Assembly: GCF_018614525.1 (NCBI RefSeq)
Contig: NZ_JAGGOL010000013.1
Span: 1-64,000 of the forward strand
Direction: 5' to 3'
Source of the DNA: Streptomyces sp. ISL-11
GTDB lineage: Bacteria; Actinomycetota; Actinomycetes; Streptomycetales; Streptomycetaceae
DNA: 64,000 nucleotides
The notes under the pieces: generated by a model
Seen by the model: only the letters and a program-made list of their open reading frames with translations
Told to the model about the DNA's origin: nothing
Database searches by the model: none
Made by a program: the position numbers and the translations under genes
Part shown: one piece after another, positions 1 to 64,000 of the stretch
How positions within the stretch are numbered: position 1 is the first letter of the stretch
Layout of the letters: each line of letters opens with the position of its first letter

Positions 1-1200
1 CTCAGCCCGGACCGGGCCCACGCGGGCGGCCTGGCCGCGCTGCGGGCCGCCGGCGGGCGCATCGCCTCGGCGGAGGCCGGCGACCGGACCGTACGCGGCG
101 CCGCCCTGGTCGTCGACGGCATCGTCGGCATCGGCGGCAAGGGCGGCCTGCGCCCGGACGCGGAGGCGCTGGTGAAGGCCGCGAGGTCCGGGCGGGCCCT
201 GATCGTCTCCGTGGACCTGCCCAGCGGCGTCGACGCGAACAGCGGCGAGGTGCGGGGGACGGCGGTGCGGGCGGACGCGACGGTCACCTTCGGCGCGTAC
301 AAACCCGGCCTGCTCATCGACCCGGCGCGCGAGCACACGGGCGCGCTGCGCCTGATCGACATCGGGCTGGAGCCCTTCCTGCCGCGCCGCCCCGACGCGG
401 AGGCGCTCCAGCACGCGGACGTCGGCGCGCTGCTGCCGCGGCCGCAGGCGGAGAGCGACAAGTACCGGCGCGGTGTGGTGGGCGTGGTGGCCGGTTCGGC
501 CCGCTACCCCGGCGCGGCGCTCCTGGCCGTGGCGGGCGCCCTGCACGGCGGCGCGGGCGCGGTCCGCTACGCCGGCCCCGCGGCGGACGCGGTCGTCTCC
601 CGCTTCCCCGAGACCCTGGTCACCACGGGCCCGCCGGCGAAGGCCGGGCGGGTACAGGCGTGGGTCGTGGGCCCGGGCGTCGGCGACGACGCGGCGGCCC
701 GGCGGGCCCTGGACGACGTCCTGGCCTCCGACGTACCGGTCCTGGTCGACGCGGACGGCCTGCGCCTGCTGACGGCCGAGACGCTACGGGCCCGCGACGC
801 CGAGACCGTCCTGACCCCGCACGCCGGCGAGGCCGCCGCACTGCTGGGTGCCTCCCGCGCCCACGTGGAGGCGACCCGCCTGACATCGGCGCGCGAACTG
901 GCGGAACGGTACGGCGTGACGGCCCTGCTGAAGGGCTCCACGACGGTCGTCGCCTCCGGCCACCGCGCGGTGCGCGTCAACCCGACGGGAACACCGTGGC
1001 TGGCGACGGCGGGCAGCGGCGACGTCCTGTCGGGCCTGACGGGCTCACTGCTGGCAGCGGGCCTGACGGGCCGCGACGCGGCATCGGTGGGCGCGTACCT
1101 GCACGGCCTGGCGGCCCGGTCCCTGGGAGCGGCACCCCTGACGGCGATGGGGGTGGCGGATGCGCTGCGGGGGGTCTGGGGGGAGGTGGGGGCCAGGTGA
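1..1200 (+). CDS. nnr: Bifunctional NAD(P)H-hydrate epimerase/dehydratase, 5' end missing
   Basis: This enzyme repairs hydrated NAD(P)H: an N-terminal epimerase interconverts the hydrate epimers and a C-terminal ADP-dependent dehydratase restores NAD(P)H. The frame is open from base 1, so the gene enters from the left; an internal GTG at 172 is not the start. The end of the epimerase domain is seen as DGIVGIGGKGGLRP and VSVDLPSGVDANSGEV. The dehydratase domain follows from about base 475 (GVVGVVAGSARYPGAALLAV) and carries the ribokinase-like ATP/ADP loop TAGSGDVLSGLTGSL near base 1005. The enzyme is cytosolic. In actinobacteria this gene usually lies beside acpS on the same strand; here it is 12.7 kb from acpS and on the opposite strand. 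Confidence 0.95.
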   Translation, partial: LSPDRAHAGGLAALRAAGGRIASAEAGDRTVRGAALVVDGIVGIGGKGGLRPDAEALVKAARSGRALIVSVDLPSGVDANSGEVRGTAVRADATVTFGAYKPGLLIDPAREHTGALRLIDIGLEPFLPRRPDAEALQHADVGALLPRPQAESDKYRRGVVGVVAGSARYPGAALLAVAGALHGGAGAVRYAGPAADAVVSRFPETLVTTGPPAKAGRVQAWVVGPGVGDDAAARRALDDVLASDVPVLVDADGLRLLTAETLRARDAETVLTPHAGEAAALLGASRAHVEATRLTSARELAERYGVTALLKGSTTVVASGHRAVRVNPTGTPWLATAGSGDVLSGLTGSLLAAGLTGRDAASVGAYLHGLAARSLGAAPLTAMGVADALRGVWGEVGAR

Positions 1201-1286
1201 TCGGCGTCCGACGGAGGGAAACCACAGCGGGCGCGGGTGTGGGCCCGTCATGCTGTCGACGGGACGAGCGGAGGAGGGCCGACGCG

Positions 1287-1430
1287 ATGACCGACACCGA
1301 CGACCGTGCCGAACAGGCGGAGCGGGTAAGCCTGCTGCTGCGTGAGTGGAACGGCTACGACCCCACGCCGGAGGAGGAGGCGCGTCTGGATGCCGAGCTG
1401 GACCGACGCCTGGCCGAAGCAACGCGCTGA
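1287..1430 (+). CDS. Small acidic hypothetical protein, 47 aa
   Basis: I do not recognise a family. The ATG at 1287 is preceded by GGAGGAGGG at 1271-1279, a good ribosome binding site. The product is 47 residues, very rich in Asp/Glu and Arg, and predicted helical, with a motif NGYDPTPEEEARLDAELDRR. Two points support it as a real gene: a strong ribosome binding site and a stop that falls 3 nt short of the convergent stop of the next gene. It lies 86 bp downstream of nnr on the same strand and could be read through from it. Function unknown. Confidence 0.6.
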   Translation: MTDTDDRAEQAERVSLLLREWNGYDPTPEEEARLDAELDRRLAEATR

Positions 1431-1433
1431 GCC

Positions 1434-2291
1434 TCAGCCTGCCTTGCCCTGCTCGTAGGCGGCGACCTTCATCCGGGCGAGGTCGAGGAGCTCGCTGTCC
1501 ATCGCCGTGAGCTCGGCTTCCCCTGTCGTGCGGCCGTCCGCCCATTCGGCGTTGGCGAACACGACCGACCGTACGGTCATGACGCGCCGGAGCACCCCGG
1601 CCCCGCCCGGCCGCAGCGGGGGAAGGTCCGAGCCGGGCGGCGGGTCCAGGGAGACGACCTGGTACCGGACCGGCGACATCGTCGCCATACCCATCACCGT
1701 GGCCGCGTCCTCGACCTTCCGGAAGCTCATGACGGTGACACTGATCCTGGCCTTCTTCGCGGAGTCCACGTAGAGCGCCGCCGTGGAACGCAGGCAGCCC
1801 CGCGACTGGTCGAGCAGCGCGGCGAGCTCCTCGCTGACGACGCGCGAGCAGTCCGTCGTGGTGGCCGTGTCCACCCGGCGGTACTCCTGGCCGGAGCGGC
1901 CCTTCACCACAGCGTCGGGGAACGCTCGTTCTCCTGTAATCACCGGGCGGGCGAGCAGCGAGGGGAGCGCGGCCGGGGCGTCCGGCGGGAGGGAGGCGGT
2001 GATGGCGGGGGCCGCGTCGCTCGGGTGGGCGGCGGCGGGGGCCGCGTCCTTGGCGTCCTTGGCCTGGTCCCTGTCGTGGGCCTTGCCGCCGATCGGCAGG
2101 AGGACGAGCACGGCGGTCACGGCGGCGGCCAGGGCGGGGACGGCTATGGCTGTGCGCAGGTAGTTCTTGCGGTTGGCCGACGGCTGAACCTGACGGGGCT
2201 CCGGCGCGGCAGCGGGCTGCGGAGTGTTGTCGCGGACGAACCGCTCCCAGACGTCGTCGGGGACGGCAGGGCGTTCGGGCTGCTCAGGCAT
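1434..2291 (-). CDS. Membrane-anchored protein with extracytoplasmic domain
   Basis: This is a 285-aa protein with a Pro-rich cytoplasmic N-terminus (about 45 residues), one transmembrane helix at about 46-67 (TAIAVPALAAAVTAVLVLLP) and an external domain of about 200 residues. The start is the ATG at 2291 (MPEQPERPAV); longer versions of the frame run into the neighbouring gene. The external domain has the pattern TATTTDCS...RGCL...YV followed by a V-rich strand and an Ala-rich helix. The same pattern occurs in the protein at 23756-24697, so the two look paralogous. It lies 71 bp downstream of the protease-NACHT gene on the same strand and could be co-transcribed with it. Function unknown; an anchored sensor or binding domain is an inference. 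Confidence 0.8.
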   Translation of the reverse strand: MPEQPERPAVPDDVWERFVRDNTPQPAAAPEPRQVQPSANRKNYLRTAIAVPALAAAVTAVLVLLPIGGKAHDRDQAKDAKDAAPAAAHPSDAAPAITASLPPDAPAALPSLLARPVITGERAFPDAVVKGRSGQEYRRVDTATTTDCSRVVSEELAALLDQSRGCLRSTAALYVDSAKKARISVTVMSFRKVEDAATVMGMATMSPVRYQVVSLDPPPGSDLPPLRPGGAGVLRRVMTVRSVVFANAEWADGRTTGEAELTAMDSELLDLARMKVAAYEQGKAG

Positions 2292-2362
2292 GGTGCGGAC
2301 CTTCGGGACGGCGCGGCCGTGGAAGGTCGTCCCTTTGTGCCGCTCTCGATCAGAGAGGGGAA

Positions 2363-5300
2363 TTATGCATCCGGGGGGCGGATGGTCAGGTGGGTGCCCT
2401 CGGGGAGCGCTTCGCCGTGCAGGACCGGGCCGGCGTGGACGACATCGATTCTGATCGGCCCGAGGGGGCGCAAGTGCGCCAGGTCCAGAGGTTCCGTCAG
2501 CTCGGTATGGCCGGCGAAAAGGAACTCCCGGAGGCCGGGATAGACCTTCGGCACGTACGGCAGTCCGTCGAGATTCGCCGGCCTGCTCAGCATCAGCCGC
2601 TCCACCCGGGGCATCGGCCGCGCGAATTTCAGCGCCGCGAGGTTCTCCATGCGGGTGGCCAGTTCTCTGAGCCGGGGAACGGTCTCCAGGGCGAGGTCCC
2701 GGAAATCGAAGCCGAGGCAGTTGAGATAGACGCTTTCGAGGCACGGGTGATGGTTCATCCTCGGAAGCCAACGGGCGTTCAGATCGCCGCCCAGGTTCAG
2801 ATGGGTGATCCCCTGCGGCAACGGCACCTCCCACGGCCGGTCGACCGAGGTGATGAGCAGCGCCTTCAGTGCGGGCGTGTCCAGATCCGCCAGATCACCC
2901 GCCTCGAACGCGCCCTGAATCCGCACCCGCGGCCGCCCGCCCATCTCCTTGAGCGCGGTGACGTGCTCCCGTGACTTCAGTACGAAGTCCAGCGTCCCCT
3001 CCCCCACGTCCTCGTAGGCAAGCCGGCCGATCACCGCCTCCGCGTACCGCTTCGTATCGAACCGGTCCCACGCCCACGCCAGCTGCGCCCGCACCCGCAG
3101 GGAGGGATGGGCGACGTACCGCGACAGCAGCGGGATCGCCTTCTCGTCCGCCACCGTCGTCGCCGCGACGACCACCGCGTGCGCCACCTCCTCCGGCAGC
3201 CCCTCCGGGCCCGGGAGCAGGTCCAGGACCACGTGGCCCGCCGCCGCCAGCTCCTTCGCCGCTTCGAGGTCGCGCGGCGGTACGAGTTCGCCCGCGGCCT
3301 TCTCGACCCGGGTGCGTACCTCCCAGTCGACCTCCGTGGCGTGTTCGAGGCAGGCCGCGGCCAGCAGGTGCAGGCGGGCCCGGTGGGTCTCCTCCCGGTC
3401 GCCGCGCGCCAGCAGCAGGCGCAGCAGTTCCGCGCGGGCCCGCGGCGGGGCGTGGCCGACCGCCATGCGCAGGACGTCGTCCCACTGGTCGTCATGGGCG
3501 TGGGCGACCAGGACGTCGAAGTCCCAGTCCTCCACGGCGGCCTGTGCGCCCAGGTAGTCCTGGAAGGTGCGGTGGATGAAATCGAGGGTCTCGCTGGTCG
3601 GCCGGCGCAGCAGGCCGCTGCGCAGGACGAGGTGGCGGAGGATCTCCTCCGCGCTGCCGCGCGCCGCGACGGACGGCATGGCGGGCAGGGCCCGTTCGAG
3701 GATCTCGACGGCCTTGTGCCACTCGATCACGGAGCGGCCGTTGCGGATCAGCCAGTAGGCGATCTTCTGCAACAACGCGATCTGCTGGGCCTGTTCGAGC
3801 TCCGGCCCGTCCTGGCCCATGACGATCTCGCGCTCGCGGTCACGTCGTACGAGCAGCAGTTCGAGCGCGGCGCGGTAGAGCTCCATCCGCCCGTGCGGCA
3901 GGTAGCCGTGCCGGGAGCGGTTGAGGGCGCAGATCAGCGCGCACATCAGCGGGTTGGTGGCCAGCATGCCGAGGTCGCGCTTGGTGACGACGGCGGTGGT
4001 GAGGGAGTCGCGGAAGGCGCGCAGCCGCTCGTTCTCGCGCTGCCCGGCCGCCGTGTGCCAGCGGTCGATGAAGGCCGTGACGTCACCGCGGCTCATGGGG
4101 AGCAGTTCCAGCTCGGTGAAGTCGGAGTCGGCCAGCCAGCCCTCCCGTACGGCGGAGGGGCGGGTGGTGATGACGTACCGGGCCTCCGGATAGGCGGCGA
4201 GCAGGTCCTTGACCCAGGTCAGGGTCCGGCGCCGGTCGGCCTCGGGAACCTCGTCCACACCGTCGATCAGCAGCAGCGCCGTGCCCTCGGTCAGCCTGCG
4301 GGTGGCCCAGCCCTGGGCGGCGGGCAGGCCGGAGAGCGGGCCCGCGGCGGCGGCCAGGAATTCCTCCGGCTGCGGGAGCTCACCCCGCCGGATGAGCGTC
4401 CGCAACGGCAGCGTCAGCGGCATGCAGCCGCTCAGGTGGCCGAGGCCGGGCGGCAGGTCGCCGCGCGCGGTGATCGTGGCGAGCCATTGCAGCAGCGTGG
4501 TCTTGCCCGAGCCGGCCGCCCCGCGCAGCAGGACGCGGCGCTGCCCGGCGAGTGCCTCCTCCGCGCGCTTCGGTGACGCCACGGAGCCGCCGGACCCCTC
4601 GCCGGAAGGGAGCCCGAAGGTGTCCGCGGACATCCGCCGCGCGGCCTCCGCGCCGGTCAGCTCCAGGCTGAGGTAGGCGGCGTCGAGCGGCCAGGTCTCG
4701 CCCTCGCCGTCGGAGAGCGTCAGGCCGATGATCGTCAGTTCGCCGGACTTCTCGACGATGTAGTCGCGCAGCCTGCGCTCGAACGCCTCGATCTCCAGCT
4801 GCCGGGGCGAGGCGAGCGACCGGGACTCCGGTTTGTGGCCCGCCAGCAGGCAGTCGCTGAGGAAGGTGAAGTCCGACCAGAGCGTCGCCGAGGGCGTCAC
4901 CGTGAGCCGCCCGTGCCGCCACCCGTTCGGGTCGGCACAGACCACGCCCGCGAGGAGACCGTCCACGAAGACGGCCGCACCGGACATGCCCGCCCACGGC
5001 GAGCCCCCGCCGGAAGGCGGTGCGGGCGCGCCGCAGTCGCTGTCGAGGACGTGCCGGCCGCTGAGCAGATTGCTGCCCGGCTTGAGGGAGCCCGTCACCT
5101 GCTCGGTGTCGAGCTCGCCGGCGGCGTCGCGCTGGACGTGCGGGTAGCCGATGGCCTGCGCGCCGGGCCAGACCCGCAGGTCGTACGCGCGGCCCCAGAC
5201 CACCGGCTCGAAGGCGGCCGCCGTCTCCTCGTCGACGAGGTCCCGCTCGGCGACGAGCAGCGCCGCGTCGCACCGCCGGTTGTCGTCCCGCGCCCACACC

Positions 5301-5464
5301 ACCCGGCAGCGCACCTGCCCGACGCCACCTGGCACGATCACCCGGGGGGTGTCGCAGTCGCCGATCACGTGCGCGGCGGTCAGAACGAGATTCGGTGCGA
5401 GGAGGTAGCCGCTTCCCTGACTCCGCCCGAATACGGCCGCAATGCGTTCCTTAGCCGGGTGCAC
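2363..5464 (-). CDS. Trypsin-like protease / NACHT STAND NTPase with LRR-like C-terminus
   Basis: About 1033 aa. Residues 1-200 form a trypsin-like serine protease domain with a complete triad: His in VLTAAHV (near 32), Asp in RRCDAALLV (near 66) and Ser in GMSGAAVF (near 160). A NACHT-type NTPase follows, with Walker A LLRGAAGSGKTTLL (near 318), Walker B ALLLIDGVDEVPE (near 398) and a sensor-like ARYVITTRPSAV. A helical region comes next, then a leucine-rich, LRR-like C-terminus from about 880. STAND NTPases of this plan are signal-activated switches, and several bacterial NACHT proteins are anti-phage defence proteins; the role here is inference. I chose the GTG at 5464 because it follows GAAGGGGG and starts 31 residues before the catalytic His. 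The frame also allows an ATG at 5686, but the added 74 residues are low complexity. Confidence 0.85.
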   Translation of the reverse strand: MHPAKERIAAVFGRSQGSGYLLAPNLVLTAAHVIGDCDTPRVIVPGGVGQVRCRVVWARDDNRRCDAALLVAERDLVDEETAAAFEPVVWGRAYDLRVWPGAQAIGYPHVQRDAAGELDTEQVTGSLKPGSNLLSGRHVLDSDCGAPAPPSGGGSPWAGMSGAAVFVDGLLAGVVCADPNGWRHGRLTVTPSATLWSDFTFLSDCLLAGHKPESRSLASPRQLEIEAFERRLRDYIVEKSGELTIIGLTLSDGEGETWPLDAAYLSLELTGAEAARRMSADTFGLPSGEGSGGSVASPKRAEEALAGQRRVLLRGAAGSGKTTLLQWLATITARGDLPPGLGHLSGCMPLTLPLRTLIRRGELPQPEEFLAAAAGPLSGLPAAQGWATRRLTEGTALLLIDGVDEVPEADRRRTLTWVKDLLAAYPEARYVITTRPSAVREGWLADSDFTELELLPMSRGDVTAFIDRWHTAAGQRENERLRAFRDSLTTAVVTKRDLGMLATNPLMCALICALNRSRHGYLPHGRMELYRAALELLLVRRDREREIVMGQDGPELEQAQQIALLQKIAYWLIRNGRSVIEWHKAVEILERALPAMPSVAARGSAEEILRHLVLRSGLLRRPTSETLDFIHRTFQDYLGAQAAVEDWDFDVLVAHAHDDQWDDVLRMAVGHAPPRARAELLRLLLARGDREETHRARLHLLAAACLEHATEVDWEVRTRVEKAAGELVPPRDLEAAKELAAAGHVVLDLLPGPEGLPEEVAHAVVVAATTVADEKAIPLLSRYVAHPSLRVRAQLAWAWDRFDTKRYAEAVIGRLAYEDVGEGTLDFVLKSREHVTALKEMGGRPRVRIQGAFEAGDLADLDTPALKALLITSVDRPWEVPLPQGITHLNLGGDLNARWLPRMNHHPCLESVYLNCLGFDFRDLALETVPRLRELATRMENLAALKFARPMPRVERLMLSRPANLDGLPYVPKVYPGLREFLFAGHTELTEPLDLAHLRPLGPIRIDVVHAGPVLHGEALPEGTHLTIRPPDA

Positions 5465-5710
5465 GACCCGCCCCCTTCGCCTCTTTCCGCCCTGCTGTGG
5501 CGCGTAATTGACGATACGACAGATGGGACGGGGCGTCCGGAGGATGGGCCGCTCGGCGCACCGCTCCACCAGCTCGTCGACGACGGGCCGCGCCGTCGGC
5601 GAGCCGGGGTCGATCCCCGCCGCCCTCGCCGCGGTGGTCACCCTGGGCGTCGATCGCCCGGTGACGCGAGGGGCGGAGCACGCCACAGGCCGCCGCCACC
5701 GCGTTTCTTT

Positions 5711-5734
5711 CGGATCATCCGATTCGTTGATCCG
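5711..5734. promoter_or_regulatory. Inverted repeat, possible operator
   Basis: CGGATCA (5711-5717) and TGATCCG (5728-5734) are perfect 7-bp inverted arms with a 10-bp spacer. They lie between the divergent NACHT and condensation genes. This could be a regulator site; no regulator gene is adjacent. Confidence 0.4.
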
Positions 5735-5747
5735 GGCGTGTCATTGA

Positions 5748-5798
5748 GCGATGCCCCATGGGGAGGATCGACAGCCGGGTGGTGGCGATGCCCCATGG
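5748..5798. repeat. Pair of 14-bp direct repeats GCGATGCCCCATGG
   Basis: GCGATGCCCCATGG occurs at 5748-5761 and 5785-5798, a 37-bp period. The first copy extends to the perfect palindrome CCCCATGGGG. The pair sits about 90-140 bp upstream of the condensation gene start. The spacing is about 3.5 helical turns, so cooperative protein binding is possible but not shown. Confidence 0.45.
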
Positions 5799-5886
5799 CG
5801 CGGCCGGCGACCGTCACCCGCGCTCGGTTCATCAGCTCCCTCCCTGCCCTGTCTGCGCCCCGAGGGCGCGTGAACGGAGAGCCCCC

Positions 5887-7287
5887 GTGCGAATGACTGA
5901 CATCCAGCGTTGCGAGGTCCGGCCCGGCCGTCTCGTGGAATGGACGCTGCATCCGGCGACCGTCGAGGCGGCGACCGGTCTGCCGGAGGATCCCCGGCCG
6001 CCCGCGTACGTACAGGAGGCCCACATCCGAACGGCTCGTTCGGTACGCGAGGACGGTCTGTCCGTACCGACCTGGACCGGCACGGCGTTCGACATCCCGG
6101 GGCAGGTCGATCTCGATGCCCTCCAGGGCGCGCTGCACGCCTGGACGCTCCGGCACGAGACGCTGCGCAGCGGCTTCCGCTGGGTCGGCGACGAGATGCG
6201 GCGCTTCACGCTGGACGCCGACGCCGTCGCGCTGCACCGCGAGGACGTGGGCGAATTCTCCGACGCGGCGGTGCTCACCCGGTACTTGCAGGACCGCTTC
6301 GACGTCGCGGCGGACGCGCTCACCTGGCCGAACTTCGTCTTCAGCGCGGTCGTCAGGGCGGACGGCGCGAGTGTCTACATGGTCTTCGACCACAGCAATG
6401 TCGACGCGTACTCGCTCTACCGCATCGCCGCCGAGATCCACGGACTCTACGCGTCCGCCCTCGAAGGCCGTGCCGTGGAGGCGCCGCCGGTCGCCAGCTA
6501 CGTCGACTTCTGTGCGATCGAGCGCACGAACGCCGATCAGATCGACGACACGCACGCGATCGTCGGGCGCTGGCGGGAGTTCGTCACCCGCTGCGACGGA
6601 AAGCTGCCGAACTTCCCCGTCGATCTGGGCCTCGACCCCGAAGCGCCGCTGCCCACGCAGAAGTTCATGCGGGAGATGCTCGTGGACGACACGGACGCGG
6701 CAGCCTTCGAGGCGCACTGCCGCCCGTACGGCGGGAGCCTGATCGGCGTCCTCGCGGCCACCGCCCTCATCGTCCGCGAGATCGGCGGGCAGCGGGTGTA
6801 CCGCACCGTCGTGCCGTTCCACACCCGGGTGAAGTCCCAGTGGTCGGACTCGGTGGGCTGGTACGTGGGCGGCGCGCCGATCGAGATCCCGGTGGACCGG
6901 GCGACGGACTTCGACAGTGCGCTGGAACTGGTCCGTGCCGCCGTGCGGAAGAACAAGCCGCTGTCACGGATGCCCATCGCCCGGGTCCTGCGCCTGCTGG
7001 GCTCCGACTTCCGGCCCACGTCCCCGGACCTGTACTCGATCGTCTCGTTCATCGACGCGCGAGACGTCCCCGGATCGGAGCGGTGGCAGGACCTGAAGGC
7101 GTACGCGCTGATCCGGGTCTCCTACGGCGACCAGGTGTGCGCGTGGGTCACCCGGCTCCCCGACGGCCTGCAGTTCGCCGCCCGCTATCCGGACACCGAG
7201 GCCGCGTACAAGAACATGCGGCTGTACGTCGAGCATCTGCGGGAACTCATCGTCTCGGTGACGCGCGGCGCGGCCGTGCGCGCGTAG
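5887..7287 (+). CDS. Stand-alone condensation-domain protein (NRPS C / acyltransferase type)
   Basis: A 466-aa protein of the chloramphenicol-acetyltransferase-like condensation fold used in non-ribosomal peptide synthesis and by PapA-type acyltransferases. The catalytic HxxxD motif is intact as VFDHSNVDAYS (His near residue 169). TLRHETLRSGF near the N-terminus and VGWYVGGAPIEIPV in the C-lobe fit the fold. No adenylation or carrier domain is fused or adjacent, so it would act in trans, joining an acyl or aminoacyl donor to an acceptor. The GTG at 5887 is 7 nt after GGAGA; the ATG at 5893 is the alternative. It is followed 129 bp later by a small ABM-like gene, which could be a partner. Substrates cannot be read from the sequence. 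Confidence 0.8.
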   Translation: MRMTDIQRCEVRPGRLVEWTLHPATVEAATGLPEDPRPPAYVQEAHIRTARSVREDGLSVPTWTGTAFDIPGQVDLDALQGALHAWTLRHETLRSGFRWVGDEMRRFTLDADAVALHREDVGEFSDAAVLTRYLQDRFDVAADALTWPNFVFSAVVRADGASVYMVFDHSNVDAYSLYRIAAEIHGLYASALEGRAVEAPPVASYVDFCAIERTNADQIDDTHAIVGRWREFVTRCDGKLPNFPVDLGLDPEAPLPTQKFMREMLVDDTDAAAFEAHCRPYGGSLIGVLAATALIVREIGGQRVYRTVVPFHTRVKSQWSDSVGWYVGGAPIEIPVDRATDFDSALELVRAAVRKNKPLSRMPIARVLRLLGSDFRPTSPDLYSIVSFIDARDVPGSERWQDLKAYALIRVSYGDQVCAWVTRLPDGLQFAARYPDTEAAYKNMRLYVEHLRELIVSVTRGAAVRA

Positions 7288-7416
7288 TCACGGACGTTTC
7301 CGAAAGGTCTCTCCTGCTGTCGCGCCCGTCACCCGTGCGGCCGGTGCCCCCGTGCGGAAGGCACCGACCGCTGATCGACTGGGTGGACACCGATGCCCAC
7401 CGCGGACGGAGCTGCT

Positions 7417-7713
7417 ATGGCGATCATCGTCGAGCTGAACATGACCGGAGCCACTCAGGCCCAGTACGAGCAGGTCGCGAACAAGGTGAGCAACGGGCGT
7501 GGCCTGGTCAAGAACCGCTCGGACTGGCCAGTGCCTGGTGTCATCGCACACGTTGCCGGACAGGGAGAGAACGGCTGGTTCGTCGTGGATGTCTGGGAGT
7601 CCGAGGAAGCATGGCAGCGATTCGCGGAAATCATGCTCCCGTACGCCCAAGAGGCCGGAATTCCGGAGTTCACGCCCAGGGTGTACCCGGCCTTCAATGT
7701 CGTGACCGAGTAG
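7417..7713 (+). CDS. ABM-like dimeric alpha/beta-barrel protein
   Basis: A 98-aa protein resembling the small ferredoxin-like dimeric barrels (antibiotic biosynthesis monooxygenase type). It starts MAIIVELNMTGATQAQYEQV, has VIAHVAGQGENGWFVVDVWE in the middle and ends PEFTPRVYPAF. The ATG at 7417 lies 5 nt after CGGAG; an in-frame ATG at 7393 has no such site. Members include cofactor-free monooxygenases, but also stress and heme proteins, so the activity is uncertain. It is co-oriented with the condensation gene, which suggests a shared small pathway. No TTA codon was seen. Confidence 0.75.
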   Translation: MAIIVELNMTGATQAQYEQVANKVSNGRGLVKNRSDWPVPGVIAHVAGQGENGWFVVDVWESEEAWQRFAEIMLPYAQEAGIPEFTPRVYPAFNVVTE

Positions 7714-7753
7714 CGAGCGAACGACTCGGCCGGCGCGGGTGGGTCATCGAACG

Positions 7754-8290
7754 TCAGGCATGCCGACCCACTCCGCTCTGCAGCAGATCCACGATGGCGA
7801 CCGTGCCCGGAAGTCCGGCCGCGCCTCTTCCGCTGTCTGCGGCCGGGAAGGGCGCTGTTCCGCCCTCCCGCAGCTCGAACCAGATCTGCTTGCCGACCAG
7901 GTCCAGGCCGTCCCACACCCACGTCACGCCCGACGCGTGCGCGATGCGGCGTACGAGCGACAGGCCGCGGCCGTCCCCCTCCCCCGCTCCGGCTCTGCGG
8001 GGCCACGGCGGGCGGGTCGGGTCGTCGTCGCGTACGGCGACGGTCACGCTCCCCGGCAGGACGGTCAGCTCGACGGTGAGCTCCGGCACCCGCGCCTGCC
8101 GCACGACGTTGGCCACGGCGTCGGACACACAGATCCGGGCCTCCTCGATCAGCACGCGGCGGTTCGCGGCGGCGAGTGCGGCGGTGACGAAGTCGCGGGC
8201 GAGCCGGGCCGTGGTGGGCGCTGTCGGGGCGACCAGGCGGTAGGTCTCGGGACGGGGCGGCGCGACGGTCGCGCAGCTGATCGCGGTCAT
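7754..8290 (-). CDS. ATP-binding protein, anti-sigma-factor kinase (RsbW/SpoIIAB) type
   Basis: A 178-aa GHKL ATPase of the small regulatory class abundant in Streptomyces. The N box is ICVSDAVANVVRQA, the G1 box VAVRDDDPTRPP and the G2 box GRGLSLVRRIAHASG. These proteins bind ATP and typically sequester or phosphorylate sigma factors or anti-anti-sigma factors in the cytoplasm. The ATG at 8290 overlaps the stop of the 57-aa gene upstream (ATGA), so the two are translationally coupled. With the XRE regulator further upstream it forms the regulator / small protein / ATPase cassette common in streptomycetes. No cognate sigma factor is in the window. Confidence 0.85.
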   Translation of the reverse strand: MTAISCATVAPPRPETYRLVAPTAPTTARLARDFVTAALAAANRRVLIEEARICVSDAVANVVRQARVPELTVELTVLPGSVTVAVRDDDPTRPPWPRRAGAGEGDGRGLSLVRRIAHASGVTWVWDGLDLVGKQIWFELREGGTAPFPAADSGRGAAGLPGTVAIVDLLQSGVGRHA

Positions 8291-8460
8291 CGGCCCGCCG
8301 CCCGTGCCCCGCGAGCGATCAGGTTGATCCCGTGCGCCCCTGCGACGAGGCGGTACGGGCTCGGCTCCGCCGGAGGCGGTGTCGCGGCCTCCGGCCCCGC
8401 GTCCCAGCGGCGGAAAAGAGCTCTCGCCCGGACGGTCAGGCGGCGGATAGGGTCTCGCAT
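8287..8460 (-). CDS. Small basic protein coupled to the ATPase, 57 aa
   Basis: Starts at the ATG at 8460, 7 nt after GAGGAG, and ends in a TGA overlapping the next start codon. The 57-residue product is Arg-rich at the N-terminus (MRDPIRRLTVRARALFRRWD), Pro-rich in the middle, and ends with SPYRLVAGAHGINLIARG. I do not recognise a domain. The tight coupling to the ATPase and the upstream XRE gene suggests it belongs to that regulatory cassette. It may be related to the small partner proteins usually encoded beside such XRE regulators, but the sequence is not a clear DUF397. Confidence 0.7.
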   Translation of the reverse strand: MRDPIRRLTVRARALFRRWDAGPEAATPPPAEPSPYRLVAGAHGINLIARGARAAGR

Positions 8461-8605
8461 GTCGGCGCTCCTCTGAAGCGTTGGCCACGCCCCCGGGCCG
8501 TTCACGCGGTCGCGGGGGTCCTCACTGACCATCACAGGGTGCCGACACCTCAAGGCCGGAACTATCAGACGTCGCTGATACCCGTGGCCCGAGGTGCACC
8601 GGGCG

Positions 8606-9790
8606 TCATATCCGCAGCCAGGACCCGAAGTTGGCAAACGAATCCGGCATCCGGCGCCGCGCCGACTCCAGCCCCGCATACGTCTCCCGTACCGTCGGGT
8701 GGTAGCGCGTCTGCTGCGGTGCCAGCTTGCGTGCCTTCCGCAAACTCTGGAACGCGGCGTCCGTGCGGCCGGTCCACATCTGGGCGCGGGCCACCTCGGA
8801 GCAGTGATGCGCCAGCCGCGACGGGGGCCAGCTCTCGGGGATCGGCGTCTCGTCCGCGACCCTCAGGGCCTCCGGATACCGGTCCAGCTCGGCGAGGACG
8901 CTCACGCGGTGGACGCCGACGTTGGTCGGCCCGAACGAGAGCCAGTGCACCTTCTCCGCCGGTCCCGTCCGCTCCGCCAGCCGCCGCGCCTCGTCGAGGT
9001 GGCCCTCGGCGGTGTCCTCGTCCTTGTCACGGCCCGCCAGCACTGCGGCACCCAGGTGGAGCTGCCCGGTGACCACGTCGCGCACCCGGCCCGCGTCCGC
9101 CTGCTCCAGAGTGGACATCCCCAGCCGTACGAGCCGCTCGCCCGTCCGGTAGTCACCGGCGCGCAGATAGGCCAGGGCCCGCAGGTACTGCCGCATTCCC
9201 GCCAGCAGCGGGTCCGAGGCGCGCTGGGCTGCCCAGTCCAGCCGGTCCAGCGCGACCGTGCAGAGGTCGAAGAAGCCGAGCTTGGTCGTCACGTCGTAGG
9301 CGGTGCGATACGTGCTGGCCAGCAGGCGCCAGTGGCGTCCGTCGGCGGCGAGGTGGGCAGCCGTCGTCGCCTCGTGGATCAGACCGGGCAGACCGGCGGC
9401 GACCTGCTTGATGTTCGTCGCGCGCACCAGGGCGCACAGCCTCTCGGCGTGCGCCTCCAACTCGTCGACCGGGCGCGGCACCACGTCCGGGTCGGGGCCC
9501 AGGTCGTAGATGTTCAGCGCCTCGCGGATCGGCTGGATCAGCCCGTCCAGTTGGTCATGGCGCAGCTCGTCGAGGTACGGCTGCCCGGTCAACTCGGTAA
9601 CGGGCACGGAGAGCGCACGCGCCAGCGCTCCGATCACCGACGGGCTCGCCGGCAGAATGCCCTGCTCCATCTTCGTCAGCGTGCTGTACGAGACATGCGA
9701 CAGGTCGGCCAATTCGCGCTGTGTCAGCCGGCGCGCCTTGCGCGCGTGCGCGACCCGCGCGCCGGTGTGTTCGCCGAAATACGGGGGCAT
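8606..9790 (-). CDS. XRE-family transcriptional regulator with TPR-like C-terminus
   Basis: A 394-aa protein. Residues 7-65 are a helix-turn-helix of the XRE type (ARKARRLTQRELADLSHVSY, then STLTKMEQGILPAS). The remaining 320 residues are helical and Ala/Leu/Arg-rich with tetratricopeptide-like spacing (LRALAYLRAGDYRTGERLVR; QLHLGAAVLAGRDKDEDTAE). This plan is typical of Streptomyces regulators paired with small proteins and GHKL ATPases, as found downstream here. The ATG at 9790 follows ACGGAG with 7-8 nt spacing. The leader contains the palindrome at 9826-9845 and two GAACGGT copies (9818, 9852), which could be an autoregulatory site. Confidence 0.85.
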   Translation of the reverse strand: MPPYFGEHTGARVAHARKARRLTQRELADLSHVSYSTLTKMEQGILPASPSVIGALARALSVPVTELTGQPYLDELRHDQLDGLIQPIREALNIYDLGPDPDVVPRPVDELEAHAERLCALVRATNIKQVAAGLPGLIHEATTAAHLAADGRHWRLLASTYRTAYDVTTKLGFFDLCTVALDRLDWAAQRASDPLLAGMRQYLRALAYLRAGDYRTGERLVRLGMSTLEQADAGRVRDVVTGQLHLGAAVLAGRDKDEDTAEGHLDEARRLAERTGPAEKVHWLSFGPTNVGVHRVSVLAELDRYPEALRVADETPIPESWPPSRLAHHCSEVARAQMWTGRTDAAFQSLRKARKLAPQQTRYHPTVRETYAGLESARRRMPDSFANFGSWLRI

Positions 9791-9825
9791 ACTGTGCTCC
9801 GTTCTGACTCGACACCAGAACGGTA

Positions 9826-9845
9826 CCCCTGCCCTCTGACAGGGG
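9826..9845. promoter_or_regulatory. Palindrome upstream of XRE gene, possible operator
   Basis: CCCCTG (9826-9831) and CAGGGG (9840-9845) are perfect inverted arms with an 8-nt spacer, 36 bp upstream of the XRE start. They are flanked by two direct GAACGGT copies (9818-9824 and 9852-9858). A binding site for the XRE protein itself is the simplest guess. Confidence 0.4.
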
Positions 9846-9944
9846 AACGACGAACGGTCCCCGTGGAGTTGGGGGCCGTTCTCCTGTCGGCCAGGACCGG
9901 AGCAGGTCACCCCGCGGGCCTCTCCGCGATCACCACCGCCGACA

Positions 9945-10007
9945 CCGTGATCCGCGATCCGCGATCCGTGATCCGTGATCCGTGATCCGTGATCCGTGAT
10001 CCGTGAT
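9945..10007. repeat. Heptanucleotide tandem repeat, nine units of CCGYGAT
   Basis: Nine contiguous 7-bp units: one CCGTGAT, two CCGCGAT, then six CCGTGAT. The array lies in the gap between the XRE gene and the tetR gene. Simple repeats this long are unusual in Streptomyces intergenic DNA and could vary in length by slippage. Just left of it (9908-9943, minus strand) is a short reading VSAVVIAERPAG-stop resembling the C-terminus of AcpS. Confidence 0.9.
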
Positions 10008-10050
10008 CATTCAGAGGAGCCACGCGCACCGGCGCCACTCCTAAGCCCCG

Positions 10051-10686
10051 TCAGCGGCGAGGGAGGTCACCGGTGAGGTAGTGCTGGACCACGGGTCCGA
10101 CGCAGGCGACGAGGTGTTCGGTGTCGGCTCTGACCAAGGGGGCGATGCCCAGGATGTGGCGGGCGCTGGCCAGTCCGAGGAGGTGGCTGGCCACCAGGGA
10201 GACGCGCAGGTGGGGCTGGTCGTGGCCGGAGGCGGCGACGATGGGCCCGATCATCTCCGCGGTGAAGAAGTCACCGAGGGCGTCGGAGGCCTCGCTGTCG
10301 CTGAAGACCGAGCGGATCATGGCCGCGAGTGGGGCGCGGAATACGGGGTCCTGCCACAGGCCCAGGAACAGGCGCACCAGATGTTCGCCCAGGTCGGCGG
10401 AGTCGGTGCGCACCAAGGCGGCGATCTTGTCGCGTACGTGCAGCGGCAGTCGCAGGGTGGCGGCGAACAGGTTGCGCTTGCTGCCGAAGTGATGAATCAC
10501 CAGGGCCGGGTTGACCCCCGCTTCGGCGGCGATGGCGCGCACGGTGGTGGAGGCGTAGGTGCCCTGGGCGAACTGCCGTCGGGCGGCCTCAAGGATGCGG
10601 TCGCGGGCGGGGCTCTGCCCGGTACGGCTTCCCGCCGGCCGGCCCGGGCGTCGCGGTTGCGGGGCTGGGGGGATGGGATCGCTCAC
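10051..10686 (-). CDS. TetR-family repressor
   Basis: A 211-aa protein. A Pro/Arg-rich tail of about 25 residues precedes the TetR helix-turn-helix (RDRILEAARRQFAQGTYAST, VRAIAAEAGVNPALVIHHFG, residues 28-70). A helical ligand-binding and dimerisation domain follows. It is divergent from the ABC exporter operon and the shared gap contains a 30-bp near-palindrome, so it most likely represses the exporter and itself, with a transported compound as inducer (inference). The start is the GTG at 10686. There is no clear ribosome binding site, and a TAGGCT -10-like box ends 6 nt upstream, so the mRNA may be leaderless. Confidence 0.9.
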   Translation of the reverse strand: MSDPIPPAPQPRRPGRPAGSRTGQSPARDRILEAARRQFAQGTYASTTVRAIAAEAGVNPALVIHHFGSKRNLFAATLRLPLHVRDKIAALVRTDSADLGEHLVRLFLGLWQDPVFRAPLAAMIRSVFSDSEASDALGDFFTAEMIGPIVAASGHDQPHLRVSLVASHLLGLASARHILGIAPLVRADTEHLVACVGPVVQHYLTGDLPRR

Positions 10687-10697
10687 CCGTCGAGCCT

Positions 10698-10727
10698 ATC
10701 GAAATTAAACACGCGTTGCATTTCGAT
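10698..10727. promoter_or_regulatory. Putative TetR operator
   Basis: ATCGAAAT (10698-10705) and ATTTCGAT (10720-10727) are perfect 8-bp inverted arms. Over the full 30 bp the two halves match at 12 of 15 positions. It is AT-rich against its surroundings and overlaps the putative promoter elements in both directions, so occupancy would block tetR and the exporter together. Confidence 0.7.
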
Positions 10728-10745
10728 GACCGCCGTTCCTACGCT
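10716..10745 (+). promoter_or_regulatory. Putative exporter promoter
   Basis: TTGCAT (10716-10721), an 18-bp spacer and TACGCT (10740-10745) form a sigma-70-like promoter driving the ABC genes. Its -35 box is inside the proposed TetR operator. Confidence 0.5.
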
Positions 10746-10828
10746 GATCCCGCCCCGTCGCCGCCCTGGTGGGGGGCGTGGCGGAGCGGCGCCCGTGCGC
10801 GGGCGCCCCGGACAAGGCGGTGGGCCCG

Positions 10829-11890
10829 ATGTGGGCAATGATCCTCAAAGAGTTCCTGGAGCTGCGGCGCGACAGGCGGACGATGGCGATGATCATCGTG
10901 CTGCCGCTGGCGCTGCTGGTGGTCTTCGGGTACGCGGCGAACTTCCGGGGCGACGACGTGCCCACTCGCGTCTACGGACCTCGGGCGAAGACGGTGGCCG
11001 CGCAGTTGAAGGCGCCGTTCGACGTGGCAAAGGTCGATCCGAAGGGCACGCGGGACCAGGCACGTGACGCGCTGCGTGCGCAGGACGCGGGGGCGGTGGT
11101 GCTCACCGACGCCACGGGCAGGACGTCGACGGTGCTGATCGACGGGTCGGACCAGTTCGCCGCCCAGGCCGCCGCCTCCGCGTCCCTGGCCTCCGGGGGC
11201 GCGCTCGAGCCGGAGGTGCTGTTCAACCCTGAGCTGAAGACGTCGTGGGTGATGGTGCCCGCCCTGGTCGGGATGATCATGGCGTTCATCGGGACGATCA
11301 TCACCGCGATCGGGCTGGTCCGCGAACGCCAGGCCGGGACGCTGGAGCAGCTGGCGGTGATGCCGTTCAAGGCGTCCGACGTGATCGTGGGCAAGATCGC
11401 CCCGTACTTCGTGCTCGCGGCCGTGGACATGCTGCTGGTGACGGTGCTGGGCTGCCTGCTGTTCGGGGTGCCGTTCGCCGGGAACGTGGCCGTGCTGGCG
11501 CTGGGGGCCGTGCTGTTCCTGTTCACCGTGCTGGGGATCGGCGTGCTGATCTCCTCGGTGTCCCAGAACCAGGGTCAGGCCATGCAGATGGCGCTGCTGA
11601 CGCTGATGCCGCAGATCCTGCTGTCCGGGATGATCTTCCCGCTGGCCTCGATGGCGGCCGGGGTGCGGTGGATCGGCTACCTGTTCCCGCTGACGTACTT
11701 CAACATGATCTCCAAGGGTGTCATGCTCCGTGACGCACCCCTGAGCTCTCTGACCCTGCCGCTCGGCGTCCTGGCCGGCATGTCGGTCCTGGTGTTCTCC
11801 GCCGCCGTGCTGCGCTTCCGCCGCGATCTGGCCCCCACCGCCCCCAAGACCCCCGGCCGCAAGGCCGTCCCCACCGGGAGCGCCCGATGA
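10829..11890 (+). CDS. ABC-2 type exporter permease
   Basis: A 353-aa inner-membrane permease of the YbhR/YhhJ type. One N-terminal helix (MAMIIVLPLALLVVFGY) is followed by a long external loop (about residues 45-140), then five more helices (for example LVGMIMAFIGTIITAIGLV and MLLVTVLGCLLF). RERQAGTLEQL after helix 2 is the hallmark coupling segment of ABC-2 permeases. It probably exports a drug or metabolite together with the next two ATPases. I chose the ATG at 10829 (MWAMILKEFLEL), which matches the conserved N-terminus; GTG at 10820 and ATG at 10838 are alternatives. Its stop overlaps the next start (ATGA). Confidence 0.88.
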   Translation: MWAMILKEFLELRRDRRTMAMIIVLPLALLVVFGYAANFRGDDVPTRVYGPRAKTVAAQLKAPFDVAKVDPKGTRDQARDALRAQDAGAVVLTDATGRTSTVLIDGSDQFAAQAAASASLASGGALEPEVLFNPELKTSWVMVPALVGMIMAFIGTIITAIGLVRERQAGTLEQLAVMPFKASDVIVGKIAPYFVLAAVDMLLVTVLGCLLFGVPFAGNVAVLALGAVLFLFTVLGIGVLISSVSQNQGQAMQMALLTLMPQILLSGMIFPLASMAAGVRWIGYLFPLTYFNMISKGVMLRDAPLSSLTLPLGVLAGMSVLVFSAAVLRFRRDLAPTAPKTPGRKAVPTGSAR

Positions 11891-12747
11891 ACACCGCTCC
11901 CACCAGCACTCCCGCCTCCGATGGGCAGGGCTGGGGCGCTTTCGGCGTCACCGTCGCCTACGGCGCCACCACCGCCCTGGACCACGTCACCTTGGCCACG
12001 GTCCCCGGGCAGGTCGCCGCCGTCGTCGGTGGAGACGGCGCAGGCAAGACCACCTTGCTGCGGGCCCTCGTCGGCCGGGTCCGCCCTGCCACCGGAAACG
12101 TCAGCGCGCCCGCCCCCGTCGACTGCGGTTTCATGCCCACCGGCGCCTCCGGCGTCTGGCAGGACCTCACCGTCGCCGAGAACCTCTCCTTCGTCGCCGC
12201 CGCCCACCACCTGACCGGCCCGGACCTCGTCCAGCGCCGCGACCGGCTTCTCACCGCGGCGGGACTGGACCGGGCCACCGACCGGCTCGCCGGCGCCCTG
12301 TCCGGCGGCATGCGGCAGAAACTCGCCTTCTGCCTGGCCATCCTCCACCGCCCCCGCCTGCTCGTCCTGGACGAGCCCAGCACCGGCGTCGACCCCGTCT
12401 CCCGCGTCGACCTATGGCGGCTGATCTCCCGGGCCGCCGCCGACGGCGCCGCCGTCGTCATGGCCACCACCTATCTCGACGAAGCCGAACGCGCCTCCAC
12501 CTGCCTGGTCCTGGACCGCGGCCGCGCCCTCGCCTCCGGCACCCCCGCCGACGTCCTCGCCCACGCCCCCGGCACCCTGACCACCGGCGACGGCCCCGCC
12601 GGCCCACGCGAGCTGTCCTGGCGGCGCGGCCGGGCCACCCGCTCCTGGCACCCCGGCCCCGCCCGGCCCGGCGAGGAGCCGATCCGCGCGGACATGGAGG
12701 ACACCGTCATCACCCTCACCCTCGCCGCCCAGCAGCAGGAGTCCTGA
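11887..12747 (+). CDS. ABC exporter ATPase A (intact signature, no H-loop His)
   Basis: A 286-aa nucleotide-binding protein. Walker A is VGGDGAGKTTLL (residues 48-59), the signature LSGGMRQKLAF, and Walker B LLVLDEPSTGVDP. The H-loop segment reads MATTYLDEAE, so the usual switch histidine is absent. It overlaps the permease stop and is followed directly by the second ATPase. Together the two correspond to the N- and C-terminal halves of fused YbhF-type ATPases, encoded here as separate genes. A Pro/Arg-rich tail (about 60 residues) follows the core. It acts on the cytoplasmic face of the permease. Confidence 0.88.
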   Translation: MNTAPTSTPASDGQGWGAFGVTVAYGATTALDHVTLATVPGQVAAVVGGDGAGKTTLLRALVGRVRPATGNVSAPAPVDCGFMPTGASGVWQDLTVAENLSFVAAAHHLTGPDLVQRRDRLLTAAGLDRATDRLAGALSGGMRQKLAFCLAILHRPRLLVLDEPSTGVDPVSRVDLWRLISRAAADGAAVVMATTYLDEAERASTCLVLDRGRALASGTPADVLAHAPGTLTTGDGPAGPRELSWRRGRATRSWHPGPARPGEEPIRADMEDTVITLTLAAQQQES

Positions 12748-12748
12748 C

Positions 12749-13618
12749 ATGAGTGACGTTCTCATCAGCGCCGACCGTGTCACCAAGCGCTACGGCGCCT
12801 TCTCGGCCGTCGACACCGTCTCCATGGCTGTGCGCCCGGGAGAGATCGTCGGCCTGCTCGGCGCCAACGGCGCCGGCAAGACCACCCTCATCCGCATCCT
12901 CCTGGGCCTGACCGTCCCCACCGAAGGCGCTGTCGCAGCTTTCGGCCGCACCCCCGACCGCACCACCCGCGGCCGCCTCGGCTACGTCCCCCAGGGGCTG
13001 GGGCTGTGGCAGACCCTCACCGTCGCGGAGAACATCTCCTTCGCCTCCGCCGCCTTCGAGGCCGGGCCTCCCGTCCTCGAACCCGCTCTGGCGGCGGTCG
13101 AGCACCGCTTCGTCGGCGAGATCGGCCTCGGCCTGCAACGCCGGCTCGCCTTCACCATCGCCCTCGCCCACCACCCCGAACTCCTCGTCCTGGACGAACC
13201 CACCTCCGGCGTCGACCCCCTCTCCCGAGCCCGCCTGTGGGACGCCGTCCACGACCAGGCCGAGCACGGTACCGGCGTCCTGGTCACCACCCACTACATG
13301 CAAGAAGCCCAACAGTGCGACCGGCTCGTCCTCATGTCCCACGGACACGCCGTCGCCGCCGGAACCGAAGCCGACATCATCGGCGGCACCACCGCCTGCG
13401 AAGTCGAAACCCCCCACTGGGCCGACGCCTTCGCCGCCCTCGACGCCGCCGGACTCCCCGTCACCCTCAACGGCCGCCGCGTCCGACTCGCCGACACCCC
13501 GCCCGACACCGTCCGCACCGCCCTGACCACCGCCGGCATCACCGCCGAGGTCCACGAAGTCCCCGCCACCCTCGAAGAGAAGATGACCGTCATCGACCGC
13601 CGGCCCACACCCGGCTGA
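12749..13618 (+). CDS. ABC exporter ATPase B (intact H-loop, degenerate signature)
   Basis: A 289-aa nucleotide-binding protein starting one base after the stop of ATPase A. Walker A is LLGANGAGKTTLI, Walker B LLVLDEPTSGVDP, and the H-loop histidine is present (LVTTHYMQEAQQCD). The signature is degenerate: EIGLGLQRRLAF replaces LSGGQ. The defects are complementary to ATPase A, so a heterodimer would have one consensus site (A signature with B Walker/H-loop) and one degenerate site. The C-terminal 75 residues form a small accessory domain of the type that follows DrrA-like ATPases. It completes the permease-A-B operon. The next 249 bp hold nothing I can name. Confidence 0.88.
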   Translation: MSDVLISADRVTKRYGAFSAVDTVSMAVRPGEIVGLLGANGAGKTTLIRILLGLTVPTEGAVAAFGRTPDRTTRGRLGYVPQGLGLWQTLTVAENISFASAAFEAGPPVLEPALAAVEHRFVGEIGLGLQRRLAFTIALAHHPELLVLDEPTSGVDPLSRARLWDAVHDQAEHGTGVLVTTHYMQEAQQCDRLVLMSHGHAVAAGTEADIIGGTTACEVETPHWADAFAALDAAGLPVTLNGRRVRLADTPPDTVRTALTTAGITAEVHEVPATLEEKMTVIDRRPTPG

Positions 13619-13867
13619 GCCACACCGCCAACAGGCCAGGACAGCGGGAGCGTTGGCTACAGCAGATGGACGACACCACCCGGTGGATGATCGATCACGT
13701 CGAGATGTACGCCGGCAGCCGGCTGCGGCCTCGGCGCCGAGCCCATCGCGCCGTAGACCCATCGGATGCGATGCCGTCCCGAAGACCCAGGACGCGTCGG
13801 TTCCCGGCCTCCCGCCTCCCGGGCCCGCGCGGCCCCTCACGACAGGGCCGCACTTCCCGCCCCGTCA

Positions 13868-14232
13868 CTACTTCTCCGCGATCACCACCGCGGACGCGAC
13901 CCCCGCGTCATGGCTCAGCGAGATGTGCCACGACGTCACCCCCAGCGCCTCCGCGCGAGCGGCCACCGTGCCGGTGACCACCAGCCGCGGCTGGCCGCTG
14001 TCCTCCGTCGTGACCTCCGCGTCCGTCCACAGCAAGCCGGCCGGTGCCCCCAGGGCCTTGGCGAGAGCCTCCTTCGCGGCGAAGCGGGCCGCCAGGGACG
14101 CGATCCCGCGCCGCTCGCCGTTCGGCAAATACAGCTCGCGCGAGACGAACAAGCGGTCCGCCATGCCCGGCGTCCGCCGAAGCGCCGCGTCGAAACGGTC
14201 GATCTCGGCCACGTCGATACCCACTCCGACGA

Positions 14233-14236
<4 letters not shown>
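13868..14236 (-). CDS. acpS: Holo-[acyl-carrier-protein] synthase
   Basis: A 122-aa phosphopantetheinyl transferase that moves 4'-phosphopantetheine from CoA to the Ser of acyl carrier proteins. [15 protein letters not shown] has the Mg-binding Asp8, and [12 protein letters not shown] has the catalytic Glu near 56. HISLSHDAG and VVIAEK complete the fold. The ATG at 14236 overlaps the glmS stop (TGA at 14235-14233), so it is translationally coupled to glmS. It links cytosolic CoA supply (coaA nearby) to fatty acid and polyketide synthesis. nnr, normally its downstream neighbour, is not here. Confidence 0.96.
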
Positions 14237-16080
<1,844 letters not shown>

Positions 16081-16166
16081 GCGCAGCAGCGTACGGCTCG
16101 GGCCCGTGCGAAGGTGCCACCAATGGCGCAACGCCCCCGACCGGATTCGCCGGCCGCGCCGAACGC

Positions 16167-16487
16167 CTAGCGGCCGCGTTCGATGCGGTCGATCGCCTCC
16201 TGGACGAGTTCGAGGTACTCGACCTCCTCGCAGCGCGGCTTGCTGCCGAGCTCGTAGCGGTCCAGGCAGTCGTCGAGGTCCTGGCCGAGGTCCTCGTCGG
16301 GCAGCTCGGCGCTCAGCTCGCCGCACACCTGCGCGGCGAAGTCCGGTGGCACGGCGGTACGGCCGCGGACCCGGCCGCGGACGGCGCCGACGCGGTCGGC
16401 GGGCCCGGCGGGGCCCGTGCGGCGATCACGGGGGTCATGACAGACGAGCCTGCGTACGGCGGCCCGTACGGAGTGGATGACCAACAC
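16167..16487 (-). CDS. Hypothetical protein, about 106 aa
   Basis: No recognised domain. The last 60 residues are acidic and well behaved (ELSAELPDEDLGQDLDDCLD, RYELGSKPRCEEVEYLELVQ), while the N-terminal half is Arg/Gly/Pro-rich. Starts are uncertain: a GTG at 16487 gives 106 aa with a weak upstream GGGA, and a GTG at 16352 gives 61 aa. The stop is 86 bp from the glmS start, on the same strand. Codon bias in the C-terminal part is typical of a real gene. Function unknown. Confidence 0.55.
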   Translation of the reverse strand: MLVIHSVRAAVRRLVCHDPRDRRTGPAGPADRVGAVRGRVRGRTAVPPDFAAQVCGELSAELPDEDLGQDLDDCLDRYELGSKPRCEEVEYLELVQEAIDRIERGR

Positions 16488-16532
16488 GGCGGTCCCTAGC
16501 GTGGTGCGGTGGTCTGGAGGCAGGGACGGTAG

Positions 16533-16548
16533 TACTGACCGGCCAGTA
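16533..16548. promoter_or_regulatory. 16-bp near-palindrome, possible operator
   Basis: TACTGACCGGCCAGTA is palindromic at 7 of 8 paired positions. It lies in the divergent gap between the hypothetical gene at 16167-16487 and coaA. It resembles sites bound by TetR- or GntR-type dimers. No regulator gene is adjacent. Confidence 0.4.
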
Positions 16549-16691
16549 GGTACAGAGTCACCGCCGAACTTCACCGTCCGGAGCCGCGAGGGCCACACTC
16601 TGGAACCGCACGAGTCACACAAACCCCATGAGAACACCCTCATCCGGCACCCGGAAGTGAGCCGCGCACGCCACCCGCGCACAATGGGCCC

Positions 16692-17687
16692 GTGCCGACC
16701 ACCTCAGAGCAGCCGCAGCACCGCCGCCGCGCAGACTCCTCCCCCTTCGTGGATCTCACCCGCGCGGAGTGGAGCGCCCTGCGGGAGAACACCCCGCTGC
16801 CACTGACGGCCGAGGAGGTCGAGCGTCTGCGCGGGCTCGGCGACGTGATCGACCTGGACGAGGTACGGGACGTCTATCTGCCGCTCTCCCGCCTGCTCAA
16901 CCTCTACGTCGGCGCGACCAGCCGGCTGCGCGGCACCCTGAACACCTTCCTCGGCGAGGCCGGCGACCGCGGCCACGGATCGCAGCCGGGCACACCGTTC
17001 GTCATAGGCGTGGCCGGCAGCGTCGCGGTCGGCAAGTCGACCACGGCCCGCCTGCTCCAGGCGCTGCTGGCCCGCTGGCCCGAGCACCCGCGCGTCGAGC
17101 TGGTCACCACGGACGGCTTCCTGCTGCCCAACGCCGAGCTCCACCGCCGGGGACTGATGTCGCGGAAAGGTTTCCCCGAGTCCTACGACCGGCGCGCCCT
17201 GACCCGCTTCGTCGCCGACGTGAAGGCCGGCAAGGACGAGGTCTCCGCGCCCGTCTACTCCCACCTGATCTACGACATCGTGCCCGGCGAGCGACTGACC
17301 GTGCACCGCCCGGACATCCTGATCATCGAGGGCCTGAACGTCCTCCAGCCGGCCCTCCCCGGCAGCGACGGCCGCACCCGCCTCGGGCTCGCCGACTTCT
17401 TCGACTTCAGCGTCTACGTGGACGCGCGCACCGAGGACATCGAGCGCTGGTACTACGAGCGGTTCAAGAAGCTGCGCCTGACCGCCTTCCAGGACCCGCA
17501 CTCGTTCTTCCGCCGCTACACCCAGGTCTCCGAGGACGAGTCGCTGGACTACGCCCGCCGGAACTGGCGCACCATCAACAAGCCCAATCTGCTGGAGAAT
17601 GTGGCCCCCACGCGCGGCCGGTCGAACCTGATCCTGCGCAAGGGGTCCGACCACAAGGTGCAGCGCCTGTCGCTGCGCAAGCTCTGA
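16692..17687 (+). CDS. coaA: Pantothenate kinase type I
   Basis: A 331-aa enzyme that phosphorylates pantothenate, the committed step of CoA synthesis. The P-loop [17 protein letters not shown] is near residue 105. [35 protein letters not shown] and [10 protein letters not shown] are type I CoaA signatures, and [10 protein letters not shown] and [12 protein letters not shown] complete the pocket. It starts at the GTG at 16692; a nearby ATG at 16684 is out of frame. It is cytosolic and probably feedback-inhibited by CoA, as in the family. The gene reads away from glmS and towards the DUF389 gene, 27 bp on. Confidence 0.97.
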
Positions 17688-17714
17688 TACGCCGTCAGGA
17701 CGGATACACCGCCC

Positions 17715-18695
17715 ATGCTCCATCTGCGGATGATCACTCCCGCCGACCGCACCGACGAGGTCGTCGCCCTCGTGGAGAGCACGGTGGGCGCCACGCACCT
17801 GGCCGTACTCACCGGAGCCGCGCGCAGCCCGCAGGGCGACATCGTGCTGTGCGACGTGGCGCGCGAGGCCGCCGACGAGCTGCTGGAGCGGCTGAGGGCG
17901 GTGGGCGTGCCGGAGTGGGGCGCGGTCTCCGTCGACGACGTGGACCTGACGCTGTCGCGGCGGGCGGACATCGCCGAGAACGACGCTCCGGGCGAGGGCG
18001 CGGACGCGATCGTCTGGGAGTCGCTGGTCGGGGAGACGCACGAGGAGTCGACACTGACCGTCACGTTCATGGCGTTCCTGACGGTCGCGACGATGCTCGC
18101 CGCGTGCGGCGTGATCATCGACAGCGCCATCCTCATCGTGGGCGCGATGGCGGTGGGCCCGGAGTTCGGCCCGTTGGCCGGGCTCTGCACGGCGATCGTG
18201 CGGCGCGCGCCCCGGCTGGCGTGGCGCTCGACGGTCGCGCTGCTGGTGGGCTTCCCCGTGGCGATGGCCCTGACCGGCGGCTTCAGCCTGCTGATGGACT
18301 GGCTGGGCCTCTTCCACGAGGCGAGGTTCCTCGCGCCGCGGCCGCAGACGGCGTTCATCTGGCAGCCGGACGCCTTCTCGTTCATCGTGGCGTTCCTCGC
18401 GGGCGTCGCCGGGATCCTCTCCCTGACCTCGGCGAAGTCGGGGGCCCTGATCGGCGTCGCGATCTCGGTGACGACGGTACCGGCGGCGGCGAACGCGGCT
18501 GTCGCCTTGTCCTACGGCAACTGGTCGGAGACCCGCGGGTCGGCGGTGCAGCTGGCCCTGAACCTGCTGGGCATCGTCGTGGCGGGAACGGTGACGCTCC
18601 TGGCCCAGAAGTGGTTCTGGGCCAGGCAGCGACGCTTGACAGCCCGTCCGGCGATGGAGGACCGGGGCCCGGGGCTGAGCCCCGGAAACCCTTAA
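17715..18695 (+). CDS. DUF389 family integral membrane protein
   Basis: A 326-aa protein with a cytosolic N-terminal ACT-like domain ([20 protein letters not shown], about 1-95) followed by six or so transmembrane helices. The DUF389 core is recognised by [20 protein letters not shown] followed by [20 protein letters not shown]. Later helices include [20 protein letters not shown] and [19 protein letters not shown]. The substrate and role of the family are unknown. It probably shares a transcript with coaA (27-bp gap). Its last 4 bases overlap the convergent glmM stop. Confidence 0.9.
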
Positions 18696-20050
18696 CCCAG
18701 TGCCGACTTCACCACGTCGGCCAGCCGCTGCGCGACCGCCCGAGCCTGCTCGATGTCCGCGGCCTCGACCATGACGCGCACCAGCGGCTCCGTACCGGAC
18801 GACCGCAGCAGCACCCGCCCCGTGGAGCCCAGCTCGCTCTCCGCGGCCGTGACGGCGGCGGTGAGCTCGGGCGAGGACGTCACCCGGGACTTGTCGACGT
18901 CGCGGACGTTGATGAGGACCTGCGGCAGGCGCTCCATGACGCCCACCAGGTCGGCCAGGGGCCGGCCCGTGGCGGCGACGCGCGCGGCCAGCATCAGGCC
19001 GGTCAGGGTGCCGTCGCCGGTGGTGGCGTGGTCGAGGACGATGACGTGGCCCGACTGCTCGCCGCCCAGGGCGAAGCCGTGCGCCTTCATCTCCTCCAGC
19101 ACATAGCGGTCGCCGACCGCGGTCTGGACCAGCTCGACGCCCTCGCGCTCCATGGCCAGCTTGAAGCCCAGGTTGGACATCACGGTGGCGACGACGGTGT
19201 TCTTGCGCAGCGAGCCGGCCTCGCGCATCGCGAGCGCGAGGACGGCCAGGATCTGGTCGCCGTCGACCTCCTCGCCCTTGGCGTCCACGGCCAGGCAGCG
19301 GTCGGCGTCGCCGTCGTGGGCGACACCGAGGTCGGCGCCGTGCTCGACGACGGCGGCGCGCAGCTTGTCCAGGTGGGTGGAGCCGCACTCGTGGTTGATG
19401 TTGAGGCCGTCGGGCTCGGTGCCGATGGTGATGACCTCGGCGCCGGCGCGGGCGAACGCCTCGGGGGAGACGCGGGCGGCGGCGCCGTGGGCGCCGTCGA
19501 TGACGACCTTGAGGCCGTCGAGGCGGTTGGGCAGGACGCCGATCAGGTGCGCGACGTAGTTGTCGAAGCCCTGGTCGTACTCGCGGACGCGGCCGACGCC
19601 GGCGCCGGTGGGACGGTCCCAGGGCTCACCGGAGGCGTGGGACCGGTAGGTGCGCTCGATCCGGTCCTCCAGCTCGTCGGCGAGCTTGTGGCCGCCGCGG
19701 GCGAAGAACTTGACACCGTTGTCCGGCATGGCGTTGTGGCTGGCGGAGAGCATCACGCCGAGGTCCGCGCCGAGCGCACCGGTCAGGTAGGCGACGGCCG
19801 GCGTGGGCAGCACGCCCACCCGCAGCACGTCCACGCCCGCGCTGGCGAGCCCGGCCACCACGGCGGCCTCCAGGAACTCCCCGGACGCGCGCGGATCTCG
19901 GCCGACCACGGCCACGGGGCGGTGGCCCTCGAACGTACCCGCCTCGGCGAGTACGTGCGCCGCGGCGACCGACAGGCCGAGCGCCAGCTCAGCCGTCAGA
20001 TCGGCGTTGGCGACACCGCGCACGCCGTCCGTACCGAAGAGTCGTCCCAC
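18692..20050 (-). CDS. glmM: Phosphoglucosamine mutase
   Basis: A 452-aa enzyme converting glucosamine-6-phosphate to glucosamine-1-phosphate, the step after GlmS towards UDP-GlcNAc. The start is the GTG at 20050 ([15 protein letters not shown]), behind GGAGGA. The phosphorylated active-site Ser is in [13 protein letters not shown] (near 101). The metal loop [11 protein letters not shown] and the sugar loop GEQSGH are present, and the phosphate-binding [14 protein letters not shown] is near the end. It lies downstream of rplM-rpsI, but a strong hairpin separates them. It converges with, and just overlaps, the DUF389 gene. Confidence 0.98.
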
Positions 20051-20173
20051 TGGTGTCCTCCGAAAAACGCGGTACGGGGCCCGTGAGCGGCCCCCGCACA
20101 TCAAGGTGTCGAGTCCGGGACCGGAGCGTTGAATCCAGGTACGTCCAGGTATACGCCCCGTGCCGCCGATAGC

Positions 20174-20215
20174 CGAACGCCCCGGCGGGCACGGATCGTG
20201 CCGCCGGGGCGTTCG
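20174..20215 (-). terminator. Terminator after rpsI
   Basis: CGAACGCCCCGGCGG (20174-20188) pairs perfectly with CCGCCGGGGCGTTCG (20201-20215), with an inner CACG/CGTG stem and a 3-nt loop. It lies 24 bp beyond the rpsI stop and has no U-tract, as is usual in Streptomyces. Confidence 0.85.
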
Positions 20216-20238
20216 AGCAGAAGCAGCGAAGCCGAGGC

Positions 20239-20754
20239 TTAGCGCTTGCTGTACTGCGGGGCCTTGCGGGCCTTCTTGAGACCGGCCTTCTTGCGCTCGA
20301 CCGCACGGTCGTCGCGGCTCAGGAAGCCGGCCTTCTTCAGCGGGCCGCGGTTGTTGTCCTCGTCCGCCTCGTTCAGCGCACGGGCCACGCCGAGGCGCAG
20401 GGCGCCGGCCTGGCCGGACACGCCGCCACCCGCGATGCGGGCGATGACGTCGTAGCGGTTGTCGAGCTCGAGCACCTTGAAGGGCTCGTTGACTTCCTGC
20501 TGGTGCACCTTGTTGGGGAAGTACTCCTCAAGGGTGCGACCGTTGATCTTCCACTGGCCGGTGCCGGGAACGATCCGGACGCGGGCAATGGCGTTCTTGC
20601 GACGACCCAGGCCGGCGGCCGGCTGGGGGTCACCGAAACGGGACGCGAGCGACTCGGAGGTGTACTCCGACTCGACGACCTCGGTCTCGGTGGTGTACTC
20701 CTCGACGCCAGCCTCATCTTCGACGACGGGGGTCTCGGCGGTGGTCTCAGCCAC
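20239..20754 (-). CDS. rpsI: 30S ribosomal protein S9
   Basis: A 171-aa protein. The conserved S9 core starts near residue 48 ([19 protein letters not shown]) and includes [10 protein letters not shown] and [20 protein letters not shown]. It ends in the conserved basic tail RKAPQYSKR that contacts P-site tRNA. About 45 acidic N-terminal residues ([20 protein letters not shown]) are an extension usual in actinobacteria. It follows rplM with a 44-bp gap and shares its transcript. Confidence 0.98.
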
Positions 20755-20798
20755 GATTCTCCTCAGATACTTTCTGTCTGGTTCGGCGGTGGCCGGGA

Positions 20799-21245
20799 CT
20801 AGCCCTGCTTGACCTGGGTGATCTCGAACGGAACCGGCTGCTGGGCGGCGTGCGGGTGCTCGCTGCCCGAGTAGACCTTCAGCTTCGAGAGCATCTGGCG
20901 GCCGAGAGAGTTCTTGGGAACCATGCCCTTGATGGCCTTCTCGACGGCCTTCTCCGGGTTCTTGTCCAGCAGCTCGTCGTAACGGACGGAGCGCAGACCA
21001 CCCGGGAAGCCGGAGTGGCGGTACGCCAGCTTCTGGGTCTTCTTGTTACCGGACAGGTGCACCTTGTCGGCGTTGATGATGATGACGAAGTCACCCATGT
21101 CCATGTGCGGCGCATACACGGGCTTGTGCTTGCCGCGCAGGAGGTTGGCGGCCTGAGAGGCCAGACGGCCCAGGACAACGTCCTGCGCGTCAATGATGTG
21201 CCACTGGCGCTGGACATCGCCGGGCTTGGGGCTGAACGTACGCAC
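20799..21245 (-). CDS. rplM: 50S ribosomal protein L13
   Basis: A 148-aa protein starting at the GTG at 21245 ([20 protein letters not shown]), with GAAGG 9 nt upstream. [29 protein letters not shown] and [19 protein letters not shown] are canonical L13. It is an early-assembling large-subunit protein, first gene of the rplM-rpsI operon. A promoter-like pair lies about 210 bp upstream, leaving a leader of about 200 nt. Confidence 0.98.
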
Positions 21246-21453
21246 GGTCGTAGCCTTCGCTTCTTCGAGTGGGGTCTCCCCGAGCCCTAGGGCCGAGGGG
21301 ACGGGTCCTGACAAGGCCACCTGGACGATCACGACAGCCTTGGCGACGCTCGGGGACGCAACCCGATCGTCAGCCGCTGGTCATCGGCCCGGTGGACAAG
21401 CGTAAGGGCCCCTCGCGTGAGAACGACCAAGCCAATACGCATAACGAACTCGT

Positions 21454-21483
21454 AGAGTACCCGTCGCCTACCGGCAGGGTCAA
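21454..21483 (-). promoter_or_regulatory. Putative rplM-rpsI promoter
   Basis: On the minus strand, TTGACC (21483-21478), an 18-bp spacer and TACTCT (21459-21454) form a sigma-70-like promoter. It lies in an AT-richer patch of the gap, about 200 bp upstream of the rplM start. Confidence 0.6.
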
Positions 21484-21541
21484 AACACATGGTCCTACCG
21501 GTTCGCCGGGGGCGGCGGTCCGCACGGCCCTGCGGGGCCTT

Positions 21542-22021
21542 GTCCTCAAGCGCCGGACGGGCTCGGTCGCGGGCTCTCCCGGCGGGCCCGGCCCGTACTG
21601 GCGTCCTCAACCGCCGGACGGGCTCGGTCAAGGGCTCTCGCGGTGGGTCCCTGCCGGTTCAGGCGTCCTCAATCGCCGGACGGGCTTGTTCGTGCGGACC
21701 GTGCGTGGTCATGTGCAGGCCGTGGACGACTGCGAGACCGGCCATCTCCAGCCCGTCCGGCGCTTGAGGACAATCCGTGACGGCCGGACGACTGTCGGCA
21801 CGCCAATCAAGCCCGTCCGGCGCTTGAGGACATTCCTTGGCCTCAGGCCGAACCACCCGGCCGCACTCCATCCAGCCCGTCCGGCGTTTGAGGACAATCC
21901 GTGACGGCCGGACGACTGACGGCACACACTCCATCAAGCCCGTCCGGCGCTTGAGGACAATCCGTGACGGCCGGACGACTGACGCGCGCACCCCCACCAA
22001 GCCCGTCCGGCGCTTGAGGAC
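21542..22021. repeat. Array of eight 22-bp intergenic repeats
   Basis: The core CCCGTCCGGCGCTTGAGGAC and its complement recur in the gap between the ABC-F stop and rplM. Three copies read in reverse (21542-21563, 21603-21624, 21665-21686), then five forward (21750-21771, 21810-21831, 21874-21895, 21937-21958, 22000-22021). The forward copies have a 60-64 bp period, and their spacers share CCGTGACGGCCGGACGACTG. Opposed copies could pair as long hairpins. These are dispersed Streptomyces-type intergenic repeats, not a CRISPR array. The 807-bp gap (21246-22052) otherwise holds only the rplM promoter and leader. Confidence 0.9.
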
Positions 22022-22052
22022 ACCGCCCGCCGGGCGGTCACCCGGCACCCAA

Positions 22053-23699
22053 CTACCGCGCCCGAACCACCCGCGCCTCGTCCCACACCGGCTCCGGGAC
22101 CTCGCGGACGAGCCCGTCCGAGCCGAAGACCACGAAACGATCAAACGCCCGCGCGAACCACCGATCGTGCGTGACGGCCACCACCGTCCCCTCGTACGCC
22201 TCCAGCCCCTCCTGCAGAGCCTCCGCACTCTCCAAGTCCAGGTTGTCCGTCGGCTCGTCCAGCAGCAGCGCCGTCGTACCGGCCAGCTCCAGCAGCAGGA
22301 TCTGGAAGCGCGCCTGCTGGCCGCCCGACAATCTCTCGAAGCGCTGGTCGCCCTGCTTCTCCAGCTCGTACCGGCGCAGGACGGACATCGCCGCGCCCCG
22401 GTCCTTCGCGTGCTCGGTCCACAGGATGTCGACGAGCGTGCGGCCCATCAGCTCGGGGTGGGCGTGGGTCTGGGCGAAGTGGCCGGCCACGACCCGCGCG
22501 CCCAGCTTCCACGTGCCCGTGTGGGCGACGTCGTCCCCGGCGAGCAGCCGCAGGAAGTGCGACTTGCCGGAGCCGTTCGAGCCCAGGACCGCGACCCGCT
22601 CGCCGTAGAAGATCTCCAGGTCGAACGGTTTCATCAGGCCGGTGAGCTCCAGGCCCTCGCAGGTCACGGCGCGGACGCCCGTACGCCCGCCGCGCAGCCG
22701 CATCCGGATGTCCTGCTCGCGCGGCGGCTCCGGCGGGGGCCCCGCCTCCTCGAACTTCCGCAGCCGGGTCTGCGCGGCCGCGTAGCGGGAGGCCATCTCG
22801 TGGCTGACCGAGGCGGCCTGGCGCAGGTTGATCACGAGCTTCTTCAGCTGGGCGTGCTTCTCGTCCCAGCGGCGGCGCAGCTCCTCGAAGCGGGCGAAGC
22901 GCTCCTTGCGGGCCTCGTGGTACGTACCGAATCCACCGCCGTGCACCCAGACGTCCGATCCGGCCGGGCCCGGTTCCACGCTGATGATCTTCTCGGCGGA
23001 GTGGGCGAGCAGCTCACGGTCGTGGGAGACGAAGAGGACCGTCTTCTTCGTCTCGCGCAGCCGCTCCTCCAGCCAGCGCTTGCCGGGGACGTCGAGGTAG
23101 TTGTCGGGCTCGTCCAGGAGCAGCACCTCGTCCGTGCCGCGCAGCAGCGACTCCAGGACCAGTCGCTTCTGCTCACCGCCGGAGAGCGTGCGGACCTCGC
23201 GGAACTGCGCCTTGTCGTACGGGACGCCGAGCGCGGCCATCGTGCACATGTCCCAGACCGTCTCGGCCTCGTAGCCGCGGGCCTCGGCCCAGTCGGAGAG
23301 GGCCTGCGCGTAGTCCATCTGCGCGGCCTCGTCGTCCCTCCCCCAGCTACCGCTGGGAGGTGCCCCCACCATGATCGCGTGCTCGGCCTCGTCGACGGCC
23401 CGCGCGGCCTCCCTGATGCGCGGCTGGGCCACGGAGACCAACAGGTCACGCACCGTACGGTCGTCCCGTACGGACCCCACGAACTGCGGCATCACGCCGA
23501 GCCCGCCCGTGACCGAGACGGATCCGCCGTGCGGCTGGAGCTCGCCGGAGATCAGCCGGAGCAGCGTCGTCTTGCCCGCGCCGTTGGCGCCGACGAGAGC
23601 GACCGCCGCGCCTTCCCCGACCCGGAACGAAACGTCGCCGAGCAGCACTCTCCCGTCCGGAAGGTAGTACTCCAGGTGTGCTGCGTCGACATGTCCCAT
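22053..23699 (-). CDS. ABC-F family ATPase
   Basis: A 548-aa soluble protein with two ABC domains and no membrane segments. Domain 1 has Walker A GANGAGKTTLL, signature LSGGEQKR and Walker B LLLDEPDNYLD. Domain 2 has GSNGSGKSHFL, LSGGQQAR and LLLDEPTDNLD. A charged linker of about 80 residues (RFARFEELRRRWDEKHAQLK) lies between them, as in ABC-F proteins that act on the ribosome. The role may be translation factor or antibiotic protection. A palindromic repeat at 23337-23368 is read in frame and adds about 12 residues (MVGAPPSGSWGRD) to the first domain. The ATG at 23699 starts MGHVDAAHLEYYLPDG. Confidence 0.92.
   Translation of the reverse strand: MGHVDAAHLEYYLPDGRVLLGDVSFRVGEGAAVALVGANGAGKTTLLRLISGELQPHGGSVSVTGGLGVMPQFVGSVRDDRTVRDLLVSVAQPRIREAARAVDEAEHAIMVGAPPSGSWGRDDEAAQMDYAQALSDWAEARGYEAETVWDMCTMAALGVPYDKAQFREVRTLSGGEQKRLVLESLLRGTDEVLLLDEPDNYLDVPGKRWLEERLRETKKTVLFVSHDRELLAHSAEKIISVEPGPAGSDVWVHGGGFGTYHEARKERFARFEELRRRWDEKHAQLKKLVINLRQAASVSHEMASRYAAAQTRLRKFEEAGPPPEPPREQDIRMRLRGGRTGVRAVTCEGLELTGLMKPFDLEIFYGERVAVLGSNGSGKSHFLRLLAGDDVAHTGTWKLGARVVAGHFAQTHAHPELMGRTLVDILWTEHAKDRGAAMSVLRRYELEKQGDQRFERLSGGQQARFQILLLELAGTTALLLDEPTDNLDLESAEALQEGLEAYEGTVVAVTHDRWFARAFDRFVVFGSDGLVREVPEPVWDEARVVRAR
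23337..23368. repeat. Palindromic repeat inserted in frame in the ABC-F gene
   Basis: CCTCCCCCAGC (23337-23347), a 4-nt loop, then GCTGGGAGG (23352-23360) and TGCCCCC form a hairpin element of a type scattered through Streptomyces genomes, mostly between genes. Here it is translated as roughly VGAPPSGSWGRD within the first ABC domain. Confidence 0.65.
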
Positions 23700-23755
23700 G
23701 GCAGCGATTGTCTCCGGCGACGAGGGGTGCGACCAACCGGTTTACGATGCACGCC

Positions 23756-24697
23756 ATGAGCTTTGGGCAGGCAGGGCCGCATGGGGCCCCAGAGGACCCC
23801 CATCAGCCGATACCGCAGTGGGGTCCGCCCCCGCCGCCGCAGCCGTCTGCCCCCTGGGGGCCCGGCGCGCAGCAGACCCCGGACTGGGCGGCCCTCGCCG
23901 ACAACACCGCGGCCCGCGGCCGGCGCCGCAAATGGCTGCTGCTCGGCGGTGGCGGTGTGCTGGCCGCCGGCGCGGTGGCCGCGGTCGTGGCGTTCGCCGT
24001 CGTCGGCTCGGGCAAGGGCGGCGCGAAGGCGTCCGGCCTGCCCTCGCCGGAGAAGCTGCCCGGTTCCTCGGGGACCCCTCAGCCGTCCTTCTCGCAGGTC
24101 GCGCCGCCGCCCCCGCCCAACCCGCGCGAGTTCATATCCAGCGCGGAGAAGGACAAGGCGCCGCTGAGCACGAAGACGCTGTTCCCGCACACCAAGCCGG
24201 TCCTCGACAAACGCAAGTACACGCGCACGGCCACCGCCACGACCTCGGACTGCGCCTCCGCCACGCAGGGCGCCCTCGGCTCGGTCCTCACGGACAACGG
24301 CTGCCGCAAGGTGCTGCGGGCGACGTACGTACGCGACGGGGTGGCCGTGACGGTCGGCGTCGCGATCTTCGACACGAAGGCGGCGGCGGACAAGGCGAAG
24401 GAGCAGGCCGCGGGGAACATCGCGTCCCTGTCCGGGGACGACGACCCCGCGTTCTGCCGCGCGACCGCCTGCCGGCTGACGGCCAACGCGGAGGGTCGCT
24501 ACGCGTACTTCACGGTCGCGGGCTACGCGAACGGCAAGGCGGTCGCCGAGGACGACAAGGCCGCGCTGACGGCGGGCCGGGATGTGGCGGGGTACACGTT
24601 CCGCCGCATCATGGCGCGGGCGAACGCGCAGGCGGCGGCGTCGGTGAAGTCGGCGTCCCCGAGCGGGGCGGGCACGGGGCCGGGCAAGCAGGCATAG
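23756..24697 (+). CDS. Membrane-anchored protein with extracytoplasmic domain (paralogue of 1434-2291)
   Basis: A 313-aa protein with a Pro/Gln-rich cytoplasmic N-terminus (about 60 residues, QWGPPPPPQPSAPWGP), one transmembrane helix (LLLGGGGVLAAGAVAAVVAF, about 62-83), a Pro-rich linker and an external domain. The domain carries TATATTSDCA...NGCRKVL...YVRDGVAVTVGVAIF, matching the spacing of TATTTDCS...RGCL...YV in the protein at 1434-2291; two further Cys (FCRATACRL) could form a second disulfide. I chose the ATG at 23756; the ATG at 23747 is in frame. It is divergent from the ABC-F gene with a 56-bp gap. Function unknown. Confidence 0.8.
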   Translation: MSFGQAGPHGAPEDPHQPIPQWGPPPPPQPSAPWGPGAQQTPDWAALADNTAARGRRRKWLLLGGGGVLAAGAVAAVVAFAVVGSGKGGAKASGLPSPEKLPGSSGTPQPSFSQVAPPPPPNPREFISSAEKDKAPLSTKTLFPHTKPVLDKRKYTRTATATTSDCASATQGALGSVLTDNGCRKVLRATYVRDGVAVTVGVAIFDTKAAADKAKEQAAGNIASLSGDDDPAFCRATACRLTANAEGRYAYFTVAGYANGKAVAEDDKAALTAGRDVAGYTFRRIMARANAQAAASVKSASPSGAGTGPGKQA

Positions 24698-24747
24698 ACG
24701 TTGTCCCAGCCGGACGGGCTGGATTTGGCGCTCGCCGGGCACAATCA

Positions 24748-24891
24748 AGCCCGTCCGGCGCTTGAGGACAGTCTTTGACCGCCGGATAACCACCGGGCGC
24801 ACCCATCCAGCCCGTCCGGCGCTTGAGGACGATCTTTGACCGCCGGCCGCGGCCGCCAACCGCACCCCCAGCCCGTCCGGCGCCTGAGGAC
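24748..24891. repeat. Three more copies of the 22-bp intergenic repeat
   Basis: Forward copies at 24748-24769, 24809-24830 and 24870-24891 have an exact 61-bp period, with shared spacer text TTTGACCGCCGG. A degenerate copy follows at 24901-24917 and a reverse fragment precedes at about 24707-24721. They fill the gap between two convergent genes. Confidence 0.9.
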
Positions 24892-24933
24892 AAAGAGCCT
24901 GCCCGGCGCTTGAGGGCAAACACCCCGCCACAT

Positions 24934-25728
24934 TCAGCCCGCACTGTCCCCCGCCTCACCCCCCTCCCCCGCCCCCGAAGCCGGCGGCGGCGGCACCGTC
25001 GGGGCCTTCCGTTCCGCCACTTCCACCTTCTCCACCTGCGCCCGCACCAGCTCCCGCGGGATCTCCACGTCCCCCGGATCCGACAGGCTCGTCGCGAAGA
25101 ACATCGCCAGCGTGCTGCCCGAGCGCACCACCGTGATCAGGCTCGGCGCCCGTTCCGCCGCGTTCTCCAGGCGGTACGCCACCGCCTCGTCGCCCACCTC
25201 CGGCGCCCCCAGCGTCCGTACCGACGAGAACTCCTGCGGCTCGCCCTCGCCCGTACGCATCCCGAAGCCGTCCGCGCACTCGGTGGCGGCCGACCGCAGG
25301 TCCCGCAGCGTGGTGGCCGCGCCGTCGCGCCCGTACGCCGAGACGCGGATCATGCCCATCAGGCCCTCGAAGTCCATGCCCTCGCCCGCCTTGGCGAAGG
25401 TGTTCACGACGGACGCGACGGGCTGGGGCCGGGGCTGCGAGCCCAGGGCGTCGACGAGCGGCCGGCACGCCGCGCGGTCCGTGCCGGGCCTGCCGTGGCC
25501 GGCCGCCCCCGTGGACGCCTTCTCGATCTGGAAGCCGGGGACCTCGTGCGGGCCGAGCTCGACGTGCTGGAGCTGCGCCGGGCTCAGCACCCGCACGGCG
25601 TCGCGGGTGTCCTTGCCCTCGCCCCGGCCGCCCGCCGCCCGGCCGGGCCGCCCGGCGTCGTCACTGCCACTGCACCCGGCGGCCAGCCCGAGGGCCACGA
25701 CCGCGGAGACCGCCACCATCGCCTTCAC
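24934..25728 (-). CDS. Secreted lipoprotein
   Basis: A 264-aa protein with a signal peptide MKAMVAVSAVVALGLAAGCS and a lipobox LAAGC. Cys19 would be lipidated and the protein held on the outer face of the membrane. The mature part begins with a Gly/Arg/Asp-rich linker; the domain (about 45-240) contains FQIEKASTG, RAACRPLVDALGS, TECADGF and a strand-rich end (SLITVVRSGSTLAMFFATSL). This resembles the sensor-like domains of many Streptomyces lipoproteins, but I cannot name a family. A Pro/Gly tail ends the protein. It is divergent from the glycosyltransferase. Confidence 0.8.
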   Translation of the reverse strand: MKAMVAVSAVVALGLAAGCSGSDDAGRPGRAAGGRGEGKDTRDAVRVLSPAQLQHVELGPHEVPGFQIEKASTGAAGHGRPGTDRAACRPLVDALGSQPRPQPVASVVNTFAKAGEGMDFEGLMGMIRVSAYGRDGAATTLRDLRSAATECADGFGMRTGEGEPQEFSSVRTLGAPEVGDEAVAYRLENAAERAPSLITVVRSGSTLAMFFATSLSDPGDVEIPRELVRAQVEKVEVAERKAPTVPPPPASGAGEGGEAGDSAG

Positions 25729-25953
25729 GTGCCCACCCTCCCAGCGCCCATGGGGTGCGTCTCTTCGCCACGCCCGGATGGACGGTTACCCTCTGAACTG
25801 CTGTCCGATCCGTCCGCTTGACAGATCCTTTGTGGCTCCGCCTACAGTTCGCTCACCCGAACAAGCGGGCCCATTCCGCCCGCGTGGTTCATTCACTGCG
25901 GCAGGGAGGGGCCGACGTGGCGTCCCGGGGGGGGTGCGCGCGCCGGGACGCTC

Positions 25954-28065
25954 ATGAAGATCGCGTTTCTCATCCACAACGCCTACGGCATCGGCGGCAC
26001 CATCCGCGCCACGGCCAACCTCGCCGGCGCGCTCGCCGCCCGCCACGACGTGGAGATCGCCTCGGTCTACCGCTCCGCGGACGCGCCGAAACTGCCCGCG
26101 ACCGGCCGGGTCACGCTCACCTCTCTGATCGACATCCGCAAGGACGCCCCGGGGTCCGAGGCGGACAACGAGCTCCAGCAGCAGCCCAGCGCACTCTTAC
26201 CGGCCCCCGAAAGCGGGCTCACCGCGTTCACCCGCCTCGCCGACCTGCGCGTCGCGCAGTACCTCGCGGCCACCGACGCCGACGTCGTGGTCGCCACCCG
26301 GCCCGGCCTGCTGGTCTACCTGACCCGCCTCGCCACCGAGCGCCGCTACCTCCGCATCGGCCAGGAGCACCTCATCCACGGCGCCCACGCCCCGGACCTG
26401 CGCGCCGCGCAGGACACCGCGATAGCGCTCCTGGACGCCCACACCACCGTCTCCGAGGCCGACGCCGCCGTGCACCGCGAGCGGCTGCCCGAGGCCCGCG
26501 CCCGTATCGTCGCGCTGCCCAACGCCGTCCCCGCGCCCGCCGTCGAGCCGTCCGACGGCACGTCGAAACTGATCGTCGCCGCGGGCCGGCTGATCTCCGT
26601 CAAGCGCTACGACCTGCTCGTCGACGCCTTCGCCAAGGTCGTCGCCGAACGCCCCGACTGGAAGCTGCGCATCTACGGCCGCGGCCCCGAGCGCGCCGCC
26701 CTGCGCGACCGGATCGACGCCCTCGGGCTGAGCGAGCACATCGCGCTCATGGGCGCCCACTCCCCCATCGAGACCGAGTGGGCCAAGGGCGCCGTCGCCG
26801 CCGTGACCTCCTCCTACGAATCCTTCGGCATGACCATCGTCGAGGCCATGCACTGTGGCGTCCCCGTCGTCGCCACCGACTGCCCGCACGGGCCCGGCGA
26901 GATCATCAGCGACGGCCACGACGGCCTGCTCGTCCCCGTCGGCGACACCGACGGCATCGCCAAGGGCCTGCTCAAGCTCATCGAGGACGACGAGCTGCGG
27001 CGGACCATGGGCCAGGCGGCCCGGATCTCCGCCGAGCGCTACCACCCGGACTCCATCGCCCGCCAGTACGAGGACCTCATCGCGAGCCTCGGCGGCGACA
27101 CCGGCACCACCGAGAGCACCGCGGGAGAGCGCGAGCCCGCGCCCCTGCCGCTGTCGAAGGTGCTCCGCCGCACCGCCGGCAAGCTGCTGCGGCCGCTGCG
27201 GCGCGGCGTGGCCAGGCCCGCCACCCCGCCGGTCAAGGCCGCCATCAAGGACATCGTCCGCAAGCCGCTGCGCTGCACGGCCTCCTGCCGCGTCGACGCG
27301 AACGGCGACATCATCGTCTCGGTCGACCGCAAGGGCCTCTCCGGCGAGAAGCTCTCCCTGACGGTCACCCGGCGCAAGGAGGGCAAGCCCGTCAGCGTGC
27401 CCCTCCAGGCACCGGCCACCCCCAAGGGCCCTTGGACCGCCGTCCTCGACCGCCGCGAGCTGCGGCTCGGCGAGGGCCGCTGGGACCTCCACGTCGTCCG
27501 CGGCGACGACGGCGCCCGCCGCCGCGTGGTCTCGCACCTCGCCGAGGGCCGCGGCCTGGTCGAGCTGGAGCCGCTGTCCGACGCCCCCTTCACCTGGTGG
27601 GTGCCCTACCCGACGGTCGACGGCTTCCTCGCCCTGCGCGCCTGGCACCGCCCCGCGCACGCCGAGGCCCGCGCGGTACGCCAGAACGAGACGACGCTGA
27701 CCGTCGAAGGCACCCTGCACGGCACGGAGTTCACCTCCGAGAGCAACCCGATCGTGGTCTGCACCCCGCGCGTCGAGGGCGCCGAGAAGGTGACGGCGCA
27801 GGTCACCGTCGTGGACGCGGGATCCTTCAGCGTGACCCTGCCGTACGCGGAGCTGCGCGCCGCCCGCGCCGGCGAGGAGAACACCGTCTGGGACCTGACC
27901 CTGCGGCCGACCCCGGACGCCGAGCCGATCAAGATCGCCAGGCTCGTCGGCGACATCGTCGACCGGAACAAGACGGACCTCTACCCGAAGGTCGACGGCA
28001 TCAAGCCGTACTTCACGGTCAACAGCGACCTGGCGGTCAGCTGCCCGGTGCCGGACGGGGTCTGA
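25954..28065 (+). CDS. Family 4 glycosyltransferase with long C-terminal beta-rich region
   Basis: A 703-aa protein. Residues 1-380 are a GT-B, GT4-type glycosyltransferase: MKIAFLIHNAYGIGGTIRAT at the N-terminus, IVAAGRLISVKRYDLLVDAF, IYGRGPERAALRD and the donor-binding EX7E in ESFGMTIVEAM (near 290). A basic linker (residues 395-440) and about 260 Val/Thr-rich residues follow, probably beta domains, ending DGIKPYFTVNSDLAVSCPV. Such architecture is common in actinobacterial wall-polymer (teichoic-acid-like) enzymes; the substrate is inference. The ATG at 25954 has only a weak upstream GGGA. A rare leucine codon TTA lies at 26197-26199, so translation probably needs the bldA tRNA. Confidence 0.85.
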   Translation: MKIAFLIHNAYGIGGTIRATANLAGALAARHDVEIASVYRSADAPKLPATGRVTLTSLIDIRKDAPGSEADNELQQQPSALLPAPESGLTAFTRLADLRVAQYLAATDADVVVATRPGLLVYLTRLATERRYLRIGQEHLIHGAHAPDLRAAQDTAIALLDAHTTVSEADAAVHRERLPEARARIVALPNAVPAPAVEPSDGTSKLIVAAGRLISVKRYDLLVDAFAKVVAERPDWKLRIYGRGPERAALRDRIDALGLSEHIALMGAHSPIETEWAKGAVAAVTSSYESFGMTIVEAMHCGVPVVATDCPHGPGEIISDGHDGLLVPVGDTDGIAKGLLKLIEDDELRRTMGQAARISAERYHPDSIARQYEDLIASLGGDTGTTESTAGEREPAPLPLSKVLRRTAGKLLRPLRRGVARPATPPVKAAIKDIVRKPLRCTASCRVDANGDIIVSVDRKGLSGEKLSLTVTRRKEGKPVSVPLQAPATPKGPWTAVLDRRELRLGEGRWDLHVVRGDDGARRRVVSHLAEGRGLVELEPLSDAPFTWWVPYPTVDGFLALRAWHRPAHAEARAVRQNETTLTVEGTLHGTEFTSESNPIVVCTPRVEGAEKVTAQVTVVDAGSFSVTLPYAELRAARAGEENTVWDLTLRPTPDAEPIKIARLVGDIVDRNKTDLYPKVDGIKPYFTVNSDLAVSCPVPDGV

Positions 28066-28076
28066 CGGAACATCAG

Positions 28077-28111
28077 CCGGGGCGGGCCGTCACCACGACA
28101 GCCCGCCCCGG
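28077..28111 (+). terminator. Terminator after the glycosyltransferase
   Basis: CCGGGGCGGGC (28077-28087) pairs perfectly with GCCCGCCCCGG (28101-28111) across a 13-nt loop, 11 bp beyond the stop. A repeat copy (28119-28140) lies just beyond. Confidence 0.8.
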
Positions 28112-28118
28112 CCCTTCC

Positions 28119-28140
28119 GGCCCGTCCGGCGATCGAGGAC
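28119..28140. repeat. Single diverged copy of the 22-bp intergenic repeat
   Basis: GGCCCGTCCGGCGATCGAGGAC, with GATCGAGG in place of GCTTGAGG. It lies between the convergent glycosyltransferase and truA genes. Confidence 0.75.
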
Positions 28141-28165
28141 CGGGTCCGGGGCAGCGCCCCGATTT

Positions 28166-29020
28166 CTAACAGCACCCCGCACCGGGAAGAGTGCGCTTGT
28201 TACGCGCCGCGAGATTCCGCGCGGCCAGCTCGGAGTCGGCCGGATACCCGACCTCTTCAAGCGTCAACCCGTGCGGCCGCACCACGTGCACAGCCGAATC
28301 CCGCACCCGCGCGCCCAGCACCTTGCCCGGCCAGTCGACCGGCCGGTGCCCGTCACCGACGAACAGCAGCGCGCCCACCAGCGAGCGCACCATGTTGTGG
28401 CAGAAGGCGTCCGCCCGTACGGTCGCGGTGATGACGCCGGAGGCGTCCCGCTCCCAACTCAGCTGCTGGAGCGTACGGATGGTCGTCGCACCCTCGCGCT
28501 TCTTGCAGTACGCGGCGAAGTCGTGCTCCCCGACCAGCGCGCGCGAGGCGGCGTTCATCGCGTCGACGTCCAACGGCCAGTCGTGCCACAGGACATGACC
28601 GCGCAGCAGCGGGTCGACACCGCCGATGTGGTCGGTGACCCGGTAGGCGTACCGGCGCCAGATCGCCGAGAAGCGCGCGTTGAATCCGGCCGGCGCCTCC
28701 GCGACCTTCCACACCCGCACGTCGTGCGACAGCCGGCCGGCGAGCCGCCGCAGCAGCTTCTCCTCGTGCTCGGCCCACACCTCCGCCGGCAGGTCGACGT
28801 GCGCGACCTGCCCGCGCGCGTGCACGCCCGAGTCCGTACGGCCCGCGACCGTCAGCTCATGGGTCTCGGACGACCGGGTCACCGTCCGGAGCGCGTCCTC
28901 GATCTCGCCCTGCACGGTACGCAGACCCGAACGCTGCTTGGCCCAGCCGGAAAAATCCTTGCCGTCGTACGACAGGTCCAGCCGCACCCGCACAAAGCCG
29001 GGCGCCACCTCGTCACTCAC
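28166..29020 (-). CDS. truA: tRNA pseudouridine synthase A
   Basis: A 284-aa enzyme that converts U38-U40 of the tRNA anticodon arm to pseudouridine. The catalytic Asp is in [31 protein letters not shown] opens the fold, and [15 protein letters not shown] and [17 protein letters not shown] are further TruA motifs. The start is the GTG at 29020 with AGAGGGAA upstream; a longer frame to 29092 would overlap the rplQ terminator. It is the last gene of the rpoA-rplQ region, but a hairpin separates it from rplQ. It ends GAGCC with two C-terminal Cys. Confidence 0.97.
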
Positions 29021-29049
29021 CGAAAGTTCCCTCTCCCACTTACGCGGAA

Positions 29050-29081
29050 CGGGCCCGCTCCCCCAAAAGGGAGCGGACCCG
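29050..29081 (-). terminator. Terminator between rplQ and truA
   Basis: CCGCTCCC (29055-29062) pairs with GGGAGCGG (29069-29076), extended after one mismatch by CGGG/CCCG. It lies 24 bp after the rplQ stop. Confidence 0.75.
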
Positions 29082-29104
29082 CGTCCACACACACATGACG
29101 TGCG

Positions 29105-29569
29105 TCAGGCGTCCTTGGACTCCTCGGCCGGAGCCTCGGCAGCAGCCTCGGACTCCTTGACCGCACGCTTGGTGGCGGCCTCGGCCTCGGCGACGGTCGC
29201 CTTCTTGGCGATCTCGCGCTCGACGAGCTCGATCACGGCCATCGGGGCGTTGTCGCCACGACGGTTGCCGATCTTCGTGATGCGGGTGTAACCACCCGGA
29301 CGCTCGGCGAAGCCCGGACCGATCTCGGTGAACAGCGTGTGCACGATGCTCTTGTCCGTGATCGTCTGCAGCACCTGGCGACGGTTGTGGATGTCGCCCT
29401 TCTTCGCCTTGGTGATCAGACGCTCGGCGACCGGGCGCAGGCGGCGAGCCTTGGCCTCGGTGGTGGTGATGCGGCCGTGCTCGAAGAGCGCCTTGGCGAG
29501 GTTCGCCAGCAGCAGCTTCTCGTGCGCGGCACCGCCGCCCAGACGGGCACCCTTGGTGGGACGCGGCAT
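29105..29569 (-). CDS. rplQ: 50S ribosomal protein L17
   Basis: A 154-aa protein starting [20 protein letters not shown] at the ATG at 29569. The L17 fold (about 1-118) includes [20 protein letters not shown] and [21 protein letters not shown] 35-residue Ala/Glu-rich acidic tail ([17 protein letters not shown]) is an actinobacterial extension. It sits 169 bp downstream of rpoA, and the gap contains one 22-bp intergenic repeat. Confidence 0.98.
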
Positions 29570-29690
29570 GGTGTTTCTCCTTGTTCTCTGCACCGGCCGT
29601 ATCAGGTACCGGTGTCAGGTCCCAGCGGGCGGTTGCCCACCAGAAGTCTGTGAAGCGGCCGGGCGGGCTGCATCAGGCAGGGCCCAATTC

Positions 29691-29712
29691 AGCCCGTCCG
29701 GCGATTGAGGAC
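29691..29712. repeat. Single 22-bp intergenic repeat between rpoA and rplQ
   Basis: AGCCCGTCCGGCG followed by ATTGAGGAC, a near-consensus copy 26 bp after the rpoA stop. It is notable because it interrupts a ribosomal-protein operon. Confidence 0.8.
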
Positions 29713-29738
29713 AAAGCCTCAGCCCCGTGCGACGGGAC

Positions 29739-30761
29739 TCAGTACTGCTCGGTCTCCACGAAACCCGCGTCCGCGTCGTCGTCGGCGCCAAACGCGTCCG
29801 CGGCGGCGGTCGGGTCGAATCCGGGCGGGCTGTCCTTGAGGGCCAGGCCCATGCCGGCCAGCTTCGCCTTGACCTCGTCGATCGACTTCGCACCGAAGTT
29901 GCGGATGTCGAGCAGGTCGGCCTCGGAGCGGGCGACGAGCTCACCCACGGAGTGGATGCCCTCGCGCTTGAGGCAGTTGTACGAGCGGACCGTGAGCTCG
30001 AGCTCCTCGATCGGCAGCGCCAGGTCGGCGGCAAGGGCGGCGTCCGTCGGGGACGGGCCCATGTCGATGCCCTCGGCGTCGATGTTGAGCTCGCGGGCAA
30101 GACCGAACAGCTCGACCAGGGTCTTACCGGCGGACGCCATGGCGTCGCGCGGGCGCATGGCCTGCTTGGTCTCGACGTCGACGATCAGCTTGTCGAAGTC
30201 GGTGCGCTGCTCGACACGGGTCGCCTCGACCTTGTAGGTGACCTTGAGAACCGGCGAGTAGATGGAGTCGACCGGGATACGGCCGATCTCCTGGCCCACC
30301 TGCTTGTTCTGGACGGCGGAGACGTAGCCGCGACCGCGCTCGACGGTCAGCTCCATCTCCAGCTTGCCCTTGGCGTTCAGGGTCGCCAGGACCAGGTCGG
30401 GGTTGTGAACCTCGACGCCGGCCGGCGGGGCGATGTCGGCGGCGGTGACCAGACCCGGACCCTGCTTGCGCAGGTACATCACGACCGGCTCGTCGTGCTC
30501 CGAGGAGACGACCAGCTGCTTGATGTTCAGGATGAGGTCGGTGACGTCCTCCTTGACGCCCGGCACGGTGGTGAACTCGTGCAGGACACCGTCGATGCGG
30601 ATGGACGTGACCGCCGCACCCGGGATCGAGGAGAGGAGCGTACGACGCAGGGAGTTGCCGAGGGTGTAGCCGAAGCCCGGCTCCAGCGGCTCGATCACGA
30701 ACCGGGAGCGGAACTCGTCGACGACCTCTTCGGTCAGCGAGGGGCGCTGAGCGATCAGCAT
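29739..30761 (-). CDS. rpoA: RNA polymerase alpha subunit
   Basis: A 340-aa subunit. The N-terminal domain (1-230) dimerises and nucleates assembly with beta and beta': [40 protein letters not shown]. The C-terminal domain (about 250-320) has the DNA- and activator-binding helix-hairpin-helix fold: [39 protein letters not shown]. An acidic tail follows ([18 protein letters not shown]). Length is normal. It follows rpsK after a gap containing a strong hairpin. Confidence 0.99.
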
Positions 30762-30820
30762 GCGATGAATCCTTCAGTCATGGACACCCACTATTTGATG
30801 TCCTGAGGTACTACAAGGGT

Positions 30821-30856
30821 ACGGGCGATACGGCCCCGAAGAGCCGTACCGCCCGT
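30821..30856 (-). terminator. Hairpin between rpsK and rpoA
   Basis: ACGGGCG/CGCCCGT (outer) and TACGGC/GCCGTA (inner) pair with one mismatch between them. It lies 50 bp after rpsK and 60 bp before rpoA. It may attenuate rather than fully terminate, given the usual co-transcription. Confidence 0.6.
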
Positions 30857-30905
30857 GTGCCGTACGAAGCGGCGCGATGATCAGCGGGCCTCGCGGCCCG
30901 ATGGA

Positions 30906-31310
30906 TCAGACGCGGCGGCGCTTCGGGGGACGGCAGCCGTTGTGCGGGGTCGGGGTGACGTCCTGGATGGAGCCAACCTCGAGGCCGGTCGCCTGGAGCG
31001 AGCGGATGGCGGTCTCACGACCGGAACCCGGGCCCTTGACGAAGACGTCGACCTTGCGCATGCCGTGCTCCTGCGCGCGACGGGCAGCCGACTCGGCGGC
31101 CATCTGCGCGGCGAACGGAGTGGACTTGCGGGAGCCCTTGAAGCCGACGTGGCCGGCGGAGGCCCAGGAGATCACGTTGCCCGAAGGGTCCGTGATCGAC
31201 ACGATGGTGTTGTTGAACGTGCTCTTGATGTGCGCGTGGCCGTGAGCGACGTTCTTCTTTTCCTTGCGACGCACCTTCTTGGCTGCGCCCTGACGACCCT
31301 TGGGGGGCAT
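30906..31310 (-). CDS. rpsK: 30S ribosomal protein S11
   Basis: A 134-aa protein starting [55 protein letters not shown] and the C-terminal [16 protein letters not shown] are canonical S11, a platform protein near the Shine-Dalgarno helix. It is 68 bp after rpsM in the rpmJ-rpsM-rpsK-rpoA-rplQ group. Confidence 0.99.
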
Positions 31311-31378
31311 GTCTTACTCCTGTGGAGTGGAGGTGATCGGTCCTACAGCGAAGACCGCTGGTGAGCGTCCGCTGAGGA

Positions 31379-31759
31379 CTACTTCTTGCCCGGCTTCTTC
31401 TTGCCGGCGATCGCGCGACGCGGGCCCTTGCGGGTACGAGCGTTCGTGCTGGTGCGCTGACCGTGGACCGGCAGGCCACGACGGTGACGCAGACCCTGGT
31501 AGCAGCCGATCTCTACCTTGCGGCGGATGTCGGCCTGGATCTCGCGGCGGAGGTCACCCTCGGTCTTGAGGTTGGCGTCCACGTACTCGCGGATCTTGAC
31601 CAGGTCCTCTTCGGGAAGGTCACGAACGCGGCTGTTCGGGTTCACACCGGTCGCGGCGAGAGTCGCCTGCGACTGGGTGCGGCCGATACCGAAGACGTAG
31701 GTGAGTGCGACCTCCACGCGCTTGTCGCGCGGGATGTCAACACCGGAAACGCGTGCCAT
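31379..31759 (-). CDS. rpsM: 30S ribosomal protein S13
   Basis: A 126-aa head protein starting [60 protein letters not shown] and a Lys-rich tail KKKPGKK are typical of S13. The tail contacts P-site tRNA and the B1 bridges. It is 204 bp after rpmJ. Confidence 0.99.
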
Positions 31760-31963
31760 TTACTGGCTCCAGTTTGATATTCGGGGGTCTTCCACAGCGC
31801 CACTCCCGACCGCCGACCGCCCTTGATCAAGACTTGAACAAGAGGGGTGGTACGTCCCGAGTCCCCGGCCCCCGCCGGAGGTGTCGCCAGCCGTGGCTGA
31901 CGGGCTCTGCTTATGTACGTTGCTATGCGTCGCGCGAAGTAACTGCGGAGTGCAGGTTCTGCG

Positions 31964-32077
31964 TCAGCCCTGGCGCTGCTTGTGGCGCAGGTTGTCGCAG
32001 ATGACCATGACCCGGCCGTGACGGCGGATCACCTTGCACTTGTCGCAGATCTTCTTGACGCTCGGCTTGACCTTCAT
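31964..32077 (-). CDS. rpmJ: 50S ribosomal protein L36 (zinc-binding form)
   Basis: A 37-aa protein starting [20 protein letters not shown] at the ATG at 32077. It has the full Cys-Cys-Cys-His zinc ribbon (C11, C14, C27, H32), so this is the zinc-dependent housekeeping form. It lies 60 bp downstream of infA and is too short for many gene finders. Confidence 0.98.
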
Positions 32078-32137
32078 GGGATGTCAGGTTCTCCGGGTCA
32101 GTGCCGTCACCCCGCGGTAGCGGGGCATCGACAAGAT

Positions 32138-32359
32138 CTACTTGTAGCGGTAGACGATCCGGCCACGCGTCAGGTCGTAGGGAGAGAGCTCCACGACGAC
32201 CCGGTCATCCGGGAGGATGCGGATGTAGTGCATCCGCATCTTGCCGCTGATGTGCGCGAGGACTTTGTGACCGTTCTGGAGTTCTACCTTGAACATCGCG
32301 TTCGGCAGAGACTCGATCACGGTGCCCTCGATCTCGATGGCACCTTGCTTCTTGGCCAC
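32138..32359 (-). CDS. infA: Translation initiation factor IF-1
   Basis: A 73-aa OB-fold factor that binds the 30S A site. The start is the GTG at 32359 ([20 protein letters not shown]) with AAAGG upstream; the frame runs on to 32425 but the extra residues are not conserved. [20 protein letters not shown] and RGRIVYRYK are canonical. The 340-bp gap upstream holds an inverted repeat, a duplicated map fragment and the map terminator, so infA probably has its own promoter. Confidence 0.98.
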
Positions 32360-32394
32360 GCTTCGCCTTTCGAATCGGCTACCTTGATCAACTC

Positions 32395-32415
32395 TCGTAT
32401 ACACGTGCCATACGA
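32395..32415. promoter_or_regulatory. Inverted repeat upstream of infA
   Basis: TCGTAT (32395-32400) and ATACGA (32410-32415) flank a 9-bp spacer, in an AT-richer patch 36 bp before the infA start. It may be part of the infA promoter or an operator. No clear -35/-10 pair could be assigned. Confidence 0.35.
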
Positions 32416-32522
32416 ACGCAGGCATGCGGATACACGAGAGCCGACGCGTCAGTCTACGTCAGGGCAACCCGAAAGACTAATCCAGGGTCATTGCCCAGCC
32501 GCGTTGATCCTTAAGCGGCAGT

Positions 32523-32583
32523 TACGCCAGCGGATCCGGCGCCGCCGTCACCCCGTACTCCGCCAGCTTGGCCTTGCCGCCGT
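32523..32583. repeat. 61-bp duplicate of the map 3' end
   Basis: Bases 32523-32583 are identical to 32701-32761, the last 20 codons of map. The copy reads the same C-terminus but ends in TAA (32522-32524) rather than TAG. The copies are 178 bp apart. The 117 bp between them include the map terminator hairpin. Confidence 0.95.
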
Positions 32584-32648
32584 GGAATCCTCCACACGCC
32601 CCTCTCGCGGGCTCGGCGCCAAGGCGCCTCACAAGCTTCGAGCGGCTG

Positions 32649-32667
32649 CGCCGGACGCCGTCCGGCG
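32649..32667 (-). terminator. Hairpin after map
   Basis: CGCCGGAC (32649-32656) and GTCCGGCG (32660-32667) form a perfect 8-bp stem with a 3-nt loop, 33 bp beyond the map stop. Confidence 0.7.
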
Positions 32668-32699
32668 AGGCGGTGGCCGATGCCGAAAAGAGCCGGTGC

Positions 32700-33536
32700 C
32701 TACGCCAGCGGATCCGGCGCCGCCGTCACCCCGTACTCCGCCAGCTTGGCCTTGCCGCCGTCCACCGCCGTGAGCACCAGCGGGCCCTGCTCCGTCAGGG
32801 CGACGGAGTGCTCCCAGTGGGAGGACCAGGTCAGGTCGTCCGTGAGGACCGTCCAGTCGTCCTCCAGGACGTGGGTCCGGGCGGTGCCCAGGCTCACCAT
32901 GGGCTCGATCGCGATGCAGAAGCCGGGGACGAGCTTGGGGCCCTTGCCGCGCTTGCGCGAGACGTAGTTCAGCAGGTGCGGGTCCATGTGCATCTCGGAG
33001 CCGATGCCGTGCCCGCCGTAGTCCTCGATGATCCCGTACTTCCCGGTGGCCGGGCGGGGCTGGCGGCGGATGTAGCCCTCGATGGCCTTGGAGATGTCCA
33101 CCAGGCGGTTGCCGTTCTTCACGGCGGCGATGCCGGCCCACATCGACTCCTCGGTCACCCGGGAGAGCTCCAGCAGCTCCGGAGCGTGACCGGTGCCCAC
33201 GAAGGCCGTGAAGGCGGCGTCGCCGTGCCAGCCGTCCACGATCGCGCCCGCGTCGATGGAGATGATGTCGCCGTCCTTCAGGACGGTCTTCGTGTCCGGG
33301 ATGCCGTGCACGACGACCTCGTTCACCGAGGTGCAGATCGTGGCGGGGAAGCCGCCGTAGCCGAGGAAGTTCGACTTGGCGCCGTGCTCGGCCAGCACCT
33401 TGCGGGCGACGTCGTCCAGATCCTTGGTGGTGGCACCCGGCACGGCCGCCGCCCGGGTGGCCGCGTGGATGGCGGCGACGACCAGCCCCGCCTCGCGCAT
33501 CTTCGCGATCTGGTCCGGGGTCTTGATCTCGACCAT
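32700..33536 (-). CDS. map: Methionine aminopeptidase type I
   Basis: A 278-aa metalloprotease that removes initiator Met. The start is the ATG at 33536 (MVEIKTPDQIAKMREAGLVV). Metal ligands are seen in IISIDAGAIVDGWHGDAAFT (two Asp), GGHGIG (His), AIEPMVSLG (Glu) and HSVALTEQGP (with the last Glu upstream in WEHS). The N-terminus and length fit the shorter MAP-Ia class. It lies 176 bp downstream of adk. The final 61 bp are duplicated downstream. Confidence 0.98.
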   Translation of the reverse strand: MVEIKTPDQIAKMREAGLVVAAIHAATRAAAVPGATTKDLDDVARKVLAEHGAKSNFLGYGGFPATICTSVNEVVVHGIPDTKTVLKDGDIISIDAGAIVDGWHGDAAFTAFVGTGHAPELLELSRVTEESMWAGIAAVKNGNRLVDISKAIEGYIRRQPRPATGKYGIIEDYGGHGIGSEMHMDPHLLNYVSRKRGKGPKLVPGFCIAIEPMVSLGTARTHVLEDDWTVLTDDLTWSSHWEHSVALTEQGPLVLTAVDGGKAKLAEYGVTAAPDPLA

Positions 33537-33712
33537 GGGGGTGCCTTTCTCGGCTGCACGTGGCTTCCACGTGACGTCTACGGTGCTTCTCGTGCGGCCC
33601 GGGTAGCTGCCCGGCCGGGCGCTCCGGGCTCCGCCGGCCCGCGCAGGGCGCACAGCACAACACTACGGCCGCGGCGCCCCGAGGGGCACCGCGGCCGTAA
33701 TCAGCTCGCTGT

Positions 33713-34369
33713 TCAGGCGTTGTCGCGCTCCAGGGCGGCCATCGCCCGCTGCGTGACCTCGGCGACCTTGCCGAGCGCCGAGATCGTCACCACCAGGCCC
33801 TGGGCCTTGTAGTAGTCGATGATCGGCTCGGTCTCGCTGTGGTAGACCTCCAGCCGCTTGCGGACGGTGTCCTCACTGTCGTCCTCGCGCTGGTACAGCT
33901 CGCCGCCGCAGGCGTCACAGACACCCTCGGCCGCCGGCGGGTTGTAGATCACGTGGAAGATGTGGCTGCTGTCCTTGCGGCACATCCGGCGACCGGCGAT
34001 CCGCTTGACGACCTCGTCCTCCGGGACCTCCAGGTCCAGGACGGCGTCCAGCTTGAGGTCGTCGGCCTTGAGGATCCCGTCCAGCGCCTCGGCCTGGGCC
34101 AGGTTGCGCGGGAAGCCGTCCAGCAGGAAACCGCCGACGGCGTCCGACTGCTGCATGCGGTCCTTGGCCATCCCGATGGTGACCTCGTCCGGCACCAGCT
34201 GGCCGGCCCGCATGTACTCCTGGGCCTTCTGGCCGAGCGGCGTGCCCTGGCTGATGTTCGCCCGGAAAAGGTCACCCGTCGAGATGTGCGGGATCGCGAG
34301 GTTCTTGGCGAGGTACGCGGCCTGCGTACCCTTGCCGGCGCCGGGCGGCCCGACGAGGACGATTCGCAT
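33713..34369 (-). CDS. adk: Adenylate kinase
   Basis: A 218-aa enzyme interconverting AMP, ADP and ATP. P-loop VGPPGAGKGTQAAYLAKNL at the start, AMP-binding DGFPRNLAQAEALDGIL, and a long LID (MCRKDSSHIFHVIYN to CDACGGELYQR) with Cys residues that probably bind zinc. The ATG at 34369 shares its A with the secY stop (TGATG), so the two are translationally coupled, as is common in bacteria. Confidence 0.98.
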   Translation of the reverse strand: MRIVLVGPPGAGKGTQAAYLAKNLAIPHISTGDLFRANISQGTPLGQKAQEYMRAGQLVPDEVTIGMAKDRMQQSDAVGGFLLDGFPRNLAQAEALDGILKADDLKLDAVLDLEVPEDEVVKRIAGRRMCRKDSSHIFHVIYNPPAAEGVCDACGGELYQREDDSEDTVRKRLEVYHSETEPIIDYYKAQGLVVTISALGKVAEVTQRAMAALERDNA

Positions 34370-35682
34370 CAGCGGAGGAACCCTTCGTAGTTGCGCTGCT
34401 GAAGCTGGCTCTCGATCTGCTTCACAGTCTCCAGACCGACACCCACGATGATCAGGATGCTGGTTCCCCCGAACGGGAAGTTCTGGTTCGCGTTGAGTGT
34501 GACCAGTGCCACCGTGGGCACCAGGGCGATCAGCCCCAGATAGAGCGAGCCCGGCCACGTGATGCGGTTCAGCACGTAGCTCAGGTACTCCGCGGTGGGA
34601 CGACCAGCCCGGATGCCCGGAATGAACCCACCATACTTCTTCATGTTGTCGGCAACTTCTTCGGGGTTGAAGGAGATGGCGACGTAGAAGAAGGCGAAGA
34701 AGACGATCAGCAGGAAGTAGGTGACCATGTAGATCGGGTGGTCACCCTTGACCAGGTTGGCGTTGACCCAGTTCGCCCAGCCGGCCTTGGAGCCGGTGAA
34801 CTGCACGAGCAGCGCCGGGATGTAGAGCAGCGACGAGGCGAAGATGACCGGGATCACGCCCGCCTGGTTCACCTTGAGCGGGATGTAGGTGGACGTGCCG
34901 CCGTAGGACCGGCGGCCGATCATGCGCTTGGCGTACTGGACCGGGATCCGGCGCTGGGCCTGCTCCACGAAGACCACCAGCGCGACCATGGCCAGGCCGC
35001 AGATGATGACCAGCGCGAACTCCAGCCAGCCGCCCATCAGCTTGCCCTGGAGCTTGATGCCCCACAGGCCGCTGGGGAAGCCGGCGGCGATGGACGTGAA
35101 CATCAGGATCGACATGCCGTTGCCGATGCCGCGGTCGGTGACGAGCTCACCGAGCCACATGATCAGCGCGGTGCCCGCGGTCATGGTGATGACCATGGTG
35201 ACCGTGGTGAAGATCGACTGGTTGGGCACGATCTGGTTGCCCACCGTGCAGTTACCGAAGAGGGCACCGCTGCGCGCGGTGGCCACCAGGCCGGTGCCCT
35301 GGAGCACCGCGAGTGCCACGGTCAGATAACGCGTGTACTGCGTGATCTTGGCCTGCCCCGACTGTCCCTCCTTCTTGAGGGCTTCCAGTCGAGGGATGAC
35401 GACGGTGAGCAACTGAAGAATGATGCTCGCCGTGATGTACGGCATGATCCCGAGCGCGAAGATCGTGATCTGCAGCAGCGCGCCACCGCTGAACATGTTC
35501 ACGAGGCCGAACAGGCCCTGACCACGCTGGGCCTGGTCCATACACGTCTGGACGTTCTGGTAGTCGACGCCCGGCACCGGCACATGCGCGCCGAGCCGGA
35601 AGAGCACCATGATGCCCAACGTGAACAGCAGCTTCTTGCGCAGGTCGGGCGTCTTGAACGCCCGGGCGAACGCGGTGAGCAC
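34369..35682 (-). CDS. secY: Preprotein translocase subunit SecY
   Basis: A 437-aa, ten-helix membrane channel. The start is the GTG at 35682 behind GGAGG. FRLGAHVPVPGVDY, GIMPYITASIILQLLTVVIP, MIGRRSYGGTSTYIPLKVNQ and GFIPGIRAGRPTAEYLSYVL are SecY signatures. It exports unfolded proteins with SecE/SecG/SecA. It is separated from rplO by a terminator-like hairpin, and an AT-rich stretch near 35740-35765 (TTGACT on the minus strand) may hold its own promoter. It is coupled to adk. Confidence 0.98.
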   Translation of the reverse strand: MLTAFARAFKTPDLRKKLLFTLGIMVLFRLGAHVPVPGVDYQNVQTCMDQAQRGQGLFGLVNMFSGGALLQITIFALGIMPYITASIILQLLTVVIPRLEALKKEGQSGQAKITQYTRYLTVALAVLQGTGLVATARSGALFGNCTVGNQIVPNQSIFTTVTMVITMTAGTALIMWLGELVTDRGIGNGMSILMFTSIAAGFPSGLWGIKLQGKLMGGWLEFALVIICGLAMVALVVFVEQAQRRIPVQYAKRMIGRRSYGGTSTYIPLKVNQAGVIPVIFASSLLYIPALLVQFTGSKAGWANWVNANLVKGDHPIYMVTYFLLIVFFAFFYVAISFNPEEVADNMKKYGGFIPGIRAGRPTAEYLSYVLNRITWPGSLYLGLIALVPTVALVTLNANQNFPFGGTSILIIVGVGLETVKQIESQLQQRNYEGFLR

Positions 35683-35834
35683 GGTGCCTCCTGCGCCTCT
35701 CACGCAGCCACGTGAGAGGTGACGGTCTTGAGGATCGACGAATACATATCAGTCAAAATCCGCACGACCCAGGCCGCGCGGAAGATAACAGTTGCACGCC
35801 ACCTTACCGGCGACCGTGCCCCCCTAGGAACGAC

Positions 35835-35870
35835 CAACCGGGGATGCCCCTTTTGGGACATCCCCGGTTG
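35835..35870 (-). terminator. Terminator between rplO and secY
   Basis: CAACCGGGGATG (35835-35846) pairs perfectly with CATCCCCGGTTG (35859-35870). An inner CCC/GGG stem closes a TTTT loop. It lies 14 bp after the rplO stop and symmetrically could work in both directions. Confidence 0.85.
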
Positions 35871-35884
35871 TCAGATCAACGAGC

Positions 35885-36340
35885 TCAGACGAGCTCGGTG
35901 ACGGTGCCACCAGCGGCGGCGATCTTCTCCTTGGCGGAGCCGGAGACGGCGTCAACCGTCACCTGCAGCGCCACGGTGATCTCGCCGGTGCCGAGCACCT
36001 TGACGAGCTGGTTCTTACGAACCGCGCCCTTGGCGACCAGATCGGCCACCGTGACCTCGCCACCCTGCGGGTAGAGCGCGGCCAGCTTGTCCAGGTTCAC
36101 GACCTGGAACTCGACGCGGAACGGGTTCTTGAAGCCCTTGAGCTTCGGGAGACGCATGTGGAGGGGCATCTGCCCGCCCTCGAAGCGCTCCGGAACCTGG
36201 TAACGGGCCTTCTGGCCCTTCGTGCCACGACCTGCGGTCTTACCCTTGGACGCCTCGCCTCGACCCACACGGGTCTTGGCGGTCTTGGCGCCCGGGGCGG
36301 GCCGGAGGTTGTGGACCTTCAGCGGGTTCTGCTCCGCCAT
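35885..36340 (-). CDS. rplO: 50S ribosomal protein L15
   Basis: A 151-aa protein starting [20 protein letters not shown] at the ATG at 36340. The Gly/Lys/Arg-rich N-terminus ([20 protein letters not shown]) threads into 23S rRNA, and [20 protein letters not shown] ends the globular part. It starts 1 bp after the rpmD stop and is the last gene of the spc operon before the terminator. Confidence 0.98.
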
Positions 36341-36341
36341 G

Positions 36342-36524
36342 TCAGTCGACCTCCTCAACCGTCACGAGGTGGCGGACGGTGTGCACCATGCCGCGGAACT
36401 CGGGACGGTCCTCCTTGACAACCACGTCGTTCAGGCGCTTGAGCCCGAGCGAACGCAGGGTGTCGCGGTGGTTCTGCTTGCTACCGATGTAGGACTTGAC
36501 CTGCGTGACCTTGAGGCGAGCCAT
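36342..36524 (-). CDS. rpmD: 50S ribosomal protein L30
   Basis: A 60-aa protein, [20 protein letters not shown] with [17 protein letters not shown] and VRHLVTVEE, typical L30. Its ATG overlaps the rpsE stop by one base (TAATG). The frame extends upstream in the rpsE region, but those residues are not L30. Confidence 0.98.
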
Positions 36525-37126
36525 TACGCACCCGCCCCTGCACGCGCCCGCAGCAGTGCGGCGGGGGCGACGTCCTCCAGCGGCAGGCCACGACGGGCGG
36601 CGATCTCCTCGGGACGCTGAAGTCCCTGGAGGGCCGTCACCGTGGCGTGCACGATGTTGATCGGGTTCGACGAACCGAGCGACTTCGACAGGATGTCGTG
36701 GACGCCGGCGCACTCGAGCACCGCACGCACCGGGCCACCGGCGATAACGCCGGTACCGGGGGAAGCAGGCTTGAGCAGGACGACGCCCGCGGCCTTCTCG
36801 CCCTGGATGGGGTGCGGGATGGTGCCCTGGATGCGCGGGACCTTGAAGAAGTTCTTCTTGGCCTCTTCCACGCCCTTGGCGATGGCCGCGGGAACTTCCT
36901 TGGCCTTGCCGTATCCGACACCTACGGTGCCGTCACCGTCGCCCACCACGACCAGCGCGGTGAAGCTGAAGCGGCGACCACCCTTGACAACCTTGGCGAC
37001 GCGGTTGATCGCGACAACGCGCTCAACGTACGCGGTCTTCTCGGCGGCAGCGCCACCGTCGCGACCCTTCCGGTCCCGCCGCTCGCCGCCACCGGCACCG
37101 CTTCCGCGGCGCTGGGGTCCAGCCAT
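36524..37126 (-). CDS. rpsE: 30S ribosomal protein S5
   Basis: A 200-aa protein. An actinobacterial Gly/Arg-rich N-terminus of about 30 residues precedes the dsRNA-binding-like fold ([40 protein letters not shown]) and the C-terminal domain ([20 protein letters not shown]). It works in decoding fidelity; spectinomycin-resistance positions near VKGGRR look unaltered. It sits 46 bp after rplR. Confidence 0.98.
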
Positions 37127-37172
37127 TGGATTTACCTCTCTCTGTTACGTCCGCTAGCTCCGGAACCGGGGC

Positions 37173-37556
37173 TTAGAACTTCAGCCCGGCTTCGCGGGCG
37201 GCGTCCGCCAGAGCGGCAATGCGCCCGGCGTACTGGTTGCCACCGCGGTCGAACACGACGGTCTCGACGCCGGCAGCCTTAGCACGCTCGGCGACAAGCG
37301 CGCCGACCTGCTTGGCCTGCGCGGACTTGTCGCCCTCGCCACCGCGGATCGAGGTGTCCAGGGTCGACGCCGACGCAAGGGTGTGACCCTTGAGGTCGTC
37401 GATGACCTGAGCAACGATGTTCCGGTTCGAGCGCGTCACGACGAGGCGCGGACGCTCCGCCGTACCCGACACGTTCTTACGGATGCGGATGTGACGACGC
37501 TTCTTGGCGGCGCGCTTGTACGCGTCACCCTTGGCGATCTTTACACCGTATGCCAT
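37173..37556 (-). CDS. rplR: 50S ribosomal protein L18
   Basis: A 127-aa 5S-rRNA-binding protein. [40 protein letters not shown] and [20 protein letters not shown] are canonical. It starts 3 bp after the rplF stop. Confidence 0.98.
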
Positions 37557-37559
37557 GGC

Positions 37560-38099
37560 TTACTTACCCGCCTTTCCGACCTTGCGGCGGATGACCTCAC
37601 CCGCATACTTCACGCCCTTGGCCTTGTAGGGGTCGGGCTTGCGAAGCTTGCGGATGTTGGCGGCGACCTCGCCGACCTTCTGCTTGTCGATGCCCTCGAC
37701 GCTGAGCTTGGTCGGGGACTCCACCTTGAAGGTGATGCCCTCGGGGGCCTCGACCAGGATCGGGTGGCTGTAGCCCAGGGCGAACTCCAGGTTGGAGCCC
37801 TTCGCCTGGACGCGGTAACCGACACCGCTGATCTCAAGAGCCTTGCTGTAGCCCGCGGTCACGCCGGTGATCATGTTCGCCACCAGCGTGCGGGACAGGC
37901 CGTGCAGGGCCTTGTTCTGACGCTCGTCGTTCGGACGCGAGACGACAAGAGTGCCGTCCTCGTCCTTAGCGATCTCGATGGGCGCGGCGACAGCGTGCGT
38001 GAGGGAGCCCTTGGGACCCTTCACGTGCACCGTGCGGCCATCGATGGTGACGTCCACACCAGCGGGAACCTGGATGGGCAGCCGTCCAATACGCGACAT
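37560..38099 (-). CDS. rplF: 50S ribosomal protein L6
   Basis: A 179-aa protein starting [20 protein letters not shown]. The two L6 repeats are visible, with [20 protein letters not shown] and the conserved [20 protein letters not shown] near the C-terminus. It binds near the sarcin-ricin loop. It is 21 bp after rpsH. Confidence 0.99.
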
Positions 38100-38120
38100 T
38101 GGCTATTCCTCCGTTCCCGA

Positions 38121-38519
38121 TTACCAGACGTAGGCGAGGACTTCCCCACCCACGCCCTTCTTGCTGGCCTGCTGGCCGGTCAGGAGACCGTGGGACGTGG
38201 AGATGATCGCCACGCCCAGGCCGCCGAGGACCTTCGGCAGGTTGGTGGACTTTGCGTAGACCCGCAGGCCCGGCTTCGAGATGCGCTTGATGCCGGCGAT
38301 CGAGCGCTCGCGGTTCGGGCCGAACTTCAGCTCGAGGGTCAGGGACTTGCCGACCTCGGCGTCCTCGACCTTCCAGCCGGTGATGTAGCCCTCCTGCTGG
38401 AGGATCTCCGCGATGTGCGACTTGATCTTGCTGTGCGGCATCGACACGGAGTCGTGGTATGCCGAGTTAGCGTTTCGCAGACGCGTCAGCATGTCTGCGA
38501 TCGGATCGGTCATGGTCAT
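38121..38519 (-). CDS. rpsH: 30S ribosomal protein S8
   Basis: A 132-aa protein starting [20 protein letters not shown] at the ATG at 38519 (an ATG two codons on is also possible). [20 protein letters not shown] and [20 protein letters not shown] are S8 motifs. S8 is the usual autorepressor of spc operons. A 256-bp gap separates it from rpsN, with a 7-bp stem (38639-38645 with 38663-38669); this gap could hold a regulatory site. Confidence 0.98.
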
Positions 38520-38775
38520 GTTTGGCCTTCGGCCTCTCTCGCCGTGGTTTCCTATCTGCGCCATCCCTCTCCCCGAGCAGAGTCGGAGCGGGTGCGGTGC
38601 GGGGACCTACGGCGTAGTAAGCGACTTTAAGCGGGCTTGCGCCCGCGGGCGGTCATGGGCGGCGGGCGCCCAACCCTTCCACTCTACGTGAGCGCGAAGC
38701 TCACCGGAGAAGATCGGGTCGGGCGACCACCGTCCAGGATGCTTACCGAGAGCCCTGGTCAACCCAAGTGGGTTG

Positions 38776-38961
38776 TTACCAGGAGCTCTTGGTCACGCCC
38801 GGCAGCTCGCCACGGTGAGCCATCTCACGAAGGCACACGCGGCACAGGCCGAACTTGCGGTAGACGGAGTGCGGGCGGCCACAGCGCTGGCAGCGGGTGT
38901 AGGCACGCACACCGAACTTGGGCTTACGAGCAGCCTTCGCGATGAGGGACTTCTTCGCCAT
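38776..38961 (-). CDS. rpsN: 30S ribosomal protein S14, type Z (zinc-binding)
   Basis: A 61-aa S14 of the short zinc-ribbon class, [20 protein letters not shown], with two CxxC pairs (CQRC and CRVC). The zinc form here, together with zinc-type L36, marks these as the zinc-replete housekeeping versions. The start is the ATG at 38961, 5 bp after the rplE stop. Confidence 0.98.
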
Positions 38962-38966
38962 CTCGC

Positions 38967-39527
38967 TTACGCCTCCTTGAACGGGAAGCCGAGGTGACGA
39001 AGGAGGGCGCGGCCCTCGTCGTCGTTGGTCGCCGTGGTGACCACGGTGATGTCCATACCCCGGACGCGGTCGATCTTGTCCTGGTCGATCTCGTGGAACA
39101 TGACCTGCTCCGTGAGACCGAAGGTGTAGTTGCCCCGGCCGTCGAACTGCTTGGGGGACAGACCACGGAAGTCGCGGATGCGCGGGAGCGCGAGCGACAG
39201 GGTGCGGTCCAGGAACTCCCACATGCGGTCACCACGGAGGGTGACGTGGGCACCGATCGGCTGGCCCTCACGCAGCTTGAACTGCGCGATGGACTTGCGA
39301 GCCTTGGTGACCGCGGGCTTCTGACCGGTGATCGTGGTGAGGTCGCGGATGGCGCCCTCGATCAGCTTGGAGTCGCGGGCGGCGTCGCCCACACCCATGT
39401 TGACCACGATCTTGGTCAGACCCGGAACCTGCATGATGTTCTCGAAGGAGAACTCCTCACGCAGCTTGCCGACGATCTCTTCGCGGTAGCGCTGCTTGAG
39501 GCGCGGCGCGTTGGTGGTGGCAGTCAT
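38967..39527 (-). CDS. rplE: 50S ribosomal protein L5
   Basis: A 186-aa 5S-rRNA-binding protein. [60 protein letters not shown] and the C-terminal [20 protein letters not shown] are canonical. Its ATG overlaps the rplX stop by one base. Confidence 0.99.
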
Positions 39528-39850
39528 CAGATGTCCTCACCGGTCCGCTTGGCAACGCGGATCTTGTTGCCCTCGTCGTCGAAGCGGTATCCGACGCGGG
39601 TGACGACCTTGTTGCCGTCCTTCTCCACCACGAGCTGAACGTTGCTCACGTGGATCGGGGCCTCGGTCGTCACGATGCCGCCGGTCTTGGAACCACGAGC
39701 GGTCTGGCCGGCCTTGGTGTGCTTCTTGACCCGGTTGACACCCTCGACGAGGACGCGGTCCTGAGCGGGGTAGGCCACGATGACCTTGCCCTGCTTGCCC
39801 TTGTCCTTACCGGTGATGACCTGAACCAGGTCGCCCTTCTTGATCTTCAT
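39527..39850 (-). CDS. rplX: 50S ribosomal protein L24
   Basis: A 107-aa assembly initiator protein with the KOW motif [20 protein letters not shown] at the N-terminus. [20 protein letters not shown] and IHVSNVQLV follow. It starts 3 bp after rplN and overlaps the rplE start. Confidence 0.99.
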
Positions 39851-39853
39851 CGG

Positions 39854-40222
39854 TTACAGCACCTCCGGCGCGAGCGAGACGATCTTCATGAACTTCTTCT
39901 CGCGCAGCTCTCGGCCCACCGGGCCGAAGATACGGGTGCCGCGGGGGTCACCGTCGTTCTTGAGGATGACGGCGGCGTTCTCGTCGAAACGAATGTACGA
40001 GCCGTCCGGACGGCGGCGCTCCTTGACGGTGCGAACGATGACCGCCTTGATGACGTCACCCTTCTTCACGTTGCCACCGGGGATCGCATCCTTGACGGTG
40101 GCGACGATGACGTCACCGATGCCCGCGTAGCGGCGACCCGAGCCACCGAGAACACGGATGCAAAGGATCTCCTTGGCACCAGTGTTGTCGGCGACGCGAA
40201 GTCGCGACTCCTGCTGGATCAC
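39854..40222 (-). CDS. rplN: 50S ribosomal protein L14
   Basis: A 122-aa protein, [20 protein letters not shown], with [40 protein letters not shown] and [20 protein letters not shown]. It sits at intersubunit bridges and binds the silencing factor RsfS. It is the first gene of the spc group, 131 bp after rpsQ and past a terminator-like hairpin. Confidence 0.99.
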
Positions 40223-40250
40223 GTCTATCTCCTGATCGTCTGCCGGTTCC

Positions 40251-40282
40251 CGGTGAGGGGCTCCTTGCGAAGCCCCTCACCG
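40251..40282 (-). terminator. Terminator between the S10 and spc operons
   Basis: CGGTGAGGGGCT (40251-40262) pairs perfectly with AGCCCCTCACCG (40271-40282) with an 8-nt loop, between rpsQ and rplN. A second stem, AATTCCC/GGGAATT (40334-40351), immediately follows the rpsQ stop and resembles a stem in the rpsJ leader (45735-45752). Confidence 0.8.
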
Positions 40283-40353
40283 AGCCTGGCGGAACTTGCC
40301 TGGGGGCTAATGCCCTCAGGCCGTTTACTGAGGAATTCCCTTGCGGGAATTAC

Positions 40354-40635
40354 CTACTTGGCCTTCTCGAGGATCTCGACGATGCGCCAGCGCTTGCTGG
40401 ACGACAGCGGACGCGTCTCCATGATGAGGACACGGTCGCCGACGCCGGCAGCGTTCTGCTCGTCGTGCGCCTTGAGCTTGTTCGTACGGCGGATGACCTT
40501 GCCGTACAGCGCGTGCTTGACGCGGTCCTCGACAGCGACGACGACGGTCTTGTCCATCTTGTCGCTGACGACGAGACCCTCACGGGTCTTGCGGAAGCCG
40601 CGCTCGTTCGTCTCAGTCACATTCTTCTCGCTCAT
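40354..40635 (-). CDS. rpsQ: 30S ribosomal protein S17
   Basis: A 93-aa OB-fold protein. [40 protein letters not shown] and [20 protein letters not shown] are canonical S17. Last gene of the S10 operon; its ATG overlaps the rpmC stop by one base. Confidence 0.98.
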
Positions 40636-40859
40636 CAGGCGCTCTCCACCGTCTCGATGCCCAGCTCGCGCTCGCGCATCAGGGTGTAGATCCGGGCGAT
40701 GTCCTTACGGACGGACTTGAGCCGACCGTGGTTCTCGAGCTGCCCGGTCGCCGCCTGGAAGCGGAGGTTGAACAGCTCTTCCTTGGCCTCACGGAGCTTC
40801 GCGACGAGGTCCTCGTCGTTGAGCTCACGCAGCTCGGTCGCCTTGATACCAGCGGCCAT
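40635..40859 (-). CDS. rpmC: 50S ribosomal protein L29
   Basis: A 74-aa two-helix protein at the peptide exit, [20 protein letters not shown] with [20 protein letters not shown] and [17 protein letters not shown]. The ATG at 40859 is preceded directly by an in-frame GTG at 40862; the ATG gives the usual length. It overlaps the rplP stop. Confidence 0.98.
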
Positions 40860-41278
40860 CACGACTCACCTGCCTCGCGCCGAACAATGCGGCACTTCAT
40901 CGGAAGCTTGTGGGCGGCGCGGGTCAGCGCCTCCTTAGCAACCTTTTCATTCGGGAAGGACAGCTCGAACATCACCCGACCGGGCTTGACGTTCGCGATC
41001 CACCACTCCGGGGAACCCTTACCGGAACCCATGCGGGTCTCGGCGGGCTTCTTCGTCAGCGGACGGTCGGGGTAGATGTTGATCCACACCTTGCCGCCAC
41101 GCTTGATGTGACGCGTCATGGCGATACGAGCGGACTCGATCTGACGGTTCGTCACGTAGGCCGGGGTCAGGGCCTGGATGCCGTACTCACCGAACGCGAG
41201 CTCGGTGCCACCCTTGGCCATGCCCGAGCGCTTCGGGTGGTGCTGCTTGCGGTGCTTGACCCTGCGAGGGATCAGCAT
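40859..41278 (-). CDS. rplP: 50S ribosomal protein L16
   Basis: A 139-aa protein starting [80 protein letters not shown] are canonical. It helps position A-site tRNA. Arg and Met in RMGSGKG match the hydroxylation/avilamycin-site region and look wild type. It is 5 bp after rpsC. Confidence 0.99.
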
Positions 41279-41283
41279 GTCGG

Positions 41284-42111
41284 TCAGGCCTCCGTTCCGG
41301 TGGACTCGGCCGGAGCAGCGGCGGTCGCGTCGGCCTTGGGGGCCTCGGCGGCGTTCTGCTGCGGCTTGCGGCCGCGGCCGCCACGCTCGCCGCCACGGCC
41401 ACCACGGGCCGGACGGTCCTGGGCGCCACCGCGCGACGGGCGGTTGCCCGCACGGGCGGCGGCGTTCTCGGCGCGGACCTCGGCGATGTTCTTGACGTCG
41501 CCCTTGTAGATCCAGACCTTGACGCCAATACGACCGAAGGTCGTCTTGGCCTCGAAGAAGCCGTAGTCCACGTTCGCGCGGAGCGTGTGCAGGGGCACAC
41601 GGCCCTCGCGGTAGAACTCCGAGCGGGACATCTCGGCGCCGCCGAGACGGCCACCACACTGGATCTTGATGCCCTTGGCGCCGGCCTTCATCGTCGACTG
41701 CATGCTCTTACGCATGGCGCGACGGAAGGAGACGCGGGAGGACAGCTGCTCGGCGACGGCCTGGGCCACCAGCTGAGCGTCCACCTCGGGGTTCTTGACC
41801 TCGAGGATGTTCAGCTGGACCTGCTTGCCGGTCAGCTTCTCCAGCTCGCCGCGGATGCGGTCGGCCTCGGCGCCGCGGCGACCGATGACGATGCCCGGAC
41901 GAGCGGTGTGGATGTCGACGCGGACGCGGTCGCGGGTGCGCTCGATCTCAACCTTCGAGATACCGGCGCGCTCCATGCCCTTCGTCATCATGCGACGAAT
42001 GGCAACGTCTTCCTTGACGTAGTCCTTGTACAGCTTGTCGGCGTACCAACGCGACTTGAAGTCGGTGGTAATGCCGAGCCGGAACCCGTGCGGGTTAACC
42101 TTCTGGCCCAT
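41284..42111 (-). CDS. rpsC: 30S ribosomal protein S3
   Basis: A 275-aa protein. [20 protein letters not shown], a KH domain ([20 protein letters not shown]) and [20 protein letters not shown] are canonical. The C-terminal 55 residues are a low-complexity Gly/Arg then Ala/Pro/Glu tail ([20 protein letters not shown]), an actinobacterial extension. It forms part of the mRNA entry helicase. It overlaps the rplV stop by one base. Confidence 0.99.
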
Positions 42112-42458
42112 TACCGGGTTCCTTCCTTGCTGCTGACGACCACGGTGATGTGGCTGGTCCGCTTGCGGATCCGGTAGGCGCGGCCCTGGGCACGCGGACG
42201 GAACCGCTTCAGGGTCGGGCCCTCGTCGACGTACGCCTCAGTGATGACGAGGCTGCCGGCGTCGGTGTGGTCGTAGTTGTGCGCAGCGTTGGCAATGGCG
42301 CTGTCAAGCACCTTGCCAACCGGCACGCTCGCGGCCTGCGGGGCGAAACGCAGGACCGCCTGAGCCTCCGTGGCATCCATGCCACGGATAAGGTCCACCA
42401 CTCGGCGGGCCTTCATGGGCGTGACGCGGATGTACCGCGCCTGGGCCCTGGCTTCCAT
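42111..42458 (-). CDS. rplV: 50S ribosomal protein L22
   Basis: A 115-aa tunnel protein starting [20 protein letters not shown] at the ATG at 42458. [20 protein letters not shown] and the tunnel-loop region [20 protein letters not shown] are intact, with no macrolide-type loop deletion seen. Confidence 0.99.
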
Positions 42459-42500
42459 GGTTGTCCCTTCGGTGTCGTTCATAGTCTTCGCACCCCGCCT

Positions 42501-42782
42501 TTAGCGGCGCTTCGACTTGCGGTCGTCCTTGACGTGGCCGCGGAAGGTGCGGGTCGGCGCAAACTCGCCGAGCTTGTGGCCGACCATGGACTCGGTGACG
42601 AACACCGGGACATGCGTCTTGCCGTTGTGCACCGCGAGCGTGTGGCCGAGCATGGCCGGCACGATCATGGAGCGACGGGACCAGGTCTTGATGACGTTTT
42701 TGGTGCCTGCTTCGTTCTGGACATCCACCTTCTTGATCAGGTGGTCGTCGACGAAGGGCCCCTTCTTGAGACTACGCGGCAT
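42501..42782 (-). CDS. rpsS: 30S ribosomal protein S19
   Basis: A 93-aa head protein, [20 protein letters not shown], with [20 protein letters not shown] and [20 protein letters not shown]. It binds S13 and 16S rRNA. It lies 12 bp after rplB. Confidence 0.99.
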
Positions 42783-42794
42783 CTAAACCCGCTC

Positions 42795-43631
42795 CTAGCG
42801 CTTCTTGTTCGTCTTGCGGCGGCGGACGATGTACTTGCTGGACGCCTTCTTCGGCGACCGAGTACGACCCTCCTTCTGACCCCACGGCGAGACCGGGTGG
42901 CGACCACCGGAAGTCTTGCCTTCACCACCACCGTGCGGGTGGTCAACCGGGTTCATCGCGACACCGCGGACGGTCGGGCGAACGCCCTTCCAGCGCATAC
43001 GGCCGGCCTTGCCCCAGTTGATGTTCGACTGCTCGGCGTTGCCGACCTCGCCAACGGTGGCGCGGCAGCGGACGTCGACCAGGCGGACCTCACCGGACGG
43101 CATACGAAGGTGGGCGTACTGCCCCTCCTTCGCCAGCAGCTGCACGGACGAACCGGCAGAGCGAGCGAACTTCGCGCCGCCGCCGGGCCGCAGCTCGATG
43201 GCGTGGATGGTGGTACCGACCGGGATGTTGCGCAGCGGGAGGTTGTTGCCCGGCTTGATGTCGGCGCCAGCGCCGTTCTCAATCCGGTCACCCTGCTGCA
43301 GCTTGGCCGGGGCGATGATGTAGCGCTTCTCGCCGTCTGCGTAGTGCAGAAGCGCGATGCGCGCGGTGCGGTTGGGGTCGTACTCGATGTGCGCGACCTT
43401 GGCCGGCACGCCGTCCTTGTCGTGACGACGGAAGTCGATCACTCGGTAGGCGCGCTTGTGGCCACCGCCCTGGTGGCGAACGGTCACACGACCGGTGTTG
43501 TTACGGCCGCCCTTGCTGTGCAGGGGGCGGACCAGCGACTTCTCCGGCGTGGACCGCGTGATCTCGACAAAGTCGGCGACGCTGGAGCCACGACGGCCCG
43601 GGGTCGTCGGCTTGTACTTGCGGATACCCAT
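42795..43631 (-). CDS. rplB: 50S ribosomal protein L2
   Basis: A 278-aa protein near the peptidyl-transferase centre. [60 protein letters not shown] with the conserved functional His, and the basic tail [10 protein letters not shown] are all present. It is 39 bp after rplW. Confidence 0.99.
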
Positions 43632-43670
43632 TTCTCAGTCCTCGTCCGATATCGGACGACTCGGACTCCG

Positions 43671-43994
43671 TTAGGAGACCGGGCCGCCGAAGATGTCGAT
43701 TCGGTCGCCCTCTGCGAGGGTCACGATGGCGCGCTTGGTGTTGGCGCGCTTGCCGAAACCGGTCTTGGTGCGCTTGCGCTTACCCTGACGGTTGATCGTG
43801 TTGACCCCGGTGACCTTGACCGAGAAGACCGCCTCGACGGCCTGCTTGATCTGGGTCTTGTTGGCGCGCGGGTCGACGATGAACGTGTACTTGTTCTCGT
43901 CCAGCAGCGCGTAGCTCTTCTCCGAGACAACCGGCTTGACCAGGAGGTCGCGCGGGTCCGTGAAGGTCTTGCTGGTGACGACGGCCTCAGTCAT
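43671..43994 (-). CDS. rplW: 50S ribosomal protein L23
   Basis: A 107-aa protein at the tunnel exit that docks trigger factor and [43 protein letters not shown] and [20 protein letters not shown] are canonical. Its ATG overlaps the rplD stop by one base. Confidence 0.99.
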
Positions 43995-44644
43995 CAGGCG
44001 TCGCTCCCTTCGGTCTCAACGGCCTTGGGGCCAGACACGAAGGACTCGAAGGCGGTCTTGGTGAAGACCACGTCGTCCGAGACGAGCACGTCGTACGTGT
44101 TCAGCTGGCCCGGCTCCAGGATGTGGACCTGGGGCAGGTTACGAGCGGACAGCCACGCGGCCTCGTCGGCGCGGTCGACGACCAGGAGCACGTTCTTGCG
44201 CTCCGAGATCTTGCCGAACAGCGTCTTGGCGGCCTTGGTGGAGACCTCGCCCTCGACCACGCCGGTGACGACGTGGATGCGGGAGTTGCGCGCCCGGTCG
44301 GTGAGGGCACCGCGCAGGGCGGCGGCCTTCATCTTCTTGGGGGTGCGCTGCGAGTAGTCACGCGGCTGCGGGCCGTGGACGACGCCACCGCCGGCGAACT
44401 GCGGCGCGCGGGTCGAGCCCTGACGGGCGCGGCCGGTGCCCTTCTGGCGGTAAGGCTTGCGGCCACCGCCGCGGACCTCTCCGCGAGTCTTGGTCTTGTG
44501 CGTGCCCTGACGGGCAGCGGCCAGCTGCGCGACGACGACCTGGTGGATCAGCGGAATGCTGACCTTCGCGTCGAAGATCTCCGTGGGGAGCTCGACGGTC
44601 CCGGCCTTGTCGCCTGCCGGCGAAAGGATGTCAATGGTGCTCAT
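43994..44644 (-). CDS. rplD: 50S ribosomal protein L4
   Basis: A 216-aa protein starting at the ATG at 44644 ([20 protein letters not shown]). The tunnel loop [20 protein letters not shown] and [20 protein letters not shown] are intact. In many bacteria L4 autoregulates the S10 operon, and the long rpsJ leader here would allow that (inference). It is 7 bp after rplC. Confidence 0.99.
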
Positions 44645-44651
44645 CGTTACC

Positions 44652-45296
44652 TCAGGCCCCCTTGGCCGCGGTACGGACCAGGACGAGGCCGCCATTCGGA
44701 CCAGGAACCGCGCCCTTGATCAGGAGCAGGCCCTTCTCCGCGTCAACGGCGTGGACGGTCAGGTTCTGGGTGGTGACCCGCTCGTTGCCCATACGGCCCG
44801 CCATGCGCATGCCCTTGAACACACGGCCCGGGGTGGCGCAGCCACCGATGGAACCGGGCGAGCGGTGCTTGCGCTGGGTGCCGTGACCGGCGCCGAGGCC
44901 CTTGAAGTTGTGACGCTTCATGACACCGGCGAAGCCCTTGCCCTTGCTCTTGCCGGTGACGTCAACCTTGACGCCCGACTCGAACACGGCAGCGGTGATC
45001 TCCTGGCCGAGCACGTACTCGCCGGCGTCAGCGGTACGGAGCTCCACCAGGTGGCGGCGCGGGGTGACGTCGGCCTTGGCGAAGTGACCCTTGAGGGGCT
45101 TGTTCACCTTGCGCGGGTCGATCTCGCCGAAGGCGATCTGGACCGACTCGTAGCCGTCGCGGTCGTTGGTGCGGACCTGGGTGACGACGCAGGGCCCGGC
45201 CTTGACGACGGTCACCGGGACAACCCGGTTGTTCTCGTCCCAGACCTGGGTCATGCCGAGCTTCTCGCCCAGGACGCCCTTAATGTTCTTTGCCAT
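44652..45296 (-). CDS. rplC: 50S ribosomal protein L3
   Basis: A 214-aa protein starting at the ATG at 45296 ([20 protein letters not shown]). The central finger [20 protein letters not shown] near the peptidyl-transferase centre and [20 protein letters not shown] are canonical. It lies 13 bp after rpsJ. Confidence 0.99.
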
Positions 45297-45309
45297 CTCG
45301 CGCGTCACC

Positions 45310-45618
45310 TCAGAGCTTGATCTCGATGTCGACGCCCGCCGGCAGGTCGAGGCGCATGAGCGAGTCAACCGTCTTCGGCGTGGGGTCGAGGATGTCGATG
45401 AGGCGCTTGTGCGTGCGCATCTCGAAGTGCTCGCGCGAGTCCTTGTACTTGTGCGGCGACTTGATGACGCAGTACACGTTCTTCTCAGTGGGCAGCGGCA
45501 CCGGGCCTGCGACCGACGCGCCAGTGCGCGTCACCGTCTCGACGATCTTCTTGGCAGAAGAGTCGATGACCTCGTGGTCGTAGGCCTTGAGCCGGATGCG
45601 GATCTTCTGTCCCGCCAT
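45310..45618 (-). CDS. rpsJ: 30S ribosomal protein S10 (NusE)
   Basis: A 102-aa protein, [20 protein letters not shown], with [20 protein letters not shown] and [20 protein letters not shown]. It is both a ribosomal head protein and the NusB/NusG partner in antitermination. First gene of the S10 operon, with a leader of about 350 nt. Confidence 0.99.
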
Positions 45619-45734
45619 GGCTACCTAGTAGTCCTGTCTCTCGTAACGCTCTGGGACTCGGTGTGCTGCGCCTCTTGCGGAAGCGCCGCCCTTCTCCGAC
45701 CCACGCGGTCGGGCGTGTCGCGCCCCTTCCGGTA

Positions 45735-45858
45735 AATTTCCCTGAGGAAATTCCCTGGTGAAGGGGGCTGTGGGGGAAGGACACCCACCGAGTGCCTGGC
45801 TGGGGCCACGCTGACACTTCCCGGAAGATTCCCGTACTTCCACCCCTGAGAAGGGGTG
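45735..45858 (-). promoter_or_regulatory. Structured leader of the S10 operon
   Basis: Two tight stems lie in the rpsJ leader: AATTTCC/GGAAATT (45735-45741 with 45746-45752, loop CTGA) and CACCCCT/AGGGGTG (45841-45847 with 45852-45858, loop GAGA on the plus strand). They may be a ribosomal-protein binding site or mRNA stabilisers. The remaining gap up to 46267 shows only the rpsJ promoter and the region upstream of the PIG-L gene. Confidence 0.5.
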
Positions 45859-45978
45859 ACGAGTACTGCGGGACTCGCTTCCAGTCCTCCCGGCGGGAGG
45901 CGCGCAGCATTGGCACTCAACCGAGCAACCTGAACAGTGTGCCATACAGTCCGGAAGAGGCGCCAATCGCAGCCGAAG

Positions 45979-46006
45979 AAGGTACCCCGAGCGGCGCAGT
46001 TGTCAA
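45979..46006 (-). promoter_or_regulatory. S10 operon promoter
   Basis: On the minus strand, a perfect TTGACA (46006-46001), a 16-bp spacer and TACCTT (45984-45979). Transcription would start near 45972, giving a leader of about 350 nt before rpsJ. Confidence 0.75.
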
Positions 46007-46267
46007 ACCACCCCGCCGACATACGGGACACTATGGTCGTGAAGGTCCAGGCTGCTCACCAACTGCCAGATGTTACCGGCAGGGGCCCCGCGTCCCGGCC
46101 GTCACCGCACCCCCAGGGCCGCCCGGGTCGCCCGTCTCCCGGACGCCCTTTCCGCCTTTGCCGTGGTTTGCCGTGGGCTTGAGCAACCGACGCGCCTCCC
46201 CGATCGTCTCCTGACACGCGGGGGCAGTGGGGGACTGTGTGCTGCACAACGGGACGGAGTCATGTAG

Positions 46268-48397
46268 TTGAACATCACACAGCGCATGGTGATATCCCGC
46301 CGGACCGCGCTCGCCGGCATCGCCGCCACCTCGCTGGCCGCGGCGGCGGGCTGCAGCGGCGGCGGCAGCAGGCCGAAGAAGCCCGGGCCCTCCCCCAGCC
46401 ACCTGAGAGCGGTGGACCCGCACGCCACGCAGCCGTTCGACAACGCCGCCAAGGACTCCCTGCTCCTGCAGGTCATGGCGCACCCCGACGACGACCTGTA
46501 CTTCATGAACCCCGACGCCGAGCACATCGTGCGCGCCGGGGTCCCCGTCGTCTCGGTCTACGTCACGGCCGGCGAGGCCGTCGGGCAGAACTGGATCGAG
46601 GGCATGCCCCCCAAGGGCAAGCCCGACAAGGCCGCCTACTCCTCCGCCCGCCACCAGGGCCTGCGCCAGGCGTACGCGGAGATGCTCGGCCTGGACCGGT
46701 TCACCCCCTGGAAGAAGTCCGTCCTGGACCTCGGGGGCGGCATCAAGGCGGAGACCAACGAGCTCGCCGACGGCAACCGCAGGGCTCAGCTGATCTTCCT
46801 CAACATCGCCATGCTCTCCGCGGACGAGATGCGCCTGCCGCTGCTCTGGGAGCGTCCCGAGGGCGAGATGCAGAGCCTCGTGGCCACCGGCTCCCCGTGC
46901 ACGACCAGCAGCACGTACCACCACGACACGCTCGTGGACACGCTCGCCGGCATCATGGACCGCTTCAAGCCGACCGTGATCCACACCATGGACCCGGACC
47001 CGGACTACCAGGTCCACGACGCCACCCACCCCAAGGACAACGACTACGGGGCCTGCTCCGACCACCGCGACCACACCCCGACCGCCCTCTTCACCTGGAA
47101 GGCGATGTCCCAGTGGGTGGCCGACAGGTCCAAGCGCGACGGGCACCCACCGCGCTTCGTGACCACGTCCTTCCGCGGCTACTACAACCAGCGCTGGCCG
47201 CACAATCTGCCGCCGGAGGTCGTGGAGCAGAAGCACCGCCTGGTCGAGGCGTACGGCGGCGATCCCTCCTGGGACTGCGGCAACCCCGCGGGCTGCGGTG
47301 ACTACGGCCAGGGCGGCGACCGCCCGATGAAGAACCGCAAGGGCTGGATCCGCTCCACCCACTACCGCTACAAGGGCGCCACCATGGCCCCCGGCACCGA
47401 CAAGGCCGGCCGCCTGGAGGCGTTCGGTGTCCTCGGTACCCAGGCCGTGCGCTGGGTGGAGTCCTCCCCCGGCAGCGGCCGTTGGGGCGAGCCGCAGAAC
47501 CTCGGCGGCGGCCCCCTGGCCCCCGCGCTGACCGCCGTGCGGGACTCCGCCGGGCGCCGGCTGCTGTTCGCCCTGCGGTTCTCCGCGCTGGCCGGCCTGG
47601 GGCGCCCCGACACCCGCGAGATCATGGTCCTGGAGGAGTCCTCCCCCGGCGGCCCCTTCAAGGACTGGCAGGGCCTCGGCAACCCCGAGCACCGGCCCGA
47701 CCGCGGCCGCCGCGTGGGCATGCCCGCCGCCGTCGCCACCCCGGACGGACGGGTCCACCTCTTCGTACGCAACGCCGGCAAGGGCGTCTCCAGCCGCGTG
47801 CGCGAGAGCGACGGCACGTGGGGGAAGTGGCAGAGCCTGCGCGGTCAGGAGATCCAGGACGGCCTGACCGTCCTGCTCGACCACGACAAGCGGGTCCACG
47901 TCTTCGGCGAGGGTCGCGACACCGTCCACCACTGGACGCAGGACGAGCCCGGCAAGCCGGTCCGCCACCAGCCCCTCAAGGGCCTCCCACAGCCCGGCGG
48001 GCTCCCCGGTGCGGCCCTCGGACCCGACGGCGCGGTGGCGGTCGTCTACCGTGCGCCCGCGGCCGTCAACCCGGTCGTGTACGGCTTCACACCGGGCTCG
48101 GAGGACGTACGCACCACCGAGCTGACGGATTTCGCCGGCTACGGGCCGCTGGCCGCCCTCACCCGGCCCGTGCGCGGCGAGCCTGACACCGTGATGGTGC
48201 TGGGCCGGGCCGTGAACGGCGAGATGCAGCTCACGGACGCACAGGCCCCCGACGCCGAACCGCTGCGCCTGTCGGGCCCGCTCGTGCCCGTGGGCACCTC
48301 CGGGCTCGCCATGGACGCGGGCCACCAGGTGTGCGTGGTCGGCATGAGCCCCGACGCCACGCCGTGGATCTGGCGCCCGGAGCTCCCGCACGCCTGA
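46268..48397 (+). CDS. Tat-exported lipoprotein with PIG-L deacetylase and beta-propeller-like domains
   Basis: A 709-aa protein. The signal carries a twin-arginine motif ISRRTALAG and a lipobox ending in LAAAAGC (Cys29). Residues 60-330 are a PIG-L/LmbE-type zinc deacetylase: [12 protein letters not shown] (71-82) and [13 protein letters not shown] with the other metal His residues. Family members de-N-acetylate GlcNAc-type sugars. The C-terminal 320 residues hold repeats such as [22 protein letters not shown] and [10 protein letters not shown], as in tectonin/PLL-like propellers that bind glycans (inference). I chose the TTG at 46268, 8 nt after GGAG; the ATG at 46286 also keeps the signal. 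It is the only gene between the str and S10 operons, on the opposite strand. Confidence 0.87.
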
Positions 48398-48469
48398 TCA
48401 CCCGGCATCCCGCCCGTGCGCGGTTCACCCTTCGGGGCGAAACCCGCCGGGCGCCTTCCAGGGCAAGCG

Positions 48470-48505
48470 AAAGGGCCCGCACATCCGAGGATGTGCGGGC
48501 CCTTT
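48470..48505. terminator. Bidirectional terminator between the PIG-L gene and tuf
   Basis: AAAGGGCCCGCACATCC (48470-48486) pairs perfectly with GGATGTGCGGGCCCTTT (48489-48505). A/T flanks on both sides give a short U-run in either direction, so it serves the two convergent genes. Confidence 0.92.
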
Positions 48506-48525
48506 CAGACCTTCGAGTAAGAAAC

Positions 48526-49719
<1,194 letters not shown>

Positions 49720-49793
49720 TGGGTCCTCCTACGGAGTGGTTCTGTACGCCTTACTCATCGGCGCCAGGTGATCTTTGCTGGGGTGCCGTCCGC

Positions 49794-49838
49794 CGGGGCA
49801 TCCGCCACAATCCTCACGGATTGCCACGGTATGCCCCG
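49794..49838 (-). terminator. Structured element between fusA and tuf
   Basis: CGGGGCAT (49794-49801) pairs with ATGCCCCG (49831-49838); CCG/CGG and AATCC/GGATT (49809-49813 with 49818-49822) make inner stems. It may be an attenuator or partial terminator, separating tuf from the str operon transcript. Confidence 0.55.
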
Positions 49839-49895
49839 ACAGTCGGTGTAAAAGCCTAAAGCCTGAGCTTCGTCTGTGGAGACGGAGCCTGCGTA

Positions 49896-52019
<2,124 letters not shown>

Positions 52020-52057
52020 ATGGCTCAGTCTTCTCTCGGTCTCGATGTGGGTAGCGA

Positions 52058-52528
52058 CTACCAGCGGTAGTGCGCGAAGGCCTTGTTGGACTCGGCCATC
52101 TTGTGCGTGTCCTCACGCTTCTTGACCGCAGCACCCAGGCCGTTGGAGGCGTCCAGGAGCTCGTTCATGAGGCGCTCGGTCATCGTCTTCTCGCGACGGG
52201 CGCGGGAGTAGCCGACGACCCAGCGGAGCGCGAGGGTGGAGGCGCGGCCCGGACGGACCTCGACCGGCACCTGGTAGGTGGCGCCACCGACACGGCGGGA
52301 CTTGACCTCGAGCGCCGGCTTGACGTTCTCGAGGGCGCGCTTGAGCGTGATGACCGGGTCGTTGCCGGTCTTCTCGCGCAGGCCTTCCATGGCGCCGTAG
52401 ACGATGCGCTCGGCGGTGGAGCGCTTGCCGTGCAGCAGGATCTTGTTGATCAGCGACGTGACAAGAGGAGAACCGTAGACCGGGTCGATGATGACCGGGC
52501 GCTTCGGGGCGGGGCCCTTACGAGGCAT
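52058..52528 (-). CDS. rpsG: 30S ribosomal protein S7
   Basis: A 156-aa protein starting [60 protein letters not shown] and [20 protein letters not shown] are canonical. It nucleates the 30S head and is the usual str operon autoregulator. It lies 2 bp after rpsL. Confidence 0.99.
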
Positions 52529-52530
52529 TC

Positions 52531-52902
52531 TTACTTCTCCTTCTTGGCGCCGTAGCGGCTGCGAGCCTGCTTGCGGTTCTTGACGCCCTGGGTGTCGAGC
52601 GAGCCACGGATGACCTTGTAGCGAACGCCCGGCAGGTCCTTCACACGGCCACCGCGCACGAGCACGATGGAGTGCTCCTGCAGGTTGTGGCCCTCACCCG
52701 GAATGTAAGCGGTGACCTCGATGCCGGAGGTCAGACGCACACGCGCGACCTTACGGAGCGCCGAGTTCGGCTTCTTCGGGGTGGTCGTGAAAACACGCGT
52801 GCAGACGCCACGACGCTGGGGCGAACCCTCGAGCGCGGGCGTCTTGTTCTTCTCGACCTTGTCCTGCCGGCCCTTCCGGACCAGCTGCTGGATCGTAGGC
52901 AC
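52531..52902 (-). CDS. rpsL: 30S ribosomal protein S12
   Basis: A 123-aa decoding protein. The streptomycin region [18 protein letters not shown] has the wild-type Lys (E. coli 43 equivalent), and [12 protein letters not shown] keeps the Lys88 equivalent, so no S12-type streptomycin resistance is encoded. It starts [20 protein letters not shown]. First gene of the str operon, with a promoter about 220 bp upstream. Confidence 0.99.
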
Positions 52903-53124
52903 CGTTTCTCCGGTTTCTGTGTGCCGATCACGATAAAACTAACCTGGGAGCAAACACCGACCCACGCGGTCGGGTGTGTCGAAGGCTGCAGACCCCCGCC
53001 GAGAGGCGGGACGATGCAGATTCCGGTGTCCTGAACCGTCCGCGGCAACCGCTGACGTTCCGGGCTCCTCGTACGGTCTAAAGGCACGCACGAGAGCCCA
53101 GGGACACCCCAGGCACAAGGTCAG

Positions 53125-53153
53125 AGCGTACCTAGCGCATGGGCTGCGGTCAA
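53125..53153 (-). promoter_or_regulatory. Putative str operon promoter
   Basis: On the minus strand, TTGACC (53153-53148), a 17-bp spacer and TACGCT (53130-53125). The transcript would begin near 53118 with a leader of about 215 nt before rpsL. The rest of the 449-bp gap (52903-53351) holds the rpoC terminator. Confidence 0.7.
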
Positions 53154-53296
53154 AACAAATGCACACGCGGAGGACACCCCGATGCGCGACATATGTCGCA
53201 GCTGGGCGCCGGTTTCCCAGGCCCACCACGGACGTTCGGCCCGACGGCGGGGATGACGATCACCCTACCGGCCGAACGAGTGAGAGGGACGACACG

Positions 53297-53337
53297 CCGC
53301 AGGGCGGCCACCCCCTGAAAGGGTGACCGCCCTGCGG
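53297..53337 (-). terminator. Terminator after rpoC
   Basis: CCGCAGGGCGG (53297-53307) pairs with CCGCCCTGCGG (53327-53337), with an inner CACCC/GGGTG stem after one mismatch. It lies 15 bp beyond the rpoC stop. Confidence 0.9.
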
Positions 53338-53351
53338 TTGCGACATGCGCC

Positions 53352-57251
<3,900 letters not shown>

Positions 57252-57345
57252 TGTTCGTCAATCCCTCTTTCAGGGTCGTGTCTTCATCATGGTCTGGGGG
57301 TCCCGGGGAGGCCGGGGCTCTGCTAGAGAGCCCCGGCCAGACCCG

Positions 57346-60828
<3,483 letters not shown>

Positions 60829-60989
60829 GAGGGGGTCCTTCCGAGGGCTCGGACTCACTACGCGCGTACCGGCCCCACTCCGTGCATACGAGAGAAATCC
60901 CAGGTCAGCGGGTTTCCATCAGCAGTGCTCGACAGTGGGCATGCCCCTGGTGACGGGCAGGGAGCAGCTAACAGGCAGCGCAAAGGGTC

Positions 60990-61018
60990 AGTGTAGCCAC
61001 TTGGCCCACTGATGTCCA
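60990..61018 (-). promoter_or_regulatory. Putative rpoBC promoter
   Basis: On the minus strand, TGGACA (61018-61013), a 17-bp spacer and TACACT (60995-60990). The start point near 60984 would give a leader of about 155 nt. The 540-bp gap (60829-61368) also holds the rplL terminator and nothing else I can name. Confidence 0.65.
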
Positions 61019-61299
61019 GAGCGGATGTCCGGAGACCGGTGCGATACCAATCTCTCCCTCCGGGATCCTGTTGTTCCTCATTGCCTGGAGCAAGGCTTCC
61101 CTCTTCGCCTTCGATCCATGCCTCGGCCCGAGGATCGATGTGGCGACGCGTCCTGAGAATTGCGCGCGGCGTGCCGTTCGTCAAGGCCCCTCGGCCTCCG
61201 GACGCCTCCCGTGGCGCCCATGCGACTGTCGTCCCGACAGGCAACGATGATCACCATACTCGTCCCTGACCCCAGGGCAACCAGCCGTCACGGGAACGC

Positions 61300-61335
61300 C
61301 CAAGGGCGACCACCCGCATGGGTGATCGCCCTTGG
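61300..61335 (-). terminator. Terminator between rplL and rpoB
   Basis: CCAAGGGCGA (61300-61309) pairs with TCGCCCTTGG (61326-61335), and CACCC pairs with GGGTG inside, around a GCAT loop. It lies 34 bp after the rplL stop. With the promoter beyond it, it largely separates rplJL from rpoBC. Confidence 0.88.
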
Positions 61336-61368
61336 AACGTACTACAGAGAGTCAGCAGACTCCGAAGG

Positions 61369-61752
61369 TCACTTGACCTCGACGGAGGCGCCGGCGCCCT
61401 TGAGGGCCTCGGCGGCCTTCTCCGCGGCGTCCTTCGCGACCTTCTCGAGGACGGGCTTCGGAGTGCCGTCGACGAGGTCCTTGGCCTCCTTCAGACCCAG
61501 GGAGGTCAGCTCGCGCACGACCTTGATGACCTGGATCTTCTTGTCGCCCGCGGCGGTGAGGATGACGTCGAACTCGTCCTGCTCCTCGACGGCCTCGTCG
61601 GCGGCAGCGGCGCCACCGGCGGCGGCAACGGCGACCGGAGCGGCAGCGGTGACGTCGAACTTCTCCTCGAACGCCTTCACGAACGCGGCGAGGTCGATGA
61701 GGGTCATGTCCTCGAACTGAGCAAGCAGCTCGTCCTGGGTGAGCTTCGCCAT
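61369..61752 (-). CDS. rplL: 50S ribosomal protein L7/L12
   Basis: A 127-aa stalk protein. The N-terminal dimerisation domain [20 protein letters not shown], an Ala-rich hinge ([20 protein letters not shown]) and the C-terminal factor-binding domain ([40 protein letters not shown]). It recruits elongation factors. It is 108 bp after rplJ. Confidence 0.99.
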
Positions 61753-61860
61753 GATGGCGGTCCTTCCACTAATTCGGCAGGTGCCGGATGTACATTTCGG
61801 CGGGCGTACTACGGGCCCGCTGCGACCGTGACGGACGCGAGGTCACACGCTTGCGCGTGA

Positions 61861-62421
61861 TTACTCGGCGGCCTCGGCCTCGACGGGAGCCGGCGTACCG
61901 GCACCGCCCTGCTCGACCTTGCTGCGAAGCGCCTCCGCGGTGCGGACGAACTTCGACGGGAGCGCCTGGAAGAGCGCGGCAGTCTGGGACTGCTTGCCCT
62001 TCATGGCGCCCGCCAGCTTGGCGAGCAGAACCTCGCGGGACTCGAGGTCCGCAAGCTTCTTGATCTCATCGGCGGACAGCGCCTTGCCATCAAGGACACC
62101 GCCCTTGATGATCAGGTTCGGGTTCTCCTTGGCGAAGTCGCGCAGACCCTTCGCCGACTCCACCGGGTCACCGGTGATGAAGGCAACAGCCGTCGGACCA
62201 GTGAAGTGGTCGTCCAGCGTGGTGATCCCGGCCTCGTTGGCCGCAATCTTGGTCAGCGTGTTCTTCACCACGGCGTACTGGGCGTTCTCACCGAGAGAAC
62301 GGCGCAGCTCCCTGAGCTGTGCCACGGTGATACCGCGGTACTCGGTCAGCACGGCGGCGTTCGAGCTGCGGAACTTGTCCGTCAGCTCGGCAACCGCGGC
62401 AGACTTGTCGGGCCTCGCCAT
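61861..62421 (-). CDS. rplJ: 50S ribosomal protein L10
   Basis: A 186-aa stalk base protein. [40 protein letters not shown] and [14 protein letters not shown] bind rRNA; the C-terminal helix (about 135-170) binds L7/L12 dimers. The tail is Ala/Glu-rich. The L10(L12) complex usually represses its own mRNA through a leader site, and the leader here contains a strong stem. Confidence 0.99.
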
Positions 62422-62482
62422 GAGCCTCGGCCTCCTTCCGGGTGATTCGGACCGCTACGTGAAGGGACCTGGGCAAAACGAA

Positions 62483-62509
62483 ACGCCCCGGCGCGGGCGC
62501 TCGGGGCGT
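62483..62509 (-). promoter_or_regulatory. Stem in the rplJ leader
   Basis: ACGCCCCG (62483-62490) and CGGGGCGT (62502-62509) form a perfect 8-bp stem with an 11-nt loop, 61 nt before the rplJ start. It could be part of an L10 autoregulatory leader. The gap 62422-62992 otherwise shows the rplA terminator and no gene; I could not assign an rplJ promoter with confidence. Confidence 0.5.
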
Positions 62510-62914
62510 GTACTCCACCGCTCGGACCAGAAGTCCTCACGGGAGTTCAACCACAAATCACCTGCGCAGGTCGCCCGCAGCTAGCGGATCCTTCGGCCAC
62601 CACACCTTCTTGCGAAGGCACAGCAACGACCAGCGGTCTTTGGCTTCGGCATCAAGGTACGGGAAGGGTGCGCCGATACGCAAATCGCCTCCGCGGCCCT
62701 GGTCGGAGGGGTTGCGGGGCTCGGGGGACGCGGGGGTTCGTACGGTCGCGGGGCTCGGAGGCCCGCGGGAGCCACAGGGGCGCGTGGGGCGCCAGGGGGC
62801 ACTGGGGGTCGTATGTGCCGCTGAGCGGCCGCGGCAGGCCCGTCCGGGGCCATTCCCGCCCGCGGGGCGCCGTCCGCCGCGTGAGGGGCCGTGGAGGGCC
62901 CCGGATACGCGAAA

Positions 62915-62954
62915 GGCCGGGCCCCGCACCCTCGGGAGGATGCGGGGCCCGGCC
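62915..62954 (-). terminator. Terminator after rplA
   Basis: GGCCGGGCCCCGCA (62915-62928) pairs perfectly with TGCGGGGCCCGGCC (62941-62954), plus an inner CCTC/GAGG stem. It lies 38 bp beyond the rplA stop. Confidence 0.92.
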
Positions 62955-62992
62955 CGTAACGATCGCTCGCTACGAGACGCCGATCAGGGAGA

Positions 62993-63709
62993 TCAGACGG
63001 TCTCGTCCTCCACCAGGAGGTTGCGGGTGCGGTTGGAGTCCAGCGGGATGCTGGGGCCCATCGTCGTGGTCATGGTCGCCTTCTTGATGTAGCGACCCTT
63101 CGCGGCGGACGGCTTCAGACGCGTGATCTCGTCCAGCGCCGCGGCGTAGTTCTCGACCAGCTTGGCCTCGTCGAACGAGACCTTGCCGATGATGAAGTGC
63201 AGGTTCGAGTGCTTGTCGACGCGGAACTCGATCTTGCCGCCCTTGATGTCCGTGACAGCCTTCGCCACGTCCGGGGTGACCGTACCGGTCTTCGGGTTCG
63301 GCATCAGACCACGCGGACCGAGCACGCGGCCGAGGCGGCCGACCTTGCCCATGAGGTCCGGGGTGGCGACGACGGCGTCGAAGTCCAGACGGCCCTTCGC
63401 AACCTCGTCGATCAGTTCGTCGGAGCCGACGATGTCGGCGCCGGCGGCTTCCGCGGCCGCAGCACGGTCACCGGTCGCGAAGACCAGGACCCGGGCGGTC
63501 TTACCGGTGCCGTGCGGGAGGTTCACGGTGCCACGGACCATCTGGTCGGCCTTGCGCGGGTCGACACCCAGACGCATGGCAACCTCGACGGTCGCGTCGA
63601 ACTTGGTGGCGGAGGTGTCCTTCGCGAGACGGACGGCCTCGAGGGGGGCGTACAGGCGCTCCGCCTCGACCTTGGCGTCCGCAGCGCGGAGAGTCTTGCT
63701 GCGCTTCAC
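62993..63709 (-). CDS. rplA: 50S ribosomal protein L1
   Basis: A 238-aa L1-stalk protein. [60 protein letters not shown] and [20 protein letters not shown] are canonical. It moves deacylated tRNA out of the E site and often autoregulates rplKA. It is 72 bp after rplK. Confidence 0.99.
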
Positions 63710-63781
63710 TGCTTCTCCTCAGTTTTGGAGTCGTGGTGCGGACCAGCGCTGGTCCTTCCACGGGTGGTACAAGGGGGCTGA

Positions 63782-64000
63782 TCAGCCTTCGACGGTGATG
63801 CCCATGGAACGCGCGGTGCCGGAGATGATCTTCTCGGCGGCGTCCAGGTCGTTGGCGTTCAGGTCGGGCATCTTCGTCGTGGCGATGTCGCGCACCTGGT
63901 CGCGGGTGATCTTCCCGACCTTCTTGGTGTGCGGCTCGCCGGAGCCCTTGGCCACGCCCGCGGCCTTGAGGATCAGCTTCGCGGCCGGCGGGGTCTTGGT
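63782..64000 (-). CDS. rplK: 50S ribosomal protein L11, N-terminus outside the window
   Basis: The last 72 residues of L11, from [20 protein letters not shown] to [12 protein letters not shown]. This is the C-terminal rRNA-binding domain at the GTPase centre, where thiopeptides bind together with 23S r[23 protein letters not shown] is canonical. The gene enters from the right edge on the minus strand, directly upstream of rplA. Confidence 0.98.

Follow-up and report, generated by a model that had tools for sequence, protein, structure and literature searches.

A trypsin-NACHT-LRR protein of a verticillate Streptomyces, probably an NLR-type immune switch with a fast-changing LRR surface

Introduction

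The effectors of many proven bacterial NACHT and Avs proteins are nucleases or NAD-consuming enzymes, and animal NLRs recruit a caspase via CARD or PYD domains. Experimentally proven antiphage bNACHT proteins are described as featuring an N-terminal effector, a central NACHT module and a C-terminal sensor (PMC12169576). Trypsin-like proteases are reported from ternary VMAP-MoxR-vWA conflict systems, as effectors found with Trypco1 or Trypco2 (PMC7159879), and from CARD-NLR systems, namely the Lysobacter gasdermin system and LypABC, where such a protease acts with an NLR-like component (PMC13236601). In systems with a possible NACHT NTPase, trypsin is also mentioned as one of many domains substituted at the N-terminus (PMC8195603), so that the general idea, as outlined there, has already been published. 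The open-access literature that we searched, mostly at the level of listings, yielded no description of a trypsin-NACHT-LRR protein with Trypco2.

Here, we analyzed a stretch of 64,000 nucleotides (hereafter, the window) from the genome of a verticillate Streptomyces, in which an earlier reading made from the sequence alone had proposed a protease-NACHT-LRR protein as a candidate defence switch. Judging from its sequence and modelled structure, this protein is a STAND/NLR-type switch, probably with an immune role, and the rapid change of its would-be recognition part suggests a bacterial immune sensor.

Architecture of the protein

The gene and its features are the following:

2363..5464, minus strand: trypsin-NACHT-LRR gene, an ORF of 1033 aa plus stop, with a GTG start at 5464 that is kept in orthologues
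4964..5416, minus strand: Trypsin_2 domain, residues 17-167, proposed effector (Pfam E 2.9e-8; conserved triad)
5369..5371, minus strand: predicted catalytic His32 (triad conservation in alignments)
5267..5269, minus strand: predicted catalytic Asp66 (triad conservation in alignments)
4982..4984, minus strand: predicted catalytic Ser161, within GMSG (triad conservation in alignments)
4049..4540, minus strand: NACHT NTPase domain, residues 309-472 (Pfam E 3.9e-24)
4499..4522, minus strand: Walker A GAAGSGKT, residues 315-322 (sequence motif)
4250..4276, minus strand: Walker B LLLIDGVDE, residues 397-405 (sequence motif)
2915..4048, minus strand: helical post-NACHT region, residues 473-850, with a weak HEAT match inside (sub-threshold HEAT_2; model; within the NLRC4/NOD2/NLRP3 fold match)
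2366..2914, minus strand: hypervariable LRR solenoid at the C-terminus, residues 851-1033, the would-be sensor (model, with the first strand from 846; LRR Pfam matches in relatives; divergence)

On the plus strand, 2363-5464 is interrupted by internal stops. The N-terminus VHPA(K/R)ERIAAV is common to 12 of 14 verticillate sequences, the other two showing a one-residue difference there.

Profile searches, a check that the sequence-only reading had suggested, placed Trypsin_2 (35 bits for a cut-off of 27.6) and NACHT (85.8 bits for a cut-off of 26.7) above their thresholds, but Pfam matched no LRR family in the 1033-aa protein itself. The N-terminal domain is predicted from its sequence to be a trypsin-like protease with an intact triad, as had been claimed: in the alignment of trypsin-type rows, where two genomes are counted twice, the His and Ser occur in 34/34 and the Asp in 32/34, the two remaining rows having Glu or a gap in that column, and H32, D66 and S161 are all invariant in the 14-row alignment A5. 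Modelled alone, the domain reached a pLDDT of 39, and the assignment of the protease fold therefore rests on the profile match and the triad; a profile search of the PDB matched proteases of the lectin-pathway, HtrA and factor XII types only at E 0.08 or worse.

Both Walker motifs are intact, in line with the earlier claim of a complete NACHT NTPase, while the HEAT_2 match (residues 758-819) stayed sub-threshold in Pfam. The modelled residues 221-1033 match NLRC4, NOD2 and NLRP3 one module at a time, with a best Foldseek E of 9.7e-17 to inflammasome NLRs. Against NLRC4, 635 residues were aligned with a VIA Z of 21.9 and an rmsd of 20.1 Å, this value reflecting differing angles between domains that match singly; TM-scores to inflammasome NLRs are low (0.19-0.45) and the fold alignments to animal NLRs have 12-21% sequence identity. 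In the model, the NACHT, post-NACHT and LRR parts together form an NLR-like fold, and the succession Trypsin_2, NACHT, LRR agrees with the effector-NTPase-sensor order of STAND switches that had been recognized from the sequence. A phmmer search of the PDB with the whole protein returned nothing at E 0.1, and the best NCBIfam match was EruA, at 38 bits for a cut-off of 1000 (residues 391-642).

The model displays nine LRR strands, 20-25 residues apart and spanning 846-1029, with pLDDT values per 10-residue block mostly of 77-94 and lows of 64, 67 and 56. LRR_4 was matched by Pfam in 13/30 relatives with another N-terminus and in 3/19 trypsin-type relatives, and a profile built from 19 trypsin-type proteins matches an internalin at E 1e-20 via its LRR part; these results uphold the leucine-rich C-terminus of the initial description.

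The tripartite effector-NACHT-sensor layout is shared with bNACHT proteins such as bNACHT25, whereas bNACHT25 and bNACHT32, as described, combine a PD-(D/E)XK nuclease with an NCH1 C-terminus in place of a trypsin-like protease and LRRs (PMC12169576). The modelled NACHT, post-NACHT helices and LRR follow the order and fold of animal NLRC4, NOD2 and NLRP3, but here one chain also includes the protease. The CARD-NLR systems are presented as a CARD-bearing protease plus a separate NLR-like protein (PMC13236601), in contrast to the single chain found here, in which the trypsin domain begins at residue 17 and so leaves no room for a preceding CARD. The likeness to Avs lies in STAND logic; the PADLOC match to Avs2 covers residues 302-325 alone, that is, the P-loop (E 0.087).

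Divergence of the LRR

Orthologues were collected by similarity, and their number, 14, is hence no frequency. Two sets of 14 were used: alignments A1 and A5 include L083 (Streptacidiphilus) and not L035, while the divergence and strand analyses include L035 and not L083. L085 and L095, whose genes are broken across several frames, were kept out of all alignments, and L033 and L034, whose genomes are those of L075 and L079, out of trees and intervals.

Using our own Nei-Gojobori script on the 14 orthologues, we obtained median identities of 0.79 for the trypsin domain, 0.71 for the linker, 0.86 for NACHT, 0.80 for the post-NACHT region and 0.36 for the C-terminus, with median dN/dS values of 0.24, 0.34, 0.16, 0.27 and 0.78, respectively; the C-terminal dN/dS is on average below 1. 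The closest pair, L084/L073, is 94% identical outside the LRR; its dS is 0.18-0.34 all along with a peak in the C-terminus, and its dN is 0.011 in NACHT versus 0.233 in the C-terminus, a combination of low dS and high C-terminal dN indicating that the excess is mainly amino-acid change and not an imported old allele. Over all pairs, C-terminal dS is raised (0.89 versus 0.55-0.63 elsewhere), and part of the LRR divergence signal may thus come from recombination or misalignment.

Within the LRR strands, the window residue is kept in 17% at positions other than L/I/V/F (25 columns) and in 46% at L/I/V/F positions (18 columns), and where the window protein has Leu, 83% of the other sequences are hydrophobic. 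Variation is greatest at exposed positions: the scaffold is preserved and the surface altered, amounting to accelerated surface evolution. The best match to the window C-terminus in 199 Streptomyces genomes, at 41%, comes from an orthologue, and the best identity over all orthologues is 42%.

The proposal that the C-terminus is the sensor fits this hypervariability, but 5/14 orthologues lack the LRR, with no LRR remnant found in these five, and the LRR as sensor cannot therefore be the whole story. Since the LRR-less orthologues keep conserved bodies (NACHT dN 0.018 and dS 0.140 in the pair L078/L080), the LRR is dispensable for whatever maintains those genes.

The acpS-nnrE interval and its neighbourhood

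The window gene lies between two core genes, whose names presumably apply, as we give them from sequence and general knowledge:

1..1200, plus strand: nnrE/nnrD core gene, which bounds the interval on the left and is truncated by the contig end (ORF; orthologues longer)
13868..14236, minus strand: acpS core gene, which bounds the interval on the right (ORF; syntenic intervals of orthologues)
1434..2291, minus strand: product with a single probable membrane helix, as judged by eye, separated by a 71-bp gap from the trypsin-NACHT-LRR gene upstream; no Pfam family; same-place homologue in L082 only

In the verticillate clade, the acpS-nnrE copy occupies a single core site; the acpS sites considered outside the four genomes known to carry the gene number 20, from 20/61 genomes hand-picked from a listing. 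Comparison of the intervals corroborated the variable genes that had been reported around the window gene. The emphasis placed on the downstream membrane protein was justified for the short gap and the common strand but not for linkage: its gene occurs in 2/13 syntenic intervals with both anchors called (the window and L082; L078 was left out, as its nnrE escaped the gene caller). With a homologue in one other locus alone, it was rejected as a partner and is probably not part of the system.

Defence genes were sought in 126 of the 170 listed neighbour proteins of homologues (20 others being further down the listing and 24 omitted by hand). At E 1e-15, PADLOC matched 37 families, few and scattered: among the 25 of these that were listed, PDC-S48 (two models) was found in three proteins, an exonuclease model in three, and the rest, e.g. 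PD-T4-6, mad3, mad6 and MkoA, in one protein each. Pfam identified Trypco2 in 3/126, and the neighbours are largely metabolic or regulatory. The expected defence-island setting was thus not borne out, no obvious island appearing among the 126 proteins, a result that, as the PADLOC scan had no matched baseline, speaks of absence of an obvious island and not of depletion. The genomic pattern that had been named as counting against defence, core loci and no link to defence genes, was found at acpS/nnrE, yet the interval's other genes vary. Phage records gave no match to the protein at E 1e-5.

The clpC site and the relatives

A paralogue of the window gene is present at a second site, adjoining clpC. 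We scored 58 Streptomyces sites, from 60 genomes with a clpC match among 61 searched (G008 and G050 were left out). Trypsin with Trypco2 occupies 11, NNH1 20, both 1 and NNH1 with an orphan Trypco2 1; two hold a remnant, two have a state that is not assignable, and 21 hold none of the trypsin/NNH1-NACHT family, 'empty' meaning no tblastn match to family trypsin, NNH1, NACHT or Trypco2 queries, so that other genes, even other NACHT types, may be there. On a clpC tree of 52 scored genomes, a quick tree with many weak branches built on a gene that may itself recombine, the site changes state (trypsin, NNH1 or empty) at least 17 times, at least four of these exchanges being between the trypsin and NNH1 types. 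The sister genomes G041 and G025 (support 88) have NACHT cores in different parts of the trees, and the exchanges hence include whole-gene replacement. The trypsin type tracks the clpC tree beyond chance (0/500 shuffles as low, versus 154/500 for the empty state), which implies a slower turnover than for empty sites. Occupancy of the clpC site is patchy and rapidly changing.

The effector position holds different domains among relatives, consistent with the earlier placement of the protease there: Pfam found NNH1 in 29/30 relatives with another N-terminus and trypsin in 19/19 trypsin-type relatives scanned. On the tree, from which eight rows close to others had been removed, the trypsin-NACHT fusion needs two changes, but the AU test does not reject one common origin (p 0.387). 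We make no claim that domains were swapped repeatedly inside one chain.

Outside the verticillate clade, a co-directional Trypco2 neighbour, its identity supported by Pfam, accompanies 16/18 trypsin-NACHT genes. This recalls the Trypco2 gene described with the trypsin-like effector of VMAP ternary systems (PMC7159879), but here Trypco2 is paired with a trypsin-NACHT-LRR protein and not with VMAP. Neither the window gene nor any of the 14 verticillate orthologues has a cis Trypco2, and Pfam found no MoxR ATPase or vWA family among the nine other interval proteins of the window. The only Trypco2 match in the host genome is at the clpC-site paralogue.

Discussion

We consider it on balance probable that the protein is a one-protein NLR-type STAND switch, triggered by an invader, with the protease as executioner. 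The three modules, the intact catalytic and NTP-binding residues, the NLR-like modelled fold, the LRR surface acceleration, the varied effectors and the Trypco2 genes with most trypsin-bearing relatives were all computed directly. We infer that the protein oligomerises, recognises a ligand and switches on its protease, and likewise the substrate and the defence role, as follows. At rest, NACHT would hold ADP while the post-NACHT and LRR region keeps the protein closed; a product of a phage or other invader, the most likely trigger, would bind the LRR and unlock the switch. ATP binding would then yield a ring-like oligomer in which the clustered N-terminal trypsin-like domains become active and cut a cellular or phage protein, leading to growth stop or death of the infected hypha. 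The defence part of the sequence-only reading gains from the NLR-like architecture, the hypervariable LRR and the patchy clpC site, but loses the defence-gene neighbourhood, which was not seen. A receptor with its own protease would equal a self-contained inflammasome plus caspase.

An NLR-like switch could also respond not to phage but to an internal cue (cell wall, hyphal fusion, mycelial programmed death) and serve self-recognition or development, by analogy with NACHT heterokaryon incompatibility in fungi. Streptomyces is multicellular, the acpS-nnrE copy sits at one core verticillate site with no defence island seen near homologues, and a fast-evolving recognition surface with presence/absence polymorphism would suit self/non-self recognition too. 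We nevertheless hold this to be unlikely, because the family is missing from the clpC site in 21/58 genomes, which argues against an essential developmental role, and the architecture resembles inflammasome receptors and the proven antiphage bNACHT proteins as described (PMC12169576). Improbable, in our estimate, is a helper without autonomy, acting in trans together with the clpC-site paralogue and its Trypco2, with sensing and amplification divided between the two paralogues in the manner of plant sensor/helper NLRs. The location of the sole Trypco2 of the host genome, the 0/14 cis Trypco2 count, the conservation of the five LRR-less orthologues and the presence of both copies in four genomes (G000, G018, G051 and G060) would accord with such a division; the fast-changing LRR retained by 9/14 orthologues, however, argues for recognition of their own. 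The core-gene neighbourhood and conserved body might finally suit a regulated housekeeping protease, an LRR-scaffolded NTPase in proteolytic signalling with no immune role, but LRR surface change, varied effectors at one position and locus turnover are unexpected for such an enzyme, making this very improbable.

Beyond the invader-triggered switch that we favor, we tentatively suggest, as a possibility, a Streptomyces NLR locus comparable to plant resistance-gene loci: at a fixed clpC site, and at the acpS site in the verticillate clade, whole alleles (fused protease plus Trypco2, or NNH1) would take one another's place as the LRR surface diversifies. The protease type would carry its executioner in-chain, and Trypco2 would serve it specifically, whether as inhibitor, chaperone or substrate. 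Because the clpC site is polymorphic, its natural alleles differing in effector type, and because the acpS-site orthologues diverge mainly in the LRR, the ligands of bacterial LRR-NLRs and the role of Trypco2 become directly testable. Related NACHT genes, none of them covering 80% of the protein, also occur on 45 plasmid records, 34 of these from Streptomyces, which indicates that the family moves.

Location and domain architecture

The trypsin-NACHT-LRR gene lies in the first 64 kb (the window) of an 85-kb contig, in a Streptomyces genome totalling 6.67 Mb. Judged by this gene, its nearest named relatives are S. triculaminicus, S. olivoverticillatus, S. klenkii, S. netropsis and S. cinnamoneus, among others, which we take to be verticillate species. 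The gene and its Pfam-defined regions are as follows.

5464 to 2363, minus strand: trypsin-NACHT-LRR gene, flanked by two core genes, acpS and nnrE (names given from their sequence)
Residues 17-167: Trypsin_2 domain
Residues 309-472: NACHT domain
Post-NACHT region: helical, weak HEAT match

Pfam returned no LRR match in the C-terminal region. The AlphaFold2 whole-protein model (22-row alignment, mean pLDDT 72) places nine strands at residues 846-1029 with a spacing of 20-25 residues, a predicted arrangement that corresponds to the layout of an LRR solenoid. The top Foldseek matches of this model were NLRC4, NOD2 and NLRP3 (best E 9.7e-17), and VIA-align of residues 221-1033 against NLRC4 gave an rmsd of 20 A despite a Z of 21.9, indicating that modules match singly and that the angles between them differ. 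The protease part was poorly modelled both within the whole protein and alone; the identity of this putative protease rests on the Pfam score and on a candidate catalytic triad (H32, D66, S161), invariant in 14/14 rows of the A5 alignment, which includes the Streptacidiphilus homologue L083.

Evolution of the C-terminal region

Among the 14 verticillate orthologues (window gene counted), median pairwise identities (dN/dS in brackets) were: protease 0.79 (0.24), linker 0.71 (0.34), NACHT 0.86 (0.16), post-NACHT region 0.80 (0.27) and C-terminus 0.36 (0.78), the C-terminus values being derived from the 36 pairs among the nine orthologues possessing one. In the closest pair (L084/L073), dS was 0.18-0.34 in all regions and dN was 0.011 in NACHT vs 0.233 in the C-terminus, which makes it less likely that an old allele was simply imported into the latter. 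Within the LRR strands, positions other than L/I/V/F were the least conserved (17%) and leucine positions remained hydrophobic (83%). Such divergence is what a recognition surface should show; with dN/dS below 1, it does not prove positive selection on the LRR.

The LRR falls into two length classes, 181-183 aa (three orthologues) and 258-261 aa (six). The five other orthologues stop just past the post-NACHT region, and a search of their loci revealed no leftover LRR sequence; the LRR is therefore not needed in every case.

The clpC site and its turnover

A paralogue in the same genome (L037, G000:C67 11530-14082) adjoins clpC, the other border of its interval being a two-component pair and mutY (presumed identities for all these neighbours, from sequence). 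We compared 58 Streptomyces clpC-side intervals (18 among L037-L071 and 40 in L097-L136): 11 carried trypsin-NACHT with the small partner gene Trypco2, 20 NNH1-NACHT, one both, one two NNH1 genes with an orphan Trypco2, two a NACHT remnant and 21 no gene of the trypsin-/NNH1-NACHT family, while two ran off the contig. One of the 11 (genome G057) has its NACHT match in two pieces, perhaps a decaying copy.

On the clpC tree, the 52 clear cases require at least 17 state changes, and trypsin vs NNH1 alone at least four. Values as low arose in 154 of 500 shuffles for the empty state, 15 for NNH1 and 0 for the trypsin type; clustering thus exceeds chance not at all, somewhat and clearly, respectively. 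The clpC side is a conserved chromosomal site and an NLR hotspot in Streptomyces, holding alternative NACHT genes, both, remnants or none. Related NACHT genes also occur on 45 plasmid records.

NACHT-core homologues are common across the order: some match was present in 69 of the 100 relatives sampled, in many cases no more than a weak NACHT or trypsin match. Trypsin_2 was present in all 19 trypsin-type rows scanned, and relatives with another N-terminus carry NNH1 (29/30) or a helix-turn-helix (1/30, L055 by sequence), the latter filling the effector position on the same NACHT chassis. Homologue matches at L085 (S. lilacinus) and L095 are split across several frames, reflecting pseudogenes or draft-assembly errors.

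Trypco2 and the origin of the window copy

In 16/18 trypsin-type loci from outside the verticillate clade, the trypsin-NACHT gene has a small adjoining gene on the same strand, lying just upstream in 15 (5-83 bp between aligned ends) and overlapping downstream in one. One such gene is Trypco2 (PF19631, E 3e-29); Pfam detected the domain in three further neighbours within the scanned set, and the remainder were assigned by similarity to these. Trypco2 occurs in 1/28 loci with NNH1/HTH-type genes only (Fisher p 2.5e-9 vs the 16/18) and beside 0/14 verticillate orthologues, window gene counted. The sole Trypco2 match in the window's genome is at the paralogue on contig 67, so the window gene would act without this partner or use it in trans.

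No gene of the trypsin-/NNH1-NACHT family was present at 20/20 acpS-nnrE sites examined in other Streptomyces, among them that of G035, which by its clpC is closely related to the verticillate genomes. L083 stands at the clpC site with Trypco2 and is sister to the verticillate acpS-site group (support 100/99), from which we infer that a clpC-site allele gave rise to the window copy, changing site and losing its Trypco2 on the way.

The NLR gene is the one gene shared by all 13 verticillate intervals in which both anchors are present; the rest of their gene content varies. The membrane protein that the sequence-only reading had noted 71 bp downstream on the same strand is present in only two of the 13, and a defence-island setting found no backing in the homologue neighbourhoods, where PADLOC on 126 neighbour proteins revealed no island. 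A search for ternary-system genes among the proteins of the window's interval found none.

Proposed function

A one-chain NLR is the most economical account: the LRR would be the sensor, NACHT the switch and the trypsin-like protease the executioner. Three lines lead us to regard defence, with moderate confidence, as the likeliest use of the window gene: the way the sensor has evolved, the differing effectors among relatives and the turnover seen at the loci. Each of the three also fits self/non-self recognition.

Kaur et al. 2021 (PMC8195603) already mention systems in which trypsin is the N-terminal partner and the NTPase is possibly a NACHT, and Kaur et al. 2020 (PMC7159879) ternary systems in which trypsin is accompanied by Trypco2. 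No description of the trypsin-NACHT-LRR and Trypco2 pairing, the hypervariable LRR or the polymorphic clpC site was found in the open-access literature searched.

Other genes near the NLR gene

A MerR-like regulator lies within the interval in 8/13 verticillate genomes (e.g. L073 6992-7927, L077 6635-7603), and several of them have it immediately upstream of the NLR gene; it is absent from the window's interval genes. At 5893-7713 (plus strand), the window carries a stand-alone condensation-domain protein (PF00668, E 2.5e-21) and, after it, a 98-aa ORF; of the 13 intervals, only the window's has either. At 1302-1427 (plus strand) lies an antitoxin-like remnant, with 74% identity along the last 42 residues to an 84-aa protein, CopG-like by its look, in the same interval of L075; in L079 a PIN-like ORF, likewise by its look, lies nearby.
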